Below, piece by piece: positions 1-52,908 of a DNA stretch of 52,908 nucleotides. The notes beneath the pieces were generated by a model, which did no database searches, was not told where the DNA came from, and saw only the letters and a list, made by a program, of their open reading frames with translations. The translations under genes and the position numbers were made by a program. This DNA is from Candidatus Methanoperedens sp. BLZ2 (GTDB lineage: Archaea; Halobacteriota; Methanosarcinia; Methanosarcinales; Methanoperedenaceae): positions 1-52,908 of the forward strand of contig NZ_NTMG01000069.1 of the NCBI RefSeq assembly GCF_002487355.1. The letters run 5' to 3'. Position 1 is the stretch's first letter. Each line of letters starts with the position of its first letter.

Positions 1-905
1 GCAAGTAGTATTGAACCTTCAGGTAGAAAAGGAATGATATCAACTATTTTATTTGAATGGTAGTTTACACATCTTATTGTATTTGTAAAAATTCTAATAG
101 TAGCCTGATACTCAAAATAATCTCTCATAAGTCTTACTTTAGTTAACACTTCACGTTCCACCAAAATTTCTCCAGTTAATGCTGAACCATCTATTACAAA
201 AATATCCAATGGTTCATTAAATTTGGAAAGTTCCTCGGTAGATAATTCATCAAGTCTCAACAATGCTGCATCTAACCATTCTTTGGGTATTTTCTGAAAG
301 AAGGTATGTAGTTCCGACGAACATGGATATTCCTTGCTGCCACAGACTGTCATATCATATTGTATATTCTCTAAATCTGTGGGAAGATCGGCGAATGATC
401 CCATTCCTTTAACCAGTAACGCCGCAGCCAGTTTCACCCTATCATATACTGGCGGTCTGCCTCTGTTTGATATCTCAATAGGTGAACCTAACTCACTGGC
501 CACCTTTTCTGCCAACTCTATGCTTTTTCTGAAAGTTATCTGGACCTTGTCGATTTTACCCCTGACTGGCCTTCTCGTTTTTATTGACCATGGCCGCTTT
601 TTCTCACTCCTTGGCGAGTATCTTTCTTCTCTGACTATTTCTTGTATCAAAGAATCTGTTACTTTTTCAACAATTAATTCGGCAGCATCTTTGATCGATA
701 GATCTTCTTTTATAGCAGCTATTATATTTCCAGGTATGAGCGTAGCCGGAATTGTAATACCCATCAACGGGAGCCATTCCTTCACTGATAATGGCTTTTT
801 TACTTGAAATAATGGGAATTTCTTCGGTTCAACAAAAGTTATGCTTTTATACTCTGCAAGATTATATATCTGTGGGGTTTTACCCCACCCCACCTCGGTT
901 GTCAT
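1..905 (-). CDS. DDE-type transposase, 3' part outside window
   Basis: An open frame on the minus strand runs from an ATG at 905 off the left edge, giving about 302 residues without a stop. The protein begins MTTEVGWGKTPQ and has a basic middle part, an RGRPPVYDRVKLAAALL helix-turn-helix-like stretch (about residue 145 on) and a DIFVIDGS strand that looks like the first catalytic Asp of an RNase H-fold transposase. The family (IS4/IS5-like) is not certain. No Shine-Dalgarno is visible, but a TATA-like TTATAAAC at about 921-928 would place a transcript start almost on the ATG, so a leaderless mRNA is possible. The remaining catalytic residues and any terminal repeat at the 3' side lie outside the window. 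Confidence 0.7.
   Translation of the reverse strand, partial: MTTEVGWGKTPQIYNLAEYKSITFVEPKKFPLFQVKKPLSVKEWLPLMGITIPATLIPGNIIAAIKEDLSIKDAAELIVEKVTDSLIQEIVREERYSPRSEKKRPWSIKTRRPVRGKIDKVQITFRKSIELAEKVASELGSPIEISNRGRPPVYDRVKLAAALLVKGMGSFADLPTDLENIQYDMTVCGSKEYPCSSELHTFFQKIPKEWLDAALLRLDELSTEELSKFNEPLDIFVIDGSALTGEILVEREVLTKVRLMRDYFEYQATIRIFTNTIRCVNYHSNKIVDIIPFLPEGSILL
872..888. repeat. Short G/C hairpin in transposase 5' end
   Basis: GTGGGG and CCCCAC flank a TTTTA loop, a perfect 6-bp stem. It falls inside the first codons of the transposase frame if translation starts at 905. It could mark an element end or a translation-damping structure; neither can be decided from one end. Confidence 0.4.
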
Positions 906-1007
906 AAATAAGAGGATGGGGTTTATAATTATGATTTATTGGATGGGCTCGAATTATGATAGGTATGTATTTATGTGGAAATTCCTGTATGATGGATTGA
1001 AAAACGC

Positions 1008-1961
1008 ATGAGCTCTTTGACTATTGGAAAATTGAAACTTGATGGAAATCTTGTTCTTGCGCCGATGTCTGGTGTTACAAACCTCCCATCCAGGCTCCTT
1101 TGCAGGAAGTATGGTGCATCTCTTGTGTATTCCGAGATGACCTCTTCTGAGGCAGTAGTGCGGCAAAGCCTGAAAAGCATAGAAAGGGGTTTTACCTGCA
1201 AAGACGAAAGACCGATGGGAATACAATTAATGGGTTCTGTCCCAGAAAACCTTGCTGAATCTGCAATATTTTTGCAGGAAAAATTCAGACCTGAACTCAT
1301 TGATATAAATTTTGGCTGTCCTGCACAGGGTGTTATAAAAAATGGGTGCGGATCAGAACTATTAAAAAAACCCGGACTTATAGGGGAGATCATAAGAATG
1401 CTTTCGGATTCCCTGGATATACCGCTCACAGCTAAAATAAGAATATCAGATAACTTTGATGAAACATTAAAAATAGCGGAAATTATTGAAAAATCAGGCG
1501 CTGATGCGATCACAATCCACGGAAGAACGCAAAAACAGGGTTATTCAGGGAAATCTGATCTTGATTTCATAAAAGGCATTAAAAGTAAGCTTACTATCCC
1601 TGTTATAGCTAACGGTGATATCTTTGATGAAAAAACCTCACAGAACGTGCTTGAATATACCCGGTGCGATGGGCTTATGATAGGGCGTGCCGCGATTGGC
1701 AATCCGTTTATTTTTAAGAAGATCTCTTATTTTCTAAAAACCGGGGAAATATTGCCATCCCGGAATACGGAAGAAAGATTGGGTGATTTTTTCGATTACG
1801 TAAAACTATGCCGCAATTATGACATGCTTACGTTTAATGATCTGAAGCGCAATGCCCAGTGGTTTACAAAAGGCATGGAAAACGTGAAACAGGTTCGTAT
1901 GAAAATAAACAAGACCCATGATATTGATTCAATTATGGCGATCATGAATGGGTTAGTCTAA
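1008..1961 (+). CDS. dus: tRNA-dihydrouridine synthase
   Basis: A 317-residue FMN enzyme of the Dus family, which reduces uridine to dihydrouridine in tRNA D- and variable loops. The N-terminal strand LVLAPMSGVTNLPSR is the flavin-binding start of the TIM barrel. INFGCPAQGV (about residue 104) carries the catalytic Cys, followed by NGCGSELL. ITIHGRTQKQGYSG holds the phosphate/tRNA-contact motif and PVIANGDI plus GLMIGRAAIGNP complete the FMN phosphate site. The C-terminal helical domain is present, so the gene is full length. It stands alone between the transposase and the minD operon. Whether it is a DusA/B/C equivalent or an archaea-specific type cannot be read from the sequence. Confidence 0.93.
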   Translation: MSSLTIGKLKLDGNLVLAPMSGVTNLPSRLLCRKYGASLVYSEMTSSEAVVRQSLKSIERGFTCKDERPMGIQLMGSVPENLAESAIFLQEKFRPELIDINFGCPAQGVIKNGCGSELLKKPGLIGEIIRMLSDSLDIPLTAKIRISDNFDETLKIAEIIEKSGADAITIHGRTQKQGYSGKSDLDFIKGIKSKLTIPVIANGDIFDEKTSQNVLEYTRCDGLMIGRAAIGNPFIFKKISYFLKTGEILPSRNTEERLGDFFDYVKLCRNYDMLTFNDLKRNAQWFTKGMENVKQVRMKINKTHDIDSIMAIMNGLV

Positions 1962-2068
1962 ATAATCATGTATTTTTTAATAAATCTAGGTTAGGTTTAT
2001 TAACCCCTTATGAGCATTATAATCTACATCATACAAATGGTCATATTATTACTATAGAAGGAATCATC

Positions 2069-2857
2069 ATGACAGCACACGTATATACGATAGCTTCAGG
2101 AAAAGGTGGTACAGGCAAAACCACTACCACACTCAATCTTGGAACGGCTCTGGCTCTTTTGGGCAAGAAGACAGTGGTTCTCGATGCAGATATCGGTATG
2201 GCAAACCTGGGTCTTTTGATCGGTCTTGAAAGAAGCAAAATAACGCTGCATGAAGTAATGAGCGGCAGCGCTAATATAAAAGAGGCCATTTACGATGGTC
2301 CTGGCGGCCTTAAAGTAGTACCCAGCGGCTTATCATTGAAAGGATTCCAGAAATCAAATCCTGATATATTGAAAGATGTTATGTCCACTCTTGTTGATGG
2401 AATGGATTTTCTATTAATAGACGCTCCTGCCGGCATTAGCAGGGACGGGGTTATTCCACTCGCTGTTGCCGACGAGGTTATTCTGGTTGTGAATCCCGAA
2501 CTTGCATCAATGGCAGATGCATTGAAAACCAAAGCACTGACTGAAATGCTGGGGAGGACTGTGGAAGGTGCTATTTTGAATCGTGCAACTCTTGAGAAAA
2601 CGGAAATAAACCGCAATAAAGTATCCGAACTTCTGGGTGTAAAGATACTTGAAATGATACCAGAGGATTCAAATGTGAGGCTCTCAGCAGCGTTCAAGAC
2701 GCCAATAGTCGTGAAATACCCGAATTCTCATGCGTCCGTAGCCTACAAGAGGCTTGCTGCCCAGCTTGCAGGAGAGAAATACATAGAACCAAAAGTGGAA
2801 AAAGATAAAGAAGGTTTCGTTGATCGTCTTGTAAAATCTGTTTTTGGAGGAAAATAG
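2069..2857 (+). CDS. minD: MinD/ParA-family ATPase
   Basis: A 262-residue deviant-Walker ATPase. The motif SGKGGTGKTTTTL (residues 10-22) has the signature Lys12 and the P-loop Lys17. VVLDADIGMANLGLL and LLIDAPAGISRD are the switch and Walker B strands. The C-terminus KEGFVDRLVKSVFGG looks like the amphipathic membrane-targeting helix of bacterial MinD, so ATP-dependent membrane binding is likely. It is followed at 1 bp by a small membrane protein and then TadA- and TadC-like genes. That context suggests a role in placing or organising the pilus machine rather than septum placement, as with CpaE/TadZ in bacterial Tad systems; this is inference. Confidence 0.9.
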   Translation: MTAHVYTIASGKGGTGKTTTTLNLGTALALLGKKTVVLDADIGMANLGLLIGLERSKITLHEVMSGSANIKEAIYDGPGGLKVVPSGLSLKGFQKSNPDILKDVMSTLVDGMDFLLIDAPAGISRDGVIPLAVADEVILVVNPELASMADALKTKALTEMLGRTVEGAILNRATLEKTEINRNKVSELLGVKILEMIPEDSNVRLSAAFKTPIVVKYPNSHASVAYKRLAAQLAGEKYIEPKVEKDKEGFVDRLVKSVFGGK

Positions 2858-2858
2858 A

Positions 2859-3047
2859 ATGGAAATTCTAAACATAATTTTAATTGTTATACTTTTTTTT
2901 GCATTTGTTTTTATTTATTTGATGTCTGTCAGGATGAGACAATTGGAAAATGAACTTCGTGAAGTGAAGAGCAGGATTTCCATTACGGATGAAGAGCTTA
3001 CGCGCTTATCAAAAGATATAGAGGACTTCAAGAAGATAAATATATAA
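2859..3047 (+). CDS. Small membrane protein with coiled coil
   Basis: A 62-residue protein. I chose ATG 2859 because GGAGG at 2846-2850 is well spaced for it; an in-frame TTG at 2844 would overlap minD. Residues 1-22 form one transmembrane helix (EILNIILIVILFFAFVFIYL). The remainder, MRQLENELREVKSRIS and onward, is a charged coiled coil. It is translationally linked to minD and precedes the TadA-like gene, so it may be a membrane partner of MinD or a small pilus assembly factor. No family recognised. Confidence 0.75.
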   Translation: MEILNIILIVILFFAFVFIYLMSVRMRQLENELREVKSRISITDEELTRLSKDIEDFKKINI

Positions 3048-3111
3048 TAATACATAAATTATTAAATAAGCTCATAAAGTTGAAAAAAAAATCTGAAAAG
3101 GCAATGTAAAA

Positions 3112-5499
3112 ATGGTTCAAATGGAAAATACATCGAAATCAGAAGAAAATGTGAAGTTAAGCGGAGAGCTATCAGGATCCAGAAAGAGAAGAAAGCGAAA
3201 GGGAATTAGAAAAGATAAGGTATTATCCGATAAAAACCAAACTTCAGGAATTGTTTTAAAACCTGATAAACCGATTGAAAGGCCGGAACATGATGAGAAT
3301 AAAAATAAAATAAATGCTGCCGAAAAAGAATCTTCCAGGGAAAAACATCAGGATCTGAAATCGGATAAAGAACCCAAAGAAGAGCTTAAAGAAGAACCTA
3401 AAGAAGAGCTTAAAGAAGAACCTAAAGAAGAGCTTAAAGAAGAGTCTATAAAAAGATCGGATGAAACAACTATTGAAAAAGAAACAAAACCTCCCACAGG
3501 AAGTCCAGATATTGGGAATCCGAAAGAATTGCCGGGTGTGGATGAACCTGAGACCGAAATAAAAAATATATCTGAACCAGATAAAGTATCAGGACAAGAT
3601 ATAGAAAAAAAATCTTCATCAATTGACAGAAAGGTTATAGAAGAGAAAAAACCCGAAAAACCTTCCGAAAATAAAACCGGAAATAAAAAGCCTGAAAGAG
3701 GGAAAAAACAGGGTAAATCAGCACGTGAAGAAAAACGGCCTTCTGAAGAAGCGGACGCCATTATGCAGCGCCTTGGTGTTGATAAAACAAGAAATCTCAT
3801 AGAAGAGAAGATGACCCCTGAGAAGCAGGCTGTTTATGAGATTCTGGAAGATAAATTAGTTTCAGATATCGAGACCCGGGTAAAGAAACTAACGGAAATG
3901 CAATCCCTGGATAATGTGGAAAAACCTAAAACCCTGGTGGGAAAAATTAAACTATTACTGGCAAAGGAAGAAAGTGATAAGGAATTATATGATCCTTCTG
4001 TCCATGGGCCGCTTGTAATGTATGAGGGTATTAGCGGGTACAATGAACTGGAACGTTACTGGGTTAATGAACCATATGCTTTAGTGGTAATTTTGTTTAA
4101 TCCTGAAAAGAATTCAAACCTGTATTACGTAGTTGAACCAAAACTTTCTGATTTTGAGGAGCTATTCCTCAAGGAAATAAAAGACAGGTTAAAAGATGTC
4201 CTTCTTTTTGAAGATATTAAAAATGATGAAGATAAAAATAAAACCCTTACTGATAAAGTTAAAAAGCTAGTTAAAGAATATTCAATAGATGTAAGCCCTT
4301 TAACAACTGAAAAAATATTATATTATACGCGCAGGGATTTTATAAAATTTGGTAAAATCGATCCTCTCATGCATGATGACAGGATTGAAGATGTTTCAGC
4401 GAATGGTTTTGGTGTTCCTATTTATTTATATCATAAGAAATACACCAATCTGGCGACAAACGTAGTTTACAGGGAAGACGAATTGGATTCTTATGTTATA
4501 CGGCTTGCCCAGCGATGCGGAAAGCATATTTCAGTCGCAGAACCGATGATCGACGCAACTATGCCTGACGGCTCACGCATCCAGATGACACTCGGAAAAA
4601 ATATAACAACTCATGGAGCTACTTTTACTATCCGAAAGTTCAGTGAAGTCCCGATAACACCAGTCGACCTGATAAACTGGAATACATTCTCAGCCGAGGA
4701 AATGGCCTATCTGTGGCTTTGCATCGAAAACAATAAGAGTCTTATTTATGCTGGCGGTACAGCTTCAGGAAAGACTTCTTCTCTGAATGCGGTTTCATTA
4801 TTCATCCCATGGCAGGCCAAGATCATCACGCTTGAGGATACACGGGAATTAAAGCTGCCCCATCCTAACTGGATACCCGGAGTAACAAGAGATTCCTTTA
4901 CTGCTGATGGAAAAGGAACTATCGATATGTACGACCTGCTAAAAGCTGCACTCAGGCAGAGGCCGGAATTCCTTCTGGTGGGTGAAGTCAGGGGTAAGGA
5001 AGCACTGACACTTTTCCAGGCAATGAGTACAGGTCATACAACATTTTCAACTATGCACGCAGATTCGGTTTCAAGCGCCATTCACAGGCTTGAGAATCCG
5101 CCTATCAGTGTTCCCAGGACAATGATACAGGCACTCAATATCATTAGCATTCAGTCGCAGACATTCGTAAAAGGAAAAAGGGCGCGGCGAAATATGAAAC
5201 TTGTTGAGATCACTGATATTGACCCGACAACCAGAAACATCAGGACAAATGATATCTTTGCATGGGATGCGCTGACTGATAAATTCAACCGGGTTGGGGA
5301 ATCAAAAGCACTCAACGAGATAATGATCAGAAGAGGCTGGAATATTGCAGATTTGAAAAAAGAATTAATGAACAGACAAAAAATTCTCGAGTTCATGGTA
5401 AATAATAAAATATCTGATTTTAATGCGATAGCCACTATTATTCATGATTACCAGGTCACTCCAGACAAGGTGCTTAAGAAATTATTGATATCCGGATGA
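3112..5499 (+). CDS. tadA: Archaeal type II/IV secretion (TadA/GspE) ATPase
   Basis: A 795-residue secretion/pilus assembly ATPase. Residues 1 to about 240 are a Lys/Glu-rich, probably disordered extension with an octapeptide repeat. The conserved part starts near residue 290. It has the N-terminal domain with DPLMHDDRIEDVSANG, Walker A GGTASGKTSS at about 547-556, the Asp box TLEDTRELKLPH, Walker B RPEFLLVGEVRG and the His box HTTFSTMHADS. These are the complete GspE/VirB11 motif set, so it should be an active motor. It overlaps tadC by 4 bp (ATGA), the usual archaeal pairing. Products would extrude a type IV pilus-like fibre or secrete protein; no prepilin peptidase is in the window. Confidence 0.92.
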   Translation: MVQMENTSKSEENVKLSGELSGSRKRRKRKGIRKDKVLSDKNQTSGIVLKPDKPIERPEHDENKNKINAAEKESSREKHQDLKSDKEPKEELKEEPKEELKEEPKEELKEESIKRSDETTIEKETKPPTGSPDIGNPKELPGVDEPETEIKNISEPDKVSGQDIEKKSSSIDRKVIEEKKPEKPSENKTGNKKPERGKKQGKSAREEKRPSEEADAIMQRLGVDKTRNLIEEKMTPEKQAVYEILEDKLVSDIETRVKKLTEMQSLDNVEKPKTLVGKIKLLLAKEESDKELYDPSVHGPLVMYEGISGYNELERYWVNEPYALVVILFNPEKNSNLYYVVEPKLSDFEELFLKEIKDRLKDVLLFEDIKNDEDKNKTLTDKVKKLVKEYSIDVSPLTTEKILYYTRRDFIKFGKIDPLMHDDRIEDVSANGFGVPIYLYHKKYTNLATNVVYREDELDSYVIRLAQRCGKHISVAEPMIDATMPDGSRIQMTLGKNITTHGATFTIRKFSEVPITPVDLINWNTFSAEEMAYLWLCIENNKSLIYAGGTASGKTSSLNAVSLFIPWQAKIITLEDTRELKLPHPNWIPGVTRDSFTADGKGTIDMYDLLKAALRQRPEFLLVGEVRGKEALTLFQAMSTGHTTFSTMHADSVSSAIHRLENPPISVPRTMIQALNIISIQSQTFVKGKRARRNMKLVEITDIDPTTRNIRTNDIFAWDALTDKFNRVGESKALNEIMIRRGWNIADLKKELMNRQKILEFMVNNKISDFNAIATIIHDYQVTPDKVLKKLLISG
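3367..3446 (+). repeat. 24-bp tandem repeat in TadA-like N-terminus
   Basis: About three copies of a 24-bp unit coding for the octapeptide KEELKEEP lie in the disordered extension of the TadA-like ATPase. The copies are nearly identical at DNA level, which points to recent slippage expansion and to length variation between strains. Confidence 0.85.
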
Positions 5500-7463
5500 A
5501 GACAATGGAAAATATTAATAGATCTGCTGAATTGATTTTCTCAAAAATAAAGAAACTGCCATTTGTCTTGCTTGGCGACAAGATAAAAGCGAAAAAAGAG
5601 CAGTTCCGGGATATGCGAATGTCATTAAGGCAGGCGCGCATCCCTATTTCGTATGAAATGTATTTATCAAACGCAGTATTTTATTCGGTAGTGACGGGTA
5701 TTTTCGGAGCTATCCTGGGTTTGATAATCGCATATGTTATTGTAGCCATTGTGGGTCTCCCCGACAGGATCACGCATCTGACATTCTCTCAGGAAACAGC
5801 ATGGATGTTGAAATATAAAACAATATCGATATCAATTTTTATCGTTCTATTCATGGGCGGGTTGTTTGGGATGATCACATATTTGCTCTTTCTTGTGTAT
5901 CCGGGTTTCAGGGCCGGAGAACGAAAGGGAGATATTGACAAAAACCTGCCTTATGCTGTTACTTATTTGTATGCATTAAGCAGGGGAGGGATGAATTTAA
6001 TAGAAATATTTCGTTCCCTGAGCAGGTGCGCAAGCACATATGGTGAGGTATCAAAGGAAATGGATGTCATTATCCGGGATATGGATTATTTTGGAAATGA
6101 CCTGCGAACCGCTCTCCAGAACATTTGTGACGCCACGCCATCGTCAAATTTCAGGGATCTTATGCATAATCTTCTGACAGTTATTGACAGTGGCGGAGAT
6201 ATTCCTACTTATTTCAGGGATAAATCGGAACAGTACCTGGTTAAGGCAAAGGTTGATCAGAAGGGATTCCTTGAAACCCTGGGATTGGTAGCTGAATCCT
6301 ATGTAACAGCTTTTGTTGCAGGACCTTTATTTATGATCATTCTTGGCGTCATGATGTCGGTCATGGGTTCTGGCAGCGATATGATGATCTATGCGATAAT
6401 ATACGCAGTAATACCCGTAGGTTCGATGATATTTGTGGTAATGGTCAATATTATTACTCCAGGCTCTACAGGTGAGGCGCCCCTTCTTCCTACCCAGAGT
6501 AATGTTGGTGAAATAATCGTTCCTGATACTGAAGAAAAGCCGACATATCTTGGATTTATCAAGTCAAGAAATTCCCTGAAATTTAATGAAATGATCCGCG
6601 ATCCGCTGAAACCACTGAGGGAAAAACCGATATATGCTTTGGTCGTGAGTTTTCCAATTACATTTATATATTTAATTATTAACATATATTATGGGATGAG
6701 ATCACCCAACTTTATGGATTATATTGATGATAAAATCGTTTTCTCAATTTATATTCTTATTATCCCGTTGATGTTATTCCATGAATATAAGAAAAGAAAG
6801 GAAGATAAGATACAGGAACAAATTCCTGATTTCTTAAAAAAACTGGCAAGTACGAATGAGACGGGTATGACCCTTCGTGATTCAATAAAATTAATGACGC
6901 GTTCTGACATTGGATTAAGTAAAGAGATAAAGAAGATCAATAATGATGTCGAATGGGGACTTTCTGTTAATGAATCGCTCATCCGGTTCGCCAACCGTTT
7001 CAGGACTCATTTCATATCCCGGTCTGTCAATTTATTGACAAAAGCAAATGAGTCAAGCGGAGATATCGGGGAAGTATTGAATGTGGCTGCAAGAGACGTT
7101 GCAGCAGAACAGGATTTGAAGACTGAACGTAAAACCAATATGTTCATTTATGTTGTAATTATTTATATATCGTTCATGGTTTTCGTAGGTATCATTTATA
7201 TTATTTCTACAACTTTCCTTACCGAGATGGTAAAAGCAGGAGAAAAGATGGCAACCGGAGGCAGCGGGGCTGTCCCTCTTAGCCTTAACCGTGAGAAGCT
7301 GAATATGTACAACCGTATTTTCTTCCATGGCGCTCTTATCCAGGGTCTTTCATCAGGTTTGATTGCAGGTGTCATGGGCGAAGGAAATGCCCTTTCAGGC
7401 TTGAAGCATTCGGTCATTATGATGACTATTGGTTATCTGCTGTTCACATTATTCGTGATGTAG
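5496..7463 (+). CDS. tadC: TadC-like pilus/secretion membrane platform protein
   Basis: A 655-residue polytopic membrane protein, the inner-membrane platform partner of the ATPase encoded just upstream. Two GspF/TadC (T2SSF) domains can be seen. The first lies at about 145-300 (NLPYAVTYLYALSRGGMNLIE onward) and the second at about 440-560 (PDFLKKLASTNETGMTLRDS onward), each with following hydrophobic helices. This duplicated layout is typical of archaeal FlaJ/TadC-like proteins of euryarchaea. The ATGA overlap indicates translational coupling. Its 3' end overlaps the convergent gene by 15 bp. Confidence 0.88.
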   Translation: MKTMENINRSAELIFSKIKKLPFVLLGDKIKAKKEQFRDMRMSLRQARIPISYEMYLSNAVFYSVVTGIFGAILGLIIAYVIVAIVGLPDRITHLTFSQETAWMLKYKTISISIFIVLFMGGLFGMITYLLFLVYPGFRAGERKGDIDKNLPYAVTYLYALSRGGMNLIEIFRSLSRCASTYGEVSKEMDVIIRDMDYFGNDLRTALQNICDATPSSNFRDLMHNLLTVIDSGGDIPTYFRDKSEQYLVKAKVDQKGFLETLGLVAESYVTAFVAGPLFMIILGVMMSVMGSGSDMMIYAIIYAVIPVGSMIFVVMVNIITPGSTGEAPLLPTQSNVGEIIVPDTEEKPTYLGFIKSRNSLKFNEMIRDPLKPLREKPIYALVVSFPITFIYLIINIYYGMRSPNFMDYIDDKIVFSIYILIIPLMLFHEYKKRKEDKIQEQIPDFLKKLASTNETGMTLRDSIKLMTRSDIGLSKEIKKINNDVEWGLSVNESLIRFANRFRTHFISRSVNLLTKANESSGDIGEVLNVAARDVAAEQDLKTERKTNMFIYVVIIYISFMVFVGIIYIISTTFLTEMVKAGEKMATGGSGAVPLSLNREKLNMYNRIFFHGALIQGLSSGLIAGVMGEGNALSGLKHSVIMMTIGYLLFTLFVM

Positions 7464-8774
7464 CTGACCCAATATTTCCACTACACGCTTCTTCTTCGCA
7501 ATGGCCTGCGCCGCGGCCCTGTCGACTGCTGTTTTCATCACATCAAAATTCTTCGGGGTCTTCTCACCCACAAGCTTCTTTATTGGCGTATATGCAGATT
7601 CCCGGAAGCGCGGTGTAAAATCCCGGATTTTACCATTTACTATCAATTCTGCGCCTTTGCCATCAACCACTTTTCCGACAATATCAACAGCAACACCTTT
7701 TCTTCGCACACATTCCAGGATATCATCAGCATACTCAGGCGGCGCTATTATTAAAAGCGCATCAAGCGAAACCCCGAGATAATCTATCTCAAGCTTATCA
7801 AGCATCGTAAGGACTTTTTTATTCACAAGTGCACGCAATTTCTCTTCTTCAAAAACAAGTTTAACCTGTGCTGTTCTTGCTATTTCCTTTGCATCCCCGC
7901 GCACTCCGCCGTTTGTCACATCAGTCATTGCATGTATTTTTTCAACCAATCCTGCATCAAAAAGCGCCTCGCAGGCATCTATGAACTTCAGGTTTATGGT
8001 CTCGTCCACAAGCTCATGCATCCCGTAATAAAGCGCAGTCGTAGAAACTGTGCCCCCTCCCGCTCCTTCGGTCATGATTATGACATCTGTGGGCTTTGCC
8101 TGAATGCGTGCGGTGAGGTTCTCTGCTGTACCAACCGCGCCAACGCCCCCGGTCATCCGTTCACCGATCACCATGTCCCCTCCTATCCGCAGAGTGCTGC
8201 CTGTAATAAGTGGAATGCCTGTCAGGTCTGAAACAGTAGTAATTCCGGCGATATGGTCGAAGATCTTTGCCACGTCCCCGTCATCTGCCACATGTATGTC
8301 TGAAAGCATCGCCACAGGCCGCGCGCCCATAACATATACATCACGAAGCGCCGCACGGGCGACATGGAATCCTGCGAGGAAAGGAAAATCCGAAAGGCGC
8401 GAATGCATCCCGTCGATCGTAACCACAAGATACTGCCCCCCGGCCCTCACAACCCCGGAATCATCAAGATGCGATGAATCCACAACAGCCGAGGTCTTTC
8501 CTATCACTTCGGCTATCTTCTCATGGGTATAGAAATCCCCCATGCCGCGTGAGCCCACGCCAAAATCTCCCATTGTTACACCGGAGCATATGGGTTTCAG
8601 GATTTCAGATTTGGGGTCAAGTGTAGCTCTGGCCTCGACGATAACTGCACTTGCAATTTTCTCGGCATGCTTTTGTGAGATATTTTTTATTTCAAGGATC
8701 CTTTGTGCAAGCTTCTCTTTTAACGACTTATCTCCACGTACAAGACCGCGTTTTGCATATCCTTCAATGTCCAT
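7449..8774 (-). CDS. AIR synthase-related (PurM/HypE-fold) protein
   Basis: A 441-residue member of the PurM/HypE/ThiL/SelD ATP-binding superfamily. I prefer ATG 8774 (MDIEGYAKRG) because GGAGA sits just upstream; a TTG at 8786 is the alternative. SSHLDDSGVVRAGGQYLVVTIDGMHS is the PurM-like dimer strand region, with the nucleotide-binding segment VRDVYVMGARPVAML-like at about 147-162. ITGSTLRIGGDMVIG and MTDVTNGGVRGDAKEI follow. The N-terminal helical extension and C-terminal tail make it longer than HypE or ThiL. Similar proteins are conserved in methanogens but I know no proven reaction. It overlaps hisH by 11 bp, suggesting co-transcription. Confidence 0.75.
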   Translation of the reverse strand: MDIEGYAKRGLVRGDKSLKEKLAQRILEIKNISQKHAEKIASAVIVEARATLDPKSEILKPICSGVTMGDFGVGSRGMGDFYTHEKIAEVIGKTSAVVDSSHLDDSGVVRAGGQYLVVTIDGMHSRLSDFPFLAGFHVARAALRDVYVMGARPVAMLSDIHVADDGDVAKIFDHIAGITTVSDLTGIPLITGSTLRIGGDMVIGERMTGGVGAVGTAENLTARIQAKPTDVIIMTEGAGGGTVSTTALYYGMHELVDETINLKFIDACEALFDAGLVEKIHAMTDVTNGGVRGDAKEIARTAQVKLVFEEEKLRALVNKKVLTMLDKLEIDYLGVSLDALLIIAPPEYADDILECVRRKGVAVDIVGKVVDGKGAELIVNGKIRDFTPRFRESAYTPIKKLVGEKTPKNFDVMKTAVDRAAAQAIAKKKRVVEILGQLHHE

Positions 8775-9375
8775 AATTCTCCACAAAATTACGAAGCATC
8801 CGAAGTCCTGTTAAACCGCTTTTTTCCGGGTGGAACTGGGTTCCGATCACATTTCCTGCTTCATTGGCAATAATTGCCGGAAATTGAAGCCCATAGTCAC
8901 ACATGGCAACTTCATACTTTGTATCAGTACTCACATGGAAGGAATGCACAAAATAAACAAATGAACCATTTTCTATTCCTTTTAACAGGGGGATGTCCTT
9001 CTTTTTAATAAGAGAATTCCACCCCATGTGCGGGACCTTTAATTCAGAAGCGGGAAAGCGAGTTACGCGCCCGGGGATTATATCAATGCCCTTATGCAAG
9101 CCACCCTCCTCACTTTCCGATGCCAGCATCTGCATTCCCAGGCAAATCCCAAGAAGCGGTTTTCCCTCATCAACTGCATCTTTTACCACGCGTTCAAGCG
9201 TTGAAAAATGCATCATAGCATCACGAAATGCCCCCACACCGGGGAGTATAAGCGCATCGGCTGTATCTATTACGTGTGCTTCTTTTGATATTTCAACCTC
9301 TGCGCCAACGTATTGAAGGGCTTTCTCGATGCTTCGAAGGTTACCAAGTCCGTAATCGATGATAATGGTTTTCAT
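8764..9375 (-). CDS. hisH: Imidazole glycerol phosphate synthase, glutaminase subunit HisH
   Basis: A 203-residue class I glutamine amidotransferase that supplies ammonia to HisF for imidazole glycerol phosphate formation in histidine synthesis. The catalytic triad is visible: Cys78 in GICLGMQM, and His182 and Glu184 in GTQFHPEKSG. The oxyanion region PGVGAF is at about 45-50. The length is normal. hisF and other his genes are not nearby, as is common for scattered archaeal his genes. The gene is followed, with overlap, by the AIR-synthase-like gene. Confidence 0.95.
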   Translation of the reverse strand: MKTIIIDYGLGNLRSIEKALQYVGAEVEISKEAHVIDTADALILPGVGAFRDAMMHFSTLERVVKDAVDEGKPLLGICLGMQMLASESEEGGLHKGIDIIPGRVTRFPASELKVPHMGWNSLIKKKDIPLLKGIENGSFVYFVHSFHVSTDTKYEVAMCDYGLQFPAIIANEAGNVIGTQFHPEKSGLTGLRMLRNFVENYGH

Positions 9376-9401
9376 TGTATTAAATAGATAAGTTGAGTAA
9401 T

Positions 9402-9412
9402 TTTTATATCCT
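9402..9412 (-). promoter_or_regulatory. Candidate TATA box for hisH
   Basis: Read on the minus strand, GGATATAAAAA lies about 27-37 bp before the hisH start, the expected place for a TATA box with a short leader. Prediction by eye only. Confidence 0.35.
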
Positions 9413-9440
9413 TAAATGGATAAACGCACGGGGATATCTA

Positions 9441-9454
9441 CATGATTTATCATG
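9441..9454. promoter_or_regulatory. Palindrome upstream of hisH
   Basis: CATGAT-TT-ATCATG is a perfect 6-bp inverted repeat with a 2-bp centre, about 30 bp upstream of the candidate hisH TATA box. It could be a small operator, but a single copy gives no strong support. Confidence 0.25.
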
Positions 9455-9511
9455 CAGACACGATTTATTCTAATATACCCCTCTGTTTAAAAGTATTGCG
9501 TTTAGTTCGGT

Positions 9512-9628
9512 TCAACCTTCAGTAAGTTCCTTGAGTTGTTCTTTGTTCAGACCAATTCCTGGCTGCGCATCAAGCCGTTTATGCACTTTCCCTTTCCTGA
9601 ACAAAATCATTGAGGTTTTTTTTAGCAT
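9512..9628 (-). pseudogene. Thioredoxin C-terminal remnant
   Basis: A short minus-strand frame codes for MLKKTSMILFRKGKVHKRL followed by DAQPGIGLNKEQLKELTEG and a stop. The pattern T-x-x-LF-x-x-GK-V followed by a terminal helix fits the last two strands and last helix of a thioredoxin. The CxxC active site and the first 60-70 residues are absent, and an in-frame TGA lies just upstream. It sits directly behind the CDGSH gene. Most likely debris of a deleted thioredoxin; a translated 32-38 residue peptide cannot be excluded. Confidence 0.45.
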
Positions 9629-9631
9629 TTC

Positions 9632-10327
9632 TCATTTTAATGATTCATCGCCGTCATCAAAGCCTGCCTCTATGTGGGAACCGTCGCAAAAGGGCTTGTT
9701 TTCGGATTTGCCGCATCGGCACAATGTGACGCGATTGCGAACTTCATAAGTCTTGCCATCAGACGATTCGATAGGTATCTCGCCCTTTAGCCATATCGGA
9801 CCGCTCACCCTGTTCTGGGGGTCCTCGATAAGGCTTATTGACTTTTCAAACTCTTTTTCTATCACCTTTCCGGTCTTCTTGTCATACTCAACTAATCTTC
9901 CTGAAGGGCAGTTGCAGGCTTCTTCAATGGCTAATTCTCTGGCCTCCTGGTTATCAGAATGATGGGTAAGTTCCCATGTTCCCCCACCTCTGTGGCAAAA
10001 TCTTGCAGCAGCACACAACGGAGTTACGTCTTTTAGCTTCAATGTCGGCCCATCCATAACCTGTGCCTGTTTATCAAATGACTCTCTGCTTGCGGTTTCC
10101 ATACCATCGAAGCCGATTTTTGCATGCGTGCCATCGCAAAAAGGTTTGTTCTTAGATTCACCGCAACGACACAGTGAGCATTGACCATCAGATATTTTTT
10201 CACCTTTAATCCACTTTTCAGGTTCATCATCCTTTCCTATTCCAATTATCTGCTTGTCGATAGGCAAGCCTCCCAGAACCAGAATAGGTCCGTCTTTAGT
10301 GATCATTATCTTGGTTTCTTTCTTCAT
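9632..10327 (-). CDS. CDGSH iron-sulfur protein with two CDGSH motifs
   Basis: A 231-residue protein. The first CDGSH motif, CRCGESKNKPFCDGTH, spans residues 53-68; the second, CRCGKSENKPFCDGSH, is near the C-terminus. Each supplies three Cys and one His for a [2Fe-2S] cluster. Between them CAAARFCHRGG and CNCPSGRLV match the extra cysteine-rich segment found in bacterial and archaeal tandem CDGSH proteins, which may carry a further cluster. No signal peptide, so cytoplasmic. A role in redox sensing or Fe-S transfer is usual for the family but unproven. It lies 1 bp after the convergentless aminotransferase stop at 10329, in the same direction, so the two may be co-transcribed. Confidence 0.88.
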   Translation of the reverse strand: MKKETKIMITKDGPILVLGGLPIDKQIIGIGKDDEPEKWIKGEKISDGQCSLCRCGESKNKPFCDGTHAKIGFDGMETASRESFDKQAQVMDGPTLKLKDVTPLCAAARFCHRGGGTWELTHHSDNQEARELAIEEACNCPSGRLVEYDKKTGKVIEKEFEKSISLIEDPQNRVSGPIWLKGEIPIESSDGKTYEVRNRVTLCRCGKSENKPFCDGSHIEAGFDDGDESLK

Positions 10328-10328
10328 A

Positions 10329-11474
10329 TTAAATTCTCAACTTCTCAAGCCTCTCTGCCGCTTCCATGAGCGTCTCATCCTTTTTGGAAAAAGTAAAGCG
10401 CAGTTTATGTTTTCCTGCTTCGCTCTTGTAGAAACTGCTTCCGGGAACTGCAGCTACACCAATTTCACTTACCATATGTTTTGCAAATTCCATGTCATCC
10501 ATATTTACGCCTTCGGGGATGTCAGCTAATATGTAATATGCACCTTCGGGCATATTGCACTTGAATCCTGCTTTTATTAAAGCGCTATGGAGGAACTTTC
10601 GTTTTTCGTCATACATACTTGCAAGCTCCTTATAATAAGAACCGGGATATCTCAATGCTGTTACGCATGCATGCTGGAGCGGTGCAGGCGCGCCGACTGT
10701 GAGGAAATCATGCACCTTTCTTATTGCAGATGTCAGGTTCTTTTCCGCAAGGGCATAGCCGATACGCCATCCTGTGACGCTGTAGGTTTTTGAGAATCCG
10801 CTTATTGTTATTGTCCTGTCTTTCATATCATCAAGGGAAGCGATACTGATATGCTTTCTATTGTCGTACAGGATGTATTCATATATTTCATCAGTAACCG
10901 CAATGACATCATTGTCAACACAAAGGTCAGCGATCATTTTCAGTTCGCCTTTTGTGAAAACCTTTCCGCATGGATTGTTGGGCGTATTGAGGATTATAAC
11001 ACGTGTTTTTCTATTGAATGCAGATTCAAGGGCATCTTCATCTATGCTGTTATCGTCATTAAGGGGGACAAATCTTGGAACAGCCCCCGAAACAGCGGCA
11101 TCCGGCCCATAGTTCTCGTAGAATGGCTCAAATATTATAGCTTCGTCACCTTCATTTATCAGGGCAAGCATGGATGCCATCATCGCTTCGGTCGAGCCGC
11201 AAGTCATGGTGATCTCACTTTCAGGATCCGCTTCGATATGATTATATTCCCGTGCTTTTTGTGATATCTCATCCCTCAGGTCTTTTGCACCCCAGGTGAT
11301 AGAATACTGGTTGTAATCTCCCATGATTGCAGCGGCTGCTGCTTGCTTTAGCGTAAGCGGTGCAGGAAAGTCAGGAAACCCCTGCGCAAGATTAATTGCA
11401 TTATGTTTTAATGAAAGGCGTGTCATATCTCGAATGACAGACTCTACAAAATAACCTGTTCTACGGGCTAACAT
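10329..11474 (-). CDS. Class I/II PLP aminotransferase
   Basis: A 381-residue fold-type I aminotransferase. SGFSKTYSVTGWRIGY contains the PLP Lys229; NTPNNPCGKVF (about 163) and TDEIYEYILYD (about 194) are the PLP-contact Asn, Asp and Tyr motifs; the C-terminal LRFTFSK carries the carboxylate-binding Arg. NLAQGFPDFPAP near the N-terminus is typical of the aspartate/kynurenine/methionine aminotransferase subgroup. The substrate cannot be fixed; aspartate, aromatic amino acids or methionine recycling are possible. The CDGSH gene follows immediately on the same strand. Confidence 0.88.
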   Translation of the reverse strand: MLARRTGYFVESVIRDMTRLSLKHNAINLAQGFPDFPAPLTLKQAAAAAIMGDYNQYSITWGAKDLRDEISQKAREYNHIEADPESEITMTCGSTEAMMASMLALINEGDEAIIFEPFYENYGPDAAVSGAVPRFVPLNDDNSIDEDALESAFNRKTRVIILNTPNNPCGKVFTKGELKMIADLCVDNDVIAVTDEIYEYILYDNRKHISIASLDDMKDRTITISGFSKTYSVTGWRIGYALAEKNLTSAIRKVHDFLTVGAPAPLQHACVTALRYPGSYYKELASMYDEKRKFLHSALIKAGFKCNMPEGAYYILADIPEGVNMDDMEFAKHMVSEIGVAAVPGSSFYKSEAGKHKLRFTFSKKDETLMEAAERLEKLRI

Positions 11475-11621
11475 AAATCTCTTAAAAAGACTTTGGTGTA
11501 TATTTAACTTTCATTTTGGTCAAATATCTGAAAACTGTTATAAAAGTAAACCCTATCAAATTTGAGTCAAACCGTTATGTTTATATTTCACGTATTCAAT
11601 GGTAGGCAAAAGGTGATATAA

Positions 11622-11795
11622 ATGGCAGCAAAAGTAAACAATGAAGAATGTACCGGTTGTGGAATATGCGTTGATGAATGCCCTGCAACTGCGATAGAAT
11701 TGAAAAATGATAAGGCAAAAGTAGATCCGGAAGAGTGCACTGAATGCGGCACCTGTGTTGATGCCTGCCCGAATAGCGCTATTTCAATGGAATGA
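11622..11795 (+). CDS. 2[4Fe-4S] ferredoxin
   Basis: A 57-residue protein with two perfect CxxCxxCxxxCP sets: [12 protein letters not shown] at residues 10-21 and [12 protein letters not shown] at 39-50. It is a low-potential electron carrier in the cytoplasm. AGGTGAT at about 11610 precedes the ATG. Its stop codon is 1 bp before the asd start, so the two are probably translated from one mRNA, although no direct functional link between ferredoxin and Asd is known. Confidence 0.95.
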
Positions 11796-11796
11796 T

Positions 11797-12825
11797 ATGC
11801 AAAAAATAAAAGCAGGGGTTTTAGGAGCTACAGGCAATGTAGGCCAGCGATTTATAGAACTGTTGAGCAAACATCCATGGTTTGAGTTAACATCTCTGGC
11901 AGCCTCCGACAAAAGCGCTGGAAAAAAATATGGTGACGCCGCCAGCTGGAGGCTTGAAAGTAAAATCCCCGAAAATGTCGGCGATATGACGGTTGTGCCT
12001 GTTGATCCGAAGAAGGTTGATGCAGATATTGTTTTTTCTGCTCTTCCCACTGACCTTGCCAAAACTGTTGAACCTGAATTTGCAAAAGCGGGTTTTGTTG
12101 TTGCAAGTAATGCAAGCGCTTTACGTATGGTGAAAGATATTCCTCTTGTCATTCCGGAAGTTAATCCGGAACATCTTGGCCTGATAGATATTCAGCAGGA
12201 TAAGCGCAAATGGGACGGATATGTTGTCACAAATCCCAATTGTACGACTATAATGATGGCCGTTACGCTGAAGCCGCTTGCGAAATTCAATATTGAAAAA
12301 ATATATCTTGCATCCATGCAGGCGATCTCGGGCGCAGGTTATGATGGAGTTCCATCAATGGCAATCCTTGATAATGTTATTCCTTATATCGGCCAGGAAG
12401 AAGAAAAGGTCGAAACTGAAACAAAGAAACTACTGGGGGAATTTAACGGCAGCGAAATAATTGATGCACCTTTCAAGGTAAGCGCAAGTTGCAATCGTGT
12501 TATGGTTATAGATGGCCATACTGAGGCTGTATGGGTGGAAATGGCAGATGACCCTTCAATTGATGAAGTTAAACAGGCTTTCCTTGATTTTGATCCCGGC
12601 TTATCAGAATTGCCAACAGAACCCACACCAGTGATCGAAGTGAAGGAAGAAAAAGACAGGCCACAGCCGCGCATGGACAGGAATATCGGAGGGGGCATGA
12701 CAGTTTCTGTTGGACGCATACGGCCAGGTATACGATATATCTGTATGGGCCATAATACCATAAGAGGTGCAGCGGGTGCCAGTGTCTTGAATGCTGAGCT
12801 TCTCAGGAAGAAAGGAAAACTTTAA
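11797..12825 (+). CDS. asd: Aspartate-semialdehyde dehydrogenase
   Basis: A 342-residue NADP-dependent enzyme making aspartate semialdehyde from aspartyl phosphate for lysine, methionine and threonine synthesis. [13 protein letters not shown] (residues 7-19) is the dinucleotide-binding loop. TNPNCTTI holds the catalytic Cys149, and [14 protein letters not shown] carries the active-site His region. The form is the archaeal/fungal type. I start at ATG 11797, just after the ferredoxin stop; a longer frame from 11755 would overlap the ferredoxin for no gain. Confidence 0.94.
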
Positions 12826-12973
12826 AAATTTATCGGATTTGGCAGAAAGTTAAAATCAAAAGATATAAATATCGAAATAACTGGTTAGTTGAAATTAGAA
12901 AAACGATAGATAGATTTAAAAAGATCTAAACGTATAAATTAAAAACAACTTGAAAACGGAAGGTACGAAAAAA

Positions 12974-13930
12974 ATGCGAATGGTATTATTTAATAAAATC
13001 TTAATTGTATTACTAATTTTAGCAGGAACTTCGGTATTTCTCTCTGGAGCAAATGCATCTGAAAATTCATGTATCGATTGTCATAAAACCTTAACTCCTT
13101 TTATCGAAGAGCAAAAGCGCTTCAACCAGATAAGGATCCAGCATCTTGAACGGGATGCCTCATGTTCCCTTGAGTGCCATGAAGACAGGATCAGGCAGCT
13201 TGCGACCGCTAATTACCAGCAATGGCAGGAATCGCTTCATGCTGTAAAAGGAGTTACATGTGAAGCATGTCACGGAGGAGATCCAAAACAGGCTACCAAA
13301 GAAAAAGCACACGTTAATTTCAAGAACAATACAGATCCGCAAAGCCCTGTTTATTATACCAATGTTCCGAAGACCTGTGGTAAATGCCATCCAAAAGAAC
13401 TGGATAATTTTGAAAATAGTACACATTTCAAGAAGCTTGAATCATTGGAGCTTGCCCCGACATGCACAACATGCCATCATCCACATACTTTCACGGTACT
13501 TAACCCTGAAGATTTCAGGAACTCCTGTGGTAACTGTCATTCCGTTTATAAGAAAGTAGCACCTTACGACATACCGCTCAAGGCAGAAGATATGCTAAGA
13601 AAAGTAAACAAGTTAAAATTCAATATAGAAAATGCGAGGGAGGATATTTTCTGGGCAAAGAAGAACGGAACAGATGTAGGACAGGCAGAAAAATATACTG
13701 ATAATGCCCTGAAAACATACCAGGATCTTGCTCCAATGTGGCATGAATTCAATCTCACGCATTTCGAGGATGTAATAGATTCAGCCAATGCGGAAATAAA
13801 AAAGGCTGAAGATATAGTGAAACCCAAACCTTTGCCAACCAGAACTGAATCAGCCCAGGTGCCTGGATTCATAGGTTTGACTGGATTAATTTCGTTGATA
13901 GCTGTATTCTATATTCTGAGAAAAAAATAA
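12974..13930 (+). CDS. Membrane-anchored multiheme cytochrome c, six heme motifs
   Basis: A 318-residue exported cytochrome. ATG 12974 follows GGAAGGT; a TTG at 12950 is less likely. Residues 1-28 are a signal peptide. Five canonical heme sites are present (CIDCH, CEACH, CGKCH, CTTCH, CGNCH), plus CSLECH, a CX3CH variant after the first. After residue 205 comes a heme-free helical segment. The end is VPGFIG, a hydrophobic helix and RKK, which resembles an archaeal sortase-type C-terminal anchor. A close paralog with the same heme order is at 16672. It opens a probable operon with a second cytochrome, a Fe-S protein and NrfD, so it should receive electrons from the membrane module. Confidence 0.9.
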   Translation: MRMVLFNKILIVLLILAGTSVFLSGANASENSCIDCHKTLTPFIEEQKRFNQIRIQHLERDASCSLECHEDRIRQLATANYQQWQESLHAVKGVTCEACHGGDPKQATKEKAHVNFKNNTDPQSPVYYTNVPKTCGKCHPKELDNFENSTHFKKLESLELAPTCTTCHHPHTFTVLNPEDFRNSCGNCHSVYKKVAPYDIPLKAEDMLRKVNKLKFNIENAREDIFWAKKNGTDVGQAEKYTDNALKTYQDLAPMWHEFNLTHFEDVIDSANAEIKKAEDIVKPKPLPTRTESAQVPGFIGLTGLISLIAVFYILRKK

Positions 13931-13984
13931 AGGCCAAAAAACGATGAAACAATATAATATTCAGTTATAGAAAGGTGATAAGTA

Positions 13985-14434
13985 ATGCAGCCACATTTAA
14001 AAAGAGCTTTCACATTATTAGCTCTTGTAATAATTGCTTTTATTCTTGTAAGGTCTGTGCTTGTCCCTGAATCATTTGGACAATACGGATGGTACAGGGG
14101 AGATTCTGTAGATGAAATCAGGAACCTTAATGTAAATTATGCAGGTTCGACAAGTTGCGGTGAAGAGGATTGTCATAAAATAATATATTCGGTCTGGGTA
14201 AAGGACAGGCATAAAACCGTAAATTGTGAAACATGTCATGGGCCAGCGGAAAAGCATGTTCTTAATGCCAGGGAACCATTGGAAAAAGCGGATGAGTCAA
14301 GAGAATATTGCGGTAAATGCCACTTTAAGGGAATAGCAAGACCAGAAGAGTTCCCGCAGGTCGATCCGGAGACACACGGCGAGGATCTAAGATGCGTATA
14401 TTGTCATAATCCGCATAAGCCGTGGTTTGTATAA
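13985..14434 (+). CDS. Membrane-anchored tetraheme-type cytochrome c
   Basis: A 149-residue protein with an N-terminal membrane helix (residues 8-27) and an outside domain. Heme motifs are CGEEDCH (CX4CH), CETCH, CGKCH and CVYCH, so four attachment sites if the wider motif is used. AAGGTGAT precedes the ATG. It lies between the six-motif cytochrome and the Fe-S/NrfD pair, suggesting it is the cytochrome subunit that takes electrons from the NrfD complex. The CX4CH site may need a dedicated heme lyase, as known for other non-canonical heme sites. Confidence 0.88.
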   Translation: MQPHLKRAFTLLALVIIAFILVRSVLVPESFGQYGWYRGDSVDEIRNLNVNYAGSTSCGEEDCHKIIYSVWVKDRHKTVNCETCHGPAEKHVLNAREPLEKADESREYCGKCHFKGIARPEEFPQVDPETHGEDLRCVYCHNPHKPWFV

Positions 14435-14447
14435 AAGGAGGCATAAT

Positions 14448-15239
14448 ATGGATATATCAAGGCGGGAATTTACTAAGATCGGATGCAAGATTATTATAGG
14501 CGCAACTGCCGGGACTACGATTGTAGAGTCCCTTATTACAAATAGCATTGCAGCTGAAAACTCACCTGTAAAAGGTGGGTATAATTGGGAGGAGCACTTC
14601 TGGGGCTATGTCGTGGACACACGCAAATGTATCGGCTGTGGAAGGTGCGCCAACGCATGTAAATTGGAAAATCATGTACCATTTGATGAAGAAGTGTACA
14701 GGACATGGATTGAAAGATACAGGGTGAAAAAAACATCATTGGAAACAAGAGAAGAAGAAGTTGTAATCGATTCGCCAGACGGGGGAATAGAAGGATTCGT
14801 AGACGACATACCAGCGGAAGAAATCAAAAAAGCTTTTTTTGTACCAAAGATATGCAATCACTGCGACAACCCACCATGCGTCCAGGTTTGTCCTGTGGGT
14901 GCAACATATACAACAAAAGATGGTGTTGTTCTTGTGGATTACGAGTATTGTATCGGGTGCAGATATTGTATACAGGGATGTCCTTATGGCGCAAGGTACT
15001 TTAATACCGAGAAGGGGACTGCTGACAAATGCACATGGTGTTATCACAGGATAACCAAAGGTTTATTACCGGCATGTGTCCAGGCCTGTCCTACAGGGGC
15101 ACGAAAATTCGGAGATATGTTGGATAAAGATAGTGAAGTGAATAAAATAATCGACGAAGAAAGGATCAATCTTCTTAAACCCGATCTTGGTACAAAACCC
15201 AAGGTGTTCTATATCGGTTTAGACCGGGAAGTGAAATAA
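14448..15239 (+). CDS. Tat-exported four-cluster Fe-S protein (NrfC/DmsB/HybA type)
   Basis: A 263-residue ferredoxin-like subunit. AAGGAGG just before ATG 14448 fixes the start. SRREFTK at residues 4-10 plus the hydrophobic stretch after it form a twin-arginine signal, so it acts outside the membrane. Cys motifs in order: CIGCGRCANAC, CNHCDNPPCVQVC, CIGCRYCIQGC, and CTWC with CVQAC, enough for four [4Fe-4S] clusters. It passes electrons between an NrfD quinone-reactive subunit (encoded next, with overlapping stop/start) and cytochromes encoded upstream. A 40-residue insertion rich in acidic residues lies between the first and second Cys groups. Confidence 0.93.
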   Translation: MDISRREFTKIGCKIIIGATAGTTIVESLITNSIAAENSPVKGGYNWEEHFWGYVVDTRKCIGCGRCANACKLENHVPFDEEVYRTWIERYRVKKTSLETREEEVVIDSPDGGIEGFVDDIPAEEIKKAFFVPKICNHCDNPPCVQVCPVGATYTTKDGVVLVDYEYCIGCRYCIQGCPYGARYFNTEKGTADKCTWCYHRITKGLLPACVQACPTGARKFGDMLDKDSEVNKIIDEERINLLKPDLGTKPKVFYIGLDREVK

Positions 15240-16417
15240 TGTTAGATAATCTGATATGGGGTTATGTTTATCCCAATGAATCTGAAATACAATGGAGTAT
15301 ATTGATCGTCTTGTATCCTTATATTACAGGTCTTGTAGCCGGTGCTTTCATTGCTTCATCATTATACCATGTTTTTGGAAAGAACGAGATCAAGCCTGTT
15401 GCAAGATTCGCCCTTCTTACGGCATTGTCATTCCTGCTTGTCGCAATGTTGCCTTTACTTGTTCATCTTGGACGTCCTGAGCGTGGTATTGAGATCATGT
15501 TCACTCCACATCTTACATCTGCGATGTCGGGCTTTGGTTACATATTTTCATTCTATCTGATCATAGTAGTCCTTGAGATATGGCTTTCTTTCAGGGAAGA
15601 TATCGTTAAAAAGGCTCTAAGTTCACATGGATGGAAAGAATTGTTATATTCAAGTCTTGCACTGTTTTCATTTGATATTTCTGAAAAAGCATTGCATGAT
15701 GATGAGAAATTTGCGAGGAAACTTGCAATAATCGGTATTCCGTCAGCAGCGTTCCTGCACGGGTATGTTGGCTTTATATTTGGTGGTATCAAGGCAAACC
15801 CATGGTGGTCAACTCCACTTATGCCAATCATATTTCTTATGTCAGCTATAGTATCAGGGATAGCCCTGTTGATCTTACTCTATATTGCCGCAATGAAAAT
15901 AAGGAAACATGCTATTGACCATAAATGTCTCCAATCACTTGCACATTACCTGTGGATTTTCCTGATCCTTGATGTAACACTGGAATTGCTTGAGATAATA
16001 AGCATGAAATACGCATCGCGTGAAGATATCGATATTATTAACAGGCTCCTTTCGGATAAAATTGGCTTTACTTTCTGGGGTGTGCAGCTGACACTTGGCA
16101 TATTAATACCATTTATTCTATTGCTCATGGTCAACTTCATCAAGAAACGAGATACGCTGAAAATGATAATGATTTCTATTTCATGCATTTTTGTCGTAAT
16201 AGGCGTATTTGCCATGAGATGGAATGTAGTGATCGGAGGGCAGGAAATATCAAAGAGCCTTGTAGGAACGCTTACTTATGTTCCTGTATTCTTTAGCCAG
16301 GAAGGAGTTTTACCTGCAATAATAATATTTATGCTTCCATTCATTATACTGCGGGTTGTAACGGCTATCCTGCCGCCATGGAAAGATATGGAAGAAGAAA
16401 CACAAAAGCTTAAATAA
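15239..16417 (+). CDS. nrfD: NrfD/PsrC-family quinone-interacting membrane subunit
   Basis: A 392-residue polytopic protein of the NrfD family with about ten hydrophobic helices. PLLVHLGRPERGIEIMF near residue 73 is the typical NrfD motif after the second/third helix. It carries no heme or Fe-S and is expected to oxidise or reduce menaquinone at the outer face together with the Fe-S subunit encoded immediately upstream (TAATG overlap). With the two cytochromes before it this forms a menaquinol:cytochrome c oxidoreductase-like module. The direction of electron flow is not visible, but feeding cytochromes is the likely job. Confidence 0.9.
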   Translation: MLDNLIWGYVYPNESEIQWSILIVLYPYITGLVAGAFIASSLYHVFGKNEIKPVARFALLTALSFLLVAMLPLLVHLGRPERGIEIMFTPHLTSAMSGFGYIFSFYLIIVVLEIWLSFREDIVKKALSSHGWKELLYSSLALFSFDISEKALHDDEKFARKLAIIGIPSAAFLHGYVGFIFGGIKANPWWSTPLMPIIFLMSAIVSGIALLILLYIAAMKIRKHAIDHKCLQSLAHYLWIFLILDVTLELLEIISMKYASREDIDIINRLLSDKIGFTFWGVQLTLGILIPFILLLMVNFIKKRDTLKMIMISISCIFVVIGVFAMRWNVVIGGQEISKSLVGTLTYVPVFFSQEGVLPAIIIFMLPFIILRVVTAILPPWKDMEEETQKLK

Positions 16418-16447
16418 TATATCAAAGCCCTGGAACATTAACATTGA

Positions 16448-16482
16448 CACAGAGATTCGAAAAAGGACTCTGTGCCCTTTTT
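16448..16482 (+). terminator. Hairpin and T-run after nrfD
   Basis: CACAGAG at 16448-16454 and CTCTGTG at 16468-16474 form a 7-bp stem, followed by CCC and a run of T. It lies 30 bp after the nrfD stop and before the next cytochrome unit. T-runs terminate archaeal RNA polymerase with or without a hairpin. Confidence 0.55.
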
Positions 16483-16671
16483 TCATAAAATATTGTTAAA
16501 AAATCTATTTCTTATACAGTTGCATTAGTGAATAATTAGTGAATATTATCGCAAACTTTTTATTGTAGGGAATCATCACATCATTAACAGATAAACAGAA
16601 TAAAAAAACGGGTACATAGTTCTGGCATTAAAAATAGGATAGTGAATCATAAATAACGGTGAAAAGGAAAA

Positions 16672-17646
16672 ATGTCTTCAAAATTTAAAAGCCCAAATTC
16701 TTACGTGTATAGTTTTAGATTTGCTTGTTTAATATTAATCGTCTTTATTTTCTTGATTGCTCCTGCCGGAGCAGTACATTTAGAGGCCTTTAATAATTCG
16801 TGTATAGATTGTCATAAGAGTTTATCACCCTTTACGGATGAGCAAATAAGATTTAACGATATCAGATCCAATCATACCGACAGAAACATATCCTGCTCGC
16901 TTGAATGCCACGAAGATATAATAAGGAAAAAAGCTTCAGACAATTTCCAGCAGTGGTCTGATTCGGGTCATTCAAGTTATTTTGTGACCTGTGATACATG
17001 CCATGGAGGCAATCCGGATGTAAATACTGAAATAGAAGCTCATTCTCCCATGAAGAATATTACTGATCCGGAAAGTCCGATTTATTATAAAAATATTCCT
17101 GAAACATGTGGAAAATGCCATTCAACGGAATTAGAGCATTTTAAAAATACTATGCATTATCAAAGATTAAGCGCGGAAAAACGTGCTCCATCTTGTGTTA
17201 ATTGCCATCAGCCTCATAGCTTTAAAGTATTGAAAGCATCTGAAATTACTACACTTTGCAGTGTTTGTCACAATCAAAAAGACCAGATTGCATCTGCGAA
17301 TGTTCCCGGTGATGCAAAATTTGCGCTTGAAAAAGCGGATGAATTAAAAGAAGATATTCGTTTGGCAGAAAATTCCATATATGAAGCAAAGGCACAAGGA
17401 AAAGATATAACATCAGCTCGAAATGATCTTGATAAAGCAAAATCTGTGTTGAATGATGTTCCATCATTATGGCATAGTTTTGATCTTAAAGATTTCGACA
17501 ATCAAATTCAAATAGGGATAGATTCGGCCGACAGAGCGCAAGGTAAATTAGGTGATATTGAACAAACTGTTCCTTCTGTTCCTGGAATAGGAATAGTGCT
17601 TGTCATGGGAATATTCACAGTATTGTATCTTATCAGGAAACGGTGA
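16672..17646 (+). CDS. Membrane-anchored multiheme cytochrome c, six heme motifs (paralog)
   Basis: A 324-residue paralog of the cytochrome at 12974. The order is the same: CIDCH, CSLECH (CX3CH), CDTCH, CGKCH, CVNCH, CSVCH. A signal helix spans residues 14-35. A heme-free helical segment (about 205-290) and the end VPGIG, membrane helix, RKR are also shared. GGTGAAAAGG precedes the ATG. Here the partner is not Fe-S/NrfD but the 13-motif NapC-like cytochrome that starts 10 bp downstream, so the duplicated cytochrome may serve two different electron donors. Confidence 0.9.
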   Translation: MSSKFKSPNSYVYSFRFACLILIVFIFLIAPAGAVHLEAFNNSCIDCHKSLSPFTDEQIRFNDIRSNHTDRNISCSLECHEDIIRKKASDNFQQWSDSGHSSYFVTCDTCHGGNPDVNTEIEAHSPMKNITDPESPIYYKNIPETCGKCHSTELEHFKNTMHYQRLSAEKRAPSCVNCHQPHSFKVLKASEITTLCSVCHNQKDQIASANVPGDAKFALEKADELKEDIRLAENSIYEAKAQGKDITSARNDLDKAKSVLNDVPSLWHSFDLKDFDNQIQIGIDSADRAQGKLGDIEQTVPSVPGIGIVLVMGIFTVLYLIRKR

Positions 17647-17656
17647 AGGGATATCA

Positions 17657-18751
17657 ATGGATAAAATATCACTTATAGATGTTATTAAGCATAGGATTTC
17701 AAAATATAAACTTCCTATAATAATTGTGTTGATCGTTTTACTTTCATTCACATTGGTAATTTCAGTGAAAATGCTGGAGATCACTGAAAATCCGGCTTTC
17801 TGCGGTAAGAATTGCCATATAATGAGACCATATTACGACTCATGGAGAACCTCATCCCACACTACAGTAAAATGTGTGGAATGTCATTATGAACCGGGCG
17901 TAATAGGCCATGTAAAAGGTAAAATAAACGGGCTGATGCAATTCTATAGCTATGAGACCACGGTGGAAGAATACAATGGCAATTTATATGCTAAAGTAAT
18001 GGATAAAAACTGTCTCATATGTCATCAAGATCGTATTTTTTCAACTGATGTTCCATTCACAGGAGTTAACTTCAGTCATAAGAACCATTTGTTAAAACAA
18101 AATAGAGGTATAGGATTAACATGTACAAGTTGCCATTCCATGCTTGTTATCGGAATGAAAGAACACCAATCGGTATCAGATCCATCATGTGCCCAATGTC
18201 ATCCAAATATGGAACAGAAAGAAAAAGGGCACATAGTGGTAACAACATCTACATGTTTTACCTGCCACTTCAGAGATGTTCCAGGCAATAATTCGATATC
18301 TGGCTGTCCATCATGCCACGGTCCTCCAAAAGGTACGCCCAGGAATTATACAAACTTTGATCACACAAGCCATTTGAGCCGGGGGGCTGATTGCCTGACA
18401 TGCCATACTGGTATATCAAAGGGCGCAAATGACATTGTTTCCAAGGACAAATGCAATTCGTGCCATTATAGTTCGGAAAGGTTAGAAAAATATGATGATT
18501 TTAATTTTGTACATAAGAATCATGTAACAAATAATAAGATCGCCTGTTACAACTGTCATTCTGAAGTACAACATGTACCAGGGATAAAGGAAAACCTATG
18601 TGCCACCTGTCATAAGAGCGAGCATCCAGCCAATTGGTTGAATACTCATAAGTCACAGGTATTAATAGGTAAAGTTTGCAGCGATTGCCACCAACCAAAG
18701 TTCTGTTCGGATTGCCACGCCACAGGAAAGGCTGTCAAAACGGCAAAATAA
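17657..18751 (+). CDS. NapC/NirT-like cytochrome c with 13 heme motifs
   Basis: A 364-residue cytochrome. I start at ATG 17657, 10 bp after the previous cytochrome. One membrane helix spans about residues 20-41, followed by FCGKNCHIM, which resembles the first heme site of NapC/NrfH (CxxCHxM) but with one extra residue. Twelve CXXCH motifs follow: CVEC, CLIC, CTSC, CAQC, CFTC, CPSC, CLTC, CNSC, CYNC, CATC, CSDC, CSDC, each with His. Single His residues between motifs (for example NFSHKNH, NFDHTSH, NFVHKNH) look like distal ligands of the repeated cytochrome c3-like units. It likely carries electrons from menaquinol across the S-layer side, forming a heme wire. Confidence 0.92.
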   Translation: MDKISLIDVIKHRISKYKLPIIIVLIVLLSFTLVISVKMLEITENPAFCGKNCHIMRPYYDSWRTSSHTTVKCVECHYEPGVIGHVKGKINGLMQFYSYETTVEEYNGNLYAKVMDKNCLICHQDRIFSTDVPFTGVNFSHKNHLLKQNRGIGLTCTSCHSMLVIGMKEHQSVSDPSCAQCHPNMEQKEKGHIVVTTSTCFTCHFRDVPGNNSISGCPSCHGPPKGTPRNYTNFDHTSHLSRGADCLTCHTGISKGANDIVSKDKCNSCHYSSERLEKYDDFNFVHKNHVTNNKIACYNCHSEVQHVPGIKENLCATCHKSEHPANWLNTHKSQVLIGKVCSDCHQPKFCSDCHATGKAVKTAK

Positions 18752-18808
18752 TTAGAACCAGAGTCATATTATAGAAAAAATAATTCTATGGTATGGCTTT
18801 CTCATTTT

Positions 18809-20053
18809 TTAACCCTTCCTCAGAACCAGATATCCTGTCGCTACAAGACCTGCCGCAGCAAAAAATATCCAGTTCCATTGCCGGGATTTGGCCGTAACAG
18901 GTTTTGTTACTGGCGAACTGACCTGGGCTGCGCCGGCTTCCTGTGACGATGTGGATGGGGTTGTTGCTGCCGATGATAAGGTGGACGCAGTGGATGTGGT
19001 AGTTGTAGTGGTTGCATTGGCTATTGTAGCTTTAAAATCTACTTTTGGGCTGTCCTTTATAACCTGTTCAAAATATGGATAAAATCGCAGTGCAGTTGAA
19101 CTATCAGCTACCTTGAACTTTAACTCTCCATACAACGGCTGCACTGAATTCTGGCCAAGTTTTATGGGATTATCCTTATTGTGAAGAAGCACATAATTTT
19201 CATTTGCTTCCTTTGCCTCAAATACACCGAATTTATCGCCTGCTTTTATTTCGAGCACATTTTGGGATATCAGCCATGTGTACCTGAGCTGGACAAAGGT
19301 GGACATGCCTTCTGCACCTGTAAATATACTATCCACATAAGTCACGAATACGGGCACATCAGACTCACCGTTTACGTTTTTCTCAATATAAGTATATACT
19401 TCTCCTTCGTTCACAACTCTCTGGTCAAGATTTTTGCCGTCCTTATTGAAAGAAAGCCATGCCTGTCTTGGATTTGTTTCTGTATCAAGAGATTCAACTG
19501 TAAGATTGTAACCTTCCCCAAGGTTCCATGAGGTTCCCAATTTCAATGTCTGCTTTTCCTCTGCCTTCTGTTCTTTTATCAGCTTAGCTAACTTATTTGC
19601 TTTCCCGTTCACAGCAACATAAAGATCACCGAACCAGCCAAGCCGTGCATAATAACCACCTGTGGCGTTCAGTTTGAAGGTTTTAGTGCTACTGTTATAC
19701 TCAAGACCATTCTCTACCTTCTTGCTTTTCTCACTGAATACCTTGAATTTCTGGTCTGAGCGTAATGTATTGTACTGAAGATTTTCTTTCTCGATAACCC
19801 TGTTGTTAGCTGTTAAACTTGATGCAGGCTGGTTAATGATCTTGAGAGTCTCACTTGATTTTCCCGGGCCAAGGGCATACCAGAAACCAGGGAATTTCAC
19901 AGCATCCCACTGCAAAGTAGTGTTATATGTACTTGAACCGGAATCAAAAACTATTCCGCGAATCTCTACTGTTGTCACATTAGCGGCTGTTACCGGAGCT
20001 GCTAATAATAGCATAATTGCAAACACGATTAATATTTTTACCATTTTTATCAT
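18809..20053 (-). CDS. S-layer-related protein, Methanosarcina-type domain
   Basis: A 414-residue exported protein. Residues 1-23 are a signal peptide. The body, starting VTTVEIRGIVFDSG, with WDAVKFPGFWYAL at about 49-61 and LGTSWNLGEGYNLTVESLD at about 198, matches the S-layer duplication domain of Methanosarcina. A Thr/Ser/Ala-rich linker, probably glycosylated, leads to a C-terminal membrane helix with RKG. Only one domain copy is present, whereas the main S-layer protein of relatives has two, so this may be an auxiliary envelope protein. It is convergent with the 13-motif cytochrome gene. Confidence 0.82.
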   Translation of the reverse strand: MIKMVKILIVFAIMLLLAAPVTAANVTTVEIRGIVFDSGSSTYNTTLQWDAVKFPGFWYALGPGKSSETLKIINQPASSLTANNRVIEKENLQYNTLRSDQKFKVFSEKSKKVENGLEYNSSTKTFKLNATGGYYARLGWFGDLYVAVNGKANKLAKLIKEQKAEEKQTLKLGTSWNLGEGYNLTVESLDTETNPRQAWLSFNKDGKNLDQRVVNEGEVYTYIEKNVNGESDVPVFVTYVDSIFTGAEGMSTFVQLRYTWLISQNVLEIKAGDKFGVFEAKEANENYVLLHNKDNPIKLGQNSVQPLYGELKFKVADSSTALRFYPYFEQVIKDSPKVDFKATIANATTTTTTSTASTLSSAATTPSTSSQEAGAAQVSSPVTKPVTAKSRQWNWIFFAAAGLVATGYLVLRKG

Positions 20054-20241
20054 TTTATCACATCATGTACCTGACAATTTTCAAAGTTATATAACTATAG
20101 AGAAATCAGCAACAATTAACCCAATTATCCCAAAAAACGAATAATTAAGGCAAAAAAATCAAACAGTTCAAAGTATGACGAAGGACGCAAAGTACAAGTA
20201 ATTATATTCAAGTATTAAGATAATAAAAATAATAAAAAAAA

Positions 20242-20460
20242 TCAGTGTTTTCTGATAGTTATTTTTAAATCAATGCCTGAATCCTCAATCCTGACAATTT
20301 CATGTCCATGTTCTTTTATCCATTGAGGAATTGCATTTCTTGCAGTAATGTCATCTGTTAACACTTCAAATTCTTCCCCGATTTTTAACCCGTCGATCTG
20401 TTTCTTGGTATAGAACAATGGCAGCGGGCATACTTTACCTCTTGCATCTATTTTGTGCAT
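20242..20460 (-). CDS. TusA/SirA-family sulfur carrier
   Basis: A 72-residue protein with the family motif CPLP (Cys11 as sulfur acceptor) in ARGKVCPLPLFYTKKQI, the usual alpha-beta sandwich pattern and normal length. TusA-like proteins bind persulfide sulfur and hand it to tRNA thiolation, molybdenum cofactor or sulfur metabolism. No partner gene (DsrE, sulfurtransferase) is adjacent, so the pathway is open. It diverges from the PhaE-like gene across a 255-bp spacer. Confidence 0.88.
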   Translation of the reverse strand: MHKIDARGKVCPLPLFYTKKQIDGLKIGEEFEVLTDDITARNAIPQWIKEHGHEIVRIEDSGIDLKITIRKH

Positions 20461-20652
20461 GGGTGTTAGTATGGGTCATGGTATATTTTAGGTTTGTATA
20501 AAGGCAAAAAATCAGCAATAATTGATAGGGTTGATCCGAGATTGTAAGGATAGCGGCAAAATTATATAGCAAAACAACGCAATTAATATAGTGGAGGAAA
20601 TTTGCAAATATTTCAGTCAATGGGGAAAAATAATTGCAAATTTATCTTATAT

Positions 20653-20679
20653 TTTTATAATTAAATTCTAATTATAAAA
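20653..20679. promoter_or_regulatory. 11-bp inverted repeat upstream of PhaE-like gene
   Basis: TTTTATAATTA and TAATTATAAAA are perfect inverted arms around AATTC, centred about 50 bp before the PhaE-like start. The left arm contains a TATA-like core, so the element could be promoter plus operator. AT-rich composition makes chance more likely than for a GC-rich palindrome. Confidence 0.4.
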
Positions 20680-20715
20680 TATCAATGAAATGAATTAAAC
20701 CTGGAGAAGATAATA

Positions 20716-21843
20716 ATGGTCAAGAAAAGTAATGTTATGGAAGAAGAGAGCGAAGAAAAGAGAGAAGAAAAGCAAAATATTTTCAATACATGGGCTAACA
20801 GTTATACAGAAATTTCCAAAACGTGGGTAGATTCATACGAAAAACTATACAGGCCATGGCTTGAAGCCACTAAAGAAATGATTGATAAAACAGTTCTTCT
20901 TTCAAAAGAAGCGACGCCACAGAAATACATGGAATTTTATGATGAATGGATCAAAACATATCAGAATACCTTCGGTATATTTTATCCGATCCCTGCGCCA
21001 CAACCCAATAAAGAGATACTTGAGAAGTTCATATCAAGAGCCGATGAATCAAATAAACTATTCAGTTCCTGGATTGCCGAGCTTGAAAAAAATTCCCGGA
21101 TGACAAAAGAAATACTTCAAGGAGAACAGGACCCTGCAAAATATAAGGAATATTATGATGTGTGGACGAAGTCTTATGAAAAAATATTCGATAAGATCCT
21201 TTCACTACCCTCTGAAGAAAGTACAAAGGAGTTATTTGGGGAATATGGCGGCATGCCTGATTTCTATCTGGAAGGCTTTTTGCAGATGTCAAAATTATGG
21301 AGGAGATCATATACGCAGATCTGCGGGCCGATGAATGAATCCATGATGAAACTTTCTAAGAAAATGGCAGAAATCTCACGGGGAAAGGCAAGTCCTGAAA
21401 GCTATAAGGAATTTTATACCTTATGGGTGGATACATATAAAGAAATATATGAAAAATATGGAAAGTCCACCGAGCTTTCCAGGGAAATGTTTGGGAATTT
21501 TATAAAGGCCACCGAAATTTACCTGAGTATGTATAAGTCATGGATAACAGCACTGGAAGAAATGTCAGAGAAAGCGCAGGAGTTGTCAAAACAATCTGAT
21601 CCGGAAACATATAATAAATTTTATAATCTCTGGGTTAAAACCTATGAAAAGGCTTTTGAGAGCTTTTTTGAGGATATGCCAGCAGTAGGGTCTATGAAAG
21701 AGATCATGGAGCCTTTAAAGATCATGACCAGGATGTATACGGATACATTTACAAGGATGTCAAATATGTGGTTGAAACCGAGAGTTCGTTCAGCACCAGC
21801 ATATCCCGGAAAGAATAAAAAAAGAGGGATTCAGACGGCTTAA
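20716..21843 (+). CDS. PhaE/phasin-like helical repeat protein
   Basis: A 375-residue, Trp/Tyr/Lys/Glu-rich helical protein without signal peptide. Four copies of a unit of the form P-x-x-Y-x-x-F/Y-Y-x-x-W-x-x-x-Y-x-x-x-F/Y are visible: PQKYMEFYDEWIKTYQNTF, PAKYKEYYDVWTKSYEKIF, PESYKEFYTLWVDTYKEIY and PETYNKFYNLWVKTYEKAF. Length and composition fit PhaE, the non-catalytic subunit of class III polyhydroxyalkanoate synthase, or a phasin binding PHA granules. PHA storage is known in Methanoperedens. No phaC lies in the window, so the assignment rests on composition and length. A strong hairpin crosses the stop codon. Confidence 0.55.
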   Translation: MVKKSNVMEEESEEKREEKQNIFNTWANSYTEISKTWVDSYEKLYRPWLEATKEMIDKTVLLSKEATPQKYMEFYDEWIKTYQNTFGIFYPIPAPQPNKEILEKFISRADESNKLFSSWIAELEKNSRMTKEILQGEQDPAKYKEYYDVWTKSYEKIFDKILSLPSEESTKELFGEYGGMPDFYLEGFLQMSKLWRRSYTQICGPMNESMMKLSKKMAEISRGKASPESYKEFYTLWVDTYKEIYEKYGKSTELSREMFGNFIKATEIYLSMYKSWITALEEMSEKAQELSKQSDPETYNKFYNLWVKTYEKAFESFFEDMPAVGSMKEIMEPLKIMTRMYTDTFTRMSNMWLKPRVRSAPAYPGKNKKRGIQTA

Positions 21844-21865
21844 GCCGGAAAATCCCTCTTTTTTT
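21817..21865 (+). terminator. Nested hairpin across PhaE-like stop codon
   Basis: A perfect 15-bp inverted repeat (AAAAAAAGAGGGATT at 21817-21831, its complement at 21851-21865) ends in seven T. The loop holds a second perfect 12-bp palindrome CGGCTTAAGCCG (21836-21847) that includes the TAA stop. It can terminate transcription on either strand and may protect the mRNA end. Confidence 0.75.
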
Positions 21866-21901
21866 ATCAAAAATGTTATTTTTGATAATAACATTTTTGA
21901 T
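21866..21901. repeat. 15-bp inverted repeat directly after the terminator
   Basis: Arms ATCAAAAATGTTATT (21866-21880) and its exact complement (21887-21901) flank TTTGAT. It abuts the first hairpin without a gap, giving a tandem stem-loop. It may be a second terminator, an RNA stabiliser or a small repeat element. Confidence 0.7.
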
Positions 21902-22235
21902 ATACTAACCCCCCACTTCCCCAACCTGCCTTATTCTAACCCCGACTCTGCAATTTAAGTAAAACAAATTATCGTTTTACTCTATTACTATCAGGGTAGT
22001 AGCACTGATATATAGTATAGTGTGAATATAGTAGTACTATCATTTTTGCACTGGAAATAAAGGGATACAATCTGTATTTCAAACTTTATCAAGTAAATTA
22101 TTTTGGAGAGTGATAATTATTGTAGTAAAAGAATAGCACTAATTCTTAAAAACAGCAAAACGTTTTTATAATCCTATGAAGTATTAGACGTTGTGGATCA
22201 GAAAATTTCCACATATGAATTGGAGGAGTGAATAT
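21902..22235. other. Intergenic stretch without recognised gene
   Basis: About 330 bp of AT-rich DNA. It holds a C-rich patch (21908-21926), a TAGTACTA palindrome around 22030 and CGTTTTTATAATCC at about 22160-22173, a plausible TATA element for the zinc-ribbon gene. No ORF of coding appearance and no tRNA fold was seen. Confidence 0.5.
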
Positions 22236-22451
22236 ATGAATTACACAGCGGAGATAATTACAGATCCAAACATGAATCATGTAAAAAAAAGACTGGTTGA
22301 TACTAAAGGCGGCAAACGTTATAAATGCCCTAATTGCAAAAATACAATACCACTAAGAACTGCGGATTTTATCAAGGGAATTGCTATGGTATCATGCATG
22401 GACTGCGGCAGGGATGCTTTTGCTATTGAGGAAACCCTATTGGGGTTATGA
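22236..22451 (+). CDS. Small zinc-ribbon protein
   Basis: A 71-residue protein started at ATG 22236 behind a strong GGAGGAG site; the upstream in-frame codons are ignored. CPNC (about residues 31-34) and CMDCG (about 54-58) are two zinc knuckles of a ribbon. The N-terminus (NYTAEIITDPNMNHVKKRL) is of unknown type. A 31-codon acidic frame begins 1 bp after the stop. Nucleic-acid binding or protein-protein bridging is the general expectation; no specific function is recognised. Confidence 0.75.
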   Translation: MNYTAEIITDPNMNHVKKRLVDTKGGKRYKCPNCKNTIPLRTADFIKGIAMVSCMDCGRDAFAIEETLLGL

Positions 22452-22452
22452 A

Positions 22453-22548
22453 ATGAAAACTGATACAGAAGAAACACTCCGGGATCTGGAAATAGATGAA
22501 GAAGAAGATCTCCAGAGATTCATCCGTGGTGGATTTGGGGCAAAGTAA
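22453..22548 (+). CDS. Acidic 31-residue miniprotein
   Basis: ATG 22453 starts 1 bp after the zinc-ribbon stop and codes for a 31-residue, Glu/Asp-rich peptide that ends RFIRGGFGAK. The tight spacing and balanced codons favour a real gene translated by coupling. It could be an acidic partner of the basic zinc-ribbon protein. No family is known to me. Confidence 0.45.
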   Translation: MKTDTEETLRDLEIDEEEDLQRFIRGGFGAK

Positions 22549-22585
22549 ATAGTAAGATTATTAATTGTAAATACATTATAAGGTA

Positions 22586-23347
22586 CTAAACCAAAAGCCC
22601 TTTTTGCCAGTCATTGATTATTTTCATAGCCGCTCTTTCTTCATCGATTTCACCTTTCTTCTTCAGGAAGTTGCATTCTTTTCCTATGAGGAGGATTGCA
22701 TCATAAGAATCCTGTCCTTCTATTGTGACATGGTATAAGGATTCCAGGACAGTTTTATTCTCCGCGCATAACTTCCCTATAATCCTCATAGCTACTCCGA
22801 TTTTATCCTGCAGGTGTGTTGCATCCTTTACTCCAAGAAGGCCCTGGATATACTCGTCGTTCTCACCAAATGGTATCACACCCGGTGTATCGATGAACAT
22901 GATCCGTGAACCTGCATCCACAAGCTGAACCCCTCTTGTATAACCTGATATCGGGGACGTCCTTGCTGAATGCCTTCCAGACACGCCATTTATCACAGAT
23001 GATTTACCCGTATTGGGATAACCAATGGAACCCACCAGTATTTCACGCCCTTTTATGCCTGCGATTTCAAGGATTTTGTGTCTTAACAGGGTTGTTCCGA
23101 ACTTTTCCTTATTGGACACAAAGATCGTGGGTGCGATCTTTGATAATCGGGATTTGGTTTTCTCAAGTGTTTCCTTTGATACAAGATCGCATTTGTTGAT
23201 GACTATTATGAAAGGCTTATTTGCACGCGTTATGTCTCTTTCAACCTCGCTGTTCCGTGTTTCGTCCGGAAACCTGGCATCAATTACTTCAAGAAGGACA
23301 TCAGCTTTTTTTATAACATCCTTTACCATCAACTTGTAGCTTGCCAT
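22586..23347 (-). CDS. Circularly permuted GTPase (YlqF/YawG type)
   Basis: A 253-residue GTPase with permuted motif order. G4 NKCDLVS at about 51 comes first, then the G5-like region, G1 GYPNTGKSS at about 109-117, G2 region SGYTRGVQ and G3 DTPGV at about 153. This order marks the YlqF/RbgA/YawG family, which acts in large ribosomal subunit assembly. The N-terminal LLEVIDARFPDETRN is also typical. The C-terminal 80 residues are helical and lack an added RNA-binding domain. It lies next to the bioD end, in the same direction, but 63 bp away. Confidence 0.9.
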   Translation of the reverse strand: MASYKLMVKDVIKKADVLLEVIDARFPDETRNSEVERDITRANKPFIIVINKCDLVSKETLEKTKSRLSKIAPTIFVSNKEKFGTTLLRHKILEIAGIKGREILVGSIGYPNTGKSSVINGVSGRHSARTSPISGYTRGVQLVDAGSRIMFIDTPGVIPFGENDEYIQGLLGVKDATHLQDKIGVAMRIIGKLCAENKTVLESLYHVTIEGQDSYDAILLIGKECNFLKKKGEIDEERAAMKIINDWQKGLLV

Positions 23348-23410
23348 GTATGTGCTATTAGGCAGGATGATATAAGGATGTATTGTGGATAAGAAATCCG
23401 GAAAAAAGAC

Positions 23411-24121
23411 CTAATAAGGGAAACTAATAATTCTATCCAGATCAACATTTTTCTCAATAAGGGATACAATATTCCCAGGTATTCCTCTTTCCGAGCATAT
23501 AGAAGGATCATTGGGAATAACTCCTGATATGGGGATCCCGGTAAGTTCATTTATGATTCCAGGATTTTTGTCTTCAACGCTACCGCCCCTGTAATTGTTT
23601 ATTATTACCCCTATTATTTTAATCCCTGATCTCTTTGCATATTCTATTGTGAGAACTGTATGGTTTATAGTTCCAAGACCTGCTCTGGCAACGATTATGG
23701 CAGGAATATCCATATATTTTATTAAATCAGAAATCAGGAACTTTTTCTTTACAGGAACAGCAATACCCCCTGCTCCTTCAACAATTACAATATCATATCT
23801 TTTTTCAAGTTCCATGTAAATATTTTTAATAATATCAATGTCTATGCTTATTCCTTCAATTTCTGCAGCGGTCCCTGGCGCCATCGCTTCTTTCAGGAGA
23901 TAAGGGCATGTCAACTTCTCGTCAGCCTTTATTTCGATCACCTTCATCATGAGCTCGGCATCCGGGGAATAAAGTTTACCGTTTCTTATTCCTGCGCCGC
24001 TCTGGACAGCTTTCATCACACCTATGCTATATCCTTTATTTTTAAGGGCCCCTGCAAGTCCTGCTGCTATCACTGTCTTTCCCACGTTTGTATCGGTTCC
24101 TGTAATGAATATCCCGGTCAT
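23411..24121 (-). CDS. bioD: Dethiobiotin synthetase
   Basis: A 236-residue ATP-dependent ligase closing the ureido ring of dethiobiotin. The P-loop GTDTNVGKT is at residues 8-16, VEGAGGIAVPV (about 114) is the conserved active-site strand and the C-terminal part holds the nucleotide base pocket. In the BioU route BioD accepts the carbamated diamine made by BioU. It is the last gene of the biotin operon, 7 bp after bioF. Confidence 0.95.
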   Translation of the reverse strand: MTGIFITGTDTNVGKTVIAAGLAGALKNKGYSIGVMKAVQSGAGIRNGKLYSPDAELMMKVIEIKADEKLTCPYLLKEAMAPGTAAEIEGISIDIDIIKNIYMELEKRYDIVIVEGAGGIAVPVKKKFLISDLIKYMDIPAIIVARAGLGTINHTVLTIEYAKRSGIKIIGVIINNYRGGSVEDKNPGIINELTGIPISGVIPNDPSICSERGIPGNIVSLIEKNVDLDRIISFPY

Positions 24122-24128
24122 ATAATAA

Positions 24129-25283
24129 TCATAGATTGAATTTTTCTTTTACAATTCTAATAGCAACAAGTGCATCGTTTATATCCTGCTTACTATGGGT
24201 TGCCATCAATGTAGTCCTTATCCTGCCTTTACCTTCCGGCACCGTGGGAGGCCTGATTCCCTGGACAAAAATACCCTGTTTTTCAAGCAAAAGAGCGGCT
24301 TTCATGGTCGTATCTGTATCTCCTGTTATTATGGGAACGATCTGAGTTTCACTTTGAATATTAAATCCCACATCAATAAGCCCTTTTTTATAGATCGCGA
24401 CAATCCTCCGGAGTTTTGCTGTCGGATTTTCTTCCCGGATAATATCAATGGCAGCAGTAGCAGCAGCCACAGCCGGCGGTGGAAGTGCAGTTGAGAAAAT
24501 AAATGAACGTGAAACATTTTGAAGATATTCTATAAGCTCGCTATTTCCGGCTATGTATCCTCCGGAGCTTGCAAGGGCTTTGCTAAGTGTTCCCATTGTA
24601 ATATCAGCATCAACATTGAAATGATCTCCTGTACCTCCGGAATGTTTGCCAAGAACGCCAGTAGCATGGGCATCATCCACCATGACCATTGCATCGAACC
24701 TTTCTGCGATCTCTATGATCTCAGGAAGAGGCGCTATATCTCCATCCATACTGAAAACACCATCCGTTACAATGAGTTTTTTGCTGTTTTTCGATGCGCC
24801 AAGCTCTTTTTCAAGACAGGAAATATCTTTATGGGGATAGACTTTCACATCTGCGCGGCTAAGTCTGCAACCATCGATAATGCTTGCATGATTGAGTTCA
24901 TCACTTAGTATCAGATCTCCGCTTTTCATCAAAGCGGATATAGTTCCGATATTTGCCATATATCCCGAGCTGAATACGATCGCATCTTCCGTACCCTTAA
25001 AATCCGCTATTTTTTCTTCCAGCTTATTGTAAATGTCAGTATTCCCGGTAGTCAGCCGGGATCCCCCCGCGCCTGATCCGTATATTTCTATTGCATCAGC
25101 CGCAGCTTTTTTCACTTTTGGGTGAGTGGCCAGGCCAAGGTAATTATTAGACGATAGAAGTATGTATTCCCTACCATCTTTTTTTATCCTTGGGGACTGG
25201 GCAGATCTGATAGTCCTGAGTTCCCGATATAATCCTTTACTTTTAATTTGTCCAAGCTCATCTGAGAGCCATTTCATTTTCAT
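24129..25283 (-). CDS. bioF: 8-amino-7-oxononanoate synthase
   Basis: A 384-residue PLP enzyme joining pimeloyl-thioester and alanine. SSNNYLGLATHP (about 44), GSGAGGSRLTTGN (about 69-81), DELNHASIIDG (about 128) and GTLSKALASSGGY with PLP Lys235 give the alpha-oxoamine synthase signature. It overlaps bioU by 4 bp (ATGA). With BioW upstream in the operon the substrate is probably pimeloyl-CoA rather than the ACP thioester. Confidence 0.95.
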   Translation of the reverse strand: MKMKWLSDELGQIKSKGLYRELRTIRSAQSPRIKKDGREYILLSSNNYLGLATHPKVKKAAADAIEIYGSGAGGSRLTTGNTDIYNKLEEKIADFKGTEDAIVFSSGYMANIGTISALMKSGDLILSDELNHASIIDGCRLSRADVKVYPHKDISCLEKELGASKNSKKLIVTDGVFSMDGDIAPLPEIIEIAERFDAMVMVDDAHATGVLGKHSGGTGDHFNVDADITMGTLSKALASSGGYIAGNSELIEYLQNVSRSFIFSTALPPPAVAAATAAIDIIREENPTAKLRRIVAIYKKGLIDVGFNIQSETQIVPIITGDTDTTMKAALLLEKQGIFVQGIRPPTVPEGKGRIRTTLMATHSKQDINDALVAIRIVKEKFNL

Positions 25284-26284
25284 TTAACGAATCTTGGCAT
25301 GAGTTCGGCTGACCCGAACACACCGTATATTCCACGTTTATGGAGCTCAAAACCGGCTTTCATCCATCCAAGAGCAGGCCCAACTACATTGGCCGCCATT
25401 GTGGTCTCATCACCCAGAATGAACCTGTGGCTTGAAAAAGCCCCATCAAATGTCTTTCCTGTAAGGGTCATCGTAGTGCTTACTGGTTTCCTGGGATTCC
25501 TGGTATCAACTACTCCGCTAACAGTTACTTTTTCGCGGGATACGATACCAGCTCTCTCAAGAAGCACATCATCTGCATGTTCCATATTGTATAATTGGAG
25601 AATACCTCTTCTCTTATCGAGTTCATTTTTTATCTGGGCACATGTCATATTTGCCGCTTTTTCAAGGTTAAAGCCCTCAAGATGCGCTATATCTTCCCGT
25701 ATGGTTGCACGATACGATTCCCAGTTTGATACTCCTACTCCGAAATTTATATCCACATTCGTTACTTCCATAAAAGAATTTGCCGCAATAGCGGCAGCAC
25801 AGGTAAGTAATCCAGGTGTAGCGCCTGCTCCTGTAATATATGTAATACTGGCATTTTTTATCATATCATCCATTCCAAAGATCATCTCAACAGCCTGTGA
25901 CCGTTTCATGGCATCCACCATCACACCCTTAAAACCTGCTTTGGCAAACATCGATACAACCTCAGGGATAAAGTTGTTCGTGAGGTTGGGAAGAGCCAGG
26001 AAAATACCATCAAATTCCCGGCAATTTTCAACAATGCAGGTTATGGCATCATCAGTTCTTATGCCAATATCACCTGGCTTTTTGTTTTCAAGAAGCTCAG
26101 GATCTATCCCATTATGATCGATAATATAGCCGGTCTTGTCAGCAATTGCTGCAAGTCTCATTTCCTTTTTCTGCCCAAGTATTTTTGCGGCTGCCATCCC
26201 AAGACCTCCTGCACCAAGAACAGCGATGTTTGCGGCTTCGTTCCTATCTGGTTTTTTTAATTTCATTACCTGTATTTGTTCCAT
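25280..26284 (-). CDS. bioU: (S)-8-amino-7-oxononanoate synthase BioU, suicide enzyme
   Basis: A 334-residue NAD(P)-binding protein annotated in databases as saccharopine-dehydrogenase-like. I start at ATG 26284, preceded by GAGG. AVLGAGGLGMAAAK (about residues 21-34) is the Rossmann loop. VMVDAMKRSQAVE contains Lys127, at the place of the Lys that BioU sacrifices as amino donor in cyanobacteria. ITYITGAGATPGLLT and HADDVLLERAGIVS also match the cyanobacterial BioU pattern as I remember it. It sits between bioW and bioF, where bioA would be expected, and no bioA is present. The product would be used by BioD. Confidence 0.82.
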   Translation of the reverse strand: MEQIQVMKLKKPDRNEAANIAVLGAGGLGMAAAKILGQKKEMRLAAIADKTGYIIDHNGIDPELLENKKPGDIGIRTDDAITCIVENCREFDGIFLALPNLTNNFIPEVVSMFAKAGFKGVMVDAMKRSQAVEMIFGMDDMIKNASITYITGAGATPGLLTCAAAIAANSFMEVTNVDINFGVGVSNWESYRATIREDIAHLEGFNLEKAANMTCAQIKNELDKRRGILQLYNMEHADDVLLERAGIVSREKVTVSGVVDTRNPRKPVSTTMTLTGKTFDGAFSSHRFILGDETTMAANVVGPALGWMKAGFELHKRGIYGVFGSAELMPRFVK

Positions 26285-26313
26285 AATCATTCCTCAAATT
26301 TTTATCTTTTTTT

Positions 26314-27090
26314 TTATTTTTTTCCAAAAAGCTCTATAATTCCCCTAAATTTAGTGACAAGAACCGGAGTCTGCTCCATCTCAGTAATATATTTTCCATG
26401 GTCAATATTATTCACAAAAAAAACGCGCCCTCCGAATGGGTCACCCTTTTTTTTCAAATGCGGTATCCTTATGTATCCCATTTTTTGGGAGGCCACATAA
26501 CCTGCCGTATATGATGGATCATCAGACCAGCAAAGTTCCGCAATTGTGCCTTTGACCGATTCTACTTTTGTTGCAAGTATAAGCGCTTCGCTTATATTTG
26601 TAAAATACGATGACAATCCTGAAACAGAAAGCGCATTAAAAAGTTCATTTGCAGCTTCTTCTGTTATATCCATACGGGATACACGGATACCGCGAACCTT
26701 ATCGGTTTCAAGCCTGTTACCTTTTAAATCCATGATTATCGCACCCCGCATATTTTCACCAATAGCAGGGCCTTTTTCCAGAAGAGATATACTTTTTTCA
26801 ATGCAAAGTGCCGGTATCCCGAGTTCAAGTAGCAACTTTCTGGCAAGTTTTTTCCCTTCAGTCTCATTTTCAACATTCATCAGAATGAGCGGGAGGGAAG
26901 TTACTTTTTTAATTGGAATTTTTAATGTTTCAACGGTTATATTAATAAGGTCAGGTTCACCTTTTTCATGAGATAGAGCCCGATCTACAAGCCCTGAAAC
27001 AATTGTTTGAATTTTTGTCTTCTCAACGAGATTCTCAGCTCCAGATATGTGTTTTTTGTTTTTTTCTGCTCTCATCCGAACACTAAACAT
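26314..27090 (-). CDS. bioW: 6-carboxyhexanoate-CoA ligase (pimeloyl-CoA synthetase)
   Basis: A 258-residue enzyme that activates pimelate with ATP and CoA. MFSVRMRAEKNKKHISGAE at the start and VRGIRVSRMD, AELCWSDDP and TAGYVASQKMGYIRIP are strong BioW signatures and match Bacillus BioW in order. I use ATG 27090, with GGAGGTG four bases before it; the start overlaps the bioB end by 8 bp. Its presence means pimelate, free or from fatty acid breakdown, feeds the pathway, not BioC/BioH. Confidence 0.93.
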   Translation of the reverse strand: MFSVRMRAEKNKKHISGAENLVEKTKIQTIVSGLVDRALSHEKGEPDLINITVETLKIPIKKVTSLPLILMNVENETEGKKLARKLLLELGIPALCIEKSISLLEKGPAIGENMRGAIIMDLKGNRLETDKVRGIRVSRMDITEEAANELFNALSVSGLSSYFTNISEALILATKVESVKGTIAELCWSDDPSYTAGYVASQKMGYIRIPHLKKKGDPFGGRVFFVNNIDHGKYITEMEQTPVLVTKFRGIIELFGKK

Positions 27091-28057
27091 GAACACCTCC
27101 GGGGACCAGACCAAGATCAATTATCATCTGAATATCATCACGCGGCGTTCTGCCCGCCGTTGTCAGGTAATTGCCAAGGATAAGCCCGTTTGCCCCTGCA
27201 AGAAGACATAAGCTTTGTAAATCCCGGAGATTTTTCTCCCGTCCACCTGCTATTCGGATATTTTTTCCAGGGAGAATGAGACGAAAAACAGCTATTGTTT
27301 TCAGGATTTCAAGGGGATCTATCGGTTTTTCAATGCCAATAGGTGTTCCTTTGATGGGATTCAATATATTTATGGGGATAGAATCAACATCCATATCCCT
27401 CAGCGTGAATGCAAGTTCCAGACGGTCACTTACCGACTCCCCCATTCCGATTATGCCCCCGCAGCAGACTTCAAGGCCCGCATTTTTCGCAACATATATG
27501 GTTTTTATTTTTTCATCATAGGTGTGGGTTGTGCATATTTTGTTAAAAAAGTTCCTTGAGGTCTCAAGGTTATGATGTATTCGTGTAGCACCTGCACTTT
27601 TCAGGGCAAACGCACGTTCATCTGTAAGCACACCTGAAGAAATGCAAACAGATAAACCTGTTTCCTTTCTTATTCTTCGTAAGGAACTTAATATATTCTC
27701 AAAATCTTCGCCATTTACTTCTTTTCCGCTTGTAACAATGCAAAATCTTGCCGCACCTTCTTCTTCCATCATCTGCGCCATGTTGAGTATCTCTTCTTCA
27801 TCCATCAGGGGATAGGGCGTAATTTCAGTATCGTTATGGGCAGATTGTGCACAGAATTTGCAGTCTTCAGAGCATAAACCGCATTTTGCATTTATTATGG
27901 AACAAAGATCAACCCGGTTACCTAGTTTAGAACGGACATGGTTTGCAAGCAAGAATAGCTCCATACATTCATATCCTTTGAAATCCATAAGTTCCATGGC
28001 TTCTGTGAAGTCTATGCTTTTACCGTTTTCAATCTTAGTTCGTAGTTTTTTTAACAT
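27083..28057 (-). CDS. bioB: Biotin synthase
   Basis: A 324-residue radical SAM enzyme inserting sulfur into dethiobiotin. The cluster motif CSEDCKFC is at residues 62-69, with Cys59 before it; NLETSRNFF (about 162), INILNPIKGTP and RIAGGREKN with the Arg that binds the [2Fe-2S] cluster follow. It is the first gene of a five-gene operon and lies 12 bp downstream of the BirA-type operator. Confidence 0.96.
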   Translation of the reverse strand: MLKKLRTKIENGKSIDFTEAMELMDFKGYECMELFLLANHVRSKLGNRVDLCSIINAKCGLCSEDCKFCAQSAHNDTEITPYPLMDEEEILNMAQMMEEEGAARFCIVTSGKEVNGEDFENILSSLRRIRKETGLSVCISSGVLTDERAFALKSAGATRIHHNLETSRNFFNKICTTHTYDEKIKTIYVAKNAGLEVCCGGIIGMGESVSDRLELAFTLRDMDVDSIPINILNPIKGTPIGIEKPIDPLEILKTIAVFRLILPGKNIRIAGGREKNLRDLQSLCLLAGANGLILGNYLTTAGRTPRDDIQMIIDLGLVPGGVHV

Positions 28058-28069
28058 AATGTAAATGGA

Positions 28070-28100
28070 TTGTTAACTTTTATGGTGTAGATGTTGACAA
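28070..28100 (-). promoter_or_regulatory. BirA-type biotin operator
   Basis: TTGTTAAC at 28070-28077 and GTTGACAA at 28093-28100, separated by 15 bp, match the known prokaryotic and archaeal BirA site TTGTnAAC-N14/15-GTTnACAA at every fixed base. It ends 12 bp from the bioB start and lies downstream of the candidate TATA box, so a biotin-loaded BirA would block initiation. The regulator itself is not in the window. Confidence 0.85.
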
Positions 28101-28125
28101 TCAATTAATAATCTTATGGTCGTGG

Positions 28126-28133
28126 TTTATAAA
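28126..28133. promoter_or_regulatory. Candidate TATA box for bioB, possibly shared
   Basis: TTTATAAA is self-complementary. On the minus strand it is about 26 bp before the BirA site edge, so transcription would start next to the operator. On the plus strand it is 53 bp before the M28 peptidase start, so it might serve both genes. Confidence 0.5.
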
Positions 28134-28186
28134 TGAAAGTTCGATAGGGTAATCTACATTATCGAGTATTACCAGTAGAAAAAGAT

Positions 28187-29077
28187 ATGATTCAAAATAA
28201 AAATATTCCGGCTATTGTAAAAGAGGTCTCCCTGACTGATATCAAATCCAATATCCGGCACCTGACCGACTATTCCACCCGCTTTACATTCTCAGATAAA
28301 GCGATCCTGGCCAGGGAGTGGATATATGATCAATTCAGTAAGCTGGGATATTCTGATGTGACATATCAGGATTTTATCCTTTGTGACTCATTACAGAAAA
28401 ATATCGTCTGTACAAAGCAAGGGAAAGGGGAATCGGATAAGATCCTGATCCTTTGCGCACATTATGATTCTATAGTGAAATCAACAGTAGGGTGGGACTG
28501 GCAAACATGTCCTGCCCCTGGCGCAAATGATAATGCAAGCGGTGTGGCGGCCATGATTGAGACCGCACGTATCCTTAAGAATATAGATATGAATTATACC
28601 ATCCGTTTCATTGCTTTTACAGGCGAGGAACAGAACCTGTGGGGTTCAAGAGCATATGCAGATCACGCCCTCTCGAATAATATGAATATCGTTCTGGTCA
28701 TCAATCTTGATGAAATAGGATATCCTGATGTAAAGCCTGAATGGAAAGTTATTATCGGGGAGGATCAGGGTAATCAGGACCCACCCGGAAATACTGACAC
28801 CAAAAAATTTGTGGAAGTGATTAAACAGGCTGCTTCCGCGTATACTAATCTTACTATTAAATTGTTGGATCTCTGGAGAAGCGATCATATGCCTTTTAAC
28901 TCAGCAGGTTTTACAGCCATTGGAGTGTGCCAGGCGGGCAAGTATCCCCACACCCATGAGGTAACCGATACATATGACAATATAGACATTGACTACGTAG
29001 TAGAAGTGACCAGAATGACAGCGGCGACTATAATAAAAGTAGCCGGAATTACACAAAAAAAGTATGACCCGGTATAA
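28187..29077 (+). CDS. M28-family metallopeptidase
   Basis: A 296-residue zinc aminopeptidase of the M28 family. CAHYDSIV contains the zinc His92, PGANDNASGV the bridging Asp115, FTGEEQNLWGS the catalytic and metal Glu147/148, NLDEIGYPD a further acidic ligand and YPHTHEVTDTYDNID the last His. No signal peptide is visible, so a cytoplasmic role in peptide turnover is likely. All metal ligands are kept, so it should be active. It is divergent from the biotin operon. Confidence 0.9.
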   Translation: MIQNKNIPAIVKEVSLTDIKSNIRHLTDYSTRFTFSDKAILAREWIYDQFSKLGYSDVTYQDFILCDSLQKNIVCTKQGKGESDKILILCAHYDSIVKSTVGWDWQTCPAPGANDNASGVAAMIETARILKNIDMNYTIRFIAFTGEEQNLWGSRAYADHALSNNMNIVLVINLDEIGYPDVKPEWKVIIGEDQGNQDPPGNTDTKKFVEVIKQAASAYTNLTIKLLDLWRSDHMPFNSAGFTAIGVCQAGKYPHTHEVTDTYDNIDIDYVVEVTRMTAATIIKVAGITQKKYDPV

Positions 29078-29128
29078 CTTACAAATTCTTATGTTCAATA
29101 AATTAATCTTTAACCCGGAGATATCAAA

Positions 29129-29593
29129 ATGATCCATATCGCTGATTCCTCCCTTTTCATTATCGGGAAAAGGATCGAAGGAAATATAATAACCGTCCCC
29201 TCAGTTGTAGATGAGATCAGGGATGAGATGTCTCGTACAATTCTGGAATTAATGAATGTGAGGATCGAGCCTCCGCTTCAAATTTTTATCAGGGAAGTAA
29301 CAACGAAAGCCAGGGCAACCAGGGATAGTGAAGAACTCTCAAAAACCGATATAGACCTGCTGGCAAAGGCTCTTGAATATACCCGGAATGAAGATACTAT
29401 CCTTATCACAGATGATTATGCAGTCCAGAACACTGCAATCCAGCTGGGAATAAAGGTCATGCCCGCAGGACAGAAAAAGATAAAGGACGTTCTTCTATGG
29501 GAAAAATTCTGTATCGGATGCAAGCGGCGGTTCCCGCAGGGAGATGACTGCCCTGTGTGCGGTACGCCTCTTAAGAAAATGAGGATGAAATGA
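29129..29593 (+). CDS. nob1: rRNA maturation endonuclease Nob1
   Basis: A 154-residue PIN-domain endonuclease that cuts the 3' end of pre-16S rRNA in archaea. Acidic catalytic residues are Asp6 (HIADSSLF), the ELSKTDIDLLAKALE stretch (about 79-93) and ITDDYAVQN (about 102). The C-terminal zinc ribbon is CIGC and CPVCG. Both domains in this order and length are diagnostic. CCCGGAGAT precedes the ATG. Confidence 0.93.
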   Translation: MIHIADSSLFIIGKRIEGNIITVPSVVDEIRDEMSRTILELMNVRIEPPLQIFIREVTTKARATRDSEELSKTDIDLLAKALEYTRNEDTILITDDYAVQNTAIQLGIKVMPAGQKKIKDVLLWEKFCIGCKRRFPQGDDCPVCGTPLKKMRMK

Positions 29594-29662
29594 TTTTTTA
29601 GGCACAAACTTCGTCGTCCTCATGGTCAGGGATAAATACAGGAAAAAACCATAATCTATTGT

Positions 29663-30691
29663 ATGATAAGAAGAAGGGAGTTCATAGTATGGTTAGCGAC
29701 TGCATTTTCATTTATTATGTCCGGTTGCATTTACAGGAAGGAATCCGTAAATGAAATATCCAATGGGGAGGGAACGCGCATGAAAAAAGGGGTCATTTCA
29801 AAAGTATATATAATAAAGACAAACGAAAGAAGTTCGGGAATAAAAGAGCTGTTGAAGTATTTCGATACAGACAAATATTCTGGCAAAAAAGTTTCGCTCA
29901 AAGCGAACTTCAATAGCCCGGATCCATTCCCGGCATCCACACATCCTGATACTATATCAGCGATGGTTGATTCCTTCAGGGAAAAGGGAGCAAGTATCGT
30001 AATTGCTGAAAGAAGCGGTATGGGAGATACCGGAAAAACGCTGGAAGATCTGGGGATCATGGCACTTTCAAAAAAGCATGGATTTGATGCCGTTATCCTT
30101 GATGATCTGGAAAGAAGCGAGTGGATACAAGAAAAACCTGCGAATAGCCACTGGAAAAGAGGCTTCCTTTTTCCAAGATTATTCAGGGAAGCCGACTTCA
30201 TAATCCAGACCTGCTGCCTGAAAGCCCACAGATTTGGTGGTCATTTCACCCTGTCCCTTAAAAATAGTGTGGGCATGGTTGCCAAATATGACCCTGAAGA
30301 TAACTATAATTACATGTCTGAACTTCATTCTTCAAAATACCAGAGACAGATGATAGCTGAAATAAACACAGCTTACGACCCGGATATCATAATCATGGAT
30401 GGGATATCAGGATTTTCAAAAGGCGGGCCGGATGAAGGAACATTGATCGAACCTGGAATTATGATCGCAAGCAATGACAGGATCGCCCTTGATGCTGTGG
30501 GTGTGGCTACCTTGCGTATTTATGGCACGACAGGAGAGGTTGAAAGAGGCAATATTTTTGAGCAGGAACAAATTGCAAGAGCCGTGGAATTGGGTCTTGG
30601 AGCATCAGGGCCTGATGAGATCGAGATCGTCGCTATAAATAACGAAGCAAAGGAAATATGCGATAACATCAGGAAAAAACTTTTTACATAA
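29663..30691 (+). CDS. DUF362 protein with Tat-lipoprotein signal
   Basis: A 342-residue protein. RRREF at residues 3-7 followed by a hydrophobic stretch and the lipobox-like MSGC (Cys22) suggests Tat export and lipid anchoring. The body KVSLKANFNSPDPFPASTHP and TCCLKAHRFGGHFTLSLKNSVG match DUF362, a domain often fused to ferredoxin domains; here no CxxCxxC motif follows. Function in the family is unknown. Leaving the family's fused ferredoxin out and adding an export signal is unusual. Confidence 0.75.
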   Translation: MIRRREFIVWLATAFSFIMSGCIYRKESVNEISNGEGTRMKKGVISKVYIIKTNERSSGIKELLKYFDTDKYSGKKVSLKANFNSPDPFPASTHPDTISAMVDSFREKGASIVIAERSGMGDTGKTLEDLGIMALSKKHGFDAVILDDLERSEWIQEKPANSHWKRGFLFPRLFREADFIIQTCCLKAHRFGGHFTLSLKNSVGMVAKYDPEDNYNYMSELHSSKYQRQMIAEINTAYDPDIIIMDGISGFSKGGPDEGTLIEPGIMIASNDRIALDAVGVATLRIYGTTGEVERGNIFEQEQIARAVELGLGASGPDEIEIVAINNEAKEICDNIRKKLFT

Positions 30692-30783
30692 TATCAAAGA
30701 TGTGTTAGGTTCTTTTTCTGATTTTACTTTTGTTTCATTAAAATTGTTATCTCCTGATCGGTACTGCTCTTGCCAAAGTTTTG

Positions 30784-30835
30784 ATATAGGTATAATAACA
30801 GTATAGGATTTTTATATAGGTATATAACAGTATAG
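30784..30835 (+). repeat. Two direct repeats upstream of HEAT/membrane gene
   Basis: ATATAGGTATAATAACAGTA plus TAG (30784-30806) and ATATAGGTATATAACAGTAT plus AG (30814-30835) differ by one base and are spaced 30 bp start to start, about three helical turns. They lie 30-80 bp before the gene and could be a pair of regulator sites overlapping its promoter. Confidence 0.5.
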
Positions 30836-30864
30836 CATAATAATTATCTGAAAATTAGGAGTTA

Positions 30865-32094
30865 TTGGCAAAATGGAAAAGAAAAGGAGGTATTTTAAAG
30901 TTGTTTCTTAGTGAAAAAGAACATATAGTTGATATGATTGAAAAAAAAGATTGGAAAAAGCTTATCCGAATAGGAAAACCAGCGGTAGAACCTCTTATAA
31001 AAACTCTTGAAGATGACAATTCGTCCATCAGGTATGAAGTAGCAAAGGTTTTAGAAAAGATCGGATGGAAACCGTCAGACGAAAAAGAGCAAATAGCCTA
31101 TCTTATTGCAAAAAGCGATTGGAAAAAGCTTGTCCAGGTAGGGAAACCAGCGGTAGAACCTCTTATAAAAATTCTAGGCGATGAAGATGTGTGGGATAGG
31201 CATGGAGCAGCAGAGGCTTTAGGTAAAATAGGAGATGCAAAAGCGGTAGAACCTCTTATAAGAGTTCTTGGTGATGATGATCGGGAGGTTGGGGAAGCGG
31301 CAGCGGAGGCTTTAGAAAAGATTAGACGGAAACTAACTCAAGATGAAGAGCTAAAAATATGCAGCGGAAGAGAATCAGAAGATGCAGTTCTCATAAAACC
31401 TTCAATAGAAATAGAGAGTAAGTGGACAGATCTAGTATCAGTTATTCCCCTCAAATCAGAGGGGGCTGGCCGAACTCTTATAGCTCTTCTATGGGTTGAA
31501 TTTGGTTTATCTATAATACCATTTTTATTTATATTATCTGCATTTCTCTCTCCCATTGCAGTAACAGAACCAGCTATCTATTCCACTCAATTAGTATTTT
31601 TTTTTGAACTTCAAGCTTTGCTGAGTATAGCACTTTACTATATTATACTTATTATTTTTTTGCAGTGGATGTACCGTTTGCATTCCGATCTACCCATACT
31701 CTTTAGCAGGTATCCGATTTCACCGATGGGAGCGCTTGGAAGACTTATCATACCATTTTATAGTACATGGGGTATTTGGAACACTTTTGGGACCCTTGCA
31801 GATCGTTTAAAGTTGGAAGCAGGAGATATGGCTCGATGGGGATCATCATTGCGGTCGTGGTTGCCATGGCTTTATATAACAATATTTGCATCGAGCATTT
31901 TGAACAGACTGACGTATAGCAGCAACGAAAAGGTTTCTCCAGGCTTATTACTTCTTACAGCGATTGTAGATATCTGCTTATTTTTTGTTTGGCTTCAGAT
32001 GGCAATAACTATTAGAAATGCTGTAAATTATAGAGCAAATAAACCCTCTTTATTTTTGAACAGTTTTCTTTCTCTTCTACATTTTAAAAATTGA
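30865..32094 (+). CDS. HEAT-repeat protein with C-terminal membrane domain
   Basis: A 409-residue protein. Residues 10-160 carry HEAT/PBS-lyase repeats; the phrase [10 protein letters not shown] recurs at about 33-42 and 92-101, and [15 protein letters not shown] is a third unit. Residues 205 to the end hold four to five membrane helices with [15 protein letters not shown] and [21 protein letters not shown], a pattern similar to DUF4328. The start is uncertain: TTG 30865 has TAGGAG five bases upstream, TTG 30901 has GGAGGT nine bases upstream, and there is no ATG. A membrane-bound scaffold is the best guess. Confidence 0.7.
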
Positions 32095-32250
32095 CCTCAC
32101 GAACCTTTACAGCGATGGGGATATGAGTGAGATAAAAAGAAAACATTATCACAAATGTGAGATTTATCCCGGTATATCTCACTTAATTGGTAATGTTGTG
32201 AATTTCAATCATACTTAACCTTATATTTGTGTGTCTTCACATAAAATTAT

Positions 32251-32913
32251 ATGAGTAATGAAAAATCAAAATCAATATTGGTCGTCAATAGTGATCCGGA
32301 TATTGCTGACCTGTTTGCCGAAATGCTTCTATCGGATGAAAATAACTACATTGTTACTACAACATTTACGGGCAAAGGGTGTCTGTGGGGAATTAATAAA
32401 AGTAAACCCGATATGGTTTTGATGGATATCGAACTACCTGATATGAATGGATGGAATTTAACCGAAAAAATAAAAGCGAATAATCCGGATATGCCAATTG
32501 TCGTGATAACATCAAAAATACCCGGGATCAAAGATATGCTTCGACTATCCCATGTTTCTGATTATCTCATGAAACCTGTTACACTGGATGGCCTGCAAAT
32601 GGCTGTGAAGGATGCTTTTGAAATCCCTTCTCTTCTTGACCAGTGCTATAAAACAGTTATAGATTACAAAGAAAATGAGAATATGATGTATTTATTCTAT
32701 TTATTTAAACAGAACATCATAGATCGTAAACGATTTATCCTGATGCGGCAGCTTTATTCTACTAAAAAACTTGTAAATGACCCCGAAAGCAAGAAGATCC
32801 TGGATAATTTAAAAGAAAAGATCAATGCATCAGAAAATGAAATAAAACATTTCAAAAACAAGCCACCGATCATATCCCTATTTTCGAATTTTGAAATCGG
32901 GAAAGTGAATTGA
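32251..32913 (+). CDS. Response regulator with helical output region
   Basis: A 220-residue protein with an N-terminal receiver domain: phosphoacceptor Asp59 in LMDIELPDMNGW, Thr87 and Lys108. The first acidic pocket reads NSDPD rather than the common DDD/DDE, but Asp15 and Asp17 could still bind magnesium. Residues 130-220 are helical with no DNA-binding motif I recognise. Inverted and direct copies of GTGAGAT lie in its 5' region (around 32130-32185), which may be its own control site. No histidine kinase is adjacent. Confidence 0.85.
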   Translation: MSNEKSKSILVVNSDPDIADLFAEMLLSDENNYIVTTTFTGKGCLWGINKSKPDMVLMDIELPDMNGWNLTEKIKANNPDMPIVVITSKIPGIKDMLRLSHVSDYLMKPVTLDGLQMAVKDAFEIPSLLDQCYKTVIDYKENENMMYLFYLFKQNIIDRKRFILMRQLYSTKKLVNDPESKKILDNLKEKINASENEIKHFKNKPPIISLFSNFEIGKVN

Positions 32914-32964
32914 CCAGACCTTACCAAAAGGATAGAACATAGATTTGCTTTGCGATATTTTTAC

Positions 32965-33204
32965 TTACTTTCTTTTCTTCCCTTCATGCATCTTTTTGAT
33001 CTCGTCTTCAGCAGCCTGCAATTTTACCCTATTATCCTCATATATTTTTGAAACATTCTCTGAAGCCCGCTCAAGCCTTTTCTTCAGGACAAGCAGTTCT
33101 TGTGTGGAAAGGTTATAATTAGGGGTATTTTCGATCCACAACTGCTCTATATCAATGAGAGCATTAATTGCAGCTTTTGTCCTGTTTATCGTATTCTCGT
33201 CCAT
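32965..33204 (-). CDS. Small coiled-coil protein
   Basis: A 79-residue soluble helical protein, rich in Lys/Glu, beginning MDENTINRTKAAINALIDIE. No cysteines, signal or membrane helix. It lies downstream of pyrI in the same direction with a 38-bp gap, so may ride on the pyrBI transcript. No family recognised. Confidence 0.6.
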   Translation of the reverse strand: MDENTINRTKAAINALIDIEQLWIENTPNYNLSTQELLVLKKRLERASENVSKIYEDNRVKLQAAEDEIKKMHEGKKRK

Positions 33205-33242
33205 GGACTCAAATTGAACTTTTTCTTAGATTAAAGTTTGCA

Positions 33243-33743
33243 TCAAATCAAGTGCTCTGCAATCCCCTCGGAAATCACATGGTCACAGTAAATACACCGA
33301 AGTTCCACCGGCTTTTTATTTACGGTAAATTTTGAAATAACAGGCTCAACGGTGTTGGAAATGCAGTTGGGGTTGTCGCATTTCATCACGCCTTCAAGAT
33401 TCTCAGGAAGCTCAACCCTGTGTTTACCAATTACCTCGAAATCCCGGATGATATTGATAGTGGCATCCGGCGCAATAAGTGAAACCTTGTCAACTTCTTC
33501 CTCTTTAAGTTCCCTGTCCTCGATCTTCACAATATCCTTTTTTTCCAGAACCCCGCTTGGAACATTCATTGCAACGCTGACAACAGCGGTCGTTGTTCCT
33601 GATATTCCGAGTATTTTCAGAACATTGAGCGCCTGGCCTGCTGTAATGTGGTCGATAACAGTCCCATGCTTGATAGGGCGCACACGCATCCCTTTCTTCA
33701 ATGAACAGTCTGAAGTTTTGTTTTCAGTTTCATTTCGTTTCAT
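33243..33743 (-). CDS. pyrI: Aspartate carbamoyltransferase regulatory subunit
   Basis: A 166-residue regulatory chain. The N-terminal half (GTVIDHITAGQALNVLKILG) binds allosteric nucleotides. The C-terminal half has the four zinc Cys in CDNPNC and CIYC that hold the interface with PyrB. The start overlaps the pyrB stop by 4 bp. The first 18 residues are an acidic extension compared with common forms. Confidence 0.96.
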   Translation of the reverse strand: MKRNETENKTSDCSLKKGMRVRPIKHGTVIDHITAGQALNVLKILGISGTTTAVVSVAMNVPSGVLEKKDIVKIEDRELKEEEVDKVSLIAPDATINIIRDFEVIGKHRVELPENLEGVMKCDNPNCISNTVEPVISKFTVNKKPVELRCIYCDHVISEGIAEHLI

Positions 33744-34654
33744 GCAACCTCCATCGCCATTGCAAGAAGCGCCATCCTGACCGGGACGCCATAAAATGAT
33801 TGTTCAAAATAACGCGCGTATTTTGTCCTGTCAACAGCAGGATCGATCTCATCAAGACGCGGAAGAGGATGCATTATTATGAGATTATCAAGAGCCTTTT
33901 CAAGCAATTCCGCAGTCACCCTGTATATACCTGCTACTTTCTGGTATTCTGCCGGGTCAGGAAAGCGTTCTTTCTGGATCCTTGTAACATATAATACATC
34001 AATATCCCCCAATACATCCTCCATATTTGTTGTTTCGGTGATGCTTGCACCCTGCTTTTTCAGGTCTTTCTTGATCACATCGGGCATCTGGAGCTGTTTT
34101 GGTGAGATAAGTGTCATATCGGCATGATACATTGATAAAGCATAAGCAAGTGAATGAACTGTTCTTCCGTACTTGAGGTCCCCGACAAGTGCAATGCGCA
34201 GGTTTGAGAGGCTGCTCTCACGCATTATCGTGTAAAGGTCAAGAAGCGTCTGGGTCGGGTGGTGCCCTGCCCCATCCCCGGCATTTAATATCGGGACATT
34301 TGAAAATTGCGCAGCCATTCGGGCTGAGCCTTCCCTGGGATGCCTCAATACGATAGCATCGGCATAATTTCCTATTACCCTGATAGTATCTGCAAGAGTT
34401 TCTCCTTTTGCAACAGAGCTTTTTTCAACAGAGCCCAGGTCAATTACCTCTCCGCCAAGCCGTTTCATTGCAGTTTCAAAAGACAAACGCGTGCGAGTGC
34501 TGGGTTCATAAAAAAGCGTTGCAAGAATTTTACCGGATAGAAGAGATGATTTTTTGCCCCTCGCTATTGGTTCAAAATCCTTTGCCCTTTTCAGGATAAT
34601 ATCAATCTCATCATGCGAAAAATCCTTCATTGAGATGATATGTCGTAACATCAT
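33740..34654 (-). CDS. pyrB: Aspartate carbamoyltransferase catalytic subunit
   Basis: A 304-residue enzyme making carbamoyl aspartate in pyrimidine synthesis. FYEPSTRTRLSFETAMKRLGG is the carbamoyl phosphate loop (about 49), VLRHPREGSA follows, HHPTQTLLDLYTI (about 130) and HPLPRLDEID (about 261) complete the site. It is coupled with pyrI, so the holoenzyme should be regulated by nucleotides. The second Met is an alternative start. Confidence 0.97.
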   Translation of the reverse strand: MMLRHIISMKDFSHDEIDIILKRAKDFEPIARGKKSSLLSGKILATLFYEPSTRTRLSFETAMKRLGGEVIDLGSVEKSSVAKGETLADTIRVIGNYADAIVLRHPREGSARMAAQFSNVPILNAGDGAGHHPTQTLLDLYTIMRESSLSNLRIALVGDLKYGRTVHSLAYALSMYHADMTLISPKQLQMPDVIKKDLKKQGASITETTNMEDVLGDIDVLYVTRIQKERFPDPAEYQKVAGIYRVTAELLEKALDNLIIMHPLPRLDEIDPAVDRTKYARYFEQSFYGVPVRMALLAMAMEVA

Positions 34655-34724
34655 ACCTAATAAGCCTCATTGAAATTTAAATATATTGATAATAGTTAAA
34701 TGCAAGGAAATCCAATTTACATGT

Positions 34725-35438
34725 ATGGATAAGGTCCAAAAGGGGCAGGATTTTTCGATATATCGTAAGGGTGCGGTCCACATAAGGAGTATGCGCAGCA
34801 TCCACACAAGCAATACTGAAATAATTCACATAATTATTTCATGGCTTGCCATTTCCTACGCATTCGCGATCCTGCTGCTATGGTCAAGATCCGGTACCAG
34901 GCCTTCGAGTGATGAACTTTTTAACGGTATTTTCAATCCTCTTGTTATTTCTTTATTTACAGTCGGGATTTCATTCATCATCCATGAGATGAGCCATAAG
35001 ATCGTGGCGCAAAGGTTTGGTTCATGGGCCGAGTTCAGGATGAGTCCGATAATGCTCTTGCTGATGCTTGTCCTTGTATACCAGTTAGGGATATTATTTG
35101 CGGCTCCGGGCGCTGTAATGATATACGGCGGGAACGTTGGCCGCAGGGAAAACGGGCGCATATCGCTTGCAGGGCCGCTTTCAAATCTTATTCTTGGAAT
35201 GGCTTTTTTCCTCCTGTTATCTGAGCAGGGGATTCTCTATGAGATCGGAAGATACGGGGTGATCGTTAATATCACACTCGCGCTTTTTAATATGATCCCG
35301 TTCGGAATATTTGACGGCAGAAAAGTATGGGACTGGAATAAACCTGTGTATATTCTGGTCGTAACAGCTACTCTTTTGTTACTCTATTTCTTTGTTGCGC
35401 CGCAGCTGGTCGCTCCGATCGATAAAATGCCGTTTTGA
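34725..35438 (+). CDS. Site-2 protease-family (M50) membrane metalloprotease
   Basis: A polytopic protein of about 237 residues from ATG 34725; a TTG at 34686 would add 13 residues. The zinc motif HEMSH lies in SFIIHEMSHKIVAQRFG, and the second metal site is FDGRKVWDW near the C-terminus, so it should be catalytically complete. Five to six hydrophobic helices are visible. Such proteases cut membrane proteins within the bilayer; no substrate is evident. It is divergent from pyrB across only a short spacer. Confidence 0.88.
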   Translation: MDKVQKGQDFSIYRKGAVHIRSMRSIHTSNTEIIHIIISWLAISYAFAILLLWSRSGTRPSSDELFNGIFNPLVISLFTVGISFIIHEMSHKIVAQRFGSWAEFRMSPIMLLLMLVLVYQLGILFAAPGAVMIYGGNVGRRENGRISLAGPLSNLILGMAFFLLLSEQGILYEIGRYGVIVNITLALFNMIPFGIFDGRKVWDWNKPVYILVVTATLLLLYFFVAPQLVAPIDKMPF

Positions 35439-35537
35439 TAGTTCAATAAAATGTATATTATTATTGTACTCATGCAAATATTTTAGTTAAGATAATATTA
35501 AATATTGTCATGCTGTGTTTGTGCAAAAAGTGGTGTT

Positions 35538-36014
35538 ATGACATTAAAAAACTTTAAAAAAGATGAACGTGCAATCGAGTTGCCTATAAATATAGTCGTT
35601 ATGCTTGTTGTCGGCATGGTCGCGCTGGCTGCGCTGTTATCCATAATTCCTAAATCCAAGGAGAATTTAAGCGTGGATATTATTAATATTAAAATTGACG
35701 ACGGGGCAGTACAGGAAGGAAGCATTGCTACCCTGAGTGGTGACGGGACATACGAGGTAAAGGTCAATGTCAAAGTTTATGACAAGAATAATAATCCTGT
35801 CGAAAAGGCAAGTGTTACCCTGACCGGAGGCGGAGGATTTGCCGTAGACCAGACAAACAGCCGCGGCGAGGGTATTCTAACAATGGGAACGGCAAATAAC
35901 TCAAAAGTTATCATGAGGCCGAACCAAAAGAGTGTTGAGTTGAAACTTGTTGCCAAGGCTAATGGTTTTTATGACTATGAAGATGAAAAAGCAATTCAGT
36001 TATATCAAAAATAG
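35538..36014 (+). CDS. Pilin-like protein with Ig-like domain (1)
   Basis: A 158-residue protein started at ATG 35538 behind a GTGGTG motif. KKDERAIELPINIVVM followed by a long hydrophobic helix (about 14-38) resembles an archaeal prepilin-type N-terminus. The outside part holds a carboxypeptidase-regulatory or Ig-like beta domain (VKVYDKNNNPVEKASVTLTG, GFAVDQTNSRGEGILTM). It ends with VAKANGFYDYEDEKAIQL, shared with the next gene. Likely a structural or tip subunit of an archaeal surface fibre. Confidence 0.65.
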   Translation: MTLKNFKKDERAIELPINIVVMLVVGMVALAALLSIIPKSKENLSVDIINIKIDDGAVQEGSIATLSGDGTYEVKVNVKVYDKNNNPVEKASVTLTGGGGFAVDQTNSRGEGILTMGTANNSKVIMRPNQKSVELKLVAKANGFYDYEDEKAIQLYQK

Positions 36015-36056
36015 GTTTGCCTTTAAATTTTATATTTCTCTGTACTGAAGGAAAAA

Positions 36057-36473
36057 ATGGCCATAGGAATTCCTGTAAAAATAGTGGTTCTTACAATAGT
36101 GGGAATGGCTGGATTGGCAGCCATGCTTACAATAATAGATAATGGTGAGGATGCAATACCAAAACCCATACATGCGGATCTGAAAAGCACCAACCTGATC
36201 GTATTATCTGCTTTTAATGATACGGATGACATTAACATGGCAGTTGAAGTTATTGATTCAACAGATGGCACATCTGTTAAGAGAGCAAGCGTGGTCCTTT
36301 CAGGTCATGGTGCTGCTGCGGTAAACATGACAAACAATGACGGATATGCGATCTTAAGATCCAAAAAAACCGATTTTGATTTGAAAACAGGAGAAGGCTA
36401 TCTTAGACTTGATGTCAAAGCGTATGGTTTTCAGGATTATGCCAACGAATTTGCGGTCAAAATAGTGAAGTAA
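36057..36473 (+). CDS. Pilin-like protein with Ig-like domain (2)
   Basis: A 138-residue paralog of the preceding protein. It begins AIGIPVKIVVLTIVGMAGL, aligning with the mature hydrophobic helix of copy 1 but without the charged leader, so prepilin peptidase processing may not be needed. The beta domain has VKRASVVLSGHGAAAVNMTN and NNDGYAILRS and ends VKAYGFQDYANEFAVKIV, parallel to copy 1. GAAGGAA precedes the ATG. The 42-bp spacing supports one transcript. Confidence 0.62.
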   Translation: MAIGIPVKIVVLTIVGMAGLAAMLTIIDNGEDAIPKPIHADLKSTNLIVLSAFNDTDDINMAVEVIDSTDGTSVKRASVVLSGHGAAAVNMTNNDGYAILRSKKTDFDLKTGEGYLRLDVKAYGFQDYANEFAVKIVK

Positions 36474-36479
36474 AATGAC

Positions 36480-37022
36480 CTATTTCCTGTTTGTAATTAT
36501 GAACTTCCCTATTACGACCGCCCCGAATAATATTCCAACCAATATCGGATAATATGATGACCGGATAATATTCCAGTGGTTGCTGTATATAAGATATCCT
36601 GTTGCGAACATTACTATTGTGGCTGCAAGGCCTGAAAACTCAATCGGGACTTTTATTTTACCGATAGTTATTTCATTATGTTTCTCAAGTTTTGAGATCC
36701 TGTTCTCAATATATGAAAGCTGCGATTTGATAGAATCAATATCGATAACATGGGTTTCATGAGTTGTTTTTTCAAGATTGGTTAATTTGCGATCTATTTC
36801 CTGTAATTTTTCTGTGATTTCATTTTGCGAGATATTATCAACACTTCTCTCTTTTTCAGGAGATGATATATCAGCATCAGGTACGAATGTTTTGATTGAA
36901 AGACGCTTTTCAACAGCACGCATGCGGTTATCGACGCTTCTCAAACTCTGGTCAATATATTCAATACGGCCATTGATATCCGAATTGATTTTCTCGTTAT
37001 TTTTTTCATCGATTTTTTTCAC
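36480..37022 (-). CDS. Coiled-coil membrane protein
   Basis: A 180-residue protein, opposite in direction to the pilin genes around it. Residues 1-120 are strongly heptad-like with Lys/Glu and Ile/Leu (EYIDQSLRSVDNRMRAVEKRL and LQEIDRKLTNLEK). Two membrane helices follow at about 130-150 and 160-176. It may organise the membrane around the pilus genes; no known family. Confidence 0.65.
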   Translation of the reverse strand: MKKIDEKNNEKINSDINGRIEYIDQSLRSVDNRMRAVEKRLSIKTFVPDADISSPEKERSVDNISQNEITEKLQEIDRKLTNLEKTTHETHVIDIDSIKSQLSYIENRISKLEKHNEITIGKIKVPIEFSGLAATIVMFATGYLIYSNHWNIIRSSYYPILVGILFGAVVIGKFIITNRK

Positions 37023-37176
37023 TATTTATGTCACCCTGGAGTCTCCGAAACAATCCAAGTTATTTAAGGTTTTCTGAACAATGCATATAATTTTTGTATT
37101 AATATATTCAGGATAATGCATCAGGAATTTCCAATGAAACAATTTATGAACCCGAACTGTATTAGAACCGAAAAAT

Positions 37177-38439
37177 ATGGTTTCTTTTTTCAATGACGAT
37201 AGCGCTTCTATTGATATACCCATAAGACTTGTGGTATATATTATCCTGACAGCAGCGATCATAGCCGTTACTGCCATCGGGCTTTCTCACATCTGGCCCG
37301 GGATGACCGCAAATATCATGGAAAAGCAGATCGGAGAAATAAAAGCTTCATTGAGCACTATGCAAAGCGGAGGTGCACGGAATTTGATCGACCCTGATTC
37401 ACCATCCGGAAATATCCGTACTCTAATGGTTACAATCCCGGAAGATGTAGATTATCTTGCTTTTGGGGTGGACCCTGACCCTGATAATGATCTTAATATA
37501 ACAAACACACCCGATGGAATGATTACCGATAGGGGAAATGTTATTTATTACAGTGGAGCAAATGGGAAAATCAGGATACCACTTGATGATTTTATTGAAC
37601 TGCGCGAAGGACTTCTTGAAGAGGACAGATGGACAATTAATGATATCGGGGGATTACAAAATGGCGCTGTTCTTTCCGAAAAAGGAAATTATGAACTGAC
37701 ATTCGAACTGGTTTATGACCCGATCTGGAAAGAAAAATATACGCTGGTTCATATGACTGATAATTTGAACGCATATATAAATCCTTATGATCCGGCAGTC
37801 CTGCCTAATAACCTCCGGGTTTCCTTGAATCCTGATTCAATACCCGCAGATGGGGTTACCAGTGCAGAAATCCTTGTCAAGTTAAAAGATAAAAAAGGAA
37901 GGGATGCACAGGGTGATGGAATAAAAATAAACCTGTCAGCATCACTTGGAAATCTCTCTGAATCGAATCTGACAACAGTGAAAGGAAAAGCCAGTGCGAC
38001 CATCAGTTCGGATTTATTTGGGACATCGTTGATAACTGCAACTTCGCCTGGATTAAATCCGGGTTCAAGTCATTTGACAATAACGCAAAAACCAATAATC
38101 CTGGAATTCAACCAGTGGATATCTAATGAAAGTTATAAACTCTCCGGACAATTTTCCACAAACCAGCACTTAAAATACGATATTTCATTTACAGGATATG
38201 GAACTAAATTTTCAGTGCCATTGGTAGGGACCTGGTGGCCCAATGCAAGCATCGAGATAGATGGGATACAAATCGATGAAGAAAGAATTGACAGCAGGTC
38301 AACGCTCTCAAAGACATTCACGTGGGTCACAATACCCGCAGGCGATCATTATTTGAATATAAGCCTGAAAAATGATAAATATCTTCCATTGCTGGGAGAC
38401 ATGAATCTTTATGTTGAAAAAGTAGTGCTTTCGGGGTAA
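37177..38439 (+). CDS. Pilin-like protein with Big_1/invasin-type domain (3)
   Basis: A 420-residue exported protein. DDSASIDIPIRLVVYIIL and the following hydrophobic helix (about 10-36) parallel the N-terminus of the pilin-like gene at 35538. A middle beta-rich region holds the motif NLRVSLNPDSIPADGVTSAE, followed by LVKLKDKKGRDAQGDGIKI and GKASATISSDLFG, typical of bacterial Ig-like group 1 (invasin) domains. A C-terminal carbohydrate-binding-like beta sandwich is possible (EFNQWISNESYKL onward). Could be a fibre-anchored adhesin or tip protein. Confidence 0.68.
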   Translation: MVSFFNDDSASIDIPIRLVVYIILTAAIIAVTAIGLSHIWPGMTANIMEKQIGEIKASLSTMQSGGARNLIDPDSPSGNIRTLMVTIPEDVDYLAFGVDPDPDNDLNITNTPDGMITDRGNVIYYSGANGKIRIPLDDFIELREGLLEEDRWTINDIGGLQNGAVLSEKGNYELTFELVYDPIWKEKYTLVHMTDNLNAYINPYDPAVLPNNLRVSLNPDSIPADGVTSAEILVKLKDKKGRDAQGDGIKINLSASLGNLSESNLTTVKGKASATISSDLFGTSLITATSPGLNPGSSHLTITQKPIILEFNQWISNESYKLSGQFSTNQHLKYDISFTGYGTKFSVPLVGTWWPNASIEIDGIQIDEERIDSRSTLSKTFTWVTIPAGDHYLNISLKNDKYLPLLGDMNLYVEKVVLSG

Positions 38440-38510
38440 AAATCACATAATTTTAGAATTATAAATTAATGCCAAACTTCCTTATATCATGAATGCAAAT
38501 AAGCTGCTTC

Positions 38511-39278
38511 ATGCAAATTAGTTTCTCTTCCCTTGCTCTTGTAAATAACCCGTTTGACTGGGCTTATGGCCTTGAAGAACTGGGGTTCACTGGCTGGGAA
38601 GTGGTAAGTGAAGGAAAACAGCAATTAAATGACACGACGCTTTCGCAGATAAAAAACATTATCGAAACAACAGATCTTGTTCTTTCGCTTCATCTTCCGT
38701 TCTCAGACCTTAACCTTGGAAGCCTCAACCACCCTATCTGGAATGAGAGCATAAGGCAGATGACAAAATGTCTTGAAAGGGCATCTGATTTCATTGAGCT
38801 TGCAGTGGTTCATCCCGGTCATCTTTCGCCTCTGGGGATGCAGCTTCCTGACATGGCCTGGCAGCAGAATCTTGAAGGCTTAAGGGCGATTTGTGATTTT
38901 GCGGATGATTTCGGAATTAAGATAGGAGTGGAGAATATGCCCAACATGCAGCAGATTTTCGGCAGGCAGCCTGGTGAGATACTGGGTATGATAGAATCCC
39001 TGGATCGTGAGAATGCGGGGTTGACGCTTGACATGGGGCATGCCAATACTAACGGCCTTGTTATTGATTTCCTGGCAGATCTGGGAAAGGTGATACATGT
39101 TCACCTGCATGATAATAAAGGAAGAAGCGATGAACACCTTGAGCTTGGGAAAGGGACTATTAAATGGAAAGATGTCATGCCGAAATTCAAAGGGTATAAT
39201 GGAAGGTTCGTTACAGAGGCAAGAACAGTTGAAGAAGGAACTGCAAGTTTAAAATTCCTGAAAAGTATCATTTCCTGA
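38511..39278 (+). CDS. Sugar phosphate isomerase/epimerase-like protein
   Basis: A 255-residue xylose isomerase-like TIM barrel protein. LVLSLHLPFSDLN, VVHPGHLSP, IGVENMPNMQQIFG, LTLDMGHANT and IHVHLHDNKGRSDEHL give the conserved Glu, Asp and His metal ligands, and RFVTEARTVEE the terminal Glu. Metal-dependent isomerase, epimerase or AP-endonuclease IV-like roles are possible; substrate unknown. The start may instead be ATG 38493, where a near-copy of the MQIS coding occurs. Confidence 0.82.
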   Translation: MQISFSSLALVNNPFDWAYGLEELGFTGWEVVSEGKQQLNDTTLSQIKNIIETTDLVLSLHLPFSDLNLGSLNHPIWNESIRQMTKCLERASDFIELAVVHPGHLSPLGMQLPDMAWQQNLEGLRAICDFADDFGIKIGVENMPNMQQIFGRQPGEILGMIESLDRENAGLTLDMGHANTNGLVIDFLADLGKVIHVHLHDNKGRSDEHLELGKGTIKWKDVMPKFKGYNGRFVTEARTVEEGTASLKFLKSIIS

Positions 39279-39362
39279 CCGTAAACTACATAAACAAAGG
39301 ATATCATTCAAATAATTGGATAAGGATAATATAATTTATACGGATAAGGATAGGAGCGATAA

Positions 39363-39617
39363 ATGTCGATAAATGAAATAATGTTAGCAGTATTTTTAAT
39401 TAACCTTCCATTCGGGTATATCCGGGGAAATGCTGCAAGGTTCTCCAGGAAATGGATAATGGCCATACATATTCCTGTGCCATTCATATTTCTAATAAGA
39501 ATATTTTCAGGACTTAACTGGACTATAATTCCCTTGCTGGTTCTATCAGATATTGCAGGACAAATAGCTGGCGAAAAGTTGAGAAAATATAATTTCCAGC
39601 GGCCAAATAACAAATAA
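39363..39617 (+). CDS. Small two-to-three-helix membrane protein
   Basis: An 84-residue hydrophobic protein with helices at about 5-20, 32-50 and 52-68 and a basic tail. The GGAG before the ATG is well placed. No family recognised; function unknown. Confidence 0.6.
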   Translation: MSINEIMLAVFLINLPFGYIRGNAARFSRKWIMAIHIPVPFIFLIRIFSGLNWTIIPLLVLSDIAGQIAGEKLRKYNFQRPNNK

Positions 39618-39790
39618 GGCAATTGAATAAATATCATAAATTTAATATTTTTTATGAAATATACGGAACCACAATTTTTTATTAAGTCGTTTTTTCAATA
39701 AAGATATTTTATAATTATATATAAAAAAATAGAATTCTCTATATAAATCTAATATCGAACCTAATAGTTTAAAACCAGAAAAAGATACCC

Positions 39791-39931
39791 TCAATTGGAT
39801 TCCGTTTTTTGGGACTGTGATTTATATGAATTCATGCACCCCAATGTACAGAACATCTTTTCTTTGACATGGTTATTTTGTATATATATTTCCGTGTGGC
39901 AATTTTTGCATCTGACTTTAATTATTTCCAT
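39791..39931 (-). CDS. 46-residue zinc-finger miniprotein (TRASH/MYM-like)
   Basis: The frame starts at ATG 39931 behind AGAGGA at good spacing and codes for 46 residues. VRCKNCHTEIYI and KMFCTLGCMNSYKS place Cys8, Cys11, Cys28 and Cys32. The C-x2-C followed by F-C-x3-C pattern resembles the treble-clef TRASH/MYM fold, which is found in metal-responsive proteins. The frame sits in a stretch with no other gene. Metal sensing or metal storage is possible but not shown. Confidence 0.6.
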   Translation of the reverse strand: MEIIKVRCKNCHTEIYIQNNHVKEKMFCTLGCMNSYKSQSQKTESN

Positions 39932-40172
39932 ATTGGATCCTCTTTTTGTTTAATGATCGGATGAGGCTATTATGATCTGTAGTACATATATTAATTTCTG
40001 TTAAATTATTAAAATAATGCTTACAATTGTTATTATAATCACCAATTTTAGCTTAAAACCTGTCGTAAAAACAACAATATAATAAATCCCTCAACGCCAA
40101 TCTAATAAAAACCTCAAAAATCCTCGACAATCATCGAAGCATATATAAACTCATCCGCCAAAAATAATCCAT

Positions 40173-40506
40173 CATGCTCGATCAATCCATCCGTTCATGG
40201 AATCCATGGTGGGCGCAAAAGATGCCTCCGTCCCTCACAGGCATCAGGAGGGACATCACAGAAGACATCATCAAAAACCTCGGCACTCCCCACATAAGGA
40301 CGTAATAGGTGTAAGGCGCTGCGGCAAGACCACAATTCTCTATCATTTGAAGAACTCCAGAAAGAGATTTTTAAAATAAATCCTGATATATCCCACATAT
40401 TCCTGATGAGATACAGCAGAAAAACAGATGGGTGCGATGGGTCAGGACGCTTTACGACACAAAAAATTCCTCAGGCTCATCTGCAAGCCTCCTTTCAGCG
40501 CTATAA
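40173..40506 (+). pseudogene. Decayed AAA ATPase (DUF4143-type) gene
   Basis: ATG 40173 opens with MLDQSIRSWNPWWAQKMP, then LTGIRRDITEDIIKNLG, typical of archaeal AAA_14/DUF4143 ATPases. After GTPHIRT there is a stop, and the following coding in another frame shows DVIGVRRCGKTTILYHL, a Walker A. A third piece reads RWVRWVRTLYDTKN and GSSASLLSAL, the Walker B/sensor region with about half missing. Frameshift plus deletions show that the gene is dead. Confidence 0.8.
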
Positions 40507-40563
40507 GATGTTATACAATGCTATAGTAACTTATAAATATATTCAAAAAAAAGAATTACTACC

Positions 40564-40782
40564 ATGGTCACAACGATCCAGATAAAAGAAGAAATAAAAT
40601 CAACATTAACACAAATGAAACTGTTTGAACGGGAGACTTATAACGATGTCCTGGAGAGACTCATCGAAGACGTTCAAGAACTCAATGAGGAAACGAAAAA
40701 AGAGATAGAATCCGCAATAAAAGAGATCAAAAGCGGTAAATACGTGACACATGAAAAGCTTGCCAGAGAAATGGGATTCTGA
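40564..40782 (+). CDS. VapB/RelB-type antitoxin
   Basis: A 72-residue protein: N-terminal MVTTIQIKEEIKSTLTQMK strand and helix form a ribbon-helix-helix-like DNA-binding part, and the C-terminal ESAIKEIKSGKYVTHEKLAREMGF has the form of a toxin-binding tail (cf. DUF217/RelB-like). It is followed by a truncated toxin, so it now acts without its partner. A TATA-like CTTATAAATAT lies upstream at about 40530. Confidence 0.75.
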   Translation: MVTTIQIKEEIKSTLTQMKLFERETYNDVLERLIEDVQELNEETKKEIESAIKEIKSGKYVTHEKLAREMGF

Positions 40783-40835
40783 TGAAATTTCAGATGATAT
40801 GGTCAGAATCGGCAGCAGGCGAACTTAAAAAATGA
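40782..40835 (+). pseudogene. Truncated RelE-like toxin
   Basis: The ATG overlaps the antitoxin stop (TGATG), and the product MKFQMIWSESAAGELKK ends after 17 residues. MKFQMIWSESA is the RelE/ParE N-terminal strand. The rest (strands with the catalytic Arg/Lys/Tyr) is absent, and the convergent HAD gene lies 4 bp downstream. Only the first strand remains. Confidence 0.7.
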
Positions 40836-40838
40836 ATG

Positions 40839-41477
40839 TCAAAATTTCGATATATATTCTTTTAACCCTGCATGATCTGGAAGTACAATATCTGCATTCT
40901 TCAATAATTCCGGTTCCACATATGTTGGGATCGCTATACAGTACAAGCCCGCCCTTTTTGCAGATTCAACACCCAGGGGCGCATTTTCGATAACGATACA
41001 TTCATCTTTCCGGACTTTTAGCATTTCAACAGCTTTTAAATAAGACACAGGGGAGGGCTTTCCTTCTTTAACATCACTTCCAGTCACCATTACAGAAAAT
41101 GTATCTGGAAAAAACCGCCCGATTAAATCTTTGACAACTGCTTTATCAGAACCGGATACGACCGCGAGAGCATATTTATTTTTTAGTATGTCGATCAATT
41201 CATATATTCCTTCAAAAACAGTTGCCTTATTGATTTTTGAAAATATCTCCTTTTTTTCCTCTGCAAGTTTATGAAAGTCCTCAGGTTCAGGTATCCTGCC
41301 TGCTTTTTCAAATACCAGCCTGATTATTCCAATATGATTTGAACCCTCGATCTTATAGACATCATCTCTCTGGATCTTGATCCCCACATTGGCAAAAACA
41401 GCTTTCCATGCATCTGCATGATAGGGCATAGAATCAATAAGCACACCATCCATATCAAAAATTACTGCTTTTAACAT
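40839..41477 (-). CDS. HAD-superfamily phosphatase / phosphoglucomutase-like
   Basis: A 212-residue HAD subfamily IA protein. FDMDGVLIDS gives nucleophile Asp8 and acid Asp10; VVSGSDKAVV is motif II, GKPSPVSYLKAV the motif III Lys and ECIVIENAPLGVESAKRAG motif IV. The cap (about 15-80) suits beta-phosphoglucomutase or a small phosphoglycolate-type phosphatase; substrate is not fixed. It is the intact gene that borders the toxin remnant. Confidence 0.86.
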   Translation of the reverse strand: MLKAVIFDMDGVLIDSMPYHADAWKAVFANVGIKIQRDDVYKIEGSNHIGIIRLVFEKAGRIPEPEDFHKLAEEKKEIFSKINKATVFEGIYELIDILKNKYALAVVSGSDKAVVKDLIGRFFPDTFSVMVTGSDVKEGKPSPVSYLKAVEMLKVRKDECIVIENAPLGVESAKRAGLYCIAIPTYVEPELLKNADIVLPDHAGLKEYISKF

Positions 41478-41483
41478 TATTCC

Positions 41484-41588
41484 TTAATATCCCGTGTTCA
41501 ATGATAACAATTGACGTCCCGCTTTGTATACACCTCGATCAGCCTTAAATTTTTCCTTCGCCAGAAATCCCGCAAGAGCACCAAACCG
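41484..41588 (-). pseudogene. Possible C-terminal gene fragment
   Basis: A short minus-strand frame without start reads RFGALAGFLAKEKFKADRGV, then YKAGRQLLSLNTGY and a stop. The amino acid use looks coding, but no gene of origin is recognised and an in-frame TAG precedes it. It sits in the spacer before etfB. It may be debris or chance. Confidence 0.2.
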
Positions 41589-41702
41589 CTAAGGTAGAAG
41601 TGGGTGGGAAAAAATTAGAGGAGGGAATTTAATATTAAGGATTATGCAATAATTTTTATAGTTGTATGAAGAATATAAGTTCAAGTCGAGGGATAATTTA
41701 AA

Positions 41703-42515
41703 ATGTTAATTGTTACATGTGTAAAACAGGTACCGGATACTACCCAGGTAAAAGTTGACCCGGTCACCGGTACCTTGATAAGAGAAGGTGTACCGTTCAT
41801 AATAAATCCGTTTGATACCTATGCCCTGGAAGAAAGTCTCAGGCTTAAAGAAAAATACGGGTTTCGCGTAGCAGTTATTTCCATGGGGCCCCCTAATACT
41901 GAAGTTACACTGCGAAAAGCCCTTTCCCTGGGAGCTGATGAGGTAATACTTTTAAGCGACAGGGCTTTTGGCGGAGCAGATACCCTTGCAACCAGTATGG
42001 TTCTTGCCGAAGCCATCAAGAAGCTTGGTAAGAAGGACGAAGTGGCAATGGTAATTTGCGGCAGGCAGACCATTGATGGGGACACAGCACAGGTTGGGCC
42101 TGGTATTGCAACCCGATTAGGTTATTCACAATTGACCCTGGTAGACCATATCGAGAATGTGGATTTGAATGCAAAAAAAATAAGAGTCAGGCGCAGGCTG
42201 GAAGGCAGACACGAACTGGTTGAGGCCCCGCTTCCTGCAATGATCGCGGTGCTCAGGGAAATAAACCGTCCGCGTTATCCAACAGTACCTATGCGCATTT
42301 TTGCACAGGATGCTCCTGTGATATTATGGAATAACAAAGAAATGGGATTAAGGGAAGATACTATCGGCCTTAAGGGTTCTGCTACACAGGTGCGAAAGAT
42401 CTTTTCACCCCATAGAGAGAAAGGAGAGATAATCGGAGATGGGGTCAAAGATCCACAAGCTTCTGCCAGATTATTGGTTGAAAGGCTTAAAGAAAAGAAT
42501 ATCCTGATTTTATAG
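41703..42515 (+). CDS. etfB: Electron transfer flavoprotein beta subunit
   Basis: A 270-residue ETF beta chain. CVKQVPDTTQVKVDPVTG at the N-terminus, IINPFDTYALEESLRLKE and VICGRQTIDGDTAQVGPGIA (AMP-binding segment) are diagnostic. Together with EtfA it carries FAD and transfers electrons from acyl-CoA or similar dehydrogenases. It is first in etfB-etfA-EMO; the acyl-CoA dehydrogenase that would feed it is outside the window. Confidence 0.95.
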   Translation: MLIVTCVKQVPDTTQVKVDPVTGTLIREGVPFIINPFDTYALEESLRLKEKYGFRVAVISMGPPNTEVTLRKALSLGADEVILLSDRAFGGADTLATSMVLAEAIKKLGKKDEVAMVICGRQTIDGDTAQVGPGIATRLGYSQLTLVDHIENVDLNAKKIRVRRRLEGRHELVEAPLPAMIAVLREINRPRYPTVPMRIFAQDAPVILWNNKEMGLREDTIGLKGSATQVRKIFSPHREKGEIIGDGVKDPQASARLLVERLKEKNILIL

Positions 42516-42550
42516 GAAATATGAGTTAAACACCGTAGAGGCACAAGTTT

Positions 42551-43912
42551 ATGGAAGAAGAGAAAAAGATACGCAAACCACGCGGCATAGCTAAACTTAT
42601 TCCGGGAAAATGCATCGCTTGCGGAGCGCGTTGCCAGAGCGCCTGCCCCGAAGACGCTATAGAAATGAACGATAAGGGCGAGCCTGTCATCAATCTGGAA
42701 AAGTGCATTGGCTGCCGCAGATGTATCAAGGTTTGCCCTGCAGAAGCCCTTGAGATCTTTTATACCCCGGAGGAACAGAAAATCCTTGAGCAAATAGCTG
42801 CATCTACGTCTGCAAAAGGAACTGGCACTAAAGAAGTAAGTATCGAAGAAGCAGCAGCAACAGCCCATATCAAAGAATACAGGGGGGTATGGGTCTTTGT
42901 GGAACATACCGAAGGTGAGCCTGCTACTGTTTCATGGGAGTTGCTGGGAGCTGGCGCGAAGCTGGCTAAAACCCTGGGCGTTGAACTTTGCTCTATAGTA
43001 ATCGGCGACAAAGTGGAACATCTCTGCCAGGAATCTTTTGAGTATGGCGCTTCCCGTGTTTATTTACTGGATGCTCCTGTATTTCATTATTACCGGACAG
43101 AGACTTATAATAAGGCCATCTGTTACCTGGTGAAAAAGTACAAACCTGAAATATTACTTATGGGCGCAACAGGTCTTGGAAGAGACCTCGCAGGCGCAGT
43201 TGCAACAAAACTAAATACAGGCCTGACAGCGGATTGTACGGGTCTTGATGTCGATGAAAAAGGTTTTTTGCTGCAAACACGTCCGGCCTTTGGCGGCAAT
43301 ATAATGGCAACGATCTTTACTGAACGAACAAGGCCGCAAATGTCTACGGTACGACCACATGTGATGCTGTTACCCTGTAAGGATACATCGCACAAGGGTG
43401 AGATAGTCCGCGAATTTTTTGCGATCAAAGAAGATGAGGTTGCTGTCAAGGTACTGGAGATTATCAAAGGCCAGAGAGCAGAATGTGACCTGACAGCAGC
43501 AGACGTTATAGTTTCAGGAGGCAGAGGCATGCAGGGAAAAGAGAATTTCGAGATGTTACAGCAGCTTGCTGATGAGCTTGGCGGCGCAGTTGGTTGTTCG
43601 CGCGCTGTAGTGGAAGCGGGCTGGATGCCGGCAGAACGCCAGGTTGGGCAAACAGGCAAAACCGTAAGACCCAAAATCTATATCGCATGCGGCATCAGCG
43701 GCGCTATCCAGCACCTGGTCGGGATGCAAAATTCGGATGTCATAATCGCCATTAACCTGGATAAAAACGCCCCGATATTTGAGGTTGCTACATATGGTAT
43801 CGTGGGTGATGTATTCCAGGTAGTTCCGGCCATTATCGATTATATCAGAGAATTACGAACGGGCGAGATATGTTCCATATCAGAATCAAAAAATAGTATC
43901 GGGAAGGAGTAA
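42551..43912 (+). CDS. etfA: Electron transfer flavoprotein alpha subunit with N-terminal ferredoxin domain
   Basis: A 453-residue EtfA. Residues 15-70 add a two-cluster ferredoxin domain: CIACGARCQSACP (first set with one extra residue, CX2CX3CX3CP) and CIGCRRCIKVCP. The EtfA body follows from VWVFVEH. The FAD-binding end has GCSRAVVEAGWMPAERQVGQTGKTV, IACGISGAIQH and IAINLDKNAPIFEVATYG. The extra ferredoxin part fits ETFs that couple to Fe-S partners. Its 3' end abuts the EMO gene at 3 bp. Confidence 0.95.
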   Translation: MEEEKKIRKPRGIAKLIPGKCIACGARCQSACPEDAIEMNDKGEPVINLEKCIGCRRCIKVCPAEALEIFYTPEEQKILEQIAASTSAKGTGTKEVSIEEAAATAHIKEYRGVWVFVEHTEGEPATVSWELLGAGAKLAKTLGVELCSIVIGDKVEHLCQESFEYGASRVYLLDAPVFHYYRTETYNKAICYLVKKYKPEILLMGATGLGRDLAGAVATKLNTGLTADCTGLDVDEKGFLLQTRPAFGGNIMATIFTERTRPQMSTVRPHVMLLPCKDTSHKGEIVREFFAIKEDEVAVKVLEIIKGQRAECDLTAADVIVSGGRGMQGKENFEMLQQLADELGGAVGCSRAVVEAGWMPAERQVGQTGKTVRPKIYIACGISGAIQHLVGMQNSDVIIAINLDKNAPIFEVATYGIVGDVFQVVPAIIDYIRELRTGEICSISESKNSIGKE

Positions 43913-43915
43913 GTT

Positions 43916-45904
43916 ATGTTGATTTACATCAGTACAATTATTTTTGCAGCCGCTATAGCGCTTTTTTTCTGGAGCTGCTACAGGCGGTTCCGCCTTCTTA
44001 CTCTTGGCAGGCCAGAGCCAAAAAACCGTTTCAACGATATCGGTAAGCGTATAGGGGGTGTTCTGTATTACGCCTTTGGGCAAAGGTGTACTGTTTCCCA
44101 CGGATACCGTTTTGGCTGGAACCATCTTGTTCTTTTCTGGTCTTTCATGATATTATTGATAGCCAATACAGAATTCCTGCTTGAGGGACTGTTCCCTGAT
44201 TCCATAAGTTTCTCATTGCTTCCTCCCGGCGTGTATCATCCACTGGCTGTTTTGATCGAGATTGCATCAGTCCTTGCCCTGCTGGCAGTTTGTATCGCGG
44301 TCATCCGCCGCCTGGCATTCCCCCCTTCTTATATGGAAGCCAGAAGCGTGGACGCTTTTATAATTCTCAGCCTGATCGCTTTACTTATGCTCGCCTTTTT
44401 CGGTTTGCATGCCAGCGAGATAGCACAGGGTACTGAAAAAGCAGCAAATTTTATGCCTGTATCTAATTTTGTAGCTTCCGCTTTTTTCTCGGATGTTCCG
44501 GCAGGAAGCCTGAATGGATATATCGATGCTTTCTGGTGGCTCCATGCCATTGTGCTGCTTGTTTTCCTGAATTATCTGCCTTACAGCAAGCACATGCATA
44601 TCCTGACAGGCATCCCAAATGTATATTTAAGAAGCCTCACTAAGGTCAACACCCAGCCCGGGGAAGATTTCAAAAAGGGAAATGAATTTGGTGTCGGAAG
44701 AATTGACCAATTTACCTGGAAAAATTTAACTGATTCATATTCCTGTACCGAGTGCGGCCGCTGCTCTGATAATTGCCCGGCTACAATTACGGGTAAGATG
44801 TTAAATCCCAGGCTTGTTATTCATAATATGAAAATCAATCTGCTGGTAAATGGCCCAGGGATCATGAAAAATAAAGAAACTGTATTACCTTTGATCAAAG
44901 GCGGGATAGAAGGTAGTGTTGCAGAACAGGTTCTCTGGGACTGTACAACCTGTGGGGCATGCATGGAAGTTTGTCCGGTGTTTATTGAGCATGTTGTAGA
45001 AATCGTTGATATGCGCCGAAATCTTGTAGAGATGAAAGCAAAAGTACCTGAAGAATTAATTGCACTTTTTGAGAATATAGAACAGCGCAGTAATCCATGG
45101 GGCATTGCACCTGGAGATCGTACAAAATGGACAGCAGATCTGGATGTTAAGCCTTTTGAGACTGGTAAGACCGAATATTTATTTTATGTTGGATGTTTTG
45201 GCTCATTCGATGCACGCAGCAAAAAAGTATCCCAGGCAATATCAAAAATCCTGAATGCCAGCGGCATTTCATGGGGTATCCTGGGAAAAGAAGAGTTGTG
45301 CTGCGGCGACAGCATGCGCCGTCTTGGTAATGAATTTGTTTTTGATCGCATGACCCTGGAAAATATCCGGATGTTTAAAGAGAAGGGCATAAAGAAGGTC
45401 ATTACCCAGTGCCCGCACTGCTATAATACCTTCAAGAACGATTATCGGCAGTATGGCGTGGAACTGGAAGTTGTTCATCATACTGATTTGATATATGATA
45501 TGATAAAATCGGGTAAGCTGAACCTGGATGTGAATGATGCAAAGGATTTCGGAAATCTTGTGTTCCATGATTCATGTTATCTGGGACGCTATAACGGCAT
45601 ATATGAAGCGCCGCGAAATGTTATTGCTTCTGTAACCGGCCGGGCGCCGATCGAGATGGAACGCCGCAAGGACAGGTCTTTTTGCTGCGGCGCCGGAGGT
45701 GGACGAATGTGGATGGAGGAGGACACTGGGAATCTGATCAATGTTGAGCGGGTTAAGGAGGCTATGAAAAAGGATCCAAAGACGATTTGCGTATGTTGCC
45801 CATACTGCATGACCATGTTTGAAGACGGGATAAAAGGCATCAAAGCCGATGATAAAGTGCAGGTGCTGGACCTGGCCGAGATCGTAAGCAGAGCATTGAA
45901 GTAA
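43916..45904 (+). CDS. ETF:menaquinone oxidoreductase-like Fe-S membrane protein
   Basis: A 662-residue protein. The N-terminal 230 residues have five to six membrane helices with His residues, like the heme b-binding NarI domain. CTECGRCSDNCP and CTTCGACMEVCPV are two [4Fe-4S] sites. Two CCG-type domains (LFYVGCFGSFDARS to ELCCGDSMRR, and VFHDSCYLGRYN to SFCCGAGGGRMW) resemble HdrD/GlpC. This domain order is that of EMO, which passes electrons from EtfAB to menaquinone. Its place right after etfBA supports the call. Confidence 0.87.
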   Translation: MLIYISTIIFAAAIALFFWSCYRRFRLLTLGRPEPKNRFNDIGKRIGGVLYYAFGQRCTVSHGYRFGWNHLVLFWSFMILLIANTEFLLEGLFPDSISFSLLPPGVYHPLAVLIEIASVLALLAVCIAVIRRLAFPPSYMEARSVDAFIILSLIALLMLAFFGLHASEIAQGTEKAANFMPVSNFVASAFFSDVPAGSLNGYIDAFWWLHAIVLLVFLNYLPYSKHMHILTGIPNVYLRSLTKVNTQPGEDFKKGNEFGVGRIDQFTWKNLTDSYSCTECGRCSDNCPATITGKMLNPRLVIHNMKINLLVNGPGIMKNKETVLPLIKGGIEGSVAEQVLWDCTTCGACMEVCPVFIEHVVEIVDMRRNLVEMKAKVPEELIALFENIEQRSNPWGIAPGDRTKWTADLDVKPFETGKTEYLFYVGCFGSFDARSKKVSQAISKILNASGISWGILGKEELCCGDSMRRLGNEFVFDRMTLENIRMFKEKGIKKVITQCPHCYNTFKNDYRQYGVELEVVHHTDLIYDMIKSGKLNLDVNDAKDFGNLVFHDSCYLGRYNGIYEAPRNVIASVTGRAPIEMERRKDRSFCCGAGGGRMWMEEDTGNLINVERVKEAMKKDPKTICVCCPYCMTMFEDGIKGIKADDKVQVLDLAEIVSRALK

Positions 45905-45911
45905 ACGATAA

Positions 45912-47680
<1,769 letters not shown>

Positions 47681-47681
47681 A

Positions 47682-48017
47682 ATGAATGTGAATGATCCGG
47701 AAAAAGATAAAAAGGCCATAAGAATACATAAATTTATTGATAAAGTTGGTGAAAAAGAAGCCCATAAGATCAAAGCGAGGGATGAAAAAAAGAGGATCAT
47801 CTGGTTTGGTCTGGGTATGATGGGTACAATCGGATGGTCAGTGGCAATTCCAACTTTATTAGGAATAGCTCTGGGCATATGGCTTGATTCAAAATGGCCA
47901 GGACGTATTTCCTGGACGCTCACTTTTTTTTTCGCGGGGCTTTTCCTGGGTTGTATAAATGCCTGGTACTGGGTAAGGATGGAACAAAAAAAAATGGAGG
48001 AAAATAATAATGATTGA
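47682..48017 (+). CDS. atpQ: N-ATPase AtpQ (AtpI/Z-like membrane subunit)
   Basis: A 111-residue protein with a charged N-terminus and two helices at about 43-66 and 75-97 (SVAIPTLLGIALGIWLDSKW). The position between atpC and atpR and the shape are those of AtpQ, which is specific to N-ATPase operons and may help ion supply or assembly of the c-ring. It starts 1 bp after atpC. Confidence 0.85.
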   Translation: MNVNDPEKDKKAIRIHKFIDKVGEKEAHKIKARDEKKRIIWFGLGMMGTIGWSVAIPTLLGIALGIWLDSKWPGRISWTLTFFFAGLFLGCINAWYWVRMEQKKMEENNND

Positions 48018-48309
48018 TTTTATGATAATTATATTGAGCCTGGCAATTGGCGCTGGATTGGGGATCTTTTATTTCGGAGGTCTCTGGTTGACATTAAAAA
48101 AGCTTCCTTCATCAGGAAATCCATATTTCCTGACACTGGGAAGTTTTTTTGGCAGAACAGTACTATCTCTTTCTGGATTCTACCTGGTCGCAAGAGGTGG
48201 TCAATGGGAACGATTACTTATCTGTCTTTTCGGTTTCATATTGATGAAGGTCTTTTTGGTTTTCCGCCTGCGGCCTCATAAAGAAGCTATAATTCCAGGG
48301 GTGAAGTGA
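48010..48309 (+). CDS. atpR: N-ATPase AtpR
   Basis: A 99-residue membrane protein with three helices. Arg residues in the helix FGRTVLSLSGFYLVARGG are of the kind proposed to face the c-subunit acidic site in AtpR, a hallmark of N-ATPases. It overlaps atpQ by 8 bp and the atpB start by 4 bp. Confidence 0.85.
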   Translation: MIDFMIIILSLAIGAGLGIFYFGGLWLTLKKLPSSGNPYFLTLGSFFGRTVLSLSGFYLVARGGQWERLLICLFGFILMKVFLVFRLRPHKEAIIPGVK

Positions 48310-49004
48310 ATTTGGTAGATATCAGCCCTGATACCATTATTTTATTGGAATCGGGATTTGTCACTCTTAATGCCACGGTCGTTTTTACATGGCTTGTGAT
48401 GGCATTGATAGTTTTCATAGCCTGGCTGGTAACGCGAAAGCTTTCGGTTGAACCTCCATTATCGCGATCCCAGAACCTTCTTGAAACCATAGTTGACTAC
48501 ATGAGGAGCCAGATACGGGAAATTACTCAGGATGATTCGGATACTTACCTTGTGTTTTCAGGAACTTTGTTCCTTTTCATCGCAGTCTCCAATTTACTCA
48601 CCATTGTGCCGGGATACCATCCACCCACAGGTTCTCTTTATACAACTGCTGCTCTTGCAATATGTGTATTTTTTGCAGTTCCGATATACGGGATATCAAA
48701 AATGGGGACGGTCGCTTATTTTAAACGATATATGCAGCCTACGGTTTTCATGCTGCCATTTAATATTATTGGCGAACTATCACGTACCCTTGCCCTTGCT
48801 GTTCGATTATTCGGAAATATCATGAGCGGAACAATGATAGTCGCCATGCTGCTTGCAGTCGTCCCTTTTTTCCTTCCGGTCATTATGCAGGTCCTGGGGC
48901 TTATAATCGGATTTATCCAGGCATATATTTTTGCAGTTCTTGCTACTGTTTATATTGCATCTGCAACCCGGGTGCATCAAGTGAAACCACAGGAGATAAG
49001 ATAA
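48306..49004 (+). CDS. atpB: N-ATPase subunit a
   Basis: A 232-residue Fo a subunit with GTG start (48306) overlapping the atpR stop. LALAVRLFGNIMSGTMI carries the essential Arg that faces the c-ring. FNIIGELSRTLAL and IGFIQAYIFAVLATVYI are the conserved helices. Five to six membrane helices. Confidence 0.95.
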   Translation: MNLVDISPDTIILLESGFVTLNATVVFTWLVMALIVFIAWLVTRKLSVEPPLSRSQNLLETIVDYMRSQIREITQDDSDTYLVFSGTLFLFIAVSNLLTIVPGYHPPTGSLYTTAALAICVFFAVPIYGISKMGTVAYFKRYMQPTVFMLPFNIIGELSRTLALAVRLFGNIMSGTMIVAMLLAVVPFFLPVIMQVLGLIIGFIQAYIFAVLATVYIASATRVHQVKPQEIR

Positions 49005-49093
49005 CAGGATGAATTTGAAATATGTAATGATAGATGTAATATTAGAGATATGTAACGATAGATGTATATTAGAGGAAAAAGGAGGGAAATGAA

Positions 49094-49369
49094 ATGGATA
49101 GCAGTATGGAAATAATTGCAGCAGTTTCGATCTTTACAGCAGGAATGACCATAGCTATAGGCTCAATAGGTCCGGCCATCGGGGAAGCCTGGGCCCTGGC
49201 GCGTGCACTGGGCGCTATTGCTCAACAGCCCGATGAGGCAAATACCATCACACGCACTTTATTCGTAGGTCTTGCTATGGTAGAATCAACAGCAATTTAT
49301 TGCTTTGTCATTTCGATCATACTGATCTTTGCTAACCCGTTCTGGAATTATGCAGTGGCAGGAGGATAG
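49094..49369 (+). CDS. atpE: N-ATPase subunit c
   Basis: A 91-residue two-helix c subunit. Helix 1 has GPAIGEAWALARALGAIAQQP with Glu31; helix 2 has FVGLAMVESTAIYCF with Val63, Glu64, Ser65, Thr66 and Tyr69. Glu64/Ser65/Thr66/Tyr69 match the Na+ ligand pattern of Ilyobacter c subunit, offset by one, but its Gln is Glu31 here. This two-carboxylate form is usual in N-ATPases. GGAGG is placed before the ATG. A 90-bp spacer precedes the gene with the direct repeat ATGTAAYGATAGATGTA. Confidence 0.94.
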   Translation: MDSSMEIIAAVSIFTAGMTIAIGSIGPAIGEAWALARALGAIAQQPDEANTITRTLFVGLAMVESTAIYCFVISIILIFANPFWNYAVAGG

Positions 49370-49374
49370 GACAA

Positions 49375-50151
49375 TTGGTACAGATCGACTATTTCACTTT
49401 TTTTGCCCAGATAGTTAATTTCCTGGTACTTATCCTGTTATTGAAATTCTTTCTGTACGGCCAAATCATCAAAGCAATGGATGAAAGGGAAAAAAGAATT
49501 ATCCTGAGATTACAGGAAGCAAAAGACTTAAATGACGAAGCGGAAAACGAAATTGGAACATACCAAAAAAATATCCGGGAATTGTCCGAAAAGAGAGAAT
49601 CGATGTTAATGGAGGCCAGGAAAGAGGCGCAAACGGTCAGTGAAGAACTGATAAAAAAAGCCCGGTCTGAGGTCAAAGAAAGCAAAGATAAATGGTTTGA
49701 AGAGGTCGAGCGCCAGAAAAAAATATTTCTTACAGATCTTCGAAGGCGCTCAGGTGAAAAGATATATTCTATCACCCGCCGGGTTTTAAAGGATCTTGCA
49801 AATGATGAACTGGAGATCCATATTATCAATACATTCATCAAGCGTCTTGAGACTATGGGGGAAAAAGAAAAGGAAGCCATCAAAGAATTTATCCGGAACC
49901 CTCAGGAAAAAATCAATATAAAAAGCTCATTTACGATCCCGGGAACTTTGCCCCAAAGGATAAAGGAAGCTGTCCGGGATCAAATTGGTAATGAAGCGAA
50001 GTTTCAATTCGAAATTGAACCTGGCCTGTTATGTGGAATTGAACTGTATACCCGCGATAAACAAATTTCATGGAGTCTTGGCAGTTATCTGGATACCCTG
50101 GAAGAGGATATTTCAAGATCTTTCGACCGGAGGGGGATGGAAGAAAAATGA
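49375..50151 (+). CDS. atpF: N-ATPase subunit b (long form)
   Basis: A 258-residue b subunit: TTG start 49375, preceded by GGAGG, one N-terminal membrane helix (about 8-28), and a long charged coiled coil. It is about 90 residues longer than common b subunits; the C-terminal part ([20 protein letters not shown] to end) may replace the missing delta subunit as the stator contact. The stop overlaps the atpA start (ATGA). Confidence 0.9.
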
Positions 50152-51674
50152 AAGACACAGGATTGCTTACAGTTCTTGATGAGACGTTTGAAATCCTTGA
50201 TCAACTGATGGAAAAGGATAGGACATTGATCCATTCCAGGGAGGTCGGAAAAATTACGTTCATAGGGAAAGGTATTGCCCGGATCACAGGATTAACCAAT
50301 GTAAAATTCGAGGAACTCATTAGATTTCCGGGCAATAAATTGGGAATTGCGTTCAACCTGGATCCTGATGAGGTTGCAGTAGTAATGCTCGGTGACAGTA
50401 AAGATATAAAAGCCGGCCAGGAAGTATATCGCACGGGCAGGGTAATGGAAGTTCCTGTAGGAGAGTCACTCCTTGGTCGGGTTGTCGATCCAATGGGAAG
50501 GCCGCTTGATGAACAGGGTCCGATCAACTCACAGGAAAACCGATCTATTGAGCATGAGGCCCCAGGAATTATGGAACGTGCTCCTGTGAATGTTCCGTTG
50601 CAAACAGGTATTCAGGTTGTGGATGCACTTATTCCAATTGGCCGGGGACAACGTGAATTGATACTTGGCGACCGCCAGACAGGTAAGACCGCTATTGCCC
50701 TTGATACTATCATCAACCAGAAAGATAAAGATGTCATGTGCATCTACTGCGCTATCGGGCAGCAAAGTTCAGCTGTTGCAAGGGTGATCGCTGATTTACG
50801 AATTCATGGGGCAATGAAGAATTGTATTGTAGTTGTGGTTTCAGGTGATGATCCACCAGGATTGAACTTTATTGCTCCTTATGCTGCCACCACAATAGCA
50901 GAGTATTTCATGGAAAAGAGACGAGATGTACTGATCATATACGACGATCTTACCCGTCATGCCCGTTCTTACAGGGAATTATCCCTCTTGCTCCGGCGTC
51001 CGCCTGCCAGGGAAGCTTATCCTGGGGATATTTTCTATATCCATTCCCGGTTACTTGAGCGGTCCACACACCTTCGGGAAGGCGGATCTCTTACAGCTTT
51101 GCCTGTTGTTGAAACAGAGGCACAGAATATCGCAGCATACATCCCCACAAACCTTATCTCTATTACCGATGGCCAGATTTACCTCTCCCCGCGCCTATTC
51201 CATGAGGGGATCTTACCCTCTGTGGATGTAGGGAAATCTGTTTCCCGTGTGGGCGGGAAGACACAGTTGCCTGCGTATCGCGAGGTTGCAGGAGATCTGC
51301 GTCTTTCTTATTCACAGTTCGAGGAACTTGAGATATTTGCGCGTTTTGGCACACATCTTGACGAGGGGACAAGGAATACACTGGAGCGCGGGCGCCGCGT
51401 CCGCGAAGTGTTAAAACAGGCGCAATACGAACCCATGCCTGTCCCTGAACAGATAGCTGTTCTTCTGGCTGTGACCAATGGTGTCTTTGATGAACTTCCA
51501 ATTCAAGACATCACTGATGCCAAAGTAAAAGTTCAGAAAGCAGTAGTTGAAAAACTGCCTGACCTGTGTCTTCGTATTCTTTCAGGAGAAAAATTAAAGA
51601 AAGAAGATCGTGAAGCTCTTCTGGATGTGGCCAGAGATGCTGTGAATTCAAAAAAAGGAGAAAAAATAAAATAA
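50148..51674 (+). CDS. atpA: N-ATPase subunit alpha
   Basis: A 508-residue alpha subunit; ATG 50148 overlaps atpF by 4 bp, so the longer frame from 50070 is not used. [13 protein letters not shown] (about 172) is the non-catalytic P-loop, [20 protein letters not shown] the DELSEED-like region and [15 protein letters not shown] the family signature. Confidence 0.96.
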
Positions 51675-51688
51675 AAGGAAACAAATAA

Positions 51689-52585
51689 ATGGAACTCCTT
51701 GAAACGCTAAAAAGAAAGATCAATAGCGCAGAAGAATTGCAATCCCTGGTAAAGACCATGAAAGCGCTTGCAGCAGTGAGTATAAGGGAGCATGAACAGG
51801 CCGTAGAATCATTAAAAGAGTATCACAAAACCATTGAAATGGGATTTCATATTCTTCTGCAGAATCGACCGGATGAGGAAGTGGGTGAAGCCGGATATGT
51901 TGAGAAAAACCGTCTTTGTGCGATTGTTTTCGGCTCTGAAAGAGGTATGTGCGGCCAGTTCAACGAGAAAATTTCAATTTTTGCATTAGACAGGATGAAT
52001 GAACTTGAGATAAAACCTCAGGACAGGACAGTATTTGCCCTGGGCGACCGTGTTATCGCGCGACTTGAGGAAGCAGGACAACCCATAGACAAGCGTTTTT
52101 CAATATCAGGATCAAATATCGGATTCACCCTGCAGGAAGTTTTGATCAATATCGAGGAATTTCGATTGAAAAAAGATATAGACCGGATCGTGCTTTTTTA
52201 TAATAGACCTGCAGCAGGAACATCTTTTCAGCCGTTTATGGTATATCTTCTACCTTTTGATCCTGAATGGATCAGTAACTTATCAGGGAAAAAGTGGCCA
52301 TCGCGGAATCTGCCAACATTCACTATGGACTGGAGCAGCCTTTTTTCTTCATTAACCCGCCAGTATCTGTTTTTTTCATTGTACCGCGCTTTTGTAGAAT
52401 CAATTGCAAGCGAGAATGCCAGCAGGCTTGCATCAATGCAAGTAGCAGAAAAGAATATAGAAGAACGTTTGAGGGATATGAATACCGGATTCAACCTCCA
52501 GCGCCAGACTTCGATAACATCGGAATTATTGGATATTATGACAGGATTTGAAGCGCTTATGGGGAAGTCAATTACCCCCGAATAG
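51689..52585 (+). CDS. atpG: N-ATPase subunit gamma
   Basis: A 298-residue rotor shaft subunit. ETLKRKINSAEELQSLVKTMKALAAVS at the N-terminus and FVESIASENASRLASMQVAEKN plus the final helix are the coiled-coil ends. The middle is divergent from common F-ATPases, as in other N-ATPases. Last gene of the operon. The end overlaps the convergent TnpB gene by 14 bp, so the element may have set the last residues. Confidence 0.88.
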   Translation: MELLETLKRKINSAEELQSLVKTMKALAAVSIREHEQAVESLKEYHKTIEMGFHILLQNRPDEEVGEAGYVEKNRLCAIVFGSERGMCGQFNEKISIFALDRMNELEIKPQDRTVFALGDRVIARLEEAGQPIDKRFSISGSNIGFTLQEVLINIEEFRLKKDIDRIVLFYNRPAAGTSFQPFMVYLLPFDPEWISNLSGKKWPSRNLPTFTMDWSSLFSSLTRQYLFFSLYRAFVESIASENASRLASMQVAEKNIEERLRDMNTGFNLQRQTSITSELLDIMTGFEALMGKSITPE

Positions 52586-52908
52586 AATTCAGGGGCATGT
52601 TTGATGCTCCTGAAAGAGGTTTATAACTATGTTCCATCTCAATTCCAATATTGGCTTTGACTTCATCACATGCTATAACAGGCTGATTGACAGCAGCCCT
52701 TGCAGCAATATTGATAGCTGCAATGTGGTCAGCATGACCAGAGAAATCACACTTAACACACCTGAACGTATCCCGGTTTGGTCTATTTCGTCTTTCATTA
52801 TGTCCACAGACAGGACAGGTATGAGAAGTTCCTCTGGGATTGACAAGAATAACGGACACACCCGAAAGAGTTGCCTTATACTCGATGAAACTTCTCATTT
52901 GCCTGAAT
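52572..52908 (-). CDS. tnpB: TnpB (IS200/IS605 family), N-terminus beyond window
   Basis: The last 112 or so residues of a TnpB RNA-guided nuclease. FRQMRSFIEYKATLSGV leads into the zinc ribbon CPVCG and CVKC (PRGTSHTCPVCG, FRCVKCDFSGHADH), and HADHIAAINIAARA carries the third RuvC acidic residue. The start and first RuvC motifs lie beyond 52908. Its 3' end runs into atpG, so the omega RNA region may overlap the atpG end. No TnpA is visible. Confidence 0.88.
   Translation of the reverse strand, partial: FRQMRSFIEYKATLSGVSVILVNPRGTSHTCPVCGHNERRNRPNRDTFRCVKCDFSGHADHIAAINIAARAAVNQPVIACDEVKANIGIEMEHSYKPLSGASNMPLNSIRG
52588..52614. repeat. Hairpin in TnpB 3' end, possible element end or omega RNA part
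   Basis: TTCAGGGGCAT and ATGCTCCTGAA form an 11-bp stem with one G-T wobble and a 5-base loop. It is in the last codons of tnpB, 3 bp after the atpG stop. IS605 right ends and TnpB guide RNAs carry hairpins at this kind of place; it may also terminate the atp operon. Confidence 0.45.

Follow-up and report, generated by a model that had tools for sequence, protein, structure and literature searches.

The window analysed here is an entire contig (C33) of 52,908 bases from the 3.74-Mb genome of Candidatus Methanoperedens sp. BLZ2, whose completeness is 99.99%. Methanoperedens is a lineage of the Methanosarcinales. Five intact biotin genes lie tightly packed on the minus strand, from 28057 to 23411, downstream of a predicted operator:

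28070..28100, no strand assigned: predicted BirA-type biotin operator, TTGTTAAC-N15-GTTGACAA (motif match, expected 0.01 per window)
27083..28057, minus strand: bioB, biotin synthase, 324 aa (TIGR00433 411.7 bits, cut-off 225, E 1.7e-123)
26314..27090, minus strand: bioW, 6-carboxyhexanoate(pimelate)-CoA ligase (NF002360 273.7 bits, cut-off 226; Pfam BioW E 1.3e-79)
25280..26290, minus strand: bioU, predicted single-turnover diaminopelargonate(-carbamate) synthase (53.7% identity to Slr0355; E 1e-107 to 1e-108 vs PDB 6ir4, 6itd and 6k36-38)
24129..25283, minus strand: bioF (TIGR00858 470.7 bits, cut-off 426.45)
23411..24121, minus strand: bioD, dethiobiotin synthase (TIGR00347 177.2 bits, cut-off 83.3)

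The preliminary description of this stretch had proposed a bioB-bioW-bioU-bioF-bioD operon at 23411-28100 that is complete from pimelate. Both points hold: every gene is intact at this place and on this strand, bioB, bioW, bioF and bioD match their family models, and the remaining gene is a BioU homolog. The curated NCBIfam enzyme cut-offs are passed by four of the five genes, i.e., all but bioU. The BioB product carries the radical SAM motif CxxxCxxC (C62/C66/C69) and matches the Pfam BATS and Radical_SAM families, BioW also matches TIGR01204 (215.2 bits, cut-off 193.55), the PLP lysine of BioF is K235, and BioD contains the P-loop GTDTNVGKT. For bioW, the ATG at 27090, which overlaps bioB, is better placed as a start than the TTG at 27120. 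The start of bioF overlaps the stop of bioU, and the other two intergenic gaps are 23 and 7 bases long, a spacing in keeping with a single transcript. Scans for bacterial-type promoters and intrinsic terminators gave matches no more often than chance.

The central question is the identity of the third protein. In Synechocystis, BioU is described as taking the place of BioA, the usual and reusable enzyme, and as working for one turnover only, according to PMC12915131, PMC7133116 and PMC9302846, which cite Sakaki 2020. Against Slr0355, the Synechocystis BioU in the PDB, the operon protein aligns over residues 21–336 with 53.7% identity (E 1e-108), a match far beyond chance. The donor lysine, K129 when numbered from the upstream ATG at 26290, is the Lys127 that had been singled out in the preliminary description, and it falls on the suicide Lys124 of Synechocystis: it aligns with a position occupied by Lys in 6ir4 but by Ala in 6itd, and the Foldseek listing gives 6itd the title 'BioU (K124A)' and 6k38 the title 'BioU (H233A)'. 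By position in the same alignment, the counterpart of His233 is H238, within the motif MEHADD. K129 is conserved in all 44 sequences that cover the site, and H238 is invariant in the aligned full-length relatives.

The structure predicted from 20 aligned relatives (pLDDT 87.7) agrees with this assignment. Its five best PDB matches are all five BioU structures (TM 0.87-0.91), DAPA-conjugated forms among them. The next-nearest folds are meso-diaminopimelate, lysine and amine dehydrogenases with TM 0.5-0.6 (about 0.55 for meso-diaminopimelate dehydrogenase). By homology and by predicted fold, the third protein of the operon is thus a full-length BioU, which bears out the proposal that a BioU-like protein takes the diaminopelargonate step. 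It scores 423.6 bits on the NCBIfam BioU equivalog NF047886, short of the cut-off of 600 bits, which is reached by none of the 393 genomes in the phylum sample. This cut-off seems tailored to more similar sequences, presumably those of cyanobacteria; the protein thus misses the formal name, while the homology stands.

The dehydrogenase neighbours use free ammonia, and a single-turnover protein is costly for an energy-limited methanotroph. The protein could therefore be imagined as a true amine dehydrogenase with multiple turnovers, in which the substrate is only anchored to K129 through a Schiff base and ammonia or a free amino acid supplies the amine. However, no full-length relative, the characterised suicide enzyme included, deviates at K129 or H238, and the best fold matches are to BioU only. 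We therefore consider multiple turnover improbable and favour a putative suicide enzyme.

A bioA homolog elsewhere in the genome would weaken the case for BioU, and none passes the BioA model. Searching the genome with TIGR00508 finds four class III aminotransferases, all below the cut-off of 405 bits. The best (C67, 289.9 bits) adjoins hisC and scores 520 bits with the ArgD model; it is ArgD and was ruled out as BioA. The second (C36) has an aldehyde dehydrogenase as its neighbour; its highest score is with an acetylornithine/aspartate aminotransferase family, and none of the cut-offs among the families shown assigns it. Neither lies in a bio operon, and the other two are weaker still on the BioA model (127 and 68 bits). 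At the sequence level, a recognisable BioA is absent from this nearly complete genome. The four weak matches, and C36 in particular, could be taken to mean that an unrecognised aminotransferase acts as BioA with BioU as its backup, but given the scores, the ArgD assignment and the gene neighbourhoods, we regard this as very improbable.

The operator ends a short way upstream of the start codon of bioB at 28057. The 31-bp palindrome TTGTNAAC-N15-GTTNACAA has one match in the window, where 0.01 are expected by shuffling. It resembles the BirA box, TTGTAAACC-N15/16-GGTTTACAA. Of the 14 genus copies aligned, 12 have the motif directly upstream of bioB, while the other two differ from it by about one base, and all motif matches in the loci checked are directly upstream of bioB. 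The end coordinate 28100 of the preliminary description takes in this operator. The genome also has a birA gene, adjoining a gene that we read as pycA-like; the BirA protein is 324 aa long and carries a repressor-like domain at its N-terminus. Its ligase part is over the cut-off of TIGR00121 (249 bits), and its repressor domain reaches 49.7 bits with TIGR00122 (E 2.6e-13), below the cut-off of 70. By analogy with BirA boxes elsewhere, the operon is probably under BirA control.

A single biotinylated enzyme, PycB, was found in the genome. PycB has a biotin carrier domain; apart from it, just one protein with a carrier domain was found, which is of the lipoyl type and which we read as an E2. The suggestion of a very low biotin demand in the preliminary description is compatible with this single enzyme, but it is unproven, and the two operons discussed below would argue against it if both belong to the organism.

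Gene identities and order, the catalytic residues, the operator and the lack of a recognisable BioA are all established from the sequence itself, and on this basis we hold with high confidence that the locus is a complete, probably BirA-controlled operon by which biotin would be made from free pimelate through BioW, BioF, BioU, BioD and BioB. BioW would activate pimelate with ATP and CoA, and BioF would join pimeloyl-CoA and alanine to 8-amino-7-oxononanoate (KAPA). BioU would then bind KAPA covalently via the amine on the side chain of its K129, and the adduct would be reduced by NAD(P)H and take up CO2. Oxidation would release diaminopelargonate-carbamate at the cost of the K129 amine, which would limit every BioU molecule to a single round. 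This chemistry, including the single turnover, is carried over from Synechocystis BioU (Sakaki 2020 via PMC12915131 and PMC7133116). The ureido ring would be closed by BioD and the sulfur inserted by BioB. Finally, BirA would load biotin on PycB and, as in other organisms, may repress the operon through 28070-28100 when biotin is ample.

BioU is present in 12 of 24 Ca. Methanoperedens genomes, with 14 copies in total, and the order is always bioB-W-U-F-D. Among 40 related genomes, the 15 with BioB are precisely the 15 with BioU. Another family of the same order has three positive genomes, where BioU is separate from a bioB-bioW pair. The other 12 genomes of the genus have no BioU, and 11 of these 12 retain a carrier protein of PycB size (pyruvate-carboxylase type), so a need for outside biotin is predicted; these 11 look like biotin auxotrophs.

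In the sample of 393 genomes from the phylum, BioU is found in 27. Most of the positive genomes have bioB-BioU-bioF, some with bioD, and no BioW in the stretch fetched. They are probably haloarchaea, because named plasmids of Haloferax, Natrinema, Natronococcus and Haladaptatus give the same BioU identity of 41-51%. In one further family (G169) the order is again bioB-W-U-F-D, and the BioU there is just 42% identical. The preliminary description had called an archaeal BioU operon with BioW unusual. The pairing of BioW with BioU does look unusual, but archaeal bio operons with BioU also occur in the haloarchaea and in the G169 family. In the BioU tree, Methanoperedens is placed beside the forms from cyanobacteria and Abditibacterium, apart from the haloarchaeal ones; the tree has a single cyanobacterium and long branches, and we claim no direction of transfer. 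BioU was not found on viral contigs, and plasmid DNA similar to the operon was limited to short matches to bioB and bioF.

The RefSeq labels on BioU from haloarchaeal plasmids are 'transcriptional regulator' or 'hypothetical protein'. For instance, the cluster on the Haloferax larsenii plasmid NZ_CP078064.1 reads bioB, 'transcriptional regulator', bioF, bioD, and with such a label between bioB and bioF the public annotation hides BioU. Taken at face value, these labels would suggest a regulatory protein, or else one that serves a different biotin-like metabolite. The strict co-occurrence with BioB, the operon shared with bioF and bioD, the conserved catalytic residues and the missing BioA all speak against this, and Pfam finds no DNA-binding domain in BioU. 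We give such a role hardly any probability.

The same genome bin contains a second complete bioB-W-U-F-D operon on another contig (C27), with a BioU that is 84.2% identical. In another genome (G003), two complete operons share a contig, with about 74 kb between them. The provenance of C27 is relevant here. Over about 100 kb it is mostly 95-99% identical to contig C10 of G003, while other contigs are 82-92% identical, and on these grounds we do not regard it as proven that one cell carries both operons as paralogues. No tRNA is encoded on C27, and a 20-kb piece of it matches nothing in the genome but its own 100% copy. In our reading of its ORFs it also carries nitrate-reductase-like and multihaem cytochrome genes. 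C27 may represent a recent transfer or exchange, a mobile replicon or misbinning. The contig with the operon described here was ruled out as a contaminant because its Nob1-like gene is the sole copy in the genome, and because its other genes are 82-92% identical to those of relatives, the same as for another contig.

It can be speculated, with rather low confidence, that BioW and BioU make up a stoichiometric pathway by which archaea turn pimelate into biotin, one gained or lost as a unit within Methanoperedens, that the two operons of some species, one of them possibly mobile or horizontally exchanged, raise the dose of a single-use enzyme, and that Halobacteriota able to make biotin usually form DAPA with BioU and not with BioA. 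The dose idea, that there are two operons since each BioU works once, is only a lead, because of the doubtful origin of C27.

The kind of enzyme is known. What is likely new is that it is paired with BioW, that this archaeal genus uses it regularly, that it is putatively under BirA-type control and that it probably acts as the missing archaeal substitute for BioA. BioU also appears to fill the BioA gap reported for Halobacteria. No archaeal BioU reports turned up among the papers searched, and an earlier mention, for instance in the primary BioU paper, is possible. Methanoperedens, with its complete biotin gene set, is an exception to a second gap on record, and BioU appears to close the one documented for methane-oxidising archaea. 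The results make an archaeal suicide enzyme testable and correct the label of 'transcriptional regulator' on haloarchaeal records. From the presence or absence of the operon it can be predicted which Methanoperedens species, about half of them, need partners for biotin, and this dependence would matter for culturing these uncultured methane oxidisers.

Several known systems resemble the operon in part. The BioI-BioW route of Bacillus subtilis is alike in that BioW makes pimeloyl-CoA from free pimelate, but there the pimelate comes from fatty-acid synthesis, a source not known in archaea. Bacillus subtilis has BioA rather than BioU. The biotin gene set of Methanococcales is given as bioW-F-A-D-B in PMC6138646. 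It is likewise archaeal, complete and based on pimelate activation by BioW, but it has BioA where Methanoperedens has BioU. The haloarchaeal clusters, such as the one on NZ_CP078064.1, also have a BioU homolog between bioB and bioF, with the suicide lysine kept in the genomes aligned. However, their BioU is about 40-50% identical and forms a separate deep branch, and their cluster has no BioW. Another such system is Synechocystis BioU itself (Slr0355; PDB 6ir4, 6itd, 6k36-38), which agrees in full length, fold, Lys124 and His233 at 53.7% identity, while the Methanoperedens protein differs in that it sits in an archaeal five-gene operon together with BioW.

The source genome bin (G000) contains a second complete bio operon, and a related genome, G003, has two:

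G000:C27:64998-69697, second complete bioB-W-U-F-D operon (L024), in the same genome bin as the window
G003:C10, a 152-kb contig, two complete bio operons (L025 and L026)

G000:C27 is mostly 95-99% identical to G003:C10, while other contigs are 8-18% different. The two operons of G003:C10 are spaced by ~74 kb, and their BioU copies fall on separate branches of the genus tree.

BioU is also found outside the genus:

G169:C76, bioB-W-U-F-D (L065) in a distant family of the phylum, gene order as in the Methanoperedens operon
NZ_CP078064.1 68444-69472 (Haloferax larsenii plasmid, L137), haloarchaeal BioU within a bioB-bioF-bioD cluster, RefSeq label "transcriptional regulator"
L063 7953-8924, Abditibacterium BioU, 55% identical

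The L065 BioU is of the haloarchaeal type, on a long branch. The haloarchaeal protein is a candidate for re-annotation in many haloarchaea. The Abditibacterium gene adjoins what we take, from the ORFs, to be FabG-like and beta-ketoacyl-synthase-like genes, which perhaps form a pimelate-making cluster.

The window also contains:

20716-21843, + strand, PHA synthase subunit PhaE / phasin-like protein
29129-29593, + strand, Nob1-like protein of the PIN/Zn-ribbon kind, adjoining the bio operon
45930-52585, + strand, F1F0 ATPase operon of the "alternate" kind (N-ATPase type)

The PhaE / phasin-like protein is kept in genome G021 (87% identity). The Nob1-like gene is present in only one copy in G000; several members of the genus have it beside their bio operon. 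In the ATPase operon, beta, F0 subunit A, alpha and gamma exceed the curated cut-offs; N-ATPases have been reported in Methanosarcina, with which this archaeal operon agrees.
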